43,812 bases of DNA from the NCBI GenBank assembly GCA_017619935.1, contig JAFZRJ010000038.1:1-43812 (forward strand), given 5' to 3'. A program made the translations under genes and the position numbers. Below are positions 1 through 43,812 of the stretch, piece by piece (position 1 is the stretch's first letter; the number at the start of each line of letters is the position of its first letter). A model generated the notes under the pieces. The model had not been told where the DNA came from. It did not search any database and was given only the letters and a program-made list of their open reading frames with translations. The stretch is from Muribaculaceae bacterium (GTDB taxonomy: Bacteria; Bacteroidota; Bacteroidia; Bacteroidales; Muribaculaceae).

Positions 1-438
1 AGCGTTGTTGTCCACCACAATGTTGGGGATGCCCAGCGCGGTGAGTTGCTCGCGGCATGCCAGTCCGGCAGGACCGCCGCCGATGATGGCGACCGTAGTC
101 TTGTAAATCTTCGTTTCATGGGCTGCACGGGCTTTGCCCTCGGGCATATAGTCCTTGGGAATCTCGCGCACCTCTTTCACACCGTCGATGCTGGTGATGC
201 AGATGCGTCGCACCTGGCCGTCGACAAGCATTTCGCAGGCGCCGCACTTGCCGATGCCGCACTCTAGACTGCGGTTGCGACCGGTGGTGCTGTGGCTGTG
301 CACAATGAATCCTGCCTGATGAAGGGCGGCAGCGATGGTTTTGCCTTTCTGACCGCGAACGGTTCTCCCTTCAAACTTGAATTCCACGTATTCTTCTTTG
401 GGAAGGTCAAGAATAGGATGATTTTCAATTCTATACAT
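1..438 (-). CDS. 2Fe-2S / FAD-dependent oxidoreductase, N-terminal part
   Basis: Partial gene: the first 146 codons, reading leftwards off the window edge. Residues about 18-95 form a plant-type ferredoxin domain with the cysteine pattern CGIGKCGAC and a fourth Cys in RRIC. After a linker, residues about 117-146 begin an FAD-binding Rossmann fold (VAIIGGGPAGLAC). This order (Fer2_4 then pyridine-nucleotide-disulphide oxidoreductase) is that of the HcnA/SoxA-alpha/opine and hydroxyproline dehydrogenase family, which oxidise amine or hydroxy-acid substrates in the cytoplasm or at the membrane face. The substrate cannot be told from this fragment. The ATG is the first in frame, lies about 120 bases below a good promoter, and is preceded by a folded leader (486-538). 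Confidence 0.85.
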   Translation of the reverse strand, partial: MYRIENHPILDLPKEEYVEFKFEGRTVRGQKGKTIAAALHQAGFIVHSHSTTGRNRSLECGIGKCGACEMLVDGQVRRICITSIDGVKEVREIPKDYMPEGKARAAHETKIYKTTVAIIGGGPAGLACREQLTALGIPNIVVDNNA

Positions 439-485
439 GATGTCTGGTTTAATGGTAATTGTTTCTAGTCAAGCTGTTTTATATC

Positions 486-538
486 GTCTCCGCAGCCCGT
501 TGGGATGGAAATCCCGAACGAGGCCATCAGTCGGAAAC
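486..538 (-). promoter_or_regulatory. structured 5' leader of the 2Fe-2S/FAD oxidoreductase gene
   Basis: Read on the minus strand, the leader folds into one long interrupted hairpin. An outer 7-bp stem pairs GTTTCCG (538-532) with CGGAGAC (492-486). An inner stem pairs CTCGTT (522-517) with AACGGG (501-496). A terminal GGGAT/ATCCC stem (515-511 with 506-502) closes on a UUCC loop. An asymmetric internal loop (ACUGAUGG and CUG) separates outer and inner stems. It starts about 20 bases after the predicted transcription start and ends 48 bases before the ATG. No U-tract follows, so it is not an intrinsic terminator. It could be a ligand-binding leader, a protein site or a stability element; I do not recognise a known riboswitch class. 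Confidence 0.5.
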
Positions 539-565
539 CATATAAAAAACAAGGTCATACACGCT

Positions 566-573
566 CAAACCTA
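566..573 (-). promoter_or_regulatory. -7 promoter element of the oxidoreductase gene
   Basis: Minus-strand TAGGTTTG matches the Bacteroidetes -7 consensus TAnnTTTG exactly. The -33 box is weak (GTTG about 22 bases upstream). Predicted start near 559. Confidence 0.55.
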
Positions 574-579
574 ATCTTA

Positions 580-799
580 GCGTTCTCATACGTCACAACT
601 GTTTTTGTATAATTTGAGGGCGGCAATAAATGATTGCTAATCCTCAGAATGATAGGTTAATGAGAGCAGTATGTGGCCTTGATGTGCACAAAGATAGCGC
701 ATTTTTGTGCATCTTGTGTGAAACAAGCGAAATTATTGAGAAAATTTAACGGAACACTCCGCCCGTAGGAGATGGTGTCATCCCATAATGGATTGGGGT
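580..799. other. intergenic, no gene seen
   Basis: Between the end of the glycosyltransferase gene and the oxidoreductase promoter. It is AT-rich, with no ORF of credible composition and no clear hairpin followed by a U-tract. The ORF that overlaps 657-1217 is a shadow of the glycosyltransferase. Confidence 0.5.
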
Positions 800-1750
800 T
801 TATTGGAGGATTTTTTGCTCGATGTTGTAGCGGGGACGGTCTTTGACCTCGATGTAGATTTTGCCGATGTATTCGCCCACGATGCCGAGACCCACCAGCA
901 CGCATCCACCGACGAACCATATCGACAGGATGAGTGACGACCATCCGCTCACGGTGCGACCGCTGAAATAAGCGACCAACACATAGATGAGTATTCCGAG
1001 TGCAATGAGCGTAAACAATATCCCGAGTGTGAACACCATGCGCACGGGTTTGATGCTGAACGACGTGATGCCGTCGACAGCAAAACCGAGCATCTTGCCC
1101 AGAGGGTACTTGCTTTCGCCTGCAAGGCGTGGGTTGCGGTCGTAATAGACCGTGTCGCTCTTGTATCCCACCAGCGGGACGATGCCGCGCAGGAACAGGT
1201 TGCGCTCGCGGTAGCATAGCAGTTGTTTGACGGCGCGACGGCTCATCAGTCGGTAGTCGGCGTGGTTATAGACACTTTTCACTCCGAGGCCTCGCATGAG
1301 TTTGTAAAAGGCGAGCGCCGTGTTGCGTTTGAACCATGTGTCGCTTTTCCGCTCACGTCTCACACCATAAACGATGTCGCATCCTTGCTGGTATTTCTCA
1401 ATCATTTGCCCGATGACCGAGATATCGTCCTGCAGGTCGGCATCCACGGTGACGATGATGTCGGCCTTTTCGCACGCCGTTTCCATTCCCGCGAGCAATG
1501 CGTTTTGGTGCCCCACGTTGCCGGCGAGTTTCACACCGCACACCTCGTGGTGGGCTTGGGTGTGTTGCTCAATCAGTTGCCAGGTGGCGTCGGTCGAACC
1601 GTCGTTGACGTAGAGCAAGCGGCTTTCTTCCGCCACCATGTCGGTGGCGACCAGTTTCTTAAGCAATTCAACGATGCTGCCGGTGGTGGCGGGCAGCACT
1701 TCTTGTTCATTATAGCAGGGAACGACAATATATAAAACGTCTTTTTTCAT
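800..1750 (-). CDS. family 2 glycosyltransferase, DPM1/GtrB-like (polyprenyl-phosphate glycosyltransferase)
   Basis: 316 aa, the usual length for GtrB/ArnC/DPM1-type enzymes. These move a sugar from a nucleotide sugar to a polyprenyl phosphate on the cytoplasmic face of the inner membrane. The GT-A domain shows VPCYNEQE (residues 9-16), YVNDGSTD (about 47-54) and the metal-binding VDADLQDD (about 99-106). Two transmembrane helices (about 233-255 and 268-290) follow, as in GtrB. It has its own promoter but lies 86 bases after the HAD/GT-C fusion, so its lipid-linked sugar could feed that GT-C enzyme; this is inference. The transferred sugar cannot be read from the sequence. Confidence 0.92.
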   Translation of the reverse strand: MKKDVLYIVVPCYNEQEVLPATTGSIVELLKKLVATDMVAEESRLLYVNDGSTDATWQLIEQHTQAHHEVCGVKLAGNVGHQNALLAGMETACEKADIIVTVDADLQDDISVIGQMIEKYQQGCDIVYGVRRERKSDTWFKRNTALAFYKLMRGLGVKSVYNHADYRLMSRRAVKQLLCYRERNLFLRGIVPLVGYKSDTVYYDRNPRLAGESKYPLGKMLGFAVDGITSFSIKPVRMVFTLGILFTLIALGILIYVLVAYFSGRTVSGWSSLILSIWFVGGCVLVGLGIVGEYIGKIYIEVKDRPRYNIEQKILQ

Positions 1751-1782
1751 AAGTCAAACGTGAACACATCGTTACATCGTGG

Positions 1783-1813
1783 CAAAGTTAGCCATTTTCG
1801 GTGTATTGTCAAA
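1783..1813 (-). promoter_or_regulatory. promoter of the GtrB-like gene
   Basis: Minus strand TTTG (1813-1810), 19 bases, TAACTTTG (1790-1783): a full match to the Bacteroidetes promoter. Predicted start near 1776, giving a leader of about 26 bases. Confidence 0.75.
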
Positions 1814-1836
1814 ATAATATGGGTGGGTTCGGTCCA

Positions 1837-4152
1837 TTATCGGTGTGGGGCGCAGAGCACGAAGTGGGTGTCTTCGTAGATGACTTGGTAATGATGCTCG
1901 TCAAGGAACTGGTTGAGCACTTTGAGTTTGCTGTTGTCTTGATAGGCATTCTGAAGCCCGTAGTCGGTAAGGTAGGTCTCGCTGGGTTCGCCCCATTCGG
2001 TGCCGATGGTGTTGAACTTCTGTCGCAGCACCAGGGGCAGTTCACCCTGCTTTGCCGCCGTTTGCAATTTCTGTTGCAGCATGCCGGCGCTCAGTTGTTC
2101 CACCCACGAGCAACCCAAGTAGGGGCGTGTGCGCGTGAGATAATTGAGGGTGGGGATGCTGCCGTAAGCCATGAGCGTGGTGCCGGGTTTGACGTATGGC
2201 TGGATGCCCTCCAGCACCGTGTTGAGCACTTGCGCGCGCTGGGCCGTGGTGAAGATGCACGTTGCACGGTCGTTGTTCACCGTGCATCGCTTGTCGAGCA
2301 GCGAACCGCCGTCGAAATAGGCACCGCCGGTGACCATTCTGACAGCGCAAACGACCAGGAACGCGATGGGGAAATACACGCGAACACGTTTAATCCACCA
2401 CGTTGCCGCCACAGGTGCCGCCGACCACGCGATCACGCTGCCGTTGTTGTAGGCACCATCGCTGCCCAGTGGCATCACCAGCATCATGCCCAGTCCCAGA
2501 ATGGCCATCCAGGTGAGGGCGTGCCCCTTGTCTTTAACGATGACGGCGATGCACCCTGCCATGCACATCACCCACAACGGCTGCAAGGGGTGCATACGTG
2601 CCACAAACCACACGAACAGCGCCAGCGCGGCGACTTTCACCGCCAATTTCAGCCACCGGTTGGATATAAAGATGTGTGCCAACCAATAGACTGTCACCGG
2701 CACGGCAAGTTTGACGGCTGTCCACAGCTCGGTGCCGTAGAAGCGGAACTGGGTCATCATCATCTGGCCCGTGGTGTGCGAGGCCGTTCCGCTGGTGTCG
2801 GCAGCAATGGCCCGTAGGTCGTTGATCACATTCTTAAAGGCGGTGAAGTGTTCCTGTGGCATCATCCACAGCACAAGTCCTACGGCTGCTGCCGCACAGC
2901 ACAAGAACAAAGCGCTGGACATGAGTGCTTTGCCCGGTTTGGTGTCTCCTATGTGGTATCGTGACTGTATGAACGCCCGAATGGGGGGAATAAGCGCCAT
3001 CGACAAGCCCAGCACATTGGGGATGCGAACCAGAATGTTGAGCCCAGCGAGTGCTCCGGCGAGTGCCACAAGGCCGATTTTGTCTTTTTCCATCCCTCGC
3101 CACAGGGCGGTGATGGCCGCCACGTAGAACACTACCGTGCACAGGTCGTAACTCAGCGTGTAGGGTGGGGCAATGAACGACACCACCACCAATGCGCAAC
3201 CCAGCGCTATGGCCCGCTCGTCAATGTGCCGTCGCAAGGCGTAGTAAAGGATGACGGCGGCGCTGGTGTTGAAAGCCACGCCCAACAGACGCATACCCAA
3301 CATGCCCATGCCAGGGAACAGGTGTTGGAAGGCGCCTCCTATCACTCCGCTCAGGTAGTACATGAAATTATACTCCACGCTACTGGGGTGTGAGAAGATG
3401 TTATCGTAGAACGTGAGATAGAAACCGGCGTCGGCCACATCCATCCCGAAGAAAACGCCCAACATCTGGTATAAAACCAACACGCAAAGCGTCGTCCAAA
3501 AAATCGTACCGGAATGTCGTTTCCACCACGAGAGTTGGTGCTGAGGCGTTTCGAAATTGCGGTAATAAATTTCGGTGGCATGGCTCAGCATCACTTTGTC
3601 GCCACTGGTGTCGCCGTAAGCTGCATGAAGGCCTTTCTGCACCTCAGGCACAGCCTCCACCATACGTCGCCACTTCTCCTCGCCGTTGCAGTTGGGGGTG
3701 GCGAATTGGCCCGTGAGTCGGCCTTGAGCGTCTATCTCCATTTCGGTGCCGATGATTCGCGCGTCACCTAGTCCAATTTGGTCAAGCCAAGGTCGCACCC
3801 ATGGGCTCATGCTGGCGGTGACCACCAGCACCGAGTCGTGTCGGCTTAACGCTTGACGCAGGGATTCCGCTGGCTCAGGGCGTGTGTAGTCGGCGCAATG
3901 CGCGCTCGCAAATTGGGCGCAAAGGTCGCTGAACTCGTCTTGGGGCATCCCCTCGAAGAAGTGGCGCATGAGCCGTTCTTTGGCGGGTCCGCCGTCGATG
4001 ATGTGCAGTTTGTAGAGCAAAATCCACGGCAGACAGCGCACTACGCCCCACGCGAACCGCCACTTGCCAAAGCAATATTTGAGCAATAACGGCAAGGTGT
4101 CGTGCGTGGTAATGGTGCCGTCGAAGTCCGAAGCAATGATTTTGCTGGCCAT
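1837..4152 (-). CDS. HAD-IB phosphatase fused to a GT-C-type membrane glycosyltransferase
   Basis: 771 aa. Residues 1-200 are a SerB-like HAD phosphatase: nucleophile motif SDFDGT (D9, D11), motif II VVTAS (110-114) and acidic motif GDTSGD (180-185). From about residue 215 the protein has about ten hydrophobic segments. The first is followed by MDVADAG (237-243), placed where GT-C enzymes carry their catalytic acidic loop motif. A soluble C-terminal part of about 130 aa follows. The chosen ATG overlaps the stop of the upstream UbiA gene by one base (TAATG). A longer reading frame exists upstream but would run 17 codons into that gene. Inference: the HAD domain removes the 5-phosphate from polyprenyl-phosphate phosphoribose made by the neighbour, and the GT-C part uses a lipid-linked sugar outside the inner membrane. 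Confidence 0.85.
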   Translation of the reverse strand: MASKIIASDFDGTITTHDTLPLLLKYCFGKWRFAWGVVRCLPWILLYKLHIIDGGPAKERLMRHFFEGMPQDEFSDLCAQFASAHCADYTRPEPAESLRQALSRHDSVLVVTASMSPWVRPWLDQIGLGDARIIGTEMEIDAQGRLTGQFATPNCNGEEKWRRMVEAVPEVQKGLHAAYGDTSGDKVMLSHATEIYYRNFETPQHQLSWWKRHSGTIFWTTLCVLVLYQMLGVFFGMDVADAGFYLTFYDNIFSHPSSVEYNFMYYLSGVIGGAFQHLFPGMGMLGMRLLGVAFNTSAAVILYYALRRHIDERAIALGCALVVVSFIAPPYTLSYDLCTVVFYVAAITALWRGMEKDKIGLVALAGALAGLNILVRIPNVLGLSMALIPPIRAFIQSRYHIGDTKPGKALMSSALFLCCAAAAVGLVLWMMPQEHFTAFKNVINDLRAIAADTSGTASHTTGQMMMTQFRFYGTELWTAVKLAVPVTVYWLAHIFISNRWLKLAVKVAALALFVWFVARMHPLQPLWVMCMAGCIAVIVKDKGHALTWMAILGLGMMLVMPLGSDGAYNNGSVIAWSAAPVAATWWIKRVRVYFPIAFLVVCAVRMVTGGAYFDGGSLLDKRCTVNNDRATCIFTTAQRAQVLNTVLEGIQPYVKPGTTLMAYGSIPTLNYLTRTRPYLGCSWVEQLSAGMLQQKLQTAAKQGELPLVLRQKFNTIGTEWGEPSETYLTDYGLQNAYQDNSKLKVLNQFLDEHHYQVIYEDTHFVLCAPHR

Positions 4153-5024
4153 TAGCAATAGATGATAATCAGGAACGTCACAATCCATGCCGCCAGGCAG
4201 CACTGAATGAAATGGTCGCGCATGAGCACTTGTGTGGGGCTTCCGCTGCGCTCATTCACCACGGTGAGTTGCATATATCTCAGTATTCCGGCCAGCACAA
4301 AGACGGTGGTGCAGTAAGTGTAGTGGCTGTTGAACCGTCGAGCGACGTCATCGCTCATGGTGTAAATCATGTAGGCCACGATGGTGATGGTGGCTACCAT
4401 GGTAAGCGCCATGTTGATGAATTCCAGGTTATAGTTGGCCGCGCCCCGGCGAACGACTTTTCCGCTCTCGACTTGCAGTATCACGTCGTCACGTCGCTTG
4501 CCCAGCACGAGGAACAGCGCCAGCAGGAACGTCATGACCACAATCCACTGCGATGCCATGATGTCGCCGGCCATGGCACCACCCACCACGCGCATGACAT
4601 AGAAACTGGCCACGATGAGCACATCGACCAGTCCCACATGCTTGAGCCAGCAGCTGTAGAGCACATTCAGTGCCATGTATCCTATCAAGAGCCACAGCAG
4701 ATGGATAGGCAGCAGCCATGCGGTGAGGCCTATCGCCAGCAAGGCACAGACGGCGGCGATGCACCAGGCCGTGCCTACGCTCACAGCGCCCGAGGCAATG
4801 GGCCGCATACGCTTGACGGGATGCAAAGCGTCGGCTTCACGGTCGAGGATGTCGTTGAGGCAATATACCGCACTGGCAGCCAACGAGAAGGCGATGGCGC
4901 ACACGAGCGTGAGTGCCAGCACATGCGTGTCGGTGAGCTTCTTGTCGAAAAAGAGCGGCAAGAACACGAAAGCGTTCTTGAGCCATTGCTTCACACGCAA
5001 CAATTTAATCACAGGTGGTAACAT
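4152..5024 (-). CDS. UbiA-family polyprenyl-phosphate phosphoribosyltransferase (DPPR synthase-like)
   Basis: 290 aa, polytopic. Motif 1 is NDILDREAD (57-65) followed by HPVKRMRPIASG. A second conserved block is YSCWLKH..LVDV..VASFYVMRVVGG (about 123-149), and GKRRDD ends at about 180. These match the branch of UbiA that includes mycobacterial Rv3806c, which joins PRPP to a polyprenyl phosphate, rather than the MenA or UbiA quinone enzymes. The product would be polyprenyl-phosphate 5-phosphoribose, the precursor of lipid-linked ribofuranose or arabinofuranose. I chose the ATG at 5024 because the promoter -7 box lies just beyond it; a longer frame would read through that promoter. The gene is translationally coupled to the HAD/GT-C gene. 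Confidence 0.85.
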   Translation of the reverse strand: MLPPVIKLLRVKQWLKNAFVFLPLFFDKKLTDTHVLALTLVCAIAFSLAASAVYCLNDILDREADALHPVKRMRPIASGAVSVGTAWCIAAVCALLAIGLTAWLLPIHLLWLLIGYMALNVLYSCWLKHVGLVDVLIVASFYVMRVVGGAMAGDIMASQWIVVMTFLLALFLVLGKRRDDVILQVESGKVVRRGAANYNLEFINMALTMVATITIVAYMIYTMSDDVARRFNSHYTYCTTVFVLAGILRYMQLTVVNERSGSPTQVLMRDHFIQCCLAAWIVTFLIIIYC

Positions 5025-5050
5025 GACACTGTTTTTGCAAATATGACTTG

Positions 5051-5082
5051 CAAAAATACTATAAAAATCTAATAGTGCCAAA
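5051..5082 (-). promoter_or_regulatory. promoter of the UbiA-HAD/GT-C operon
   Basis: Minus strand TTTG (5082-5079), 20 bases, TATTTTTG (5058-5051). Full consensus. Predicted start near 5044, which fixes the start codon at 5024. Confidence 0.75.
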
Positions 5083-5161
5083 AATGCGGCTTGTCTTTGC
5101 CGAAATAGGACTGATTATTGTGCAATCAGCGCCATATATAGGGCCATCGCGTGGCCAGTGT

Positions 5162-6169
5162 TCACTTGGCGATGATTTGCCTTGACGTGTCGGGCAAGAT
5201 GTCGCGCTCGATGTGGTCGAGGATGGCCTCCAGTTCCGCGCGTGTGTCGGCACGCAGCATGGCGATGCGGGTCTGTCGGAAGTCGTAGATGCCTTTCAGC
5301 ACCGGTGTGGCGGCCAGGTGTCGGCGGATGTGCATGATGCCGCGCCTCTCGTCGATGCGGTCGATGCTTTCGGCGATTTGTCGGCGCAGGAGCGCCATCT
5401 TTTCTTGATAAGGTATTTCGGGAATGGAGCCGTCGGCGAGGTATTGTTTCATTTCTCTGAAAATCCATGGCGCTCCTATCGAGGCGCGTCCCACCATCAC
5501 GCCGTCAACCCCGTAGCGGTCGAAACACTCTTTGAGTCGCTGGGGAGTGGTCACGTCGCCGTTGCCGATGATGGGGATGGTCATGCGCGGGTTGTTCTTC
5601 ACCGCCCCGATGAGGGTCCAGTCGGCTTCCCCGTTATAGAGTTGCGAACGGGTGCGTCCGTGTATGGTGAGCGCTTGGATGCCGCAGTCTTGCAGCTGTT
5701 CGGCCAGTTCCACGATGATTTTGTTGTCGTGGTCCCATCCCAGTCGGGTCTTGACGGTGACGGGCAGCGACACGGCTTTCACTACCTCTCGGGTGATTTC
5801 CAGCATGAGGGGGATGTTCTTCAGCATGCCGGCGCCCGCACCTTTTCCGGCGACTTTCTTGACAGGGCAACCAAAGTTGATGTCGATGACCTCGGGGTGT
5901 GCCGCTTCGGCTATGCGTGCCGCTTCGACCATAGCGTCGACCGTGCGGCCATAGATCTGAATAGCGGCGGGGCGCTCGCCCGGAAGGATGGTGAGTTTAC
6001 GCATCGTGCTGTCGATGTTGCGAATCAAGGCATCGGCGCTGACAAACTCGGTGTAAACCATGTCGGCACCCTGTTCCCGACAAATCAGCCGAAACGACTG
6101 GTCGGTCACATCCTCCATAGGTGCAAGGAGCACAGGTTTGTCGCCTAAATTAATGTCGCCTATTTTCAT
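5162..6169 (-). CDS. dusB: tRNA-dihydrouridine synthase
   Basis: 335 aa, normal for the Dus family, which reduces uridines in the tRNA D-loop with FMN and NADPH. The FMN-binding TIM barrel opens with LAPMEDVTDQSFR (residues 15-27). The catalytic cysteine is in INFGCPVKKV (Cys101), followed by KGAGAGML. Further barrel motifs are VKTRLGWD, IHGRTR and PIIGNGDV, and VMVGRASIGAPW binds the FMN phosphate. The spacing fits bacterial DusB (DUS1/DusB subgroup). The ATG at 6169 begins MKIGDINLG, the usual start of DusB; the longer frame has no homologous look. It lies about 137 bases ahead of the UbiA gene, which has its own promoter. Confidence 0.95.
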   Translation of the reverse strand: MKIGDINLGDKPVLLAPMEDVTDQSFRLICREQGADMVYTEFVSADALIRNIDSTMRKLTILPGERPAAIQIYGRTVDAMVEAARIAEAAHPEVIDINFGCPVKKVAGKGAGAGMLKNIPLMLEITREVVKAVSLPVTVKTRLGWDHDNKIIVELAEQLQDCGIQALTIHGRTRSQLYNGEADWTLIGAVKNNPRMTIPIIGNGDVTTPQRLKECFDRYGVDGVMVGRASIGAPWIFREMKQYLADGSIPEIPYQEKMALLRRQIAESIDRIDERRGIMHIRRHLAATPVLKGIYDFRQTRIAMLRADTRAELEAILDHIERDILPDTSRQIIAK

Positions 6170-6199
6170 AACAAGAAACTCTGCATGATTTTGATGGTG

Positions 6200-6207
6200 C
6201 AAAAATA
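6200..6207 (-). promoter_or_regulatory. -7 promoter element of dusB
   Basis: Minus-strand TATTTTTG, exact match to TAnnTTTG. No convincing -33 box. Predicted start near 6193. Confidence 0.5.
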
Positions 6208-6341
6208 CGAAAATTATGGGGAACGTAACTGATGTGGGTCATAAAAACAAGTTTTTTGCTTCTATGCAACCCATCTCCGTGGTCACCCCCCAAAAAAAAC
6301 AGATTGAGATGCAACCCAAACTTAACTTTTAAGTAAATTTT

Positions 6342-6373
6342 TTTGATGCATTGAAATATTTGCTCTATCCTTG
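6342..6373 (+). promoter_or_regulatory. promoter of the 63-aa gene
   Basis: TTTG (6342-6345), 20 bases, TATCCTTG (6366-6373), one mismatch in the -7 box. Predicted start near 6380, about 20 bases before the ATG at 6399. This rules out the longer frame opening at 6351. Confidence 0.55.
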
Positions 6374-6398
6374 TCGCAAATTAACTAAAAAGCTAAGA

Positions 6399-6590
6399 AT
6401 GAAGCAACATTATCAAATAGACTTGGTCGAGGAATATTCTAATGTGAATTTCTATAGCATTCATTTGGATAATCAAGAATTAACCGAACTTGAACGCTTT
6501 TTTGAGAAATCTATTGATACTGTGGTGTCGATTGAAGAAGCATTGCAGGCACCTGTGCTACAGGTATACCATGATACTGCAATGGCTTGA
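6399..6590 (+). CDS. small hypothetical protein, 63 aa
   Basis: A short acidic protein starting MKQHYQIDLVEEYSN and ending TAMA. It is rich in charged and aromatic residues, with an amphipathic stretch LTELERFFEKS (about residues 25-35); no signal peptide or membrane segment. I do not recognise the family. The case for a real gene is the well-placed promoter just upstream, the terminator 50 bases downstream, and a composition unlike a random frame. The local sequence is AT-richer than the neighbouring genes, which could mean recent arrival or a remnant of a longer gene: the reading frame closes abruptly and no other frame continues it. It could be a regulator-sized protein or an orphan half of a toxin-antitoxin pair; neither can be shown. 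Confidence 0.55.
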   Translation: MKQHYQIDLVEEYSNVNFYSIHLDNQELTELERFFEKSIDTVVSIEEALQAPVLQVYHDTAMA

Positions 6591-6643
6591 ATCCAATTGT
6601 GTTGGGCTCTTCTAACGAAAAGATTTGTTATTGGGTGAAAAGA

Positions 6644-6672
6644 AAAAATCCTGCCGGAGAGGCAGGATTTTT
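6644..6672. terminator. bidirectional intrinsic terminator
   Basis: ATCCTGCC / GGCAGGAT stem (6648-6655 with 6661-6668), GGAGA loop, A-run before and T-run after. It can stop the small plus-strand gene and the minus-strand tRNA-Asn transcript. Confidence 0.85.
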
Positions 6673-6748
6673 GCGCTTCAAGATGGACTTGAACCAACGA
6701 CCCCATGATTAACAGTCATGTGCTCTAACCAACTGAGCTATTGAAGCA
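6673..6748 (-). tRNA. tRNA-Asn (anticodon GTT), second of a tandem pair
   Basis: Cloverleaf on the minus strand: acceptor TGCTTCA/TGAAGCG, D-arm AGCTCAGTTGGTTAGAGC, anticodon stem CATGA/TCATG around CTGTTAA (anticodon GTT), T-arm with GGTTCAAGTCC. No encoded CCA. The gene body is identical to the copy at 6785-6860. Confidence 0.97.
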
Positions 6749-6784
6749 TGTGAGCAGTTTATAGTCCTGTGCCCGGGACTTTGA

Positions 6785-6860
6785 GCGCTTCAAGATGGAC
6801 TTGAACCAACGACCCCATGATTAACAGTCATGTGCTCTAACCAACTGAGCTATTGAAGCA
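6785..6860 (-). tRNA. tRNA-Asn (anticodon GTT), first of a tandem pair
   Basis: Same sequence as the neighbouring copy, 36 bases upstream of it in the transcript, and nearest to the shared promoter. Anticodon loop CTGTTAA reads Asn codons AAC/AAU. The 36-base spacer holds a small AGTCC/GGGACT hairpin. Confidence 0.97.
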
Positions 6861-6891
6861 GTCACACTTTCCATTTTGGGGAAATGCGGTG

Positions 6892-6923
6892 CAAAGTTAC
6901 GGCAGTTTTCTGAACTGACCAAA
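6892..6923 (-). promoter_or_regulatory. promoter of the tRNA-Asn pair
   Basis: Minus strand TTTG (6923-6920), 20 bases, TAACTTTG (6899-6892): full consensus. Predicted start about 25 bases before the first mature tRNA. Confidence 0.75.
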
Positions 6924-7048
6924 TTTTTTCAGAAAAAAATGAATTGATTTTTTTCAAGGTGAAATTTTTCGATACGGTAACTGTTGCATGATTCAGGTTC
7001 GGACAGATTATTAGGCGGGATAGGATGGCGTGATTGGAAACTTTTTAG

Positions 7049-7056
7049 TACTTTTG
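7049..7056 (+). promoter_or_regulatory. -7 promoter element directly abutting aroK
   Basis: TACTTTTG is an exact -7 match but ends only four bases before the aroK ATG at 7061, so the predicted transcription start falls on or within a few bases of the start codon. No clear -33 box. Confidence 0.5.
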
Positions 7057-7060
7057 TGGC

Positions 7061-7615
7061 ATGGATGAGTTGAGAAAGACCGTGTTTCTGATGGGCTTCC
7101 CGTGTTGCGGCAAGACCACGCTGGGCCGTGAGTTGGAGCGGCTCAAGGGCTGGCCGTTCATCGACTTGGACGAGTGGATAGAGAACCGAGAGGGCAAAAC
7201 CGTCAAGCAACTCTTTGACGAAGTGGGGGAGCAAGGCTTTCGCCAAATCGAAAACGATGCCCTGCGTGCACTGGCGCAGCATCCGGGCGTTGTGGCGTGT
7301 GGCGGTGGAACGCCCTGTGGGCCTGGCAACATGGAACTGATGAATGCCAGCGGGCTCACCGTGTGGCTCACTACCGGCGAAAAGCGGCTGGTGGCCCGTC
7401 TGTGCCTTCCCGAGCATCGCTACAAGCGCCCGCATGTGGCCGCGATGACCGACGAGGAAATTGCGCGGTATGTGCACCGCACCATCAAGGAGCGTCAGTC
7501 CAGTTACGCTTTGGCGCAAGTACGGTTTGACTCCACCGAGATTGAAACGGCGCAGGAAACCACCGCCACGGCTCGGCGACTGGCACGACTCATCATTCAA
7601 GAAACAAAATCGTAA
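7061..7615 (+). CDS. aroK: shikimate kinase
   Basis: 184 aa, the family norm is about 170-180. It phosphorylates shikimate with ATP in aromatic amino acid synthesis (cytoplasm). The P-loop is GFPCCGKT (12-19). Shikimate-binding residues sit in DLDEWIE (about 35-41), FRQIE (60-64) and CGGGTP (80-85). The lid region has RYKRPHV, and ERQSSYA matches the Y-containing motif near the C-terminus. The cysteine pair in the P-loop (PCC instead of the common MGA or MGS) is a little unusual but keeps the GxxxxGKT frame. The ATG at 7061 puts the P-loop at the usual distance from the N-terminus. The promoter lies so close that the mRNA may be leaderless. Confidence 0.95.
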   Translation: MDELRKTVFLMGFPCCGKTTLGRELERLKGWPFIDLDEWIENREGKTVKQLFDEVGEQGFRQIENDALRALAQHPGVVACGGGTPCGPGNMELMNASGLTVWLTTGEKRLVARLCLPEHRYKRPHVAAMTDEEIARYVHRTIKERQSSYALAQVRFDSTEIETAQETTATARRLARLIIQETKS

Positions 7616-7731
7616 TCCAGAATTGCCGTTTTTTCAGAGAGGCGATGGCGCTTGAACGCACATTGCGCTGCCCCCTGAACTGGGTCAAATCTTATTAATT
7701 GTTAATTTTTCGGTTTTATTTTTCACTGCTA

Positions 7732-7762
7732 GTTGCCAATTGTCAATTATTAGTTACCTTTG
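7732..7762 (+). promoter_or_regulatory. promoter of tRNA-Ala
   Basis: GTTG (7732-7735), 19 bases, TACCTTTG (7755-7762). Predicted start within a few bases of the mature 5' end at 7773. Confidence 0.65.
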
Positions 7763-7772
7763 CAGCCGCAAT

Positions 7773-7845
7773 GGGGCACTAGCTCATCTGGTAGAGCGCA
7801 ACACTGGCAGTGTTGAGGTAAGCGGTTCGAGTCCGCTGTGCTCCA
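7773..7845 (+). tRNA. tRNA-Ala (anticodon GGC)
   Basis: Acceptor GGGGCAC/GTGCTCC with A discriminator, D-arm AGCTCATCTGGTAGAGC, anticodon stem CAACA/TGTTG around CTGGCAG (GGC), T-arm GCGGTTCGAGTCCGC. No encoded CCA. Confidence 0.97.
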
Positions 7846-7850
7846 CAAAC

Positions 7851-7889
7851 GAGAAACGCAAGCAGCTATTTAGGTTGCTTGCGTTTCTC
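7851..7889 (+). terminator. hairpin after tRNA-Ala
   Basis: A perfect 14-bp inverted repeat (GAGAAACGCAAGCA with TGCTTGCGTTTCTC), followed by a short, weak T-rich run (ATTATT). Probably ends the tRNA transcript and may also serve the opposing gene. Confidence 0.7.
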
Positions 7890-7938
7890 ATTATTGCAGT
7901 GTGTCTTGGTTGAAGCCACTGCACTTTGCATCAAGTCA

Positions 7939-9405
7939 TTATTTGATGACTTTGGTGGCTGTGGTTGAACCGTCGGAGTAGGTCGTGACCTTGATGTTGA
8001 TGCCATCGAAGGGCTTGTCGCTGGTCATGCCCGCAGCGTTCACGTACTTAACGGCTACAACACTCTCCTCTGAAGTCAGAGCGGTAATGCCAGTAATGGT
8101 CTCCTCGGTAAGGGTTACCTCATTGATGCCGTCTTCAGGTACCGTCTGCGAAGAATATCCTTCCTTGCTGAAGGTGAGGTTGTAGTTGGCATCGGCAGGT
8201 ACTTCCAGCGAGAACGAGCCATCGGCACCCGTGGTGGTGGTATATTCACCCTCGGCACGGCGCATGATTCCCTGGCCATTGTTCTCTACGACTGGCACGG
8301 CGGTAACTGTCACACCTGCCAGAGGATTGTTATGAGCGTCACGAACCACACCGGTGAGAGTCTTGGTTTCAGGCTCGGGGGCGGGGAATCCAGTGACGGT
8401 GAGCACGCCATTCTCGATGGTGAGAGTGTACTCGGCTTCATCGGCAAGATACATGTCGCCGCCTTTATCCTCAGTGACATCTGCAGTGTTGTCTTCGGCA
8501 GTAAGCGTCTTGGTTCCACCGAGCCAACTTCCTGTTTCGTTAACAATCTTGAAAGAGCCGCTGAACGTCTCGGTAATCTCAAACACACCATCGCTTACCT
8601 CGGTGAACGGATGAGATGTTGTATTCCAACTGTTGAAATTGCCCACTAGATAGTAAGCCTTGTCGGGGACAATTTCTTGCGTGAGTTGGATGTTGAGTTT
8701 GCACGAATTTTCGGTGACTTCGGTAATAGTGAGCGTCACGTTTCCGCTGACGGGGAAGTTCATGTTATTGGTATTTCCACTAACCATGTCGTTGTCTCCC
8801 ACAGCAAGGCTGCCGTTGTAGCGGCAACCACTGTTGAACACATTCCAATTAGAGTCGAACGTGTCGTTTTCACCTACGCCTGCCAGTTTGAACTGGCTAA
8901 CGGAAGCCCCTTCATAGACGAGGGTGTAGGTACCGTCGCCGTTGTTGGTGAAAGTCTGCGCGGCTGTCGGAGGCATGTTCCATCCACCAAAAGCAGTACC
9001 TGTTACAACAAATTTGCGCTTAGTGGCGTCAAAAGGTTCTGCTACTTGCAGGGCAATTTTGGCCTGATCGGTCGAATAGTTGTACTGAATCACGTATTCA
9101 CCGCTAGTGGCTAACTTCCAAGCTCCACCGCTCTTAGTGGATTCCCAGTCGCCCGAGGGGGCGGCATCACCCGTCATCGGGCCACGCTGGCTGCTCCACG
9201 ACTGCGAGTCCTTAAAGAAAGCGAAATAAGTACCAGCCGTGAGGTTGGCGGTGTAGGTGTAGATGCCGTTGTCGTTGGTCATCTCCACGTTTCCACTTTC
9301 GCTCCATCCGTTGAATGCATCGCCCACCAGCCACATGGCTGCCTGTGCATTCAAACCAAGCATTGCAAGCAATGCCACAATCATCAAAGTGTAATGTTTT
9401 TTCAT
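7939..9405 (-). CDS. exported SusE/F-like multidomain protein with C-terminal tail signature
   Basis: 488 aa. Signal peptide at residues 1-22, ending in QAA. Three related beta-sandwich modules follow, each opening with a [YW]LVG.FN.W or VVTG.AF.GW motif (near residues 25, 132 and 270). This is the layout of SusE/SusF-type starch-binding modules and CBM48-like folds. Residues about 370-440 look like a carboxypeptidase-regulatory-like (CarboxypepD_reg) domain (GVVRDAHNNPLAGVTV). The C-terminal 40 residues carry the tail seen in two other proteins here (SDKPFDGINI ... KVIK). No lipobox Cys follows the signal peptide, so it is probably not a SusE-type lipoprotein. No susC/susD genes are adjacent. 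Glycan binding at the cell surface is inferred from the modules. Confidence 0.75.
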   Translation of the reverse strand: MKKHYTLMIVALLAMLGLNAQAAMWLVGDAFNGWSESGNVEMTNDNGIYTYTANLTAGTYFAFFKDSQSWSSQRGPMTGDAAPSGDWESTKSGGAWKLATSGEYVIQYNYSTDQAKIALQVAEPFDATKRKFVVTGTAFGGWNMPPTAAQTFTNNGDGTYTLVYEGASVSQFKLAGVGENDTFDSNWNVFNSGCRYNGSLAVGDNDMVSGNTNNMNFPVSGNVTLTITEVTENSCKLNIQLTQEIVPDKAYYLVGNFNSWNTTSHPFTEVSDGVFEITETFSGSFKIVNETGSWLGGTKTLTAEDNTADVTEDKGGDMYLADEAEYTLTIENGVLTVTGFPAPEPETKTLTGVVRDAHNNPLAGVTVTAVPVVENNGQGIMRRAEGEYTTTTGADGSFSLEVPADANYNLTFSKEGYSSQTVPEDGINEVTLTEETITGITALTSEESVVAVKYVNAAGMTSDKPFDGINIKVTTYSDGSTTATKVIK

Positions 9406-9461
9406 AAATTAATTGATTAATTGATAATGAAATAATATATAAATCTCTAAATTTCCGATTG

Positions 9462-9469
9462 CAAATGTA
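9462..9469 (-). promoter_or_regulatory. -7 promoter element of the SusE/F-like gene
   Basis: Minus-strand TACATTTG, exact -7 match, in the 77-base gap after the lrp-like gene. Predicted leader about 50 bases. Confidence 0.55.
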
Positions 9470-9482
9470 AGTATGTTGGTCA

Positions 9483-9953
9483 CTATTCGTTGTCGTAGTG
9501 GATGGGGATTTCGCGGGCAATGCTTTGTTGCAGCGAAATAAGCGTCTCGGTGGCGGTGACGCCGGGGATGTGTTGGATGCGGTCGTTGAGCAGTTCCATC
9601 AGGTGCTGGTTGTCGCGGGCGTAAAGCTTAATGAGCATGGTGTAGCTCCCGGTGGTGAAATGGCACTCGACCACTTCGCGAATCTTTTCCAGTTCGGGCA
9701 CCACGTCACGATACATCGACCCTCGCTCGAGCTGGATGCCGATGTAAGTGCAAGTGGTGTATCCCAGCATGATGGGATTGACTTGGTATCCACTGCCTGT
9801 GATGACTCCCATGTCGATCATGCGCTGGATGCGCTGATGAATGGCGGCTCTCGACACGCCACACTCTACCGCCACATCTTTCGAGGCAATGCGGGCGTTC
9901 CTCATGATTATTTCAAGAATCTTACGATCTAAGTTGTCAATTCGGTCCATCAT
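9483..9953 (-). CDS. Lrp/AsnC-family transcription regulator
   Basis: 156 aa, typical length. Residues 1-60 are the winged HTH: LDRKILEII at 8-16, then the recognition region VSRAAIHQRIQRM at about 33-45. Residues 65-145 are the RAM/AsnC ligand-binding domain, with the usual TGSYTMLIKLYARD strand-turn (about 101-114). Members act as octameric sensors of amino acids or related effectors and control their transport or metabolism. Downstream on the same strand is the SusE/F-like gene with its own promoter; upstream are two peptide transporters, a plausible but unproven target. Either of the first two Met codons could be used. Confidence 0.9.
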   Translation of the reverse strand: MMDRIDNLDRKILEIIMRNARIASKDVAVECGVSRAAIHQRIQRMIDMGVITGSGYQVNPIMLGYTTCTYIGIQLERGSMYRDVVPELEKIREVVECHFTTGSYTMLIKLYARDNQHLMELLNDRIQHIPGVTATETLISLQQSIAREIPIHYDNE

Positions 9954-10006
9954 GATAGTATTTATTTAAAGTTGAGTAAAAGGGATGTTCCAAGACATTC
10001 CAAGTG

Positions 10007-10014
10007 CAAAAGTA
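10007..10014 (-). promoter_or_regulatory. -7 promoter element of the lrp-like gene
   Basis: Minus-strand TACTTTTG, exact -7 match; -33 box not obvious. Predicted start near 10000. Confidence 0.55.
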
Positions 10015-10035
10015 TGATATATATTTGAGATTTCA

Positions 10036-10080
10036 TAAAAGATTAGTAGGTTTCCGGTCGGAAAACCTACTAATTTTTGT
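10036..10080. terminator. intrinsic terminator after the first POT gene
   Basis: Long stem ATTAGTAGGTTT / AAACCTACTAAT extended by CCG/CGG, with T-runs on both sides. It closes the minus-strand transporter transcript before the lrp promoter. Confidence 0.85.
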
Positions 10081-10115
10081 TAAACCCTAAATAAGCGTCC
10101 TGCAATAGGCCGCGG

Positions 10116-11636
10116 TTATTTGGCCACTTTCTCAAGATGTTTCATCATGACGAACATGAATCCTGCCGAGATGACACACAGCGCGATGAACACGCACCAC
10201 ACTTGCCACAGCGGCATGTCGCCCCACAGATAACCGCCCACGCTCACGAGGAAATTGCCAAGCGCGGTGGAGGCGAACCAGCCACCCATCATCAAACCTT
10301 TGAGTTTGGGAGGCGCCACCTTGGTGACAAAGGAAATGCCCATGGGTGAGAGCAGGAGTTCGCCGAAGGTAAGAACCAGATAGGTGGAAATGAGCCAGTT
10401 GGGCGACACCAGCGTTCCAGCGTCGCCAGCCAGTTGTTGCTCGTTGGGCGTGAGCAGTCCCATCGACCCCACCGCCATGATGACATAGGCCACGGCGGCC
10501 ACGAGCATACCGTAGGCAATCTTTCGTGGTGCGCTGGGCTCTTTCCCTCGATTGGCCAGTGCGCCGAAGATGGCAATGCTCACGGGAGTGAGCGCCACCA
10601 CAAAGCAGGGGTTGAACTGCTGGAAGATGGGTGCGTCCAACTTGGTGCTTTCGGGCAGCATAAAGTATCGTGCAATCAGGAAAATAACCGATAGGACAAT
10701 TACGCCGGCGGCAATGCCCTTGGTCTTTGTCGTCTTGCTCTGGAACACGGCAAACAGGGCATAGACAATGAAGATGCAGGCCACCAGATTCCACACGTCA
10801 AAAGCCATGCTTTGCAGACCGCTGGCGCTTTTCGCCGTAAATTCGTTGGCGAAGAACGTGAGCGTGAGACCGTTCTGGTGGAATGCCATCCAGAAGAAGA
10901 TGACCACGATGAACACCAGTATCAAGGCAATGACACGGCGCGACGTCTCCCCGGCGGGCAAGGTGTCGGCGTTTTCAGCGCCTTGTTTTTTCTTGCTGAT
11001 TGAACTCATCTCGGTGTGGCGGAATGTGGAGCGGAACGCATAGTAGATGGCAATGCTCACCACCAGCGAGATGCAGGCCACCCCGAAGGCAAAGTGATAA
11101 CTATCGGCCTCGCTCACACCCAGATGTGTCTGTGCATATTCCATCACCTTGACGGCAGCAGTGGGCGCAAACATGGCGCCTATGTTGATAGCCATGTAGA
11201 AGATGCTGAATGCGGCATCGCGGCGGTCGGCGTAGCGCGGGTCATCGTAGAGATTGCCCACCATCACTTGCAGGTTGCCCTTAAACAGTCCCGTGCCAGC
11301 ACTGATGAGTACCAACGCCCCCATCATTGTCCACAACGCGATGTTGTCGCCACCCATCGGCACCGCTAGGGCAACATATCCCAGGAACATAATCATGATG
11401 CCGGTGGTGACCATCTTGCCATAGCCGAAAATGTCGGCAAGAATGCCGCCAATAACAGGCAAGAAATAAACCAGCATCAGGAATGAACTGTAGATGAGTC
11501 CGGCAGTGCCAGGTTCCAAACCGAAATTGGCGCGCAGGAACAGCGCGAACACGGCAATCATGGTGTAATAGCCGAAGCGCTCGCCGGTGTTGGCCAGCGC
11601 CAAGGCATAAAGTCCTTTAGGTTGATTTTCAAACAT
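10116..11636 (-). CDS. POT/PTR-family peptide MFS transporter
   Basis: 506 aa, about 12-14 membrane helices. It opens MFENQPKGLYALALANTGER, and the first helix holds the POT signature region ending GERFGYY (24-30). FKGNLQ in helix 4 and the helix-7 block FWMAFHQNGLTLTFFA are also characteristic of POT carriers, which import di- and tripeptides with protons across the inner membrane. The position usually held by the first Glu of ExxERF is Asn here. The ATG at 11636 matches the start of the paralogue next door (MFKNHPKGL); the longer frame would run through the promoter at 11687. Lies 157 bases after the second transporter gene, which is transcribed in the same direction. Confidence 0.93.
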   Translation of the reverse strand: MFENQPKGLYALALANTGERFGYYTMIAVFALFLRANFGLEPGTAGLIYSSFLMLVYFLPVIGGILADIFGYGKMVTTGIMIMFLGYVALAVPMGGDNIALWTMMGALVLISAGTGLFKGNLQVMVGNLYDDPRYADRRDAAFSIFYMAINIGAMFAPTAAVKVMEYAQTHLGVSEADSYHFAFGVACISLVVSIAIYYAFRSTFRHTEMSSISKKKQGAENADTLPAGETSRRVIALILVFIVVIFFWMAFHQNGLTLTFFANEFTAKSASGLQSMAFDVWNLVACIFIVYALFAVFQSKTTKTKGIAAGVIVLSVIFLIARYFMLPESTKLDAPIFQQFNPCFVVALTPVSIAIFGALANRGKEPSAPRKIAYGMLVAAVAYVIMAVGSMGLLTPNEQQLAGDAGTLVSPNWLISTYLVLTFGELLLSPMGISFVTKVAPPKLKGLMMGGWFASTALGNFLVSVGGYLWGDMPLWQVWCVFIALCVISAGFMFVMMKHLEKVAK

Positions 11637-11686
11637 AATGGTTACATTATTATATTGATAATGATATAGGCTTGGAAAGCGAGTGA

Positions 11687-11718
11687 CAAAGGTATTAAAC
11701 TCTGCCAATATATGCAAC
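11687..11718 (-). promoter_or_regulatory. promoter of the first POT gene
   Basis: Minus strand GTTG (11718-11715), 20 bases, TACCTTTG (11694-11687). Predicted leader about 44 bases. Confidence 0.65.
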
Positions 11719-11793
11719 AACTTTCAAAACAAACCGACGCAAACAGAGTTTGATGTTTGCGCCGGTTGATATAGCGACGAATTGTCGGGATGC

Positions 11794-13347
11794 TTATTTG
11801 GTCACTCGCTCAAGCCACTTGACCATGGCGAGCATCACACCCATAGAAATCAAGCAAACAATCACAAACACTGTCCAGCACTGCCACAATGGAATCTTGT
11901 TGTACATCATGGTACCAATGGGAAGGAGCAGGTTGCCGATGGCGGTTGTTCCGAGCCACAGACCCTGGCACAGACCGAGCATGGTCTTGGGGGCCACCTT
12001 CGAAACGAATGACAGACCCAGCGGGGAGATGAACAACTCAGCCACTGTGAGCAGGAAGTAAGTAGCAATCATGACCCACGGACCGGCCTTCATGCTCATC
12101 ACGGTAGAGGCCTCCATCTGCTTGAACTCGGTTCCCGAGGGATATCCTGCCGTGTAAGAATAAATGGCGAGGAAGCAGTAGGCCAAACCTGCGATAAACA
12201 TACCATAGGCAATTTTACGAGGTGTAGAGATTTCTTTGCCACGTTTGCTCAGAGATCCGAAAATGAGCATGATGATGGGGGTGAGTACAATCACGAAGAA
12301 CGGGTTCACCGCTTGCCACAATTCGGCGGGCAGCTGGTCGCTCTTCACGAAGTCGCGAGCGAAGAACGAGAGCGATACACCATTCTGATGGAATGAGAAC
12401 CAGAAGAAAATCACCACGCCGAGCACTGCAAAGAGGGCGTAGAGGCGTTGTTTGAGTTCCTTGGCCATCGAAGCTTTCTCTTCGGGCGACAGTTCGACTG
12501 AAGCGGCAGCCTCTTTCTTGCCTGGGGTGGGGAACAAACCTTTCTTGGTGACAAAAATGGTCAATGAAATGAGCATGGCGATAACCGATGCGATGAAAGC
12601 GAAGTGCACCCCCTGGTTAAAGACCGTGAGGTAGTTTTGGCAAGCGTCGACCGAAGCGGCGCCATCAATACCGGCCTTTACCATATATTCCTGGAGGTTG
12701 GCCATCTGGTCGGCAGGGAGCACACCGTCGATGTACTGGTGGCACAGTGCGGGGAGTTCGGCCACATATTTATAGCCGAAGCGTCCCAACCACCACTTAC
12801 GCAAGAACGGTGCGATGAAAGGGGCAATCAGACCGCCAATATTGATAAACACATAGAAAATCTGGAAACCTGTGTCGCGGTGGCCTTGCACTTTTTTCAG
12901 CGCCTCAGGGCCTTCTTTGGCGGCATCGGCCTCCAAATCGTCGTACATTTGTCCCACGATGGCCTGCAAGTTGCCCTTGAACAAGCCGTTACCGAACGCA
13001 ATCAGCACCAACGCCACTACGGTCAGCACCAGCAGTCCTGTCATGGTGCCCTTGGTGGCAGTAATGGGGATAGCCAGTGTCACATAGCCCAGGGCCATGA
13101 TGATGATACCGGTCATGATGGTGCCCTTGTAGTTCTGTGTGCGGTCGGCAATGATGCCTCCCACCAAACTCAGCACATAGATAGCAGCCAAGAAAATAGA
13201 ATAGATAAGCGACGCTTTCTCATCGGCCAGACCGAATTTTGAGCACAAAAACAGCGAAAGCACAGCCGCCATGATGTAGTACCCGAAACGCTCACCCATA
13301 TTACTGAGCGCGGCGGGTATCAATCCTTTGGGATGGTTTTTGAACAT
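11794..13347 (-). CDS. POT/PTR-family peptide MFS transporter, paralogue
   Basis: 517 aa. Clearly the same family as its neighbour: MFKNHPKGL at the start, NMGERFGYY in helix 1, FKGNLQA, and FWFSFHQNGVSLSFFA in helix 7. It differs by longer loops, notably a charged insert after MYDD (about residues 140-160) and an insertion of about 45 residues before the middle loop with WWLGRFGYKYV, so the substrate range may differ. The ATG at 13347 is chosen by alignment with the paralogue. I see no exact -7 box directly upstream, so it may be read from sufE or from a weak promoter. Two non-identical POT genes in tandem suggest an old duplication. Confidence 0.93.
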   Translation of the reverse strand: MFKNHPKGLIPAALSNMGERFGYYIMAAVLSLFLCSKFGLADEKASLIYSIFLAAIYVLSLVGGIIADRTQNYKGTIMTGIIIMALGYVTLAIPITATKGTMTGLLVLTVVALVLIAFGNGLFKGNLQAIVGQMYDDLEADAAKEGPEALKKVQGHRDTGFQIFYVFINIGGLIAPFIAPFLRKWWLGRFGYKYVAELPALCHQYIDGVLPADQMANLQEYMVKAGIDGAASVDACQNYLTVFNQGVHFAFIASVIAMLISLTIFVTKKGLFPTPGKKEAAASVELSPEEKASMAKELKQRLYALFAVLGVVIFFWFSFHQNGVSLSFFARDFVKSDQLPAELWQAVNPFFVIVLTPIIMLIFGSLSKRGKEISTPRKIAYGMFIAGLAYCFLAIYSYTAGYPSGTEFKQMEASTVMSMKAGPWVMIATYFLLTVAELFISPLGLSFVSKVAPKTMLGLCQGLWLGTTAIGNLLLPIGTMMYNKIPLWQCWTVFVIVCLISMGVMLAMVKWLERVTK

Positions 13348-13440
13348 AATGTTTAGTTTTTTAGTTATTGAATTGAGTGATATATTCATTACTAACTCAT
13401 CAATCTCGGAGGTCTCAAAGAACTTCAGGATAATGAGATG

Positions 13441-13884
13441 TTATTCGATTTCGGTGGGTTCGTCCTCGTCGGGCAGCGCTGCCAGGGCGGTGGTGCGGAT
13501 GCGCTTCACCATGGCGACCAGGCCATTACTGCGAGTGGGCGACAGGTGCTCCTGCAAGCCGATGGCTTCGATAAAATGCAAGTCGCTGTCGAGAATCTCC
13601 CGTGGAGTGTGGTCGCTGAGCACCTTAACGAGCATAGCCACTATGCCCTTGACAATCATCGCGTCGCTGTCGGCTTCAAAATGAAGCAAGCCGTCGCGCA
13701 ACTCGGCATGCAGCCACACGCGACTCTGACAGCCGTCAATCAAGTTGTCGGCCGTCTTGTATTGTTCGTCAAGAGGCGGGAGTTCGTTGCCCAAATCGAT
13801 GATGAGGGCATAGCGATCCATCCAGTCGTCAATCATCTCGAATTCCTCGATGATTTCGTTTTGAAGCTCGTTAATGGTTTTCAT
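13441..13884 (-). CDS. sufE: SufE-family cysteine-desulfurase activator
   Basis: 147 aa, the normal size. SufE takes persulfide sulfur from the cysteine desulfurase SufS on one cysteine and passes it to the Fe-S scaffold. That cysteine is in LIDGCQSRVWL (Cys52). Preceding GNELPPLDEQYKTADN and following ADSDAMIVKGIVAML and TPREIL are family hallmarks. The C-terminal extension is acidic (LPDEDEPTEIE). The ATG at 13884 gives MKTINELQNEI, a usual SufE start; the longer frame would cross a promoter and terminator. No sufBCDS genes are in the window. Confidence 0.92.
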   Translation of the reverse strand: MKTINELQNEIIEEFEMIDDWMDRYALIIDLGNELPPLDEQYKTADNLIDGCQSRVWLHAELRDGLLHFEADSDAMIVKGIVAMLVKVLSDHTPREILDSDLHFIEAIGLQEHLSPTRSNGLVAMVKRIRTTALAALPDEDEPTEIE

Positions 13885-13908
13885 GAAAGACGCATTAATT
13901 CCAATCGT

Positions 13909-13916
13909 CAAATTTA
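13909..13916 (-). promoter_or_regulatory. -7 promoter element of sufE
   Basis: Minus-strand TAAATTTG, exact -7 match. Predicted leader about 20 bases; fixes the start at 13884. Confidence 0.55.
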
Positions 13917-13942
13917 CACATTTTCTGCCAAACAGAAAAGCG

Positions 13943-13982
13943 AAACCGCGATTTTCATGTAAAATACACGAAATCGCGGTTT
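13943..13982 (-). terminator. intrinsic terminator after the PpiD/SurA-like gene
   Basis: Perfect 12-bp inverted repeat AAACCGCGATTT / AAATCGCGGTTT, followed on the minus strand by a short T-rich run (CGCTTTTC). Confidence 0.75.
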
Positions 13983-14005
13983 GCAATATTATCCGTTTTT
14001 GTTCA

Positions 14006-16081
14006 TCAATAGAAGTTGATGAGCGATCGGGTCACCTTGGTGGCGCGAGCAAGGATGGCAGGGATGGCCTGCGGATTGGCGGCAATGCCACCACCTTGCT
14101 GTGCGTAGCGACGGTTCAGCTCTTCCTTACTGGGAACGCGCTCGGCCTTCTCTTTCTTGGTCACGATGAAAGCATAAACACCGTTCTCACCCTTCCACAG
14201 TTTCACCTTGCCAGGGTCGGTGGCGATGATGCGACCGATGATGGCGGGTTCGTCTTCGAGCTTGCTGGCGAAGTTGCTGCCAAACACCACTTGGGTGGTG
14301 TCGATGTTGGCGCTCATGAGCTTGGCGAAGCCATCCAGGTCGGTGGCCTTGCCCTCATATTGCTTCATCAGGGCCTCGGCTTTCTTGGCATTGCGCACAC
14401 GATTGGTGAGCATGGGCTTCACGTTGCTGGCGTCGTAGGGCAGATAACCACCGTCGTAAACCTCGTTGAGGGCCACGGCGATGAAGTAGTCGTTGTTGTC
14501 GCTAAAGATGGGCGACACGGCTCCCTTCTTGTTGTCGAAAGCCCACTTGATGGCCTTGCGGCTGTCCTTGATGCCACCGCCGTAGGGCGATTGTCCCAGT
14601 TGCGGAGTGCTGGGGGTGATGGCGGCCTCAATAGCGCTGAATCCAGCCTTGGCGGCATTCTTCTCAAAGTCGGCCGGGGTTTTATTGGCGTTCAAGAAGT
14701 CTTGCAGCTTGTTGCGCGTGTCGTCGATGGTCTTTTGGCTGGCGTAAGCCTCGTGGGTGACAGTGGCTATGGTGACGAAAGTCTTAGGCGCCTTCTTCTG
14801 AACCACTTTCACGAGCTGTGCTCCCTGGGCGTTGCTCACCAGTGAGAAGTATTCGGCACCGGCAGCAGCCAACTTGTTCTTCAGCGAGTCGGGATAGCTC
14901 ACGATTTGCACCCATTGTGCGGTGTCGCCTTGTGCGCCCTTGATGGCCTTGGCCACGTCGTCGATGGTCTTGCCGCTGTTGAGCATGGCAAGAGCCGAAT
15001 CCTGTGTGCTCTTGGCACCGGGAATAGCCATCACGTTGATTTGCACAGAGTCGAGCGAAACCAGACGGTTGGTGACCTTGTACATGCGGTACATGTTAGG
15101 ACCAGCGGTGGAGTCGCGGCGAGTTGCGCCCAGCGATGCTCCATTTGCCCAAGCCTTGAGGTTGGCGGGCACCTTGTCGGTAGCGTAACGGGCGGTGTCG
15201 ATTTTCACCGTGCCGAGGACGCGCACCGAGTCAATGCCTGTGCCGCGTTGCAATGCTGCATAGGCGGCATCGGCCACCTTGTTAGCCATGATAATGTCGG
15301 CTGGAGAGGGTGTGATTTGTGTGGCAATGTAGTGCACAATACGGGTCTCCTCGTCGATGGCGAAGTTAGACTTCATCTTTTCCCACTCAGCCTTCAGCTC
15401 TTGGTCAGAAACGGGATACTTGTCATCGGGCAGCGATGCCAGGTCTTTCTTGACGAAGTTGACATAGCAAGTAGTAGCTTCGTCTTCGGCCATCATTTGA
15501 CGGTCGAGGTCGTTGGCCTGCAAGCCACCAGCGATGAGCATTTGCAGCTTGGTGATTTTGTACTGGTCGACCAATTCGTTCTTCAGGTCTTCCCATGCGG
15601 CACGCAATTCGGCCACTTGTGATTCCTGTACACCCTGCTTGGCGGGGTTGCTCAGGAAGTCATATAATTGAGCTGGGGTCTCGGCACCGGCCTGCTGTGC
15701 AAACTGTACAGCCTGCGGAGCGGCGTTCTTGCCGATCATGAGCTCACTGATTTCGTTGTCGGTGACATAGATGCCAGCAGCCTCATACTCGTTTTCAAGC
15801 AACTTCTCGTTGATCATGTCGTTGAGCACTTGTTGCTGACGAGTGGCTTGGTCGAGCTGTTGAGCCTTGGGGTTGTTCTGGTCCTTGGCTGCTTCTTTCT
15901 GCTCGCGTTGCTGGAAAGCCATAATGTCAATCTTCTCACTTCCCACCTTTGCGGCGGTACTGTTACTTGCCTGACGGCCCAGTGCCTCGATACCTACTTC
16001 AATGATGAAGGCGATCAGAGCGGCACCAATCACGATGGCAAGAATTTTCTTTCTTTGTCTAATTTTCTCTAATGTTGCCAT
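14006..16081 (-). CDS. PpiD/SurA-like periplasmic peptidyl-prolyl isomerase
   Basis: 691 aa. A single N-terminal membrane helix (about residues 13-33) after RQRKK anchors the protein in the inner membrane, with the rest in the periplasm, as in PpiD. Residues about 35-230 match SurA_N-type chaperone sequence (KVGSEKIDIMAFQQ; VLNDMINEKLLENEYEAAGI). A parvulin-like region follows around residues 330-420 (SALAMLNSGKTIDDVAKAI), poorly conserved, then further repeats of the fold to the C-terminus. It probably helps fold or hold outer-membrane proteins. Isomerase activity is doubtful because the parvulin core is hard to recognise. Own promoter and terminator, so a single-gene transcript. Confidence 0.85.
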   Translation of the reverse strand: MATLEKIRQRKKILAIVIGAALIAFIIEVGIEALGRQASNSTAAKVGSEKIDIMAFQQREQKEAAKDQNNPKAQQLDQATRQQQVLNDMINEKLLENEYEAAGIYVTDNEISELMIGKNAAPQAVQFAQQAGAETPAQLYDFLSNPAKQGVQESQVAELRAAWEDLKNELVDQYKITKLQMLIAGGLQANDLDRQMMAEDEATTCYVNFVKKDLASLPDDKYPVSDQELKAEWEKMKSNFAIDEETRIVHYIATQITPSPADIIMANKVADAAYAALQRGTGIDSVRVLGTVKIDTARYATDKVPANLKAWANGASLGATRRDSTAGPNMYRMYKVTNRLVSLDSVQINVMAIPGAKSTQDSALAMLNSGKTIDDVAKAIKGAQGDTAQWVQIVSYPDSLKNKLAAAGAEYFSLVSNAQGAQLVKVVQKKAPKTFVTIATVTHEAYASQKTIDDTRNKLQDFLNANKTPADFEKNAAKAGFSAIEAAITPSTPQLGQSPYGGGIKDSRKAIKWAFDNKKGAVSPIFSDNNDYFIAVALNEVYDGGYLPYDASNVKPMLTNRVRNAKKAEALMKQYEGKATDLDGFAKLMSANIDTTQVVFGSNFASKLEDEPAIIGRIIATDPGKVKLWKGENGVYAFIVTKKEKAERVPSKEELNRRYAQQGGGIAANPQAIPAILARATKVTRSLINFY

Positions 16082-16157
16082 TTTAAAGATGTATAATTTT
16101 ATGTTTTATTTTTTCGTAAAAATTTGGTCATTTGACACACGTCGCCAAATAAGCACG

Positions 16158-16188
16158 CAAAATTACCTATTTTTTTTCTATGACCAAA
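16158..16188 (-). promoter_or_regulatory. promoter of the PpiD/SurA-like gene
   Basis: Minus strand TTTG (16188-16185), 19 bases, TAATTTTG (16165-16158): full consensus. Predicted leader about 70 bases. Confidence 0.75.
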
Positions 16189-16265
16189 ACGCGAGAGCAT
16201 TTTTCTGCAAAAAGAGGGCAATTTTGATAAAATTTCGGGCGAATTTGAAAAAAAACGCGATTTTT

Positions 16266-16297
16266 TTTGGCTGTTTTAATAAAACGACGTACCTTTG
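16266..16297 (+). promoter_or_regulatory. promoter of tRNA-Asp
   Basis: TTTG (16266-16269), 20 bases, TACCTTTG (16290-16297): full consensus, about 18 bases before the mature tRNA. Confidence 0.75.
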
Positions 16298-16315
16298 CAC
16301 CCACAAAACAAAACT

Positions 16316-16389
16316 GGTGCGTTAGTTCAGTTGGTTAGAATGCCTGCCTGTCACGCAGGAGGTCGCTGGTTCGAGTCCTGTACGCACCG
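16316..16389 (+). tRNA. tRNA-Asp (anticodon GTC)
   Basis: Acceptor GGTGCGT/ACGCACC with G discriminator, D-arm AGTTCAGTTGGTTAGAAT, anticodon stem CCTGC/GCAGG around CTGTCAC (GTC), T-arm GCTGGTTCGAGTCCTGT. No encoded CCA. Confidence 0.97.
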
Positions 16390-16390
16390 C

Positions 16391-16426
16391 AATAAAGCCT
16401 TGGGAATTCCCGAGGCTTTATTGTTT
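16391..16426 (+). terminator. intrinsic terminator after tRNA-Asp
   Basis: AATAAAGCCT / AGGCTTTATT stem with an inner GGG/CCC closing on AATT, followed by GTTT. Confidence 0.8.
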
Positions 16427-16428
16427 CC

Positions 16429-16477
16429 CCGGCGTTGATGGACATGGTGGTCCGTGTGATGCCGGAGTTTTCTTTTT
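16429..16477 (+). terminator. second plus-strand hairpin with T-run
   Basis: CCGGC/GCCGG outer stem with G-U pairs and an inner GGAC/GTCC, followed by AGTTTTCTTTTT. Backs up the tRNA-Asp terminator just ahead of the convergent nhaD gene. Confidence 0.45.
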
Positions 16478-16497
16478 AAATGGTCGCTAAAATGAAT

Positions 16498-17835
16498 TTA
16501 GAAGATGAAAGTACGCATGAGCCAGAAGGTGAACATGCCTGCAAAATAGCCCACCAGTGCCACCCAGGTGATTTTCTTCAGGTACCATCCGAAAGTGATT
16601 TTCTCCAGTCCCATGACCACGACGCCAGCGGCACTACCGATGATGAGCATCGAGCCACCCACGCCGGCGCAATAGGCCAGTAGTTGCCAGAAGATGCCGT
16701 CAACAGCCATGTCGCCCATCATGGCAATGGGGTACATACCCATACAGCCGGCCACCAGAGGCACGTTGTCGACGATACTGGAAACGATACCGATGATTCC
16801 CGTCACCAGATAATGGTTCCCTCCGCTCACGTCGTTGAGCCAGTCACCCATAATGGAAAGTACCCCAACTTCCTGCAAGCATCCCACTGCCATGAGAATA
16901 CCCAAGAAGAACAGGATAGTGGCCATGTCGATGCGTGAAAGCAGATAAGTGACGCGCTTTTTCGACGACACCTTGGTCCTCAGGCGTTTGCGACCGTAGA
17001 AAAACTCAGTGGTCACCCACACCAGTCCCAATGCGAGCAGGATGCCCATGAACGGGGGCAATTCGGTCAGGGAGTGGAAGATGGGCACAAAAATCAGTCC
17101 ACCCACACCCACCAGGAACACCGTTTGTCGTTCGACTTCCGAGAGGTCTTCGGTAGCTTGTTCGGGGGCGACACCAGCGATCAGCAAGTCGCCTTTGAAC
17201 CAGCTCTGCATGATAAATGCCGGTATCAGCATGGACACCAACGAGGGCAACAGCAACTGCCCGATGACACCCATCGTGCTCACAAAGCCACTGTTCCACA
17301 GCATGATGGTGGTGACATCGCCAATGGGGGAGAATGCACCGCCCGAGTTGGACGAAATCACAACCAGCGCCGCATAGATGAGCCGGTCTTCATGGTCGGC
17401 CACAAGTTTGCGTAGCAGCATAATCATCACAATGCTGGTGGTGAGGTTGTCGAGCACGGCACTCATAAAGAAGGTGAGGAACGCGATGCGCCACATCAGC
17501 CGACGTTTGCTGGTTGTGCGTAGGGCTCGCCGCACGAAGTTGAAGCCTCCGTTCTGGTCCACCACCTCCACAATGGTCATGGCTCCCATCAGGAAGAACA
17601 AGGTGGTAGCCGTTTCGCCCAGATGTCGCTCAATAATGACCGAAACGGCCTGGCTGATTTCGCCGCCCGCCAAGTCGCCCATGTATTGCGAAGGGTCAAG
17701 CATGAAAAATGTCCAGCACACGACAAACATGAGGAGTGCGATGGCTGCCTTGTTGACCTTGGTGAAGCTCTCCAGCGCGATGCAGGCGTAACCAGCAACG
17801 AAAGCGATAACTATGGCAAGTGTCAGTGTCGACAT
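16498..17835 (-). CDS. nhaD: NhaD-type sodium/proton antiporter
   Basis: 445 aa, about 12 membrane helices, the family size. NhaD expels Na+ or Li+ in exchange for protons across the inner membrane. Visible family blocks are FFLMGAMTIVEVVDQNGGF (about 80-98), the discontinuous-helix region SAVLDNLTTSIVMIM (about 124-138), SSNSGGAFSPIGDVTT (about 161-176) and, late in the protein, SSIVDNVPLVAG. Together these form the ion-binding core of the IT superfamily. It stands alone between tRNA-Asp and the divergent lemA cluster, with its own promoter. Confidence 0.93.
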   Translation of the reverse strand: MSTLTLAIVIAFVAGYACIALESFTKVNKAAIALLMFVVCWTFFMLDPSQYMGDLAGGEISQAVSVIIERHLGETATTLFFLMGAMTIVEVVDQNGGFNFVRRALRTTSKRRLMWRIAFLTFFMSAVLDNLTTSIVMIMLLRKLVADHEDRLIYAALVVISSNSGGAFSPIGDVTTIMLWNSGFVSTMGVIGQLLLPSLVSMLIPAFIMQSWFKGDLLIAGVAPEQATEDLSEVERQTVFLVGVGGLIFVPIFHSLTELPPFMGILLALGLVWVTTEFFYGRKRLRTKVSSKKRVTYLLSRIDMATILFFLGILMAVGCLQEVGVLSIMGDWLNDVSGGNHYLVTGIIGIVSSIVDNVPLVAGCMGMYPIAMMGDMAVDGIFWQLLAYCAGVGGSMLIIGSAAGVVVMGLEKITFGWYLKKITWVALVGYFAGMFTFWLMRTFIF

Positions 17836-17884
17836 GTTGAGTTCTGACGGGTTTTATTAGCGAAATTTTTCTCTAATTGAGACG

Positions 17885-17892
17885 CAAAGTTA
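17885..17892 (-). promoter_or_regulatory. -7 promoter element of nhaD
   Basis: Minus-strand TAACTTTG, exact match; a TTTA lies 19 bases upstream as a partial -33 box. The 301-base gap to lemA holds only this and the divergent lemA promoter. Confidence 0.6.
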
Positions 17893-18026
17893 CTACATTT
17901 TTTCTGAATAAATAAAATAATAAAATGACAAAAATTGATACTCTTTAACAAAGCGCTTATAAGCCTCTGATTTTCTGCAACATACTCCATAAACATTTTT
18001 TTTGTCAAAAAGTATTCGGCACAAAA

Positions 18027-18058
18027 ATTGCGAGATTGATGTAAGTTGTGTAATTTTG
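18027..18058 (+). promoter_or_regulatory. promoter of the lemA cluster
   Basis: ATTG (18027-18030), 20 bases, TAATTTTG (18051-18058). Predicted leader about 70 bases. Confidence 0.6.
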
Positions 18059-18136
18059 TGTGCAACCAAAGGCGTATTGCAATGCTTGAAAGCTTTAAGG
18101 AACGCAATAATTTAGAATGATAACTATAAAAACTGA

Positions 18137-18742
18137 ATGAAGATGAAAAAAGGTTGTTTGGTTATTTTAGCCATAGTAGTGGTCGTGGGCATTGCGCTCT
18201 TCGGCTGGGTGAAAGGTACTTATAATGGTCTCGTGACAAAACAAGAAGGCGTGAAGTCGGCTTGGGGACAAGTGGAGAATGTGTATCAGCGTCGTGCCGA
18301 CCTGATTCCTAATTTGGTGAACACCGTGAAGGGATATGCCACTCACGAGCGCGAAACGCTGGAGGCGGTGATGAATGCGCGTGCCAATGCTACCAGCGTG
18401 AAAATCGACCCGACAAATATGGACGAGGCCTCGTTGAAGAAATTCCAGGATGCGCAAGGTGAATTGTCGAGCGCTTTGAGCCGACTGATTGCCGTGAGCG
18501 AAGCATATCCCGACTTGAAGGCGAATGAAAACTTCCTCAATTTGCAAAGTCAGCTCGAAGGCACTGAGAACCGCATCACCGTGGAACGTCAGAAGTTCAA
18601 CCAGGTGGTTCAGGACTACAATACTGACGTACGCAAGTTCCCTGCCAACATCATCGCTGCTATCTTCAACTTTGACCAGAAGCCTTATTTCGAGGCTCAA
18701 GCTGGTGCCGACAAGGCTCCGACGGTAGATTTCAGCAAATAA
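18137..18742 (+). CDS. lemA: LemA family protein
   Basis: 201 aa. An N-terminal membrane helix (about residues 5-25) is followed by a helical domain with the LemA hallmark YNGLVTKQEGVKSAWGQVEN (about 30-49) and QRRADLIPNLVNTVKGY (about 52-68). Later family blocks are RLIAVSEAYPDLKAN and RFNxxVxxYN-like RQKFNQVVQDYN. The family's biochemical role is unknown; it is often encoded with TPM-domain proteins, as here. Starts ATGAAGATG, so the first or third codon could initiate. The next gene begins 4 bases after its stop. Confidence 0.93.
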   Translation: MKMKKGCLVILAIVVVVGIALFGWVKGTYNGLVTKQEGVKSAWGQVENVYQRRADLIPNLVNTVKGYATHERETLEAVMNARANATSVKIDPTNMDEASLKKFQDAQGELSSALSRLIAVSEAYPDLKANENFLNLQSQLEGTENRITVERQKFNQVVQDYNTDVRKFPANIIAAIFNFDQKPYFEAQAGADKAPTVDFSK

Positions 18743-18746
18743 AACT

Positions 18747-19187
18747 ATGCCTCTGAGTGATTTCATCCCCGAGGATGGACAACGTCGCATAGCACAAGCC
18801 ATCACCGACGCCGAGCGCAAGACATCGGGCGAAATATGCGTCCACGTCACGCCCCATATCAAGGAGAGTGATGTAATGGCGAGTGCCGAAGCCACGTTTA
18901 ATCGTCTCAAACTCTACACCACCGTGCGTCGCAATGCGGTGCTCATCTATGTGGCCTATCACGACCGCCAGTTGGCCATTATGGGTGACAAGGGCATCAA
19001 CGACCATGTGCCTGAGGGGTTTTGGGATGATGTGGTGGCAACACTCTTGAAGCGTATGCGCGCTAGGCGACCGGTTGATGGACTGTGCGAAGCCATCGCC
19101 ACAGTGGGCGACCGACTGAGTGAGTTTTTCCCTGCCGACCGCGACGACATTAACGAACTGAGCAATGAAGTCACCTTTGAAGATTGA
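18747..19187 (+). CDS. TPM-domain protein (short, no signal peptide)
   Basis: 146 aa. Most of the protein is a TPM (TLP18.3/Psb32/MOLO-1) domain: AITDAERKTSGEICVHVTPH (about 17-36), RNAVLIYVAYHDRQLAIMGDKGINDHV (split strands, about 61-87), then the C-terminal GLCEAIATVGDRLSEFFP. No signal peptide or membrane helix, so it should be cytosolic or peripheral, unlike the next gene. Its end overlaps the start of the next gene by 23 bases, which suggests coupled translation. Members of the family have been linked to phosphatase activity and photosystem repair in plants; the bacterial role is unclear. Confidence 0.88.
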   Translation: MPLSDFIPEDGQRRIAQAITDAERKTSGEICVHVTPHIKESDVMASAEATFNRLKLYTTVRRNAVLIYVAYHDRQLAIMGDKGINDHVPEGFWDDVVATLLKRMRARRPVDGLCEAIATVGDRLSEFFPADRDDINELSNEVTFED

Positions 19188-19950
19188 CATATCGCTGCGT
19201 TGGGTGCTGGTGCTGTGCTTGCTGCCTGTCATGGCGCTGGCGCAGATTCCCGAGCGCCCCAATCCGCCTCGACTGGTCAATGACTTAGCTGGCGTGCTGG
19301 GTAATACCGATGAGTTGGAGGACTCCCTCGTTGCTCATGCCCGTCGCACCAGCAACCAGATTGTAGTTATCACCATCAACGACCTCGGCGGTTACGAACC
19401 CTGGGAATTTGCCCAGCAAGTAGGCCAGCAATGGGGTGTAGGTGGCAAGAAATTCAATAATGGTGTGGTGGTGCTCATCAAGCCCAAAGTGGGCGACGAC
19501 AGGGGCCGGGCTTTCATTGCCACAGGCTATGGTCTGGAGGGAGCGCTGACCGACGCCACTTGCACACAGATTGTGAATCGCGAAATGATACCGTCGTTTA
19601 AAGAGAACGATTACGCTGGCGGTGTGTGGAAAGCCGTGAAAGTGCTCATGCCCATCACTGCTGGTGAGTACAGCGAGGAGCAATATGTCGAGGGGGAAGA
19701 CGACGATTTGGTCATCGATTTGATTGTGACGATATGCTTCATTATATTCTTAATCATATGGTTAAAGAATCATAGTGGTGGCATCGGTGGCGGTAGTTCC
19801 GGCAGTAGTGGTAATACCGGCACGTGGGGCGGTCCCATCATTTTCGGCTCGGGTGGCTCTTCCAGTGGTGGCTCCAGTTGGGGCGGCGGAGGCTTTGGCG
19901 GCTTCGGCGGAGGAAGCTTCGGAGGCGGAGGCGGTGGTGGCTCATGGTAG
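19165..19950 (+). CDS. YgcG-type TPM-domain membrane protein with Gly/Ser-rich tail
   Basis: 261 aa. Signal peptide at residues about 10-27 (LVLCLLPVMALAQ), TPM domain at about 35-165 (LVNDLAGVLGNTDELED, NQIVVITINDLGGYEPWEFA, VVVLIKPK, RGRAFIATGYGLEGALTDA), a membrane helix at about 185-203, then a C-terminal stretch of nearly pure Gly, Ser and Trp. This is the YgcG layout. Together with LemA and the small TPM protein it forms a three-gene cluster read as one unit. The low-complexity tail is common in this family and probably flexible. Function not established. Confidence 0.9.
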   Translation: MKSPLKIDISLRWVLVLCLLPVMALAQIPERPNPPRLVNDLAGVLGNTDELEDSLVAHARRTSNQIVVITINDLGGYEPWEFAQQVGQQWGVGGKKFNNGVVVLIKPKVGDDRGRAFIATGYGLEGALTDATCTQIVNREMIPSFKENDYAGGVWKAVKVLMPITAGEYSEEQYVEGEDDDLVIDLIVTICFIIFLIIWLKNHSGGIGGGSSGSSGNTGTWGGPIIFGSGGSSSGGSSWGGGGFGGFGGGSFGGGGGGGSW

Positions 19951-20015
19951 TCAAATCCATCACTTTAGCCCACGGGCAAACAAGGCAAAATTTAGACAAG
20001 AAGAATATCATAAAT

Positions 20016-20021
20016 AGGAGG
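20016..20021 (+). promoter_or_regulatory. AGGAGG before the NagB/PIG-L gene
   Basis: A perfect Shine-Dalgarno core, rare in this window, but only two bases from the ATG at 20024, closer than the usual optimum. It may still mark the start codon. Confidence 0.4.
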
Positions 20022-20023
20022 AA

Positions 20024-22006
20024 ATGAAGACAGAATCTAGTTCACGCATCAAGCTTGACCAGGTGTCACGCCGTTACTATTGTCCCGAAAGCGAGATAGA
20101 ATTGGCCTCGCTCACACGGTTTGAGCGAGTACACACGCAAGTGACACGAACCCGTGCCGAGGGTGCCGCCGACGCGGCGCTCGATGTGGCCCGAATCATT
20201 GAACGCAACGTGAAGGAAAAAGGGCGTTGCGTGATTGGTTTCGGCGCTGGAAAGTGCGCGTTGGACGTTTACGACGAGCTGGTGAAACTCTATTTTGCCG
20301 ATAAGGTGAGTTTTGCCGATGTCGTGGCTTTCACCATCAGTGAACTGGGCCTGGGGGTTGTGCCCGACGACAGTGAGCAGAGTACCATGACCCGCTTGAA
20401 TCGTCGCTTATTTAATAAGGTGGATATTGAGCCGGGCAACGTGCACACGTTCAGCCGCGAGGCTACCAAAGAGAACGTGCACCGCTTGTGCAAAGCTTAT
20501 GAGCAGGAAATCGATGAAAACGGAGGGCTTGACCTTGTGGTGTGCGAACTCACCAAGAATGGTTCGCTGGCCTTCAATGAGCCTGGTTCGACCATGAACT
20601 CTACCTGTCGCCTGATGTTGCTGGGCAGCGATTCGCGCGTGAGGGTCGCCGAAGCGTTCCAGTGCGAAGATGCTCCTGTCACTGCCGTGACACTAGGCAT
20701 CAACAACATCCTCTCGGCACAACACATCATAGGTGTGGCATGGGGCGAGGACAGTGCCAACGCTGTTTACGACACCATCGAAGGACGTGTGACCGACCTC
20801 GTGCCGTCGTCTTTCCTGCAGATGCATCACAACGTGAAACTAGTGGTGGACCTGGAGGCCGCGTCGCGCCTGACCCGCATCAACTACCCATGGAAGGTGA
20901 CGTCTTGCGAGTGGAACCCTTATCTCATTCGCCGTGCCATCGTGTGGCTCTGCCAGCAAACGGGCAAGCCCATCCTGAAACTCACCAATAAGGATTATAA
21001 CGACAACGGCTTGAACGAATTGGTGGCACTCTACGGCTCGGCCTATAATGTGAACATTATCACTTTCAACGACTTACAGCACACTATTACTGGTTGGCCC
21101 GGCGGTAAGCCCGATGCCGATGATTCCAACCGTCCCGAGCGTGCAAAGCCTTATCCGAAGCGTGTGTTGGCCTTCAGCCCGCATCCCGACGATGTGGTGG
21201 TGTCGATGGGCGGCACCCTGCGCCGACTGGTGCAGCAGGGCCATGACGTCCATGTCGCTTTCCAGACCCCCGGCGACGAGACCGTCAGCGATGAGGACTT
21301 GATGCGCACCCTCATGCTGAACGAGAAAATTGCGGCCCACAATGGCCTTCTCAAGGCTGAGCATCAACACCTCAATCAGGAAATCAGGGATGCAATGACG
21401 GCGAAGAAGCCCGGTGATCCCGACCTTGAACTGGCTCGCTATGTGAAAGGGCAGATTTTCACTTGCGAAGGCATCATGTCGTGTGGATATTTGGGTGTGG
21501 ACCGCAACCACATTCGGGAGATGGAAATGCCGTTTTATGTCAAGAATCAGAATGGCAATGGCCGTGTTACCGAAGAAGACATTGAAATGGTGGTGAAGTT
21601 GCTGGAAGAATTGGAGCCGCATCAGATATTTGTGGCCGATGATTTGAGCGACCCTCGTGGCATACATGTGTTGGCTTCGGGTGCCGTGCTGGAGGCCATC
21701 GACCGCCTGCGCGACCGCCCGTTCATGCGCGACTGCCGCGTGTGGCTGTACAGGGGACAGTGGGGGCAGTGGGATATCGACCGTGTGGAGATGGCAGTAC
21801 CCATGAGTCCCGAAGAGTTCCGCGTGAAGCGTGACGCTATTCTCAAGCACCAGTCGCAAATCCACGACGCACCATTCCGTGACGATGCCGACGGGCATCT
21901 GAGTTGGCAGCGCAGCATCGACCGTAACCGCGCCATGGCAGAGCAATATAGCCGCCTAGGGCTGGCATGCTATGAGGCCATCGAGGCATTTGTTCAATGG
22001 AAGTAA
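20024..22006 (+). CDS. NagB-like domain fused to PIG-L deacetylase-like domain
   Basis: 660 aa. Residues about 30-290 resemble glucosamine-6-phosphate deaminase (NagB). Residues about 380-655 are a PIG-L/LmbE-type N-acetylglucosaminyl deacetylase. The arrangement is known in Bacteroides as a putative deaminase-like protein. In the NagB part, the catalytic FNMDEY is FTISEL (103-108) and the loop NDGHIAFNEP reads KNGSLAFNEP (178-187), so the residues equivalent to E. coli D72, D141 and H143 are replaced; only the final Glu remains. The PIG-L part keeps its metal motif PHPDD (about 386-390) and a later His (GIHVLA, about 547). I infer an inactive or altered NagB module acting as a sugar-phosphate binding part. 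Lies 73 bases after the YgcG gene. Confidence 0.85.
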   Translation: MKTESSSRIKLDQVSRRYYCPESEIELASLTRFERVHTQVTRTRAEGAADAALDVARIIERNVKEKGRCVIGFGAGKCALDVYDELVKLYFADKVSFADVVAFTISELGLGVVPDDSEQSTMTRLNRRLFNKVDIEPGNVHTFSREATKENVHRLCKAYEQEIDENGGLDLVVCELTKNGSLAFNEPGSTMNSTCRLMLLGSDSRVRVAEAFQCEDAPVTAVTLGINNILSAQHIIGVAWGEDSANAVYDTIEGRVTDLVPSSFLQMHHNVKLVVDLEAASRLTRINYPWKVTSCEWNPYLIRRAIVWLCQQTGKPILKLTNKDYNDNGLNELVALYGSAYNVNIITFNDLQHTITGWPGGKPDADDSNRPERAKPYPKRVLAFSPHPDDVVVSMGGTLRRLVQQGHDVHVAFQTPGDETVSDEDLMRTLMLNEKIAAHNGLLKAEHQHLNQEIRDAMTAKKPGDPDLELARYVKGQIFTCEGIMSCGYLGVDRNHIREMEMPFYVKNQNGNGRVTEEDIEMVVKLLEELEPHQIFVADDLSDPRGIHVLASGAVLEAIDRLRDRPFMRDCRVWLYRGQWGQWDIDRVEMAVPMSPEEFRVKRDAILKHQSQIHDAPFRDDADGHLSWQRSIDRNRAMAEQYSRLGLACYEAIEAFVQWK

Positions 22007-22051
22007 TTACACTAAAAATCGTAATTTTTAATTAGTTATAGATTGTTAACA

Positions 22052-22059
22052 TATTTTTG
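22052..22059 (+). promoter_or_regulatory. -7 promoter element of the beta-barrel gene
   Basis: TATTTTTG, exact match; no -33 box at the usual distance. Predicted leader about 46 bases. Confidence 0.5.
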
Positions 22060-22111
22060 TGCAACTTTTTGGGGGTAATCTGCGTCTATAGAGCAGATAA
22101 AACCTGAAGTT

Positions 22112-24358
22112 ATGAAAAAGATATTATTATCAATTGCAGCCATTGCATTCGCTGTTATGACCGCTACGGCACAAGAAGTGACAACGATCGAGAACGATTC
22201 CATTGACGACATCGAAATGAGCGTCCAACTCAAGGACCTTGAAGTCGTTACCCAGCGTCAATTAATTAAGACCGAAATAGACCGTGTGTCCTATGACGTG
22301 CAGGCCGATGCCGAGAGCAAGACACGCACCGCCATGGACATGCTGCGCAAGGTGCCTCTAGTGACCGTCGACGGCGAGGAAAACATCCGCGTCAAGGGCG
22401 GCACGAGTTACCGCATCTATAAGAACGGTCACCCCGACCCCAGTATTTCACAGAATCCCAAGGAGGTGCTGAAGGCGATTCCTGCTAGCATGATCAAGCG
22501 CATTGAGGTGATTACCGAGCCAGGGGCGAAATACGATGCCGAAGGCGTCACCGCCATCCTCAACATCGTGATGAAGGATGCCAGTGGCATGAGTGGAGCC
22601 ACAGGCACTGTGAGCGCCGGCATAGACAACTATGGCAATCCTAATGCCAATGCTTATGTCACTGCGCAGCATGGCAAACTGGTGACTAGCCTCAACTATG
22701 GTTTCATGCATCGTAACCGTCATGCTAACAAACAAAAACAGGATATCATGCAGGTTTATGGCGCCACCGGCGACACCCTGCGCACTCTGGGCGGTGGTGA
22801 AGGAAGTGTAAACGTGCACTATGGCAATCTGGAGGCCAGTTACGAGGCCGACTCCCTCAACTTGGTGACTGCATCGGTGGGCGGGTTTTACTACAACTAT
22901 GCCGCCGACGGTGACGGACGGACCAGCATGACCGCAGCCGATGGCACGCCGCTCTACAATTACCGTCAGAACACCCATACCAGTGGTAACCATTATTATA
23001 ATGTGAACGGACGGCTCGACTATCAGCACCGCACACATCGCAAGGACGAGGTCATCACCGCCAGTTACATGATTTCTAGCACCATGAACAAGACCGGTAT
23101 GGATATGACGTACAGCGACGGTTGGAATTCGCCTATGCCCTACAGTATGACACATCAGAAAGGAGATGAGCGCTTTTGGGAACACACTTGGCAGCTTGAC
23201 TGGACGCGTCCGTTGGCTCTTGGACACAAGTTGGAGACCGGACTGAAATACATCCACCGCAGCAATAGCAGCCACACGACGATGCAGTATGCCGGCGATG
23301 AAATAGACTTTCCTGGCGTTGACTCGCGTTTCAAGCATCTCACGCAGGTGGGTGCCGCCTATGTCAGCTATACCTATAACCATGGCCCATGGACGGCTCG
23401 TGGCGGACTGCGCTATGAGTTGAGTCGCCTGCGCGCCAGTTATCCCGATGGTTCGCAATCATCGTTCCACCGCACCTTGAGCGACTGGGTGCCCAGTGCT
23501 AGCGTGAACTACCAGTTCGACTTCGCCCGTAGCCTCAAGTTTGCCTTCTCCACCAGCATCAATCGTCCGGGTATCAGTTATCTGAATCCCGCCGTGATTG
23601 AGCAACCCACCAGCATCCACTACGGTAATGACCACTTGAGCAGCGCCCGCAACTACTCCACCAGTCTTACCTACATGCAAATCGGACCGAGGTTCACGTT
23701 CAACGTGGCTCCCACGTTCTCGTGGAGCGACAACGAAATCACCGCTGTGCGCTGGAATGAGGACGGCAAGGATGTCGACACCTACCGCAACACGCTTACC
23801 CGTCGCTACGTGGGGCTGAATGCCTTCTTCCAGTGGCAGGTGACCGGTACCACCAGCATGATGTTCAATGGTGACTTTGGACATAATTACTTCCACAGTG
23901 CAGAACTTAACCTCACCAACAAAGGGCGATGGTCTTCGTTCTTCTACACGCAGATTACCCAGCAATTGCCTTGGAAGTTGCGTCTTACCGGTAACGTGGG
24001 CAAATGGGGAGGTGCAACAGAGAATCTCTATAGCCACAACGGCCATGGATGGTTCTACGGATTCAGCCTGCAGCGCAGTTTCCTCAAGGAAGACCGCCTC
24101 ACCATCAATCTGAGCGCTCAGAAACCATTCTCGCCAGAATTTGATAGTTACACCAATTTCACTACCCAGGGCGATTATACTGGTCGCGAACGTTATGAGT
24201 GGCCCATGCGTAGTTTCAGCATAAGCATCAGTTACCGTTTCGGCTCACTCAACGCTCGTGTGAAGAAAACCGACAAGACTATCGAGAACAACGATGTGGT
24301 GGGTGGCTCGCAAGCCAGTGGTGCCCAGGGCGGCGCACAGCAGCAACGCACCAACTGA
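22112..24358 (+). CDS. outer-membrane beta-barrel protein with TonB-receptor-like plug
   Basis: 748 aa. Signal peptide at residues 1-20 (ends ATAQ). Residues about 40-155 resemble a TonB-dependent receptor plug (DMLRKVPLVTVDGEENIRVKG, then SMIKRIEVITEPGAKYDAEG, AILNIVMK). The remainder is a barrel with alternating aromatic strands, of the outer membrane beta-barrel family 3 type; the last strand is RSFSISISYRFG. Beyond it is a tail rich in Gly, Gln and Ser (GGSQASGAQGGAQQQ), which would sit in the periplasm. It lacks the N-terminal carboxypeptidase-like domain of SusC and has no SusD partner, so a SusC role is unlikely. Substrate unknown. Confidence 0.88.
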   Translation: MKKILLSIAAIAFAVMTATAQEVTTIENDSIDDIEMSVQLKDLEVVTQRQLIKTEIDRVSYDVQADAESKTRTAMDMLRKVPLVTVDGEENIRVKGGTSYRIYKNGHPDPSISQNPKEVLKAIPASMIKRIEVITEPGAKYDAEGVTAILNIVMKDASGMSGATGTVSAGIDNYGNPNANAYVTAQHGKLVTSLNYGFMHRNRHANKQKQDIMQVYGATGDTLRTLGGGEGSVNVHYGNLEASYEADSLNLVTASVGGFYYNYAADGDGRTSMTAADGTPLYNYRQNTHTSGNHYYNVNGRLDYQHRTHRKDEVITASYMISSTMNKTGMDMTYSDGWNSPMPYSMTHQKGDERFWEHTWQLDWTRPLALGHKLETGLKYIHRSNSSHTTMQYAGDEIDFPGVDSRFKHLTQVGAAYVSYTYNHGPWTARGGLRYELSRLRASYPDGSQSSFHRTLSDWVPSASVNYQFDFARSLKFAFSTSINRPGISYLNPAVIEQPTSIHYGNDHLSSARNYSTSLTYMQIGPRFTFNVAPTFSWSDNEITAVRWNEDGKDVDTYRNTLTRRYVGLNAFFQWQVTGTTSMMFNGDFGHNYFHSAELNLTNKGRWSSFFYTQITQQLPWKLRLTGNVGKWGGATENLYSHNGHGWFYGFSLQRSFLKEDRLTINLSAQKPFSPEFDSYTNFTTQGDYTGRERYEWPMRSFSISISYRFGSLNARVKKTDKTIENNDVVGGSQASGAQGGAQQQRTN

Positions 24359-24435
24359 CATGCAGAGGAATGCTGGGAGAAATCCCAGACTCCTTCATAG
24401 CTTTCCTGAAAACAAAACTTCAGCCTATATATAGA

Positions 24436-24480
24436 AGAGGCGCATGCTTTCGGATTCCGAAACATGCGCCTCTGAATTTT
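24436..24480. terminator. bidirectional intrinsic terminator
   Basis: AGAGGCGCATG / CATGCGCCTCT stem (24436-24446 with 24463-24473), inner TTTCGG/CCGAAA, then a T-run on the plus side. Lies between convergent genes (beta-barrel and slyD). Confidence 0.85.
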
Positions 24481-24492
24481 CTTGTTATAGGG

Positions 24493-25077
24493 TTAGTTGC
24501 AGCCGTTGCAGTCGTCACAGTTACAACCTCCATGGTCGTGTCCGCAGTCACAGCCACCGCAGCCATGGTGGGGATTCAACTCCTCGGGTGTGGCGTCGCG
24601 TACCAGTTGCACGACTCCGACGTAGCGCACACGTTCACCCGCCAACTGGTGGTTGAAGTCCAGCGTCACGTTCTCTTCATCGATAGCCTTGACCAGTCCG
24701 TCAACTCGGTAGCCTTCGCTAGTCTGCATCGGAACTACCGAACCCACGAAGACACGTTCGTTGTCAAACTCGCCATCGACCATGAACGTGCTGCGGGGGA
24801 TGGCCATCACCATATCGGGATTACGCTCGCCGAAGGCTTCTTCGGCTTCAAGGGTGAAGTCGAAACTGTCGCCCATCGAAAGCGCTCCAATGTGACTGGT
24901 GAAAGCTTCAATCATGCCCAGGTCTTGCCCGAAGACAAAGCGGTCGGGGTGGTCACTGGTAAACTTGTAAACCGAGGTTTCTCCATGCTCATCGACCGTG
25001 AAAATCTCGTAGGCCAATTCCACATATTTTCCTAATTCAACTTTTCCATTTTCTAAAATTTTGTGATTTTGGCGCAA
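24493..25077 (-). CDS. slyD: SlyD-type FKBP peptidyl-prolyl isomerase with metal-binding tail
   Basis: Up to 194 aa. FKBP core with the SlyD insert-in-flap: GKYVELAYEIFT at the start, FVFGQDLGMIEAFTSHIGAL (about 47-66), EEAFGERN (about 79-86), then the IF chaperone insert and LDFNHQLAGE (about 139-148). The last 25 residues hold seven Cys and four His (for example HGCGGCDCGHDH), typical of nickel or zinc binding SlyD tails. No ATG exists in frame until deep inside the domain: the frame opens at TTG 25077, which overlaps an exact -7 promoter box. Later options are ATT at 25059 or GTG at 25023, so the true start is unsure. Acts on protein folding and metal delivery in the cytoplasm. Confidence 0.88.
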   Translation of the reverse strand: MRQNHKILENGKVELGKYVELAYEIFTVDEHGETSVYKFTSDHPDRFVFGQDLGMIEAFTSHIGALSMGDSFDFTLEAEEAFGERNPDMVMAIPRSTFMVDGEFDNERVFVGSVVPMQTSEGYRVDGLVKAIDEENVTLDFNHQLAGERVRYVGVVQLVRDATPEELNPHHGCGGCDCGHDHGGCNCDDCNGCN

Positions 25078-25082
25078 AGTTA
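25075..25082 (-). promoter_or_regulatory. possible -7 promoter element of slyD
   Basis: Minus-strand TAACTTTG, exact match, but it overlaps the first TTG of the slyD frame. Either this promoter or that start is not used. Confidence 0.4.
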
Positions 25083-25104
25083 AGAATTTTTCGGCAAAAA
25101 GCCG

Positions 25105-25112
25105 TAAATTTG
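25105..25112 (+). promoter_or_regulatory. -7 promoter element of tyrS
   Basis: TAAATTTG, exact match, about 36 bases before the ATG. A small CGGC/GCCG hairpin (25092-25104) lies just upstream, between the two divergent promoters. Confidence 0.55.
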
Positions 25113-25148
25113 CAGCCTATTTCATTCATAATAACAATGTCCAAATAG

Positions 25149-26450
25149 ATGAGTAAGATTAATTTTGTAGAAGAACTCACGTGGCGTGGCATGATTAACA
25201 ACATCATGCCGGGCACCGAAGAACAACTGAAAAAAGAAATGACATCGGCCTACGTGGGAATCGATCCCACTGCCGATTCCTTGCATATCGGTCACTTGGT
25301 GAGCATCATGATGCTCAAGCACTTCCAGCGTGCCGGTCATCGTCCCATCGCGTTGGTGGGTGGTGCTACGGGTATGATTGGTGACCCGTCGATGAAAAGT
25401 CAGGAGCGCGTGCTCATTGATGAGGACACGCTGCGTCACAATCAGGAGTGCATCCGCAAGCAGTTGGCGCATTTCCTTGACTTCGACAGCGATGCACCTA
25501 ATCATGCCATCCTGGTCAACAACTACGACTGGATGAAGGGTTATTCGTTCTTGAACTTCATTCGCGACGTGGGCAAGCACATCACGGTGAACTATATGAT
25601 GGCGAAGGATTCGGTCAAAAAACGTTTGGCCGCCAATGCCGACCATGGTATGTCGTTCACCGAGTTTAGTTACCAACTGCTGCAGGGTTACGACTTCCTG
25701 TATCTTTACGAGCATGAGAACTGCAAGTTGCAGATGGGTGGCAGTGACCAGTGGGGAAACATCACCACCGGCACCGAGTTGATTCGCCGTATGAACGGCG
25801 GTGAAGCTTTCGCCATTACGTGCCCGTTGATTACCAAGGCCGATGGCGGCAAGTTCGGTAAGACTGAGAGCGGCAACGTGTGGCTCGATCCGAAACGCAC
25901 GTCACCTTACAAGTTCTATCAGTTCTGGCTGAACGTGAGCGACGTGGATGCTGCAAAGTACATCCGCATCTTCACCGACCTGCCTCGCGAGGAAATCGAG
26001 GCTCTGGAAGCCGAACAGGCACAAGATCCCGGTCTACGCCCGTTGCAGAAGCGACTCGCCAAGGAAATCACCATCATGGTGCACAGTGAGAAGGACTACG
26101 AAATGGCTGTGGAAGCGTCGCAGATTCTGTTCTCCAACAAGGCTCAGGACATCTTGCACAAGATTGACGAAGAAACGCTGTTGGCAGTATTTGAGGGTGT
26201 GCCTCAGTTTGAAGTGGGCCGAGACCTGATTGAGGCCGGCGTTCCGCTTATCAACCTGCTCGTTGAGAATGCCGCCGTATTCCCCAGCAAGGGTGAGATG
26301 CGAAAACTCACTCAAGGTGGTGGCGTGAGCATCAACAAGGAAAAACTGGCCGACCCCAACACACCCGCCAGTCCCGATATGCTCCTCAATGGTAAGTACA
26401 TTCTGGCCCAGCGCGGCAAGAAGAACTATTATCTTATCATCGTGAAATAA
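25149..26450 (+). CDS. tyrS: tyrosyl-tRNA synthetase
   Basis: 433 aa, normal for bacterial TyrRS. It charges tRNA-Tyr with tyrosine. Class I motifs are LHIGH (about 45-49) and KFGKT (about 237-241, the KMSKS equivalent). Tyrosine-binding blocks are [10 protein letters not shown] (about 34-43) and [10 protein letters not shown] (about 195-204). The C-terminal 80 residues are an S4 RNA-binding domain ([23 protein letters not shown]). The ATG at 25149 gives [10 protein letters not shown], the usual Bacteroidetes start. Confidence 0.97.
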
Positions 26451-26484
26451 CGCACAATAAGATTTGTAAGTGCATTAGCAATAA

Positions 26485-26518
26485 AGTGGCGCGGCTCTCA
26501 GGTGAGGGTCGCGCCACT
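26485..26518. terminator. 34-base terminator hairpin, copy A
   Basis: AGTGGCGCG / CGCGCCACT outer stem with inner CTCTC/GAGGG and loop AGGT, about 15 bp in all. Between convergent tyrS and the M6 protease gene. Same hairpin as at 35102 and 40393 apart from the loop. Confidence 0.75.
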
Positions 26519-26559
26519 GCTTGTGGTGATAGTGCGTTACGCACTCGTTGAATACTCGT

Positions 26560-29271
26560 TTACGCAGTTAGGATGATGTTGATGATAGCATTCACGTCTT
26601 CAACATCGACCTTGCCGTCGCCATTGATGTCGGGCTCGCCGTTGAAGTCTTCAGCGGTCTTCTGCTCCAGGATGATGTTGATGACAGCGTTCACGTCTTC
26701 AACATCGACCTTGCCGTCGCCATTCACATCGCCAGTGATGAAGCCTGGGCCAGGTTCACCATTGTAGTAGAGGGTGAAGTTGTCAATATAGCAAGGCATG
26801 TTTTTCGCTGTGCCCACCATATCCAAGCGATAGAGCACTGGCATGTTGTTGTTGAAGTCAACGTTCCATATAGCCTTGACGGTCGTTTCTGGATCAACTG
26901 TCAGTATCGTCTCGTCTTGTGGTGTCTTGATGACGTTCCACGTTGCGCCATTGTCAACACTGTTGTACAGCGAGAACTTGGCGGCCGATGTCTGCGGATT
27001 GGTGATGTAGGCTGCCACCTGAATCACGTTGTAGTACAGCGGGGTGGTGGTACGCAATGTGCTGGGCAAGGTCATCGACACTTGACGGCTGTTGTTGTAG
27101 TTGGTGATGGTGGCGTTGCCAATGGTCCACGTTGCGATATCACCTTGGGCCTGTCCGCCGTTGGTGAGGTTGGTCGGCAATTTTTCGAAGGTTTCCAGCA
27201 ATTTTTTGTCCGACACTTCGGGTTCGCCAGGTTCGCCATCATAGAAGATGGTGAAGTTGTCCACATAGCAAGGCGAGTTCTTGGTGCCACCGTTCATGGT
27301 GATGCGGTACAGCACAGGCATCGTGTTGTCGAAGTTGACATCCCAAGTGGCGGTTACCGATTGTCCACCAGCAACTTGAATCGTTGTGGAGCCATCTGCT
27401 GAAGCAAGTGGTGTCCAAGTGTTGCCACCGTCGATAGAATAATGGAGAGTGAATTTGGCCGTGCTGCCAGGATTCGTGACAGTGGCCTCAATCGAAGTGG
27501 CTGCATAATACAGTGGCGTTGTGGTTTCCATTGTGCTAGGCAAGGTCAATTGCACCTGTCGGCTGCTATTGTAGGATGCGATAGTGGCCGCTCCGTTCAG
27601 TTTCCACTTGGCGATGTCACCTTGGGCTTCGGTACCAGTAGCCAGTCCTAGGGGCAGCTTTTCGAAAGTTTCCACCAGTTTCTTGGCGTTTGACTGTTCA
27701 CCGTCGCCTACCACCTCAAAGGTGATTTTGCCACCAGCTTCGCGTATGCCAAGAATGTTATAGGCATTTTTCTTGCCGCTCCAAGTCACCAAGTTGGGGC
27801 TGGTGGCGTTGGTGATTTTAGTCACGGTTTTAGTGCCGGGGAAGGGATCACTCGGCAAGTCCTCGTCGCTGGTGTTGTTCCATGCGCGGCGCAACTCAAT
27901 ATAGTTGTGGCTGGGATTGGTGTTCACTTTGTTGCCAGTCCATGCGGTGGTGCTGGCCGAGTCAACACGGATGAGCAACATGCCATGTCCGGGCAGGAAC
28001 TTGTCCCATTTGGTCGTTTTCTGTCTATTCTCCAGCGTAAAGTATTCGTTGCTGTCGGGGGAGCGTAGGATATATCCCTCCGATGTGCCGTCAATGGCGT
28101 TAAGGGTGTAGATGCCTTTTTGGTTGATGACGGGAGGGTTGCACCAGCCAAGCGACCATCGTTCAAATAGCGTGTAGGCCGAAGGCGTGCGGGCCGCATC
28201 ATTGGCTGCGCCATCATCCATGATATCCCATTGGCCCAGTGTGCGGCTGAGACCGCCGCTGCTGGTGCCATCGGCATCATAGTGGTCCATCAGTCCCAGT
28301 ACGTGGCTGAACTCGTGGCACATCACGCCGATGCCCTGAGTCTCAAGCGAAGAGGGCGTGTCTTGCCAACCATAAATCTCGGTGCAGCAAGCATAGTCGT
28401 AGGGGCGCTTCCCGTCGAGGCGCGTGAGGAGTGTCTGTAGGTAGAATGAGTACTTGTGAGGCCAGAGCAGGTTTTCATCATTGCCTTCATAGCACGATGA
28501 AGGACCGGCACCTATGAAGAACACCAGGTCGATGACACCGTCGTCATCACCGTCGTATTTCGTAAAGTCTACCTGGCTGTCAACCGCCTTCAATGCGGAA
28601 ATGAATATTGATGGGCTGCTAGATGCTTGATGATGATCCCATGCGGAATAATTCACCCTCACAGGGCCTACTACGTCGAATTGCGGGTCGAATTTGCCGT
28701 CCGACTGGTCGTAGTAGTAATCGCGCACACTACCGGGGCACTGCACTTTCTTGCCGTTGAGCGTGAAGCCCGTGTAGTTGTGGTCGTTCACCATGTGGTT
28801 GTAGAACTCTTGCGGGTTGCTCATTTGAAATTGCATGTCGGTGTATTCCACCAGAACAATGAGTCCGCGGAAACGGTTTAAGTTGAACCGGGCGCGCCTC
28901 TGAACTTCTTGACGCAGTTGGTCGCGAAGTTGCTGTCCTTGAGCATACTTGGCCTCATCGACCGCATTCTTGTTCAAGCCAGAGAGCATCTGAATTTCTG
29001 TTGCCGACCGTTTACCGGCGTTGTGGGCGGTGATGCCAGTCGATACAAGACGGCCATTTTGTGACACGGCATAATCCCAGCCACCCTGTACATTTCTCAG
29101 CACAGTGTAACCGTCCTGGGTGGTATAGAAGTTAAAAAATTCATCACCATTCAGACGCACGTTCAAGTCGCTGTTGGGATTAATCAAATGCGCGGGTTTT
29201 TTGATTGCTGGAATCGCCATTGCTTGTAAGGCGAATAAAGCCGTCGCGCATAAAAATAGCAATTTCTTCAT
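26560..29271 (-). CDS. secreted M6-family zinc metalloprotease with C-terminal dockerin
   Basis: 903 aa. Signal peptide at residues 1-19 (ends QAMA). Residues about 130-450 are the M6 (immune inhibitor A-like) peptidase with zinc motif HEFSHVLGLMDHYD (near 319). Two beta-sandwich repeats of about 160 residues follow (starting KKLVETFEKLP near 527 and KKLLETFEKLP near 688; each contains SRQV.[LM]TLPST and PCY[VI]DNFT). The last 60 residues are a type I dockerin with two calcium-loop repeats, both containing NGDGKVDVEDVNA. The protein should be exported and may be held in a complex by cohesins, none of which lies in this window. It lacks the shared C-terminal tail of the other surface proteins. 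Confidence 0.9.
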   Translation of the reverse strand: MKKLLFLCATALFALQAMAIPAIKKPAHLINPNSDLNVRLNGDEFFNFYTTQDGYTVLRNVQGGWDYAVSQNGRLVSTGITAHNAGKRSATEIQMLSGLNKNAVDEAKYAQGQQLRDQLRQEVQRRARFNLNRFRGLIVLVEYTDMQFQMSNPQEFYNHMVNDHNYTGFTLNGKKVQCPGSVRDYYYDQSDGKFDPQFDVVGPVRVNYSAWDHHQASSSPSIFISALKAVDSQVDFTKYDGDDDGVIDLVFFIGAGPSSCYEGNDENLLWPHKYSFYLQTLLTRLDGKRPYDYACCTEIYGWQDTPSSLETQGIGVMCHEFSHVLGLMDHYDADGTSSGGLSRTLGQWDIMDDGAANDAARTPSAYTLFERWSLGWCNPPVINQKGIYTLNAIDGTSEGYILRSPDSNEYFTLENRQKTTKWDKFLPGHGMLLIRVDSASTTAWTGNKVNTNPSHNYIELRRAWNNTSDEDLPSDPFPGTKTVTKITNATSPNLVTWSGKKNAYNILGIREAGGKITFEVVGDGEQSNAKKLVETFEKLPLGLATGTEAQGDIAKWKLNGAATIASYNSSRQVQLTLPSTMETTTPLYYAATSIEATVTNPGSTAKFTLHYSIDGGNTWTPLASADGSTTIQVAGGQSVTATWDVNFDNTMPVLYRITMNGGTKNSPCYVDNFTIFYDGEPGEPEVSDKKLLETFEKLPTNLTNGGQAQGDIATWTIGNATITNYNNSRQVSMTLPSTLRTTTPLYYNVIQVAAYITNPQTSAAKFSLYNSVDNGATWNVIKTPQDETILTVDPETTVKAIWNVDFNNNMPVLYRLDMVGTAKNMPCYIDNFTLYYNGEPGPGFITGDVNGDGKVDVEDVNAVINIILEQKTAEDFNGEPDINGDGKVDVEDVNAIINIILTA

Positions 29272-29330
29272 GATTGAAATGATGTTTGATTATGTTTATG
29301 TTTTGTTCTAATTCAAAGCGAAAGTCGCCA

Positions 29331-29362
29331 CAAAAGTAACACATTATTCTGCAATATCCAAA
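29331..29362 (-). promoter_or_regulatory. promoter of the M6 protease gene
   Basis: Minus strand TTTG (29362-29359), 20 bases, TACTTTTG (29338-29331): full consensus. Leader about 54 bases. Confidence 0.75.
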
Positions 29363-29437
29363 TAAAGCCGAAAAAAAATAACACAATCCCCTACAATTAT
29401 CGGTGAGGGGTGGCGGGTCTGTCCAAATTGTTTCCTT

Positions 29438-29484
29438 CAAACCTGACACAAAACATAAATAAATTTGGTTTTGCGTCAGGTTTG
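29438..29484. repeat. large inverted repeat between divergent genes
   Basis: 17-base arms (29438-29454 and 29468-29484; CAAACCTGAC.CAAAAC against GTTTTG.GTCAGGTTTG) with one mismatch and a 13-base AT-rich loop. The 325-base gap between the M6 protease and ruvB holds this, two promoters and a palindrome, and no gene. Not a terminator by position. Confidence 0.7.
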
Positions 29485-29529
29485 CACTAATGTTGATGGC
29501 TAACGCCCTCGAAATTAGGCTGCGTCTCG

Positions 29530-29556
29530 GAAATGCTCAAATATATTTGGCATTTC
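29530..29556. promoter_or_regulatory. palindrome overlapping the ruvB -33 box
   Basis: GAAATGC.CAAAT-AT-ATTTG.GCATTTC, near perfect with one bulged T. It covers the TTTG -33 element at 29546-29549, so a bound protein would block ruvB transcription. Candidate operator. Confidence 0.45.
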
Positions 29557-29577
29557 GCTCGACTTGCACTAATTTTG
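29546..29577 (+). promoter_or_regulatory. promoter of the ruvB operon
   Basis: TTTG (29546-29549), 20 bases, TAATTTTG (29570-29577): full consensus. Leader about 12 bases. Confidence 0.75.
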
Positions 29578-29596
29578 CAGTCTGCAAGAAGATGTT

Positions 29597-30616
29597 ATGG
29601 AAGAAGATTTTGATATTCGTCAAGAACGGCTGAAAACTGACCAAGACTTTGAGCGCGCTTTGCGGCCTGAACGCTTTGGCGACTTTGCCGGACAGGAGAA
29701 GATAATTGACAACTTGCGGGTGTTCGTCGCTGCGGCACGCATGCGAGGCGAAGCGCTCGACCACATCTTGTTTCATGGTCCTCCGGGACTGGGCAAGACC
29801 ACATTGAGCAATATCATTGCCAATGAGTTGGGCGTGGGGTTCAAGGTGACCAGTGGACCGGTGCTGGACAAGCCCGGCGACCTGGCTGGATTGCTCACTT
29901 CGTTGGAAGAGAACGACGTGCTTTTTATCGACGAGATACACCGCTTGTCGCCCATCGTGGAAGAGTACCTCTACAGCGCGATGGAGGACTATCGCATTGA
30001 TATTATGATAGACAAAGGCCCTGGGGCGCGGTCGGTACAGCTCACGTTGTCGCCGTTCACCCTTATCGGGGCCACGACGCGCAGCGGTCTGCTCACGTCT
30101 CCTTTGCGTGCACGATTCGGCATCAATTGCCATCTGGAATACTATGGTCATGAGGTGTTGCAGGGCATCGTCGAGCGATCGGCGCGGCTGCTGCATGTGC
30201 CCATCACGACCGATGCGGCCCGCGAGATTGCCTTGCGCAGCCGTGGCACGCCCCGCATCGCCAACTCGCTGCTGCGCCGTGTGCGTGATTTCGCACAGGT
30301 GAAAGGCAGTGGAAAGATTGATACCGACATTGCCCGTTATGCGCTCGAAGCGCTTAATATCGACAAATATGGCCTTGATGAAATCGACAACAAGATTCTC
30401 ACGACCATCATCGACAAGTTCGGCGGTGGTCCAGTGGGCATTTCCACGATAGCCACGGCCATGAGCGAGGATGCTGGAACGGTCGAAGAAGTGTATGAAC
30501 CCTATCTCATCAAGGAAGGCTTTATCCAGCGCACCCCGCGGGGGCGCGAAGCTACCCAGTTGGCCTACGACCACCTGCGCCGTGAGCGTCCTAATACCCC
30601 CGGCACACTATTTTAA
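29597..30616 (+). CDS. ruvB: Holliday junction branch-migration ATPase RuvB
   Basis: 339 aa, the family norm. RuvB hexamers drive branch migration with RuvA during recombination repair. It shows [11 protein letters not shown] (about 23-33), Walker A GPPGLGKT (about 60-67), Walker B FIDEIHRL (about 110-117), sensor 1 [10 protein letters not shown] (about 154-163) and the arginine finger region LRARFG (about 166-171). The C-terminal winged helix has GGGPVG and [17 protein letters not shown]. No ruvA or ruvC in this window. First gene of a four-gene run; the flippase starts 6 bases after its stop. Confidence 0.98.
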
Positions 30617-30622
30617 TGGATT

Positions 30623-32131
30623 ATGGCTAATCTTAAATCACTGGCTAAAGATACGGCAATCTATGGATTGAGCAGCATCATTGGACGCTTTCTCAATTAT
30701 CTGCTCGTGCCGCTATATACCGCCAAGATGTCGGCAGCTTCGGGCGATTATGGTATCGTCACCAATGTCTATGCCTACACGGCCCTGTTGCTCGCTATTC
30801 TCACCTACGGCATGGAGACCACCTTCTTCCGCTTTGCCAACAAAAGCGAGGAGAATCCTCATCGGGTCTATTCCACCACGTTGTTTACCGTGGGCATGAC
30901 CTCGTTGCTGTTTGTGGTGTTGGTGTGGCTCAACATCGGATGGATAGCCCCAGCCATGGGACTGGCCTACACTGCTCATCCCGACTACATCATTGTCATG
31001 GCGGCGGTGGTGGCCCTTGATGCTTTTCAGGCCATTATTTTCGCTTACTTGCGCTACAAGAAGCGTCCCATCAAGTTTGCCTCGCTGAAACTGCTGTTCA
31101 TTTTCCTGAATATCGGTTTGAACCTGCTCTACTTCGTGGCATTGCCTGCCCTTTACAAGTCGCATCCGGGGGCTGTGAGTTGGATTTATTCGCCATCGGT
31201 GGGCGTGGGATATGTATTCTACCTGAATTTGATGTGCACTCTTGTTGTGATGCTGTGTATGTACCGCGAACTGGCGGCCGCCTCGTGGACATGGGACAAG
31301 TCATTGCTCCGACGGATGTTCTCCTACAGTTGGCCCATTCTCATCTTGAGTGTGGCGGGCGTCATCAACCAGTCGGCATCACAAATTATTTTCCCGTGGG
31401 TGTATCCTGGCGATGAGACCACCACTGCATCGCAGTTGGGCATTTATGGCGCCGCCATCAAGATAGCCATGATCATGGCGCTCATCACGCAGGCATTCCG
31501 CTATGCCTATGAGCCGTTTGTCTTCGGCAAGAGCCGCAACAAGGCCGATGAGGCCGAGAGCAAACTCACGCAAGCCGAGGCCATGAAATATTTCCTCATG
31601 TTCACGCTCGTTGCCTACCTGGCCGTGCTGGCTGGAATGGACATCCTCAAGTATATCATCGCACCCGACTACTGGGTGGGATTGCGCGTGGTGCCCATTG
31701 TTATGGCGGCCGAAATCATGATGGGCATTTATTTCAACCTTTCGTTTTGGTATAAACTCACCGACAAGACCTTGTGGGGTGCTTTGTTCTCAGGAGTGGG
31801 ATGCCTGATGCTGATTTTGGTGAATGTGATCTTTGTACCTCATTATGGTTACATGGCTTGCGCGTGGGCGGGTGTGGCCGCCTATGGCACCGCCATGCTG
31901 CTGAGTTATTTCACGGGTCAGAAATACTACCCCATGCCTTATCCGCTGCGCGATATGGCCATTTATGTGGTGGTGACTGCCATTCTCGGTGCCGGGATGA
32001 TGCTTGTTGACACTGGCAACACTTGGCTTAACCTTGTTTGGCGCATCTTCTTGTTCTTGTTGTTCGTGGGTGTCATCATCAAGCGTGAAGGCATCATTGA
32101 CCTCATCCTTCGCAGAAAAACCGTACATTAA
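30623..32131 (+). CDS. polysaccharide/oligosaccharide flippase (Wzx/MATE-like)
   Basis: 502 aa, 12-14 membrane helices. It begins NLKSLAKDTAIYGLSSIIGR, followed by NYLLVPLYT, a common opening of Bacteroidetes polysaccharide-biosynthesis flippases of the MOP superfamily, which turn lipid-linked glycans across the inner membrane. A basic loop RRMFSYSWPILILSVAGVINQ (split here) marks the start of the second half (about residue 235). It sits directly after ruvB, an order I know from other Bacteroidales. The exact substrate is not readable; the polyprenyl-sugar genes at 800-5024 are too far away to link it. Confidence 0.9.
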   Translation: MANLKSLAKDTAIYGLSSIIGRFLNYLLVPLYTAKMSAASGDYGIVTNVYAYTALLLAILTYGMETTFFRFANKSEENPHRVYSTTLFTVGMTSLLFVVLVWLNIGWIAPAMGLAYTAHPDYIIVMAAVVALDAFQAIIFAYLRYKKRPIKFASLKLLFIFLNIGLNLLYFVALPALYKSHPGAVSWIYSPSVGVGYVFYLNLMCTLVVMLCMYRELAAASWTWDKSLLRRMFSYSWPILILSVAGVINQSASQIIFPWVYPGDETTTASQLGIYGAAIKIAMIMALITQAFRYAYEPFVFGKSRNKADEAESKLTQAEAMKYFLMFTLVAYLAVLAGMDILKYIIAPDYWVGLRVVPIVMAAEIMMGIYFNLSFWYKLTDKTLWGALFSGVGCLMLILVNVIFVPHYGYMACAWAGVAAYGTAMLLSYFTGQKYYPMPYPLRDMAIYVVVTAILGAGMMLVDTGNTWLNLVWRIFLFLLFVGVIIKREGIIDLILRRKTVH

Positions 32132-32154
32132 CCATCATAAAACACATTTTTACA

Positions 32155-33132
32155 ATGAAAAGAATTCTTGTCATATCACTGGCTGCATTCTGCACCATTA
32201 CAATGGCTTTGGCTCAAGACCAGAGCCTGAAGGAGCGGCGCCTTGAGGAGCGTGAGGCTTACGCCGAGGCCAAGCGACTCAACACTGTGGACGCATGGGA
32301 AATTTTTATCAACAATTATCCCGAGTCGTTTTTTATAGAGCAAGCCCGCAAAATGCGCGACGCTGCCATCGTGAACAAATATTGCAACAGCAGCACCACA
32401 TTGGAACAACTCACCACCTATATCGATGAGGAGCCGGTGCAGGAACCGCGCATACGCATGTTTTACGCCAATCTGGTGAACAATCCCACCCACAGTTATC
32501 GTTTTGAGCACATGGATGTGGGCTTTAACGGCTGCACGGGGCGTGTGGACGAGCAAATCACCTTTGCCGATGGTTCCAAGCCGCGCCACAACTATTACAT
32601 CTTCAACCAGCAAGGATTGCTCACCGAGAGCGCCGTCATGGGTTCGCGAGGCAATGTGGTGACCACCACTTATGGCTATGCCTACGACAATTTGCACGGC
32701 TATACGCTCAAATCATCGGTGCGTAAGGGTAGTGCTCAGGTCGATTATGAAGCGTTCTTCAACAGTGCCGACAAACTGGACATTCTCACCAGCGACGGCA
32801 GCACCCATAAGAAAAAATGGGTTTACACCTATAATGACAATGGCGCCCTGACCAAACTGGTGGTGACCGATGGCGACCGCCGCCGTGTGCTGGTTTATAA
32901 TGACGGCTACATCATTCGTGAAGAAGCCGACGGAAAAGTGTTCAGGTATTACTACGATTACGACAGCGCCACTTTCAAGAAGTATCTTATCGGCATCAAC
33001 GAGATTGAGGAAAATGGACCGGGACATGAGCGTAAGTTCAATTACAAGATTGACACCCATGGTCGCATCACTTCTGTGGAAATCTCGCAAGACGGCAAGA
33101 CGGAGATGACCATCACCCGCACCTATCGCTAA
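32155..33132 (+). CDS. exported protein of unknown function
   Basis: 325 aa. Signal peptide at residues 1-20 (ends ALAQ). Residues 22-80 are helical and charged, with a TPR-like helix pair (TVDAWEIFINNYPESFFIEQARKM, split). From about 110 onwards, repeated short strands of the type Y.F[ND]..G.L (NYYIFNQQGLLTES, WVYTYNDNGALTKL, FRYYYDYDSATF, FNYKIDTHGRITSV) resemble the YD/RHS-like or MORN-like beta-hairpin repeats found in many Bacteroidetes exported proteins. Not recognised as a named family. It lies 23 bases after the flippase and 11 before the helicase, so it is probably co-transcribed. Confidence 0.75.
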   Translation: MKRILVISLAAFCTITMALAQDQSLKERRLEEREAYAEAKRLNTVDAWEIFINNYPESFFIEQARKMRDAAIVNKYCNSSTTLEQLTTYIDEEPVQEPRIRMFYANLVNNPTHSYRFEHMDVGFNGCTGRVDEQITFADGSKPRHNYYIFNQQGLLTESAVMGSRGNVVTTTYGYAYDNLHGYTLKSSVRKGSAQVDYEAFFNSADKLDILTSDGSTHKKKWVYTYNDNGALTKLVVTDGDRRRVLVYNDGYIIREEADGKVFRYYYDYDSATFKKYLIGINEIEENGPGHERKFNYKIDTHGRITSVEISQDGKTEMTITRTYR

Positions 33133-33143
33133 GCCTGAAAGTT

Positions 33144-34571
33144 ATGGCTGGCGAGACCTGGAAAGAGGATGCGAGGGTGAAAGACTTCGCCTTGCAGATG
33201 ATGGCGCAGTTGCCCTACGAACCTAACGAGGAGCAGATGATGCTCATTGTGGCGCTGGCGCAGTTTGTGCTGTATGTGCCCGAAAGGGGCGTGTTCTTGC
33301 TCTCGGGCTATGCCGGTACGGGCAAGACATCGCTCACTGGCGCACTGGTGCGCACACTGGCTGCCATGCAACGCCCAAGTGTGCTCATGGCCCCCACGGG
33401 CCGTGCCGCGCATGTGTTCAGCGACTACGCGGGTTCCCCTGCTTATACCATCCATCGCAAGATTTATCGGCAGCACAGTTATGGTAACGACACGTTTATG
33501 TTGGCCGAAAACAAGATGCAGAACACCCTCTTCATTGTGGACGAAGCCTCGATGATAGCCAACACCACTGGCGAGGGTGGGGCCATGTTTGGCACGGGCC
33601 GACTGCTTGACGACCTCATCACCTACGTCTATAATGGGCAAGGATGCAGGCTCATGCTCATGGGCGACGTCGCCCAGTTGCCGCCAGTGGGGTGTGCCGA
33701 GAGTCCGGCGCTGAGCGTGAAAGTCTTGCAAGGTTACGGACTGAATGTTTACGAAATGACCTTGCGACAAATCGCACGTCAAGCCGAGGATAGTGGCATA
33801 CTGCTCAACGCCACCATGTTGCGCCGCACCATGGACAACGAACCCCTTACCACACCCGCGCTGAATGTGACCGATTTTCCTGATATCCGTGGTGTGTCGA
33901 GCGAGTATTTGATGGAAACCCTCAGCGACTGCTATGACCATAACTCCATGGAGCAAACCATCGTGGTGACACGTAGCAACCGCCGAGCCGCCTTGTTCAA
34001 TGCCGGCATACGCAACCGTATCCTGTATCGCGAGGATGAGTTGTGTGGCGGCGATATGCTCATTGTTGCCAAGAACAACTATCTGTGGGCTGAAGACTAT
34101 AAGGAACTGGATTTTATCGCCAACGGCGATGTGATGCGCGTACGTCGGGTGCGTGGCGAGGTGGAGCGCCGTTATGGTTTGCGTTTTGCCACCGTTACCG
34201 TGGAATTGCCCGACCACGATGGGCTAGAAATGGACGTGAAAGTGGTGCTTGACGCACTGCTCAGCGACACGCCGGCCCTCACGCGGGAACAAAGTGAGCG
34301 GCTTTTCGCCGAGGTGTGGGAAGAACTGACAGGTGACAAGGCTACCCGATTGAAAGAACTCAAAAAGCATCCTTATTTCAATGCCTTGCAAGTGAAGTTC
34401 GCTTATGCGGTAACCTGTCACAAGGCGCAAGGCGGCCAGTGGGAGAATGTGTTTATCGACATGGGTGGCATCAATCCCGAGGCCACCACGACCCTAGACT
34501 ATTACCGTTGGCTCTACACTGCGCTCACCCGCGCTCGCCGTCAGGTCTATCTCATCAACTATTTCGCCTGA
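33144..34571 (+). CDS. RecD/Pif1-like SF1 DNA helicase
   Basis: 475 aa. Superfamily 1 motifs are in order: Walker A SGYAGTGKTS (about 53-62), motif Ia VLMAPTGRAA (about 79-88), Walker B IVDEASM (about 130-136), motif III LMGDVAQLPP (about 173-182), motif V-like YAVTCHKAQGGQW (about 424-436) and motif VI LYTALTRAR (about 458-466). There is no nuclease domain. This fits the stand-alone RecD-like ATP-dependent exodeoxyribonuclease-type helicases common in Bacteroidetes, with a role in repair or replication. Last gene of the ruvB run. Confidence 0.9.
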   Translation: MAGETWKEDARVKDFALQMMAQLPYEPNEEQMMLIVALAQFVLYVPERGVFLLSGYAGTGKTSLTGALVRTLAAMQRPSVLMAPTGRAAHVFSDYAGSPAYTIHRKIYRQHSYGNDTFMLAENKMQNTLFIVDEASMIANTTGEGGAMFGTGRLLDDLITYVYNGQGCRLMLMGDVAQLPPVGCAESPALSVKVLQGYGLNVYEMTLRQIARQAEDSGILLNATMLRRTMDNEPLTTPALNVTDFPDIRGVSSEYLMETLSDCYDHNSMEQTIVVTRSNRRAALFNAGIRNRILYREDELCGGDMLIVAKNNYLWAEDYKELDFIANGDVMRVRRVRGEVERRYGLRFATVTVELPDHDGLEMDVKVVLDALLSDTPALTREQSERLFAEVWEELTGDKATRLKELKKHPYFNALQVKFAYAVTCHKAQGGQWENVFIDMGGINPEATTTLDYYRWLYTALTRARRQVYLINYFA

Positions 34572-34764
34572 CCTTCTTTCACTCCGTGGTTCTGGAGTGA
34601 TAGAGAAACCTAGAGGGGGATGCCCCAACCAGATGGGTGGTACTGTGTGAAGAAATAGCCCTCCATCACATCATCGCCTGCGGCGAAATTATTTATTGAT
34701 AACCACTGCGTTAGCACCACCCCCTAGGGGACAACGGGGCGTGGGCGTTTGGCAGGTACAAAAT
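34572..34764. other. structured intergenic stretch after the helicase gene
   Basis: No gene. It contains a TCACTCC/GGAGTGA hairpin (34579-34600) right after the helicase stop but without a T-run, a CGCC/GGCG mini-hairpin near 34675 and a CCCCTAGGGG palindrome near 34725. It looks like more of the hairpin-rich sequence that continues in the repeat at 34765. Confidence 0.4.
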
Positions 34765-35070
34765 GGCCTCGGAGAGGCCTGCCATGTTAAGTACCATGCA
34801 AGAGGGTTGAAGAAGTGCTGAAAGCACGGAACAATTTAGGCTGGGGTGGAGCGGTAGCGAAACCCCAGTGTGGAAGAATATTACCCAAAGAAATCGAAGC
34901 TCTGAAAGAGCGACACAAGTTGTGCCGCCTCCTTCGGGGCTTGAGTGTGTGGAGTGTGTACCCTTATCTCCGGGGTTACGCCTTACGGCTCACCCCGGGC
35001 TATGGTGTGTCGTGCCTTCAGCACTATTACAGGATGCTGGGTCTCCGACCCGCCTGGCATTGAAAATGCC
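34765..35070 (+). repeat. hairpin-mosaic repeat, copy B
   Basis: A roughly 300-base non-coding element made of consecutive small hairpins: GGCCTC/GAGGCC (34765-34779), GTGC/GCAC (34815-34827), CTGGGGT/ACCCCAG (34841-34868), GCTCT/AGAGC (34899-34911), CCGGGGT/ACCCCGG (34970-34998), GGGTC/GACCC (35039-35051) and GGCATT/AATGCC (35056-35070). Several are preceded by GAAG and have GAA or TTC loops. Copy C at 40066-40364 has the same orientation and differs by about nine substitutions and three short indels after the first 20 bases. Resembles REP/BIME-type mosaics; mobility unknown. The short ATG frames inside it are not genes. Confidence 0.8.
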
Positions 35071-35101
35071 TTTCAGTCTTTGGTTGGGGTGGATAAACAG
35101 A

Positions 35102-35135
35102 AGTGGCGCGGCTCTCGTGTGAGGGTCGCGCCACT
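35102..35135 (-). terminator. 34-base terminator hairpin, copy B
   Basis: Same stem as copies A and C, loop GTGT, 46 bases past the stop of the 1574-aa gene; followed on the minus strand by TTCTGTTT. Confidence 0.7.
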
Positions 35136-35180
35136 TGTTTCGCCTGAGGCTTATCGTCTCAGTGGCTTATAGTCGGTAGC

Positions 35181-38100
35181 TTATTTCACTACCTTCGAGG
35201 TGGAGACTTTACCATCGGTGTAACGTGTCACCACGATGTTCACGCCGTTGAACGGACGGTCGCTGCGGTGACCGGCCACATCGTAGTAGGTCACGCTCTC
35301 CACGTTGCCGTAAACTTGCATGTCGTTGATTCCGGTAAGGGGCGAATGTCCGTCCGACAGCGTAGCGCCCTTCATCATCCAACCAGAGTCGCCTTCGGCA
35401 CGGCGAGGAGCGCCGGCGGCAGGAGTCTCGGGAGCCGGAGCGGGAATCAGCACACCGTCAAGCGTGTAGATGTTGCCTACGGTGGGTTCACCAGTCATCG
35501 ACTCGGTATCTACCAGCAATTCGCCTCTGAGACCGGCACCGTTTATACCGTCACCGGTGGGAACCACGAATAGTCCGTTACCGTCATATTGTGCCCATTT
35601 CACTGTTGCCAACTCATTGGGCACGGGCTGTACGAAGAAGTAGGTCTCTCCGTTGGAGCCGGTTTGTGTGCGTCCGCCGAAGGCGGCCACGATGTAGGTG
35701 TTGGTAGCGAGAGTGAAGCCTTCACCCTCGGTGGCAATCTGCGGATTGACGGCAGCGGTGAACGTGCGTGTTTCGGTGTTGAGCGTGCCCACCACCGTGC
35801 TGATGAGGTCGTTAGCATGATAACTGCTGGCATCCTCCACGTTGATAGCCACCCAGTTGTTGTGAGCATATTGGTCATAGCTCTGGCCGCCGGAATAGCA
35901 GCGAGCCATGTAGTCAATCCAACCCTCTTCGGGAGCCTGCGGGGTGGCACCGCCGTTGTTGTCGGCGACGTAAAGCACGTTCTCTTCAGTGTCGGCATAG
36001 GCCACCTTCAGGTTGTCGGCCACCTTGTAGGGCTCTCCGTTAGTGGCGGAGCTAAGCGTGCTGGCCAGTGTTGCGCCCTTGAAGAACTTGCCCCAGATGG
36101 GGTCAGCCATATAGGCCAACTTGTTGGCTGGTAATGCGGCATCACCGCTAAGGGTAAGCGTACAGTTATTATAGACGGCATCCTCAAATTCGCTGGCCAC
36201 CGTTGGAGGTGTCGCGGCACTGATGCTGATGCTCGTCAGCGTAGTCACACCCTTGAACGCATCCTCACCGATGGTGGTCAAAGCACCGCCAAGAGTGATG
36301 GACTGAACTTTTGTGTTCTCAAAAGCGTGAGATTCAATGGTTGTCACCTTAGTACTTGAACCAAAATCGACGGTTTTTAAATTTTGGTTGCCATAGAAAG
36401 AATAAGCTCCAATGACTTTAACATTTCCAACAATACCCGTAATGGTCGAAAGTTTTACACCCGGTTGCTGCAGGTTTTTGCGAGCGGCACCAGGGAAAGT
36501 TAGCAATTTTAAACCATCCTCTGTACCTAAAACAGGAATTGAAGACGTTTGATCAGACGGGAAAGTAACACTAGTAATACTGTTCCCGTTTAAGTTGGTG
36601 AAATATCCGGTTACAAAAGCATTGATACCATGAGCATTGTTGTTAATGAAAGCATCGGACGCAATTTCCATCACATGATAGAAGCGTATCATACAAGCGT
36701 TAACGCCATCAAATGCACGGCTCTTGATGTAGCGGTAATTGTTCAACCCCTCATTAATCTTACATGTAGTTTGTCCGCCATAACCATAAAAATATTCACC
36801 TGCCATTGAAGCTTCCCCAAAACCAACGACAGTATAAGATTTGCCTTCTCTGCTGTTTGTCACTGTTGCCTTGAAATCGGAAGCACTGATGACAGAAGAT
36901 GAAGTAGAATACTTGTTGCCATTCGGGTTGGCAATGATTTCACATTCTGAAGAATTGATGGCTTGATAATAGAATTTGCCATCTTGGAACGGTTCCTTGT
37001 CGTAGGTTTCAACCGTGAGTTGGGTCATGTCGTAGTTGAGCGTGAGGGTGTATTCCTCACCAGCGGCGATTTTGAAGGAATTGGTGCCACTCACCACGTT
37101 TTCGGTGGCAGAATACACGCCTTCGGCAAACTCAATGAGTTTCTGGTCGCTGTCGGCACCCAGGCGTGAGCCGGAGATATCGTCCCAACTGCCCAAAGTC
37201 TTGGTGAAGCTGAAGAAACTGTAGCCCTCCTCGCCGGCGTTCTCGCTTTCCTGAGCGGTGAACTCCAGCGTGTAGGTCTGTGAAGTGCCATCGTAGGTGA
37301 ACTGCATCGAGCCGTCGGCGGGATTCCATCCCTGGTTGGTGCCCAGCAGATACACGTTGCCGTTGCTGGGCCACTCGCCGGTGACGGTCATCGTGCGGCT
37401 TTCGCCATCGGCGGCACTCAACGTGATGGTCCAGTCGCCGGCAGGCAGTTTGAAATAATCCAGCGTGCCGTCGGCAGCCACCGCGATGGGAGTACCAATC
37501 TCGGTGCGCAGCACGTCGTGGTTGCCGCTGGTGCCGAAGTAAGTCATCGGGTAGTTGCCGCTCTCAAGCTTGCGGGCGAAGTTGAAATACACGTCGGCGT
37601 CGTTCACCAGATTGTAGGTATAAGCGCCGCCAGTGGCAGCGGTCATTTCATGCGTCTCGCCGCCATAGTTCATATAGACCTTGGTTGCGGGCCAAGTTCC
37701 GGCGATGGTGAGTGTGGGTGTTGTCGCGACGTTGGCCACCGTGAGTGTCCAGGTGCCTACAGGCACGGCAAACAGCGTGCTGCTGCCAGCGGTGAGGTTG
37801 ATGGCATTGCCCAAATCACTTTGCGCGGTGACACGTTCGCCAGCGCCCGTTCCCAGTGCGGTGAAAGGCATGGCGCCGCTCACCAGTCGGGTGCTGAGGT
37901 TGAATCGGTAGAGGCCGTCGTTGTCGAGGTCCTCAGTGGCGACAGCCAGCGTATAGGTGTAAGTCTGATTGTCGCTGTTGTAGGTCATAGCATCATTGCC
38001 CACCTTCACCTCGCTGCTCGGCCAGGTGCCTGTGACTGTCATTGTGGCGGCGGTGTTCTCGTCCAGCAGATTGGCAATGGTGATGGTCCAGGTACCCTGT

Positions 38101-39905
38101 GGCAAGCGATAAGCGACCGTACTGCCGTAATTCGACATCGCCAGGGCGGTGTTCAAGTCCGCGTTGCCAATGTTGAAATTGTCATTACCACTGACATTTA
38201 CCGTATGTGTCTCGTCAAGCACAGCACCGAAGCGGTCGCCATCGGAGGGCCAATTATTTGCGTCGGCACCCAAAGCGCGGCTGAAGCTGAAGTAGCTATA
38301 ACCATCTGCTTCGCCCGCTGTTGTCACGGTGGCGGTATAATTGTGCGTGGCGGGGTCGTAGGTCATGGACACTCCAGTGTCACCAGCCCAACCATTGCCG
38401 TTAACTTGTCCCATAATATAAATATTGGGTATATACACAAATATGGCGTTGACCGTCACATTGCTGGCGGGCATGGTGAACGTATAGGTGCCGTTTGCAC
38501 TGGGTGTGGTGCTGACAGGGTTGTTGTCGGCATCGGTCACGGTGAGTGTGCCCAAATCATAGTTGGGGCTGGGGGTCACCGTCAGGGTGACGGTGGTGCC
38601 TGCCGAAGCTTCAGCCATATCAGCGGTTACCGCACCATGAGTCATACTGCCGATGGTAATGGTTGGAATCAAAGAGAACGTTGCGTTCACATTTACGTTG
38701 CTGGCGGGCATCAAGAAAGTGTAGGTGCCGTTTGCGCCGGGTGTAGTGCTGACAGGGTTGTTATCGGCATCGGTCACGGTGAGTGTGGCTAGCTCATAAT
38801 GAGTGTCAGGAGCGATGGTCAGTGTCACGGTGGTGCCGTTGTCAGCAGTTGCAGGGCCGGTTACAGCGCCGTTGGTCATACTACCGTATGTAATATTGTA
38901 GGTTTCCAATGGAGCACCGCCGCCCGTGAAGAAACGGCCCCAGTTGGTGTTGGCTTTAAATGCCGCCTTACTGTTGTCGCTACAGTTCCAAGTCACATTA
39001 TCGAGCAGACGAGTATAAACATCATCTTCAAACACCACGTCTGCCAAATCGTCGTTCCATTCGCAATTCACAGTCAGCGAGGTAATGCCTGTTGTGCCAG
39101 TGAAAGCGTTAGCCGCTATAGATGTCACTGTTGCAGGAATGGTAAGCGTTCTGAGGGCAGTCATGTTTACAAGAGCTTCCTCCTCGATTGTTATCACACT
39201 GCCTAGGTTAAGGGTGGCCAAATGTGAATTGCCATAAAAAGCGTAAGCACCGATAGTTTGTATTTGACTAGGTATAGTGTAATTGGTGGCTATACTTCCA
39301 CTTGGCAAAGAAGTGGTTTTTAACTGAGCACTGCCAGTTACAGCTACATAATTGCCGGGGAAAGCCACTAATTTGGTCTTTTCAACATTTGTAAGGATGT
39401 GGTTAAGATTGCCATAACCTACAGATTGCTCATTTTCCCGAAAATCAAACCATTTAATTTTATTATTGCGAAATGCCTTAGGACTAATATCACTCATTTG
39501 AGCATTAATACGAAAAACAGAAATAATAGAACCATTTCTGGTCGCTCCATTAAAGGCATCCGCTTTAATTGTTGTAAATCCATTTGACAATCCAGCTGAA
39601 CAATTTGTTGGGTGACCGATACTTGCATTCTTAAACGCGTTTTCTCCAACTGATACAATAGTATAGCCATTTGCGGTTGTTGGAGTTATCCACATACTAC
39701 TTTGTGTCATATTATAATGAGTAACTCCATCAGGGTTAGGAATCAGCTCCGCAGTCATGTCCGCCTCACTAAGCACACGAGCAAACATAGTTTGACCGCT
39801 GTAGTAACCGTATGTGAATGAGAATACATCTCCATCAGCGGCGCTGGCGCTGAAGCCGAGAGAGGCTAGCAGCACCGCAATCAATAATGTAAATTTCTTT
39901 TTCAT
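35181..39905 (-). CDS. giant BspA-like modular surface protein
   Basis: 1574 aa from the ATG at 39905 (signal peptide MKKKFTLLIAVLLASLGFSA); a longer frame adds 31 non-signal residues. Modules in order: LRR_5/BspA-like repeats (about 80-330; e.g. IQTIGAYAFYGN); two InlB_B-type bacterial repeats of about 80 aa (335-493; each ends YTF.MPASNV.VNA.F); four SusE/CBM-like beta modules (about 493-967; openings IYIMGQ, VYMNYG, VYLLGTNQGW); a second LRR_5 block (about 970-1290; VKVIGAYSFYGN); a unique region; and the shared C-terminal tail (SDRPFNGVNI ... KVVK). Probably cell-surface adhesion or glycan binding. The LRR_5 parts are visibly AT-richer than the rest, as if modules had separate histories. 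Flanked by direct repeats. Confidence 0.82.
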   Translation of the reverse strand: MKKKFTLLIAVLLASLGFSASAADGDVFSFTYGYYSGQTMFARVLSEADMTAELIPNPDGVTHYNMTQSSMWITPTTANGYTIVSVGENAFKNASIGHPTNCSAGLSNGFTTIKADAFNGATRNGSIISVFRINAQMSDISPKAFRNNKIKWFDFRENEQSVGYGNLNHILTNVEKTKLVAFPGNYVAVTGSAQLKTTSLPSGSIATNYTIPSQIQTIGAYAFYGNSHLATLNLGSVITIEEEALVNMTALRTLTIPATVTSIAANAFTGTTGITSLTVNCEWNDDLADVVFEDDVYTRLLDNVTWNCSDNSKAAFKANTNWGRFFTGGGAPLETYNITYGSMTNGAVTGPATADNGTTVTLTIAPDTHYELATLTVTDADNNPVSTTPGANGTYTFLMPASNVNVNATFSLIPTITIGSMTHGAVTADMAEASAGTTVTLTVTPSPNYDLGTLTVTDADNNPVSTTPSANGTYTFTMPASNVTVNAIFVYIPNIYIMGQVNGNGWAGDTGVSMTYDPATHNYTATVTTAGEADGYSYFSFSRALGADANNWPSDGDRFGAVLDETHTVNVSGNDNFNIGNADLNTALAMSNYGSTVAYRLPQGTWTITIANLLDENTAATMTVTGTWPSSEVKVGNDAMTYNSDNQTYTYTLAVATEDLDNDGLYRFNLSTRLVSGAMPFTALGTGAGERVTAQSDLGNAINLTAGSSTLFAVPVGTWTLTVANVATTPTLTIAGTWPATKVYMNYGGETHEMTAATGGAYTYNLVNDADVYFNFARKLESGNYPMTYFGTSGNHDVLRTEIGTPIAVAADGTLDYFKLPAGDWTITLSAADGESRTMTVTGEWPSNGNVYLLGTNQGWNPADGSMQFTYDGTSQTYTLEFTAQESENAGEEGYSFFSFTKTLGSWDDISGSRLGADSDQKLIEFAEGVYSATENVVSGTNSFKIAAGEEYTLTLNYDMTQLTVETYDKEPFQDGKFYYQAINSSECEIIANPNGNKYSTSSSVISASDFKATVTNSREGKSYTVVGFGEASMAGEYFYGYGGQTTCKINEGLNNYRYIKSRAFDGVNACMIRFYHVMEIASDAFINNNAHGINAFVTGYFTNLNGNSITSVTFPSDQTSSIPVLGTEDGLKLLTFPGAARKNLQQPGVKLSTITGIVGNVKVIGAYSFYGNQNLKTVDFGSSTKVTTIESHAFENTKVQSITLGGALTTIGEDAFKGVTTLTSISISAATPPTVASEFEDAVYNNCTLTLSGDAALPANKLAYMADPIWGKFFKGATLASTLSSATNGEPYKVADNLKVAYADTEENVLYVADNNGGATPQAPEEGWIDYMARCYSGGQSYDQYAHNNWVAINVEDASSYHANDLISTVVGTLNTETRTFTAAVNPQIATEGEGFTLATNTYIVAAFGGRTQTGSNGETYFFVQPVPNELATVKWAQYDGNGLFVVPTGDGINGAGLRGELLVDTESMTGEPTVGNIYTLDGVLIPAPAPETPAAGAPRRAEGDSGWMMKGATLSDGHSPLTGINDMQVYGNVESVTYYDVAGHRSDRPFNGVNIVVTRYTDGKVSTSKVVK

Positions 39906-40065
39906 TTTGATAAAAATTGGTTTATAAATGGTTATTTCGTTTTTTAAGTTTGTCGGAAAAATATGATGGCAAATTATATTTCGCTGCAAAGTAAGCACAA
40001 AAACTACACATTTGCAAGGATATAACTAGAAAAAACATGTGGTGTGAAGTGCTGAAAGCACAAAC
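39906..40065. other. leader region of the giant gene
   Basis: AT-rich, no gene. No exact TAnnTTTG on the minus strand; the closest is TTACTTTG near 39990 with one base less spacing. A GTGC/GCAC hairpin of the repeat type appears near 40047-40061. Confidence 0.4.
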
Positions 40066-40364
40066 GGCCTCGATGGGGCCTATCATGTTAAGGACCATGC
40101 AAGAGGGTTGAAGAAGTGCTGAAAGCACGGAACAATTTAGGCTGGGGTGGAGCGGTAGCGAAACCCCAGTGGAAGAATATTACCCAAAGAAATCGAAGCT
40201 CTGAAAGAGCGACACAAGTTGTGCCGCCTCCTTCGGGGCTTGAGTATGTGGAGTGTGTACCCTTATCTCCGGGTTACGCCTTACGGCTCACCCCGGGCTA
40301 AATTGTGTCGTGCTTTCAGCACTATTACACGATGCTGGGTCTTCGACCCGCCGGGCATAATGCC
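40066..40364 (+). repeat. hairpin-mosaic repeat, copy C
   Basis: Second copy of the element at 34765-35070, same orientation. Changes tend to keep the hairpins: the GGGTC/GACCC loop is TTC instead of TCC, GGCCTC pairs with GGGGCC through G-U, and GTGCT/AGCAC is perfect here but mismatched in copy B. It separates the 5' end of the giant gene from the 3' end of the next surface gene. Confidence 0.8.
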
Positions 40365-40392
40365 TTCGCTAAAGTAAAGGTGGCTATACAGC

Positions 40393-40426
40393 AGTGGCGC
40401 GGCTCTCAAGCGAGGGTCGCGCCACT
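40393..40426 (-). terminator. 34-base terminator hairpin, copy C
   Basis: Same stem as copies A and B, loop AAGC, 45 bases past the stop of the 639-aa gene. Confidence 0.7.
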
Positions 40427-40470
40427 TGTGGTTTAAGGCTTAGCCTTGACTGTGGTTTTCAGTCAGAGGC

Positions 40471-42390
40471 TTATTTGATGACCTTGTAGGTCTTGTCGCC
40501 GTCGATGACGATGTTCACGCCCTTGAACGGACGGTCGCTCACCTGGCCCATGACGTTTACATACTTCACGCCCTTGTTGCTGCTGACATTGAGGTCAGCA
40601 ACACCGGTAACGACTTCCTGTTCCATGGTCACGTTGATGTTGATGGGTGCGGCAGGCATGTTGAAGGTGTAGACATTGTCTTCGCCATTCACGTTCACAT
40701 CGGCGCGACGGGGCATTCCGGCGGGTCCGTCGGGCTCGGCGGTGTCCACGGTCTCAACGGTCACGCCGGCCACCTTGTAGCCCTCTTCGGGAGTGACGGT
40801 GATGGTCACCTCGGTGCCTTCGGCCACGAGAGCGCCGCTCTCGATGGGTGTGCCATCCACGCTCACTTCAATGGTGGCGTGATCAATCTCGGCGCTGAAG
40901 GTGACGGCGCTTTCCACCACGACGGGAGGAATCTCCTCGAACTCGGCGGTGACGGTCACGTTGTCGGCGGGCATGGTGAACTGGTTGTTCTCATTGACTT
41001 CCACCAAAAGCTCGAGCGTCTCGGGAGTGACGGTAATGCTCTTGAGCTGGTAGCCCTCGGCTGGGGTGACGGTCAGGGTCACGGTCTCGCCTTCCTCAGC
41101 CTCAATCATGTCAGCTTCCACAGTACCGTTCTGGATATTCTCATCGATGGTGATGGCGTACTTCGTGGGAGGAATCAACGAGAAGGTGGCTGTCACGGTC
41201 ACGTTGTCGGCGGGCATGGTGAACTGGTTGTCATTGACTTCCACTATGAGCTCGAGCGTCTCGGGATTGACGGTGATGGTCTCAAGCTGGTAGCCCTCGG
41301 CAGGAGTGACGGTCAGGGTCACGGTCTCGCTTTCCTCAGCCTCAGCCTTGTCGGCTGTCACGGTTCCGTTCTGGATGCCGTCAGCAATGGTGACGGTGTA
41401 CTTCGTGGGGGTAGGGGGAGCTGCCCAGAAGCGGCCCCAATTCTCGTCAGCCTGATAATCAGCGAGGCTTCCCTCAGGAACTGTAATTTTACCGCTCTCG
41501 CGAATGGAAGCATAGACGGCATCATCAAACACGCAGCCAGCGGGAGGCGTGGTGGCGTTGCAAGTGATAGAGAAGATGGCCGACGCTCCTTCAAAAGCAG
41601 TAGGATCTACTGTGGTGAGCGTAGCCGGCAGCGTGAGTTGCTCCACCACGCTGTTCTTAAAAGCATATTCCTGAATCTCTACTACATTACCAAGGTCAAG
41701 TTGCGTGTAACCCGAGTTGCCGTGAAAGGCATGCGGACCCACGATGGTGAGTTCGCTGGCAAGGGTGAGCTTGTTCGCGCATTTATAGCCACCGCTTCCA
41801 TTGCCGAGAATTTTTCCCTTGCCGCCAATAGCCACCAAGGTGTTGCCGTCTTTACAAGGTACATAGCAGTTGCCTGTATTGTACTGAATTCTGGATGCTG
41901 TGCAAGCAACTTGTTTGAAATGTTCGGTTCCACCGCTTACATTGATGGTCCCAACAATCTCATTGTCAACAAATGCAAGTGGGGACAACGTCAAAAGGGT
42001 TCCGTAAAAACGGATGTTTGAATCAGCGTCATCTACTTTTCCCGATTTTACGCCTTGAAATGCATAGTCGCTGATGTAGCGTAGGCTAGAAGGGAGGTTG
42101 GTGATGTTTTGGGTTGGGAACTGTGCATTGCGGAACGCACCCTCACCGATACCCACTACATTGTAGGTCACACCGCCGATGGTAACGGTGTTGTAGTTGC
42201 CGAAAATGGAGCGGTCGGTGATGGTGTAGGTACCACTGGGTTTGGGAGCAATCTCAACCTCGTTGACATCGCCTTCAGCAACGATGTTGAAATAGAACGT
42301 GCCGTCGGTGATGACATCACCCACAGCGGCAGTAGCACTGAAGCCCATCCAGGCCATCAACGCAGCAAAGAGTAAAGTTAATTTTTTCAT
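40471..42390 (-). CDS. BspA-like surface protein with bacterial repeats
   Basis: 639 aa. Signal peptide at residues 1-22 (MKKLTLLFAALMAWMGFSATA). Residues about 30-320 are LRR_5/BspA-like repeats (VVGIGEGAFRN, YISDYAFQG, IVGPHAFHGN, IQEYAFKNS). After NWGRFWAAPP come two near-identical InlB_B-like repeats of about 75 aa (each containing ETVTLTVTPAEGYQL and FTMPADNVTVTA.F) and a third, more divergent one (about 495-590). The tail SDRPFKGVNIVIDG...KVIK closes the protein. It shares signal, LRR_5, repeats, tail, 3' terminator and 3' repeat with the giant gene, so the two look like products of an old duplication followed by module gain or loss. Confidence 0.85.
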   Translation of the reverse strand: MKKLTLLFAALMAWMGFSATAAVGDVITDGTFYFNIVAEGDVNEVEIAPKPSGTYTITDRSIFGNYNTVTIGGVTYNVVGIGEGAFRNAQFPTQNITNLPSSLRYISDYAFQGVKSGKVDDADSNIRFYGTLLTLSPLAFVDNEIVGTINVSGGTEHFKQVACTASRIQYNTGNCYVPCKDGNTLVAIGGKGKILGNGSGGYKCANKLTLASELTIVGPHAFHGNSGYTQLDLGNVVEIQEYAFKNSVVEQLTLPATLTTVDPTAFEGASAIFSITCNATTPPAGCVFDDAVYASIRESGKITVPEGSLADYQADENWGRFWAAPPTPTKYTVTIADGIQNGTVTADKAEAEESETVTLTVTPAEGYQLETITVNPETLELIVEVNDNQFTMPADNVTVTATFSLIPPTKYAITIDENIQNGTVEADMIEAEEGETVTLTVTPAEGYQLKSITVTPETLELLVEVNENNQFTMPADNVTVTAEFEEIPPVVVESAVTFSAEIDHATIEVSVDGTPIESGALVAEGTEVTITVTPEEGYKVAGVTVETVDTAEPDGPAGMPRRADVNVNGEDNVYTFNMPAAPININVTMEQEVVTGVADLNVSSNKGVKYVNVMGQVSDRPFKGVNIVIDGDKTYKVIK

Positions 42391-42524
42391 TGAAATTGAA
42401 TTTGGTTAATAATGGAATTAATTCTCGTTATGTGATATGTCTATGATGCAAGTAGCATCGGATGAGTTACATCATGAACTTGAAAAATTTGTTTTAAAAA
42501 AGTGATAGTAACAAATAATCGCAA

Positions 42525-42532
42525 CAAAATTA
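42525..42532 (-). promoter_or_regulatory. -7 promoter element of the 639-aa surface gene
   Basis: Minus-strand TAATTTTG, exact match, with CTTG 20 bases upstream. Implies a long leader of about 128 bases. Confidence 0.5.
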
Positions 42533-42564
42533 ATCACAATTATTATAATATGCAAGAAAACGTG

Positions 42565-42572
42565 TAATTTTG
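42565..42572 (+). promoter_or_regulatory. -7 promoter element of menA
   Basis: TAATTTTG, exact match, about 22 bases before the ATG. The menA promoter and the surface-gene promoter are divergent and their upstream regions overlap. Confidence 0.55.
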
Positions 42573-42594
42573 TGCTGTAAATTGAGTTATACCG

Positions 42595-43488
42595 ATGAAA
42601 AGGATAAAGGTTTGGATTGAATGTATGCGGTTGCGCACCTTGCCGGTGTCGTTATCGGGTGTGGTGATGGCTATTGCCTTAACGTGGTGGTTGGGCAAGT
42701 TCCAATGGGTGCCGGCCATGTTATGCCTGGTTTTTGCGTTGTTGGCGCAAGTGGTGTCAAACTTTGCCAACGAGTATTACGACTACTTGCGTGGAGCCGA
42801 TAAGGTGGGTCGCGTAGGGCCTCGTCGCGGAGTGACTGAGGGCGACATCCAGCCTCGCACATTGCGTAACGTCACCTTTGCCACGCTAGTCGTGGATGCT
42901 GTGGTGGGGCTGTGTCTGATTCCTTATGGCGGTTGGTGGATGTTGCCGTTGGGCGTCGTCATTGCCCTGGCCGCGCTGGCCTATAGTGCTGGCCCTTATC
43001 CACTCAGTTACCATGGGCTGGGTGAGTTGGCGGTGTTCATCTTCTTCGGTCTTGTACCGGTGGTGTTCACATTCTACGTGCAGGCGCGTTGTTTCAACCC
43101 GTTGGTGCTGTTGGCGGGAATGTCGGTGGGATTGATGGCGGTGAATGTGCTGCTGGTCAATAACTATCGTGATGTGGACGATGACCGTGAAGCCAACAAG
43201 CGCACATCGGTGGTGATTTTCGGCCGTAAGCCGGCTGCCGCAGCCTATCTGATCAACGGTTATGTGGCCATGTCGTTGCTCACTCCTCTGTGGTTCTTTG
43301 CTCTGATATCCAACAAATTGTCGGTTTGGACGTTGTTCATCCCGCTGTTGTATCTGCTGTTGCACACGGTCACATGGTATCGCCTGATGCACCGTGACGG
43401 AGCCGCTCTGAACCCATTGCTTGGAGCCACAGCCCGCAATATGCTCATCTTCACCATTCTTATGGCTGTGGCGTTGGTTATCGGGTGA
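42595..43488 (+). CDS. menA: 1,4-dihydroxy-2-naphthoate polyprenyltransferase
   Basis: 297 aa, normal for MenA. It attaches the polyprenyl chain to dihydroxynaphthoate in menaquinone synthesis at the inner membrane. UbiA-fold with aspartate-rich motifs NFANEYYDYLRGAD (about 57-70) and NNYRDVDDDREANKRT (about 188-203), plus about eight helices. The opening WIECMRLRTLPVSLSGVV is characteristic of MenA. No other men genes are in the window. Note that the UbiA-family gene at 4152 has different motifs and a different role. Confidence 0.96.
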   Translation: MKRIKVWIECMRLRTLPVSLSGVVMAIALTWWLGKFQWVPAMLCLVFALLAQVVSNFANEYYDYLRGADKVGRVGPRRGVTEGDIQPRTLRNVTFATLVVDAVVGLCLIPYGGWWMLPLGVVIALAALAYSAGPYPLSYHGLGELAVFIFFGLVPVVFTFYVQARCFNPLVLLAGMSVGLMAVNVLLVNNYRDVDDDREANKRTSVVIFGRKPAAAAYLINGYVAMSLLTPLWFFALISNKLSVWTLFIPLLYLLLHTVTWYRLMHRDGAALNPLLGATARNMLIFTILMAVALVIG

Positions 43489-43572
43489 TTTAGTGGGTGG
43501 CATCGCGTGTGTCACAGGTGCCTTGAATTGTTAATTATTGATTACCATGCCCGGTTTTCCGTCAAAATACAC

Positions 43573-43580
43573 TATCTTTG
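43573..43580 (+). promoter_or_regulatory. -7 promoter element of the GH25-like gene
   Basis: TATCTTTG, exact match, 29 bases before the ATG at 43610. No good -33 box. Confidence 0.5.
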
Positions 43581-43609
43581 CAAGTTGAATGCAAATTTCA
43601 AGGTCTGAC

Positions 43610-43812
43610 ATGAACATTCCACGATATTACATGTTGATGCTGTTACTGCTTGCGCTCACGGCCCACGCGCTACCCGAAGAGATAGCTGTGGACGTGCCTG
43701 TACAAGTGGTTGACGGCATTGACGTGAGCGACCATCAGAAGATGATTGACTGGGATGCCACGGCGCGTGACAAGCGCGTGAAATTTGTCTATATCAAGGC
43801 CACCGAGGGTGC
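43610..43812 (+). CDS. GH25 lysozyme-like protein, N-terminal part
   Basis: Partial: 67 codons to the window edge. Signal peptide MLMLLLLALTAHA (about residues 8-20), then the first strand of the glycoside hydrolase 25 barrel, GIDVSDHQKMIDW, followed by FVYIKATEG. These are the two opening hallmarks of GH25 muramidases (usually GIDVSxHQG..DW and FVYIKATEG). The Asp in the first motif is one of the active-site acids. Predicted to cut or remodel peptidoglycan in the periplasm or outside the cell. The His before Gln in the common form is replaced upstream by Asp (SDHQ), a small departure. Confidence 0.85.
   Translation, partial: MNIPRYYMLMLLLLALTAHALPEEIAVDVPVQVVDGIDVSDHQKMIDWDATARDKRVKFVYIKATEG

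Follow-up and report, generated by a model that had tools for sequence, protein, structure and literature searches.

The 43,812-nucleotide window analysed here, a contig of a Muribaculaceae bacterium, carries a two-gene unit that probably adds ribofuranose, most likely unepimerised, to an envelope glycan, with the phosphatase of the pathway fused to the final transferase and not to the synthase. This reading draws on the structure and linkage of the genes, their kinship, the conservation of catalytic residues and the predicted fold. The unit is best read as a patchily distributed decoration system, a known pathway rewired in this lineage. The features concerned are the following:

4152..5024, minus strand: UbiA-family polyprenyl-phosphate phosphoribosyltransferase, DPPR-synthase type, 290 aa from ATG
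4152-5081, minus strand: longer UbiA open frame, with TTG as start
1837..4152, minus strand: HAD-GT-C fusion protein, 771 aa
3553..4152, minus strand: HAD-IB phosphatase domain, residues 1-200 (D9, D11, T13, S114, K160, D181, D185)
1840..3537, minus strand: GT-C-fold membrane glycosyltransferase domain (predicted), residues 206-771
800..1750, minus strand: GtrB/PgfS-like GT2 (PF00535, E 1.9e-25), a neighbour probably outside the unit
5051..5082, minus strand: promoter-like site of Bacteroides type (TTTG-N20-TANNTTTG), 26 nt upstream of the UbiA ATG
1783..1813, minus strand: promoter-like site of Bacteroides type, 32 nt upstream of the GtrB-like gene
42595-43488: MenA, the window's own copy, separate from the UbiA of the unit

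The one-base overlap of UbiA with the fusion gene, noted in the initial annotation, was borne out, as the TAA stop of the former and the ATG of the latter have a single base in common (TAATG, 4154-4150). The fusion gene is separated by 86 bases from the GtrB-like GT2, and dusB is located upstream of UbiA. Both promoter-like sites follow what we take to be the Bacteroides-type consensus, a pattern found seven times in the window where 0.61 occurrences would be expected; the alternative TTG start of UbiA falls within one of them. Because GtrB has a site of its own directly before it, and another precedes UbiA, the UbiA and HAD-GT-C genes look like one transcription unit and GtrB like another.

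UbiA matches PF01040 (E 2.4e-24), as a membrane protein of the UbiA superfamily, and its best solved relative is the DPPR synthase 8j8j (E 1.1e-40). Its scores on the NCBIfam DPPR-synthase equivalogs NF008977 and NF008978 (209.9 and 203.8 bits) lie below the respective cut-offs of 234 and 207, and the protein is therefore filed under the wider type and not as that equivalog. The score is 184 for NF006088, 159 for a third DPPR model and 54 for the next model of another kind. The placement of UbiA relative to quinone and haem prenyltransferases was checked in a tree of 46 rows, with the window's MenA and E. coli MenA, UbiA and CyoE as outgroup. The 41 Bacteroidales sequences grouped instead with the mycobacterial phosphoribosyltransferase 8j8j and split from the quinone/haem enzymes at 100/99, in a tree where the outgroups sit on long branches and one DPPR synthase reference is set beside four others. 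Residues K16, N17, N57, D58, D61, D65, R74, K176 and R177 are identical in all 41 UbiA rows and in 8j8j. Four of them form the NDxxDxxxD motif (N57, D58, D61, D65) and correspond, by spacing and via 8j8j, to residues of ORF15 tested in PMC11127046; R177 and D180 (E in 8j8j) correspond to the loop IV R/E pair that ORF15 and Rv3806c have.

It is very improbable that UbiA is instead an aromatic prenyltransferase, such as a quinone or haem enzyme, to which the HAD-GT-C protein is unrelated. Such enzymes belong to the same superfamily, the long branches of the tree leave some room for them, and the NDxxDxxxD residues are largely common to the quinone enzymes of the same alignment and to other UbiA-superfamily enzymes. 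Against this stand the model scores, the PDB match, the presence of a separate MenA at 42595-43488, and K16 and K176, which are common to UbiA and 8j8j and absent from the four aligned quinone/haem enzymes. By its sequence, UbiA is thus of DPPR-synthase type, and the original assignment holds on NCBIfam scores, PDB relative, tree and active-site residues alike.

The N-terminal part of the fusion protein matches PF12710 over residues 7-189 (E 6.6e-31) and has the fold and the catalytic motifs of a HAD-IB phosphatase. The SerB-like motifs D9, D11 and GDTSGD (180-185) are located where they had been annotated, and the active site proved conserved across relatives, with six catalytic residues unchanged in all 16 alignment rows. 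HAD and UbiA are paired in 25 of 29 genomes, from which we infer that the HAD domain acts on lipid-linked ribose 5-phosphate.

The remainder of the protein matches PMT_2 (PF13231) over residues 275-395, just above the cut-off (E 8.8e-6; 26.5 against 26.1 bits). Its predicted structure is a confident fold that resembles PMT, OST and ArnT, and the polytopic GT-C-like domain proposed at the outset is upheld by this model, according to which this half has a GT-C fold. Of the proposed comparison with EmbA/EmbC and ArnT, the likeness to ArnT stands, whereas Emb/Aft are not the closest in fold. Residue D241 is invariant; it is located where the first membrane helix gives way to a loop, corresponding to the first extracytoplasmic loop, and H435, H459 and D565 are further conserved residues.

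Forty-four related loci were collected with the fusion as query. HAD and GT-C occur together in 16 of them, in a single open frame in 14, and UbiA lies directly upstream in every one of the 16, at a spacing that ranges from a few-base overlap to a 133-base gap, with synthase, phosphatase and GT-C encoded together throughout. The linked unit is present in 10 of 37 genomes of the genus, fused in eight and as separate adjacent genes in two, with UbiA adjacent in all ten; seven further genus genomes contain a UbiA of another branch. The genus genomes and the 44 loci overlap in part (L033 and G003 C30, for example), so their counts must not be summed. More than one DPPR-type UbiA was not seen in any genome. 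Within the order sample, in which the genome of the window is the sole member of its genus, the fusion was not seen in the other 392 genomes. The HAD-GT-C fusion is real and well conserved within the lineage.

A single clade (100/98) unites the 17 linked GT-Cs in a GT-C tree of 51 rows, from which L045 and L046 were left out. The 13 fused proteins constitute a subgroup (100/100), and the split-gene rows L047, L048, G014 and G026 branch outside it. Because the linked GT-Cs are a single clade in which split genes branch outside the fused ones, linkage probably came first, and fusion occurred once and later. Alignment A1 covers 33 of the 44 loci, omitting L039, which differs little from L038, and ten of the stand-alone loci (L059, L062, L063, L065, L070-L074 and L076), while alignment A2 covers 27; the GT-C of L074 is split across two open frames. 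As a side observation, the fused gene (L034, L035, L037-L039, L041) and many stand-alone GT-Cs (for example L053) adjoin a gene beginning MEGLLQYIW, which is a DUF2851 gene in the copy scanned. This common neighbourhood perhaps represents one ancestral site.

The use of a pentose by the fused GT-C half is suggested by linkage and by the precedent of Kelly et al. (2024). An unlikely alternative, although one with several observations in its favour, is that UbiA and HAD make lipid-linked ribose while the GT-C half uses another donor, for instance a hexose lipid of the GtrB type, the fusion being a by-product of operon packing. Stand-alone relatives, which share 29 to 42% identity with the window fusion and are located away from UbiA, occur in 27 genomes, of which 22 show no DPPR-type UbiA and five do. 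GtrB adjoins the fusion gene in the window, a GtrB of at least 59% identity was found in 31 of the 37 genus genomes, and in two genomes lacking a DPPR-type UbiA (G012 and G028) some 6 kb separate a GtrB from a stand-alone GT-C. Since the stand-alone relatives are mostly found without UbiA, and GtrB is close to two of them, the GT-C family probably serves other donors as well. The expected pairing of HAD, GT-C and UbiA holds for all 16 HAD+GT-C loci and not for the stand-alone family at large, and the donor assignment of the fused half rests on linkage.

Several observations nevertheless disfavour a donor of another kind. The linked GT-Cs are one clade with some fixed differences: position 686 is Q in 16 of 16 linked rows and L in 18 of 18 stand-alone rows, although at other positions, for instance 452, the stand-alone rows vary. 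Within the flanks available, none of the 16 other HAD+GT-C loci showed a GtrB; two of these, L033 and L047, say little, because their downstream flanks measure 0.3 and 1.6 kb. In the search of the 37 genus genomes, no close GtrB was found in G007 and G016, both of which carry the linked unit. Another Bacteroidales family also has the same three parts as consecutive, separate genes (G446; L197:6100-9408), in the order HAD, UbiA and GT-C; the GT-C is a distant one, 26 to 28% identical and placed far off on a long branch in the tree. The GtrB-like enzyme of the initial annotation is thus present at 800-1750, but a role in the unit is unsupported, given its own promoter-like site and its absence as a conserved neighbour.

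Under the preferred reading, in which the fused half uses the lipid-linked pentose, the identity of the sugar was considered further. Epimerisation of the donor before use, with arabinofuranose or xylofuranose as the sugar added, is improbable. Xylo- and arabino- versions are described by Kelly et al. (PMC11127046), and at L198:6941-10494 an FAD oxidase and an SDR that resemble DprE1/E2 in family and gene order lie between UbiA and HAD in a run of four consecutive genes. The L198 unit looks like one that makes a lipid-linked arabinofuranose donor in Bacteroidales. By contrast, the L198 oxidase, used as query at E 1e-6, had no match in the 37 genus genomes (completeness 62 to 100%), and PF01565 had none in the genome of the window, which is 66% complete. 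PF04030 had also been tried as a DprE1 marker, with matches in 0 of 61 genomes; the L198 protein itself does not match this family, which makes the search weak, and the protein was for that reason used as query instead. With it, 2 of 61 genomes gave matches, all of them partial, in 966 to 996 aa frames in other families. Because no DprE1-like oxidase was found in the 37 genus genomes, ribofuranose is likelier than arabinofuranose, although these genomes may encode an SDR epimerase of the ORF13 kind away from the unit. The pentofuranose decoration of an envelope glycan first proposed can thereby be narrowed, and the lipid-linked pentose it presupposes fits the account of Kelly et al.

The proposed pathway would begin at the cytoplasmic face, where UbiA, by homology to DPPR synthase, would move 5-phosphoribose from PRPP to polyprenyl phosphate. 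The HAD domain would then strip the 5-phosphate in the cytoplasm to yield polyprenyl-phosphate-ribofuranose, a putative flippase would invert the lipid, and in the periplasm the GT-C half, as fold, linkage and the Kelly precedent suggest, would put ribofuranose onto the envelope glycan. The idea that one polypeptide performs both the phosphatase and the transferase step remains tenable, but the likely topology places the two on opposite membrane faces, so that a flippase is needed. None was recognised in the unit or in a scan of its neighbours within the window, and an SMR flippase candidate was not found in the linked-unit genomes. A PF01943 protein (30623-32131) was rejected as a candidate, being about 26 kb off, beside ruvB, with nothing that connects it to the unit. 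Tentatively, the fusion may represent trans-membrane coupling, in which a cytoplasmic phosphatase is joined to a periplasmic pentofuranosyltransferase of a new ribofuranosyltransferase sequence family; the last step of donor activation would be bound to its use, with no gene-linked flippase and perhaps a shared one recruited.

Among known systems, HAD-UbiA fusions, of which we take NF006088 to be the model, and which include L204 (HAD below cut-off), likewise have HAD and UbiA cooperating, whereas in the present unit the HAD sits on the transferase and UbiA has a gene of its own. The mycobacterial arabinan donor pathway (Rv3806c, Rv3807c, DprE1/E2, Emb/Aft) has in common with the unit a DPPR-synthase-type UbiA and a GT-C of comparable fold; here, however, the phosphatase is a HAD protein, no DprE1-like oxidase was found and the GT-C is not closest to Emb/Aft. 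GtrA-GtrB-Gtr O-antigen glucosylation also combines a lipid-phosphate sugar donor with a GT-C transferase, but its donor synthase is of GtrB type, where the unit would use a UbiA-type enzyme acting from PRPP.

The same predicted activities, a UbiA-type polyprenyl phosphoribose synthase, a HAD phosphoribose phosphatase and a GT-C transferase, are found in the Citrobacter youngae O1 system of Kelly et al. (2024, PMC11127046), which comprises ORF15 (PRP-PPPRS), ORF14 (MATE flippase) and ORF12 (GT136). There, an N-terminal HAD fused to the UbiA-type synthase makes farnesyl-phosphate-ribose in vitro, the MATE flippase is proposed and the GT-C (GT136) was shown to add the sugar. The HAD, which PMC11127046 states to be unrelated to Rv3807c, is C-terminal in a Pseudomonas syringae candidate. 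In the present unit HAD is on the GT-C, and neither flippase nor epimerase was recognised. The pathway kind, that of three-component pentofuranose systems, is thus already in print, and the joining of HAD to GT-C looks new. In keeping with the first impression, no description of the HAD-GT-C fusion was found in the literature searched, and the main text of PMC11127046 contains no word starting with 'fusion', 'fused' or 'Bacteroid'. With this unit, the recently described pathway of lipid-linked pentofuranoses reaches a Bacteroidales lineage, most of whose named relatives are ruminant-gut assemblies, and gains another way of wiring the phosphatase, on the transferase instead of the synthase as in the cases that paper presents. 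As the fusion ties donor to transferase, it offers a sequence marker for finding transferases and glycans of the pathway, and it predicts a ribofuranose-decorated envelope glycan for these uncultured gut bacteria.

Ten polytopic neighbours of UbiA-HAD pairs were chosen from other Bacteroidales loci. Three match PMT_2 (one below cut-off), four DUF6080, one DUF6044 and two no family, the DUF proteins being:

L192:6467-8212: DUF6044 membrane protein
L195:7536-8801: DUF6080 membrane protein
L196:7206-8519: DUF6080 membrane protein
L199:7812-9098: DUF6080 membrane protein
L207:7677-9089: DUF6080 membrane protein

These DUF6044 and DUF6080 proteins may be unrecognised transferases for lipid-linked pentoses. 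Small SMR/EamA-type proteins adjoin three UbiA-HAD pairs. The observations fit a broad set of UbiA-HAD systems with varying transferases.

A second UbiA-HAD layout was observed in six genomes of the same genus (L078-L083; e.g. L082:3376-7237). It comprises, in order, a membrane protein of 438-477 aa with no clear Pfam family (two scanned), UbiA and HAD. Four of the six place an acyltransferase-like protein between UbiA and HAD, and the single one scanned matched Acyl_transf_3; the genes beside most of these layouts are presumably rimP and nusA. In a seventh genome (G009), HAD and UbiA lie on different contigs. Elsewhere in the window, the minus strand encodes two large leucine-rich-repeat proteins of BspA type that carry InlB B-repeat-like domains (35181-39998 and 40471-42390), and the plus strand one protein that combines glucosamine-6-phosphate isomerase-like and PIG-L deacetylase-like domains (20024-22006).
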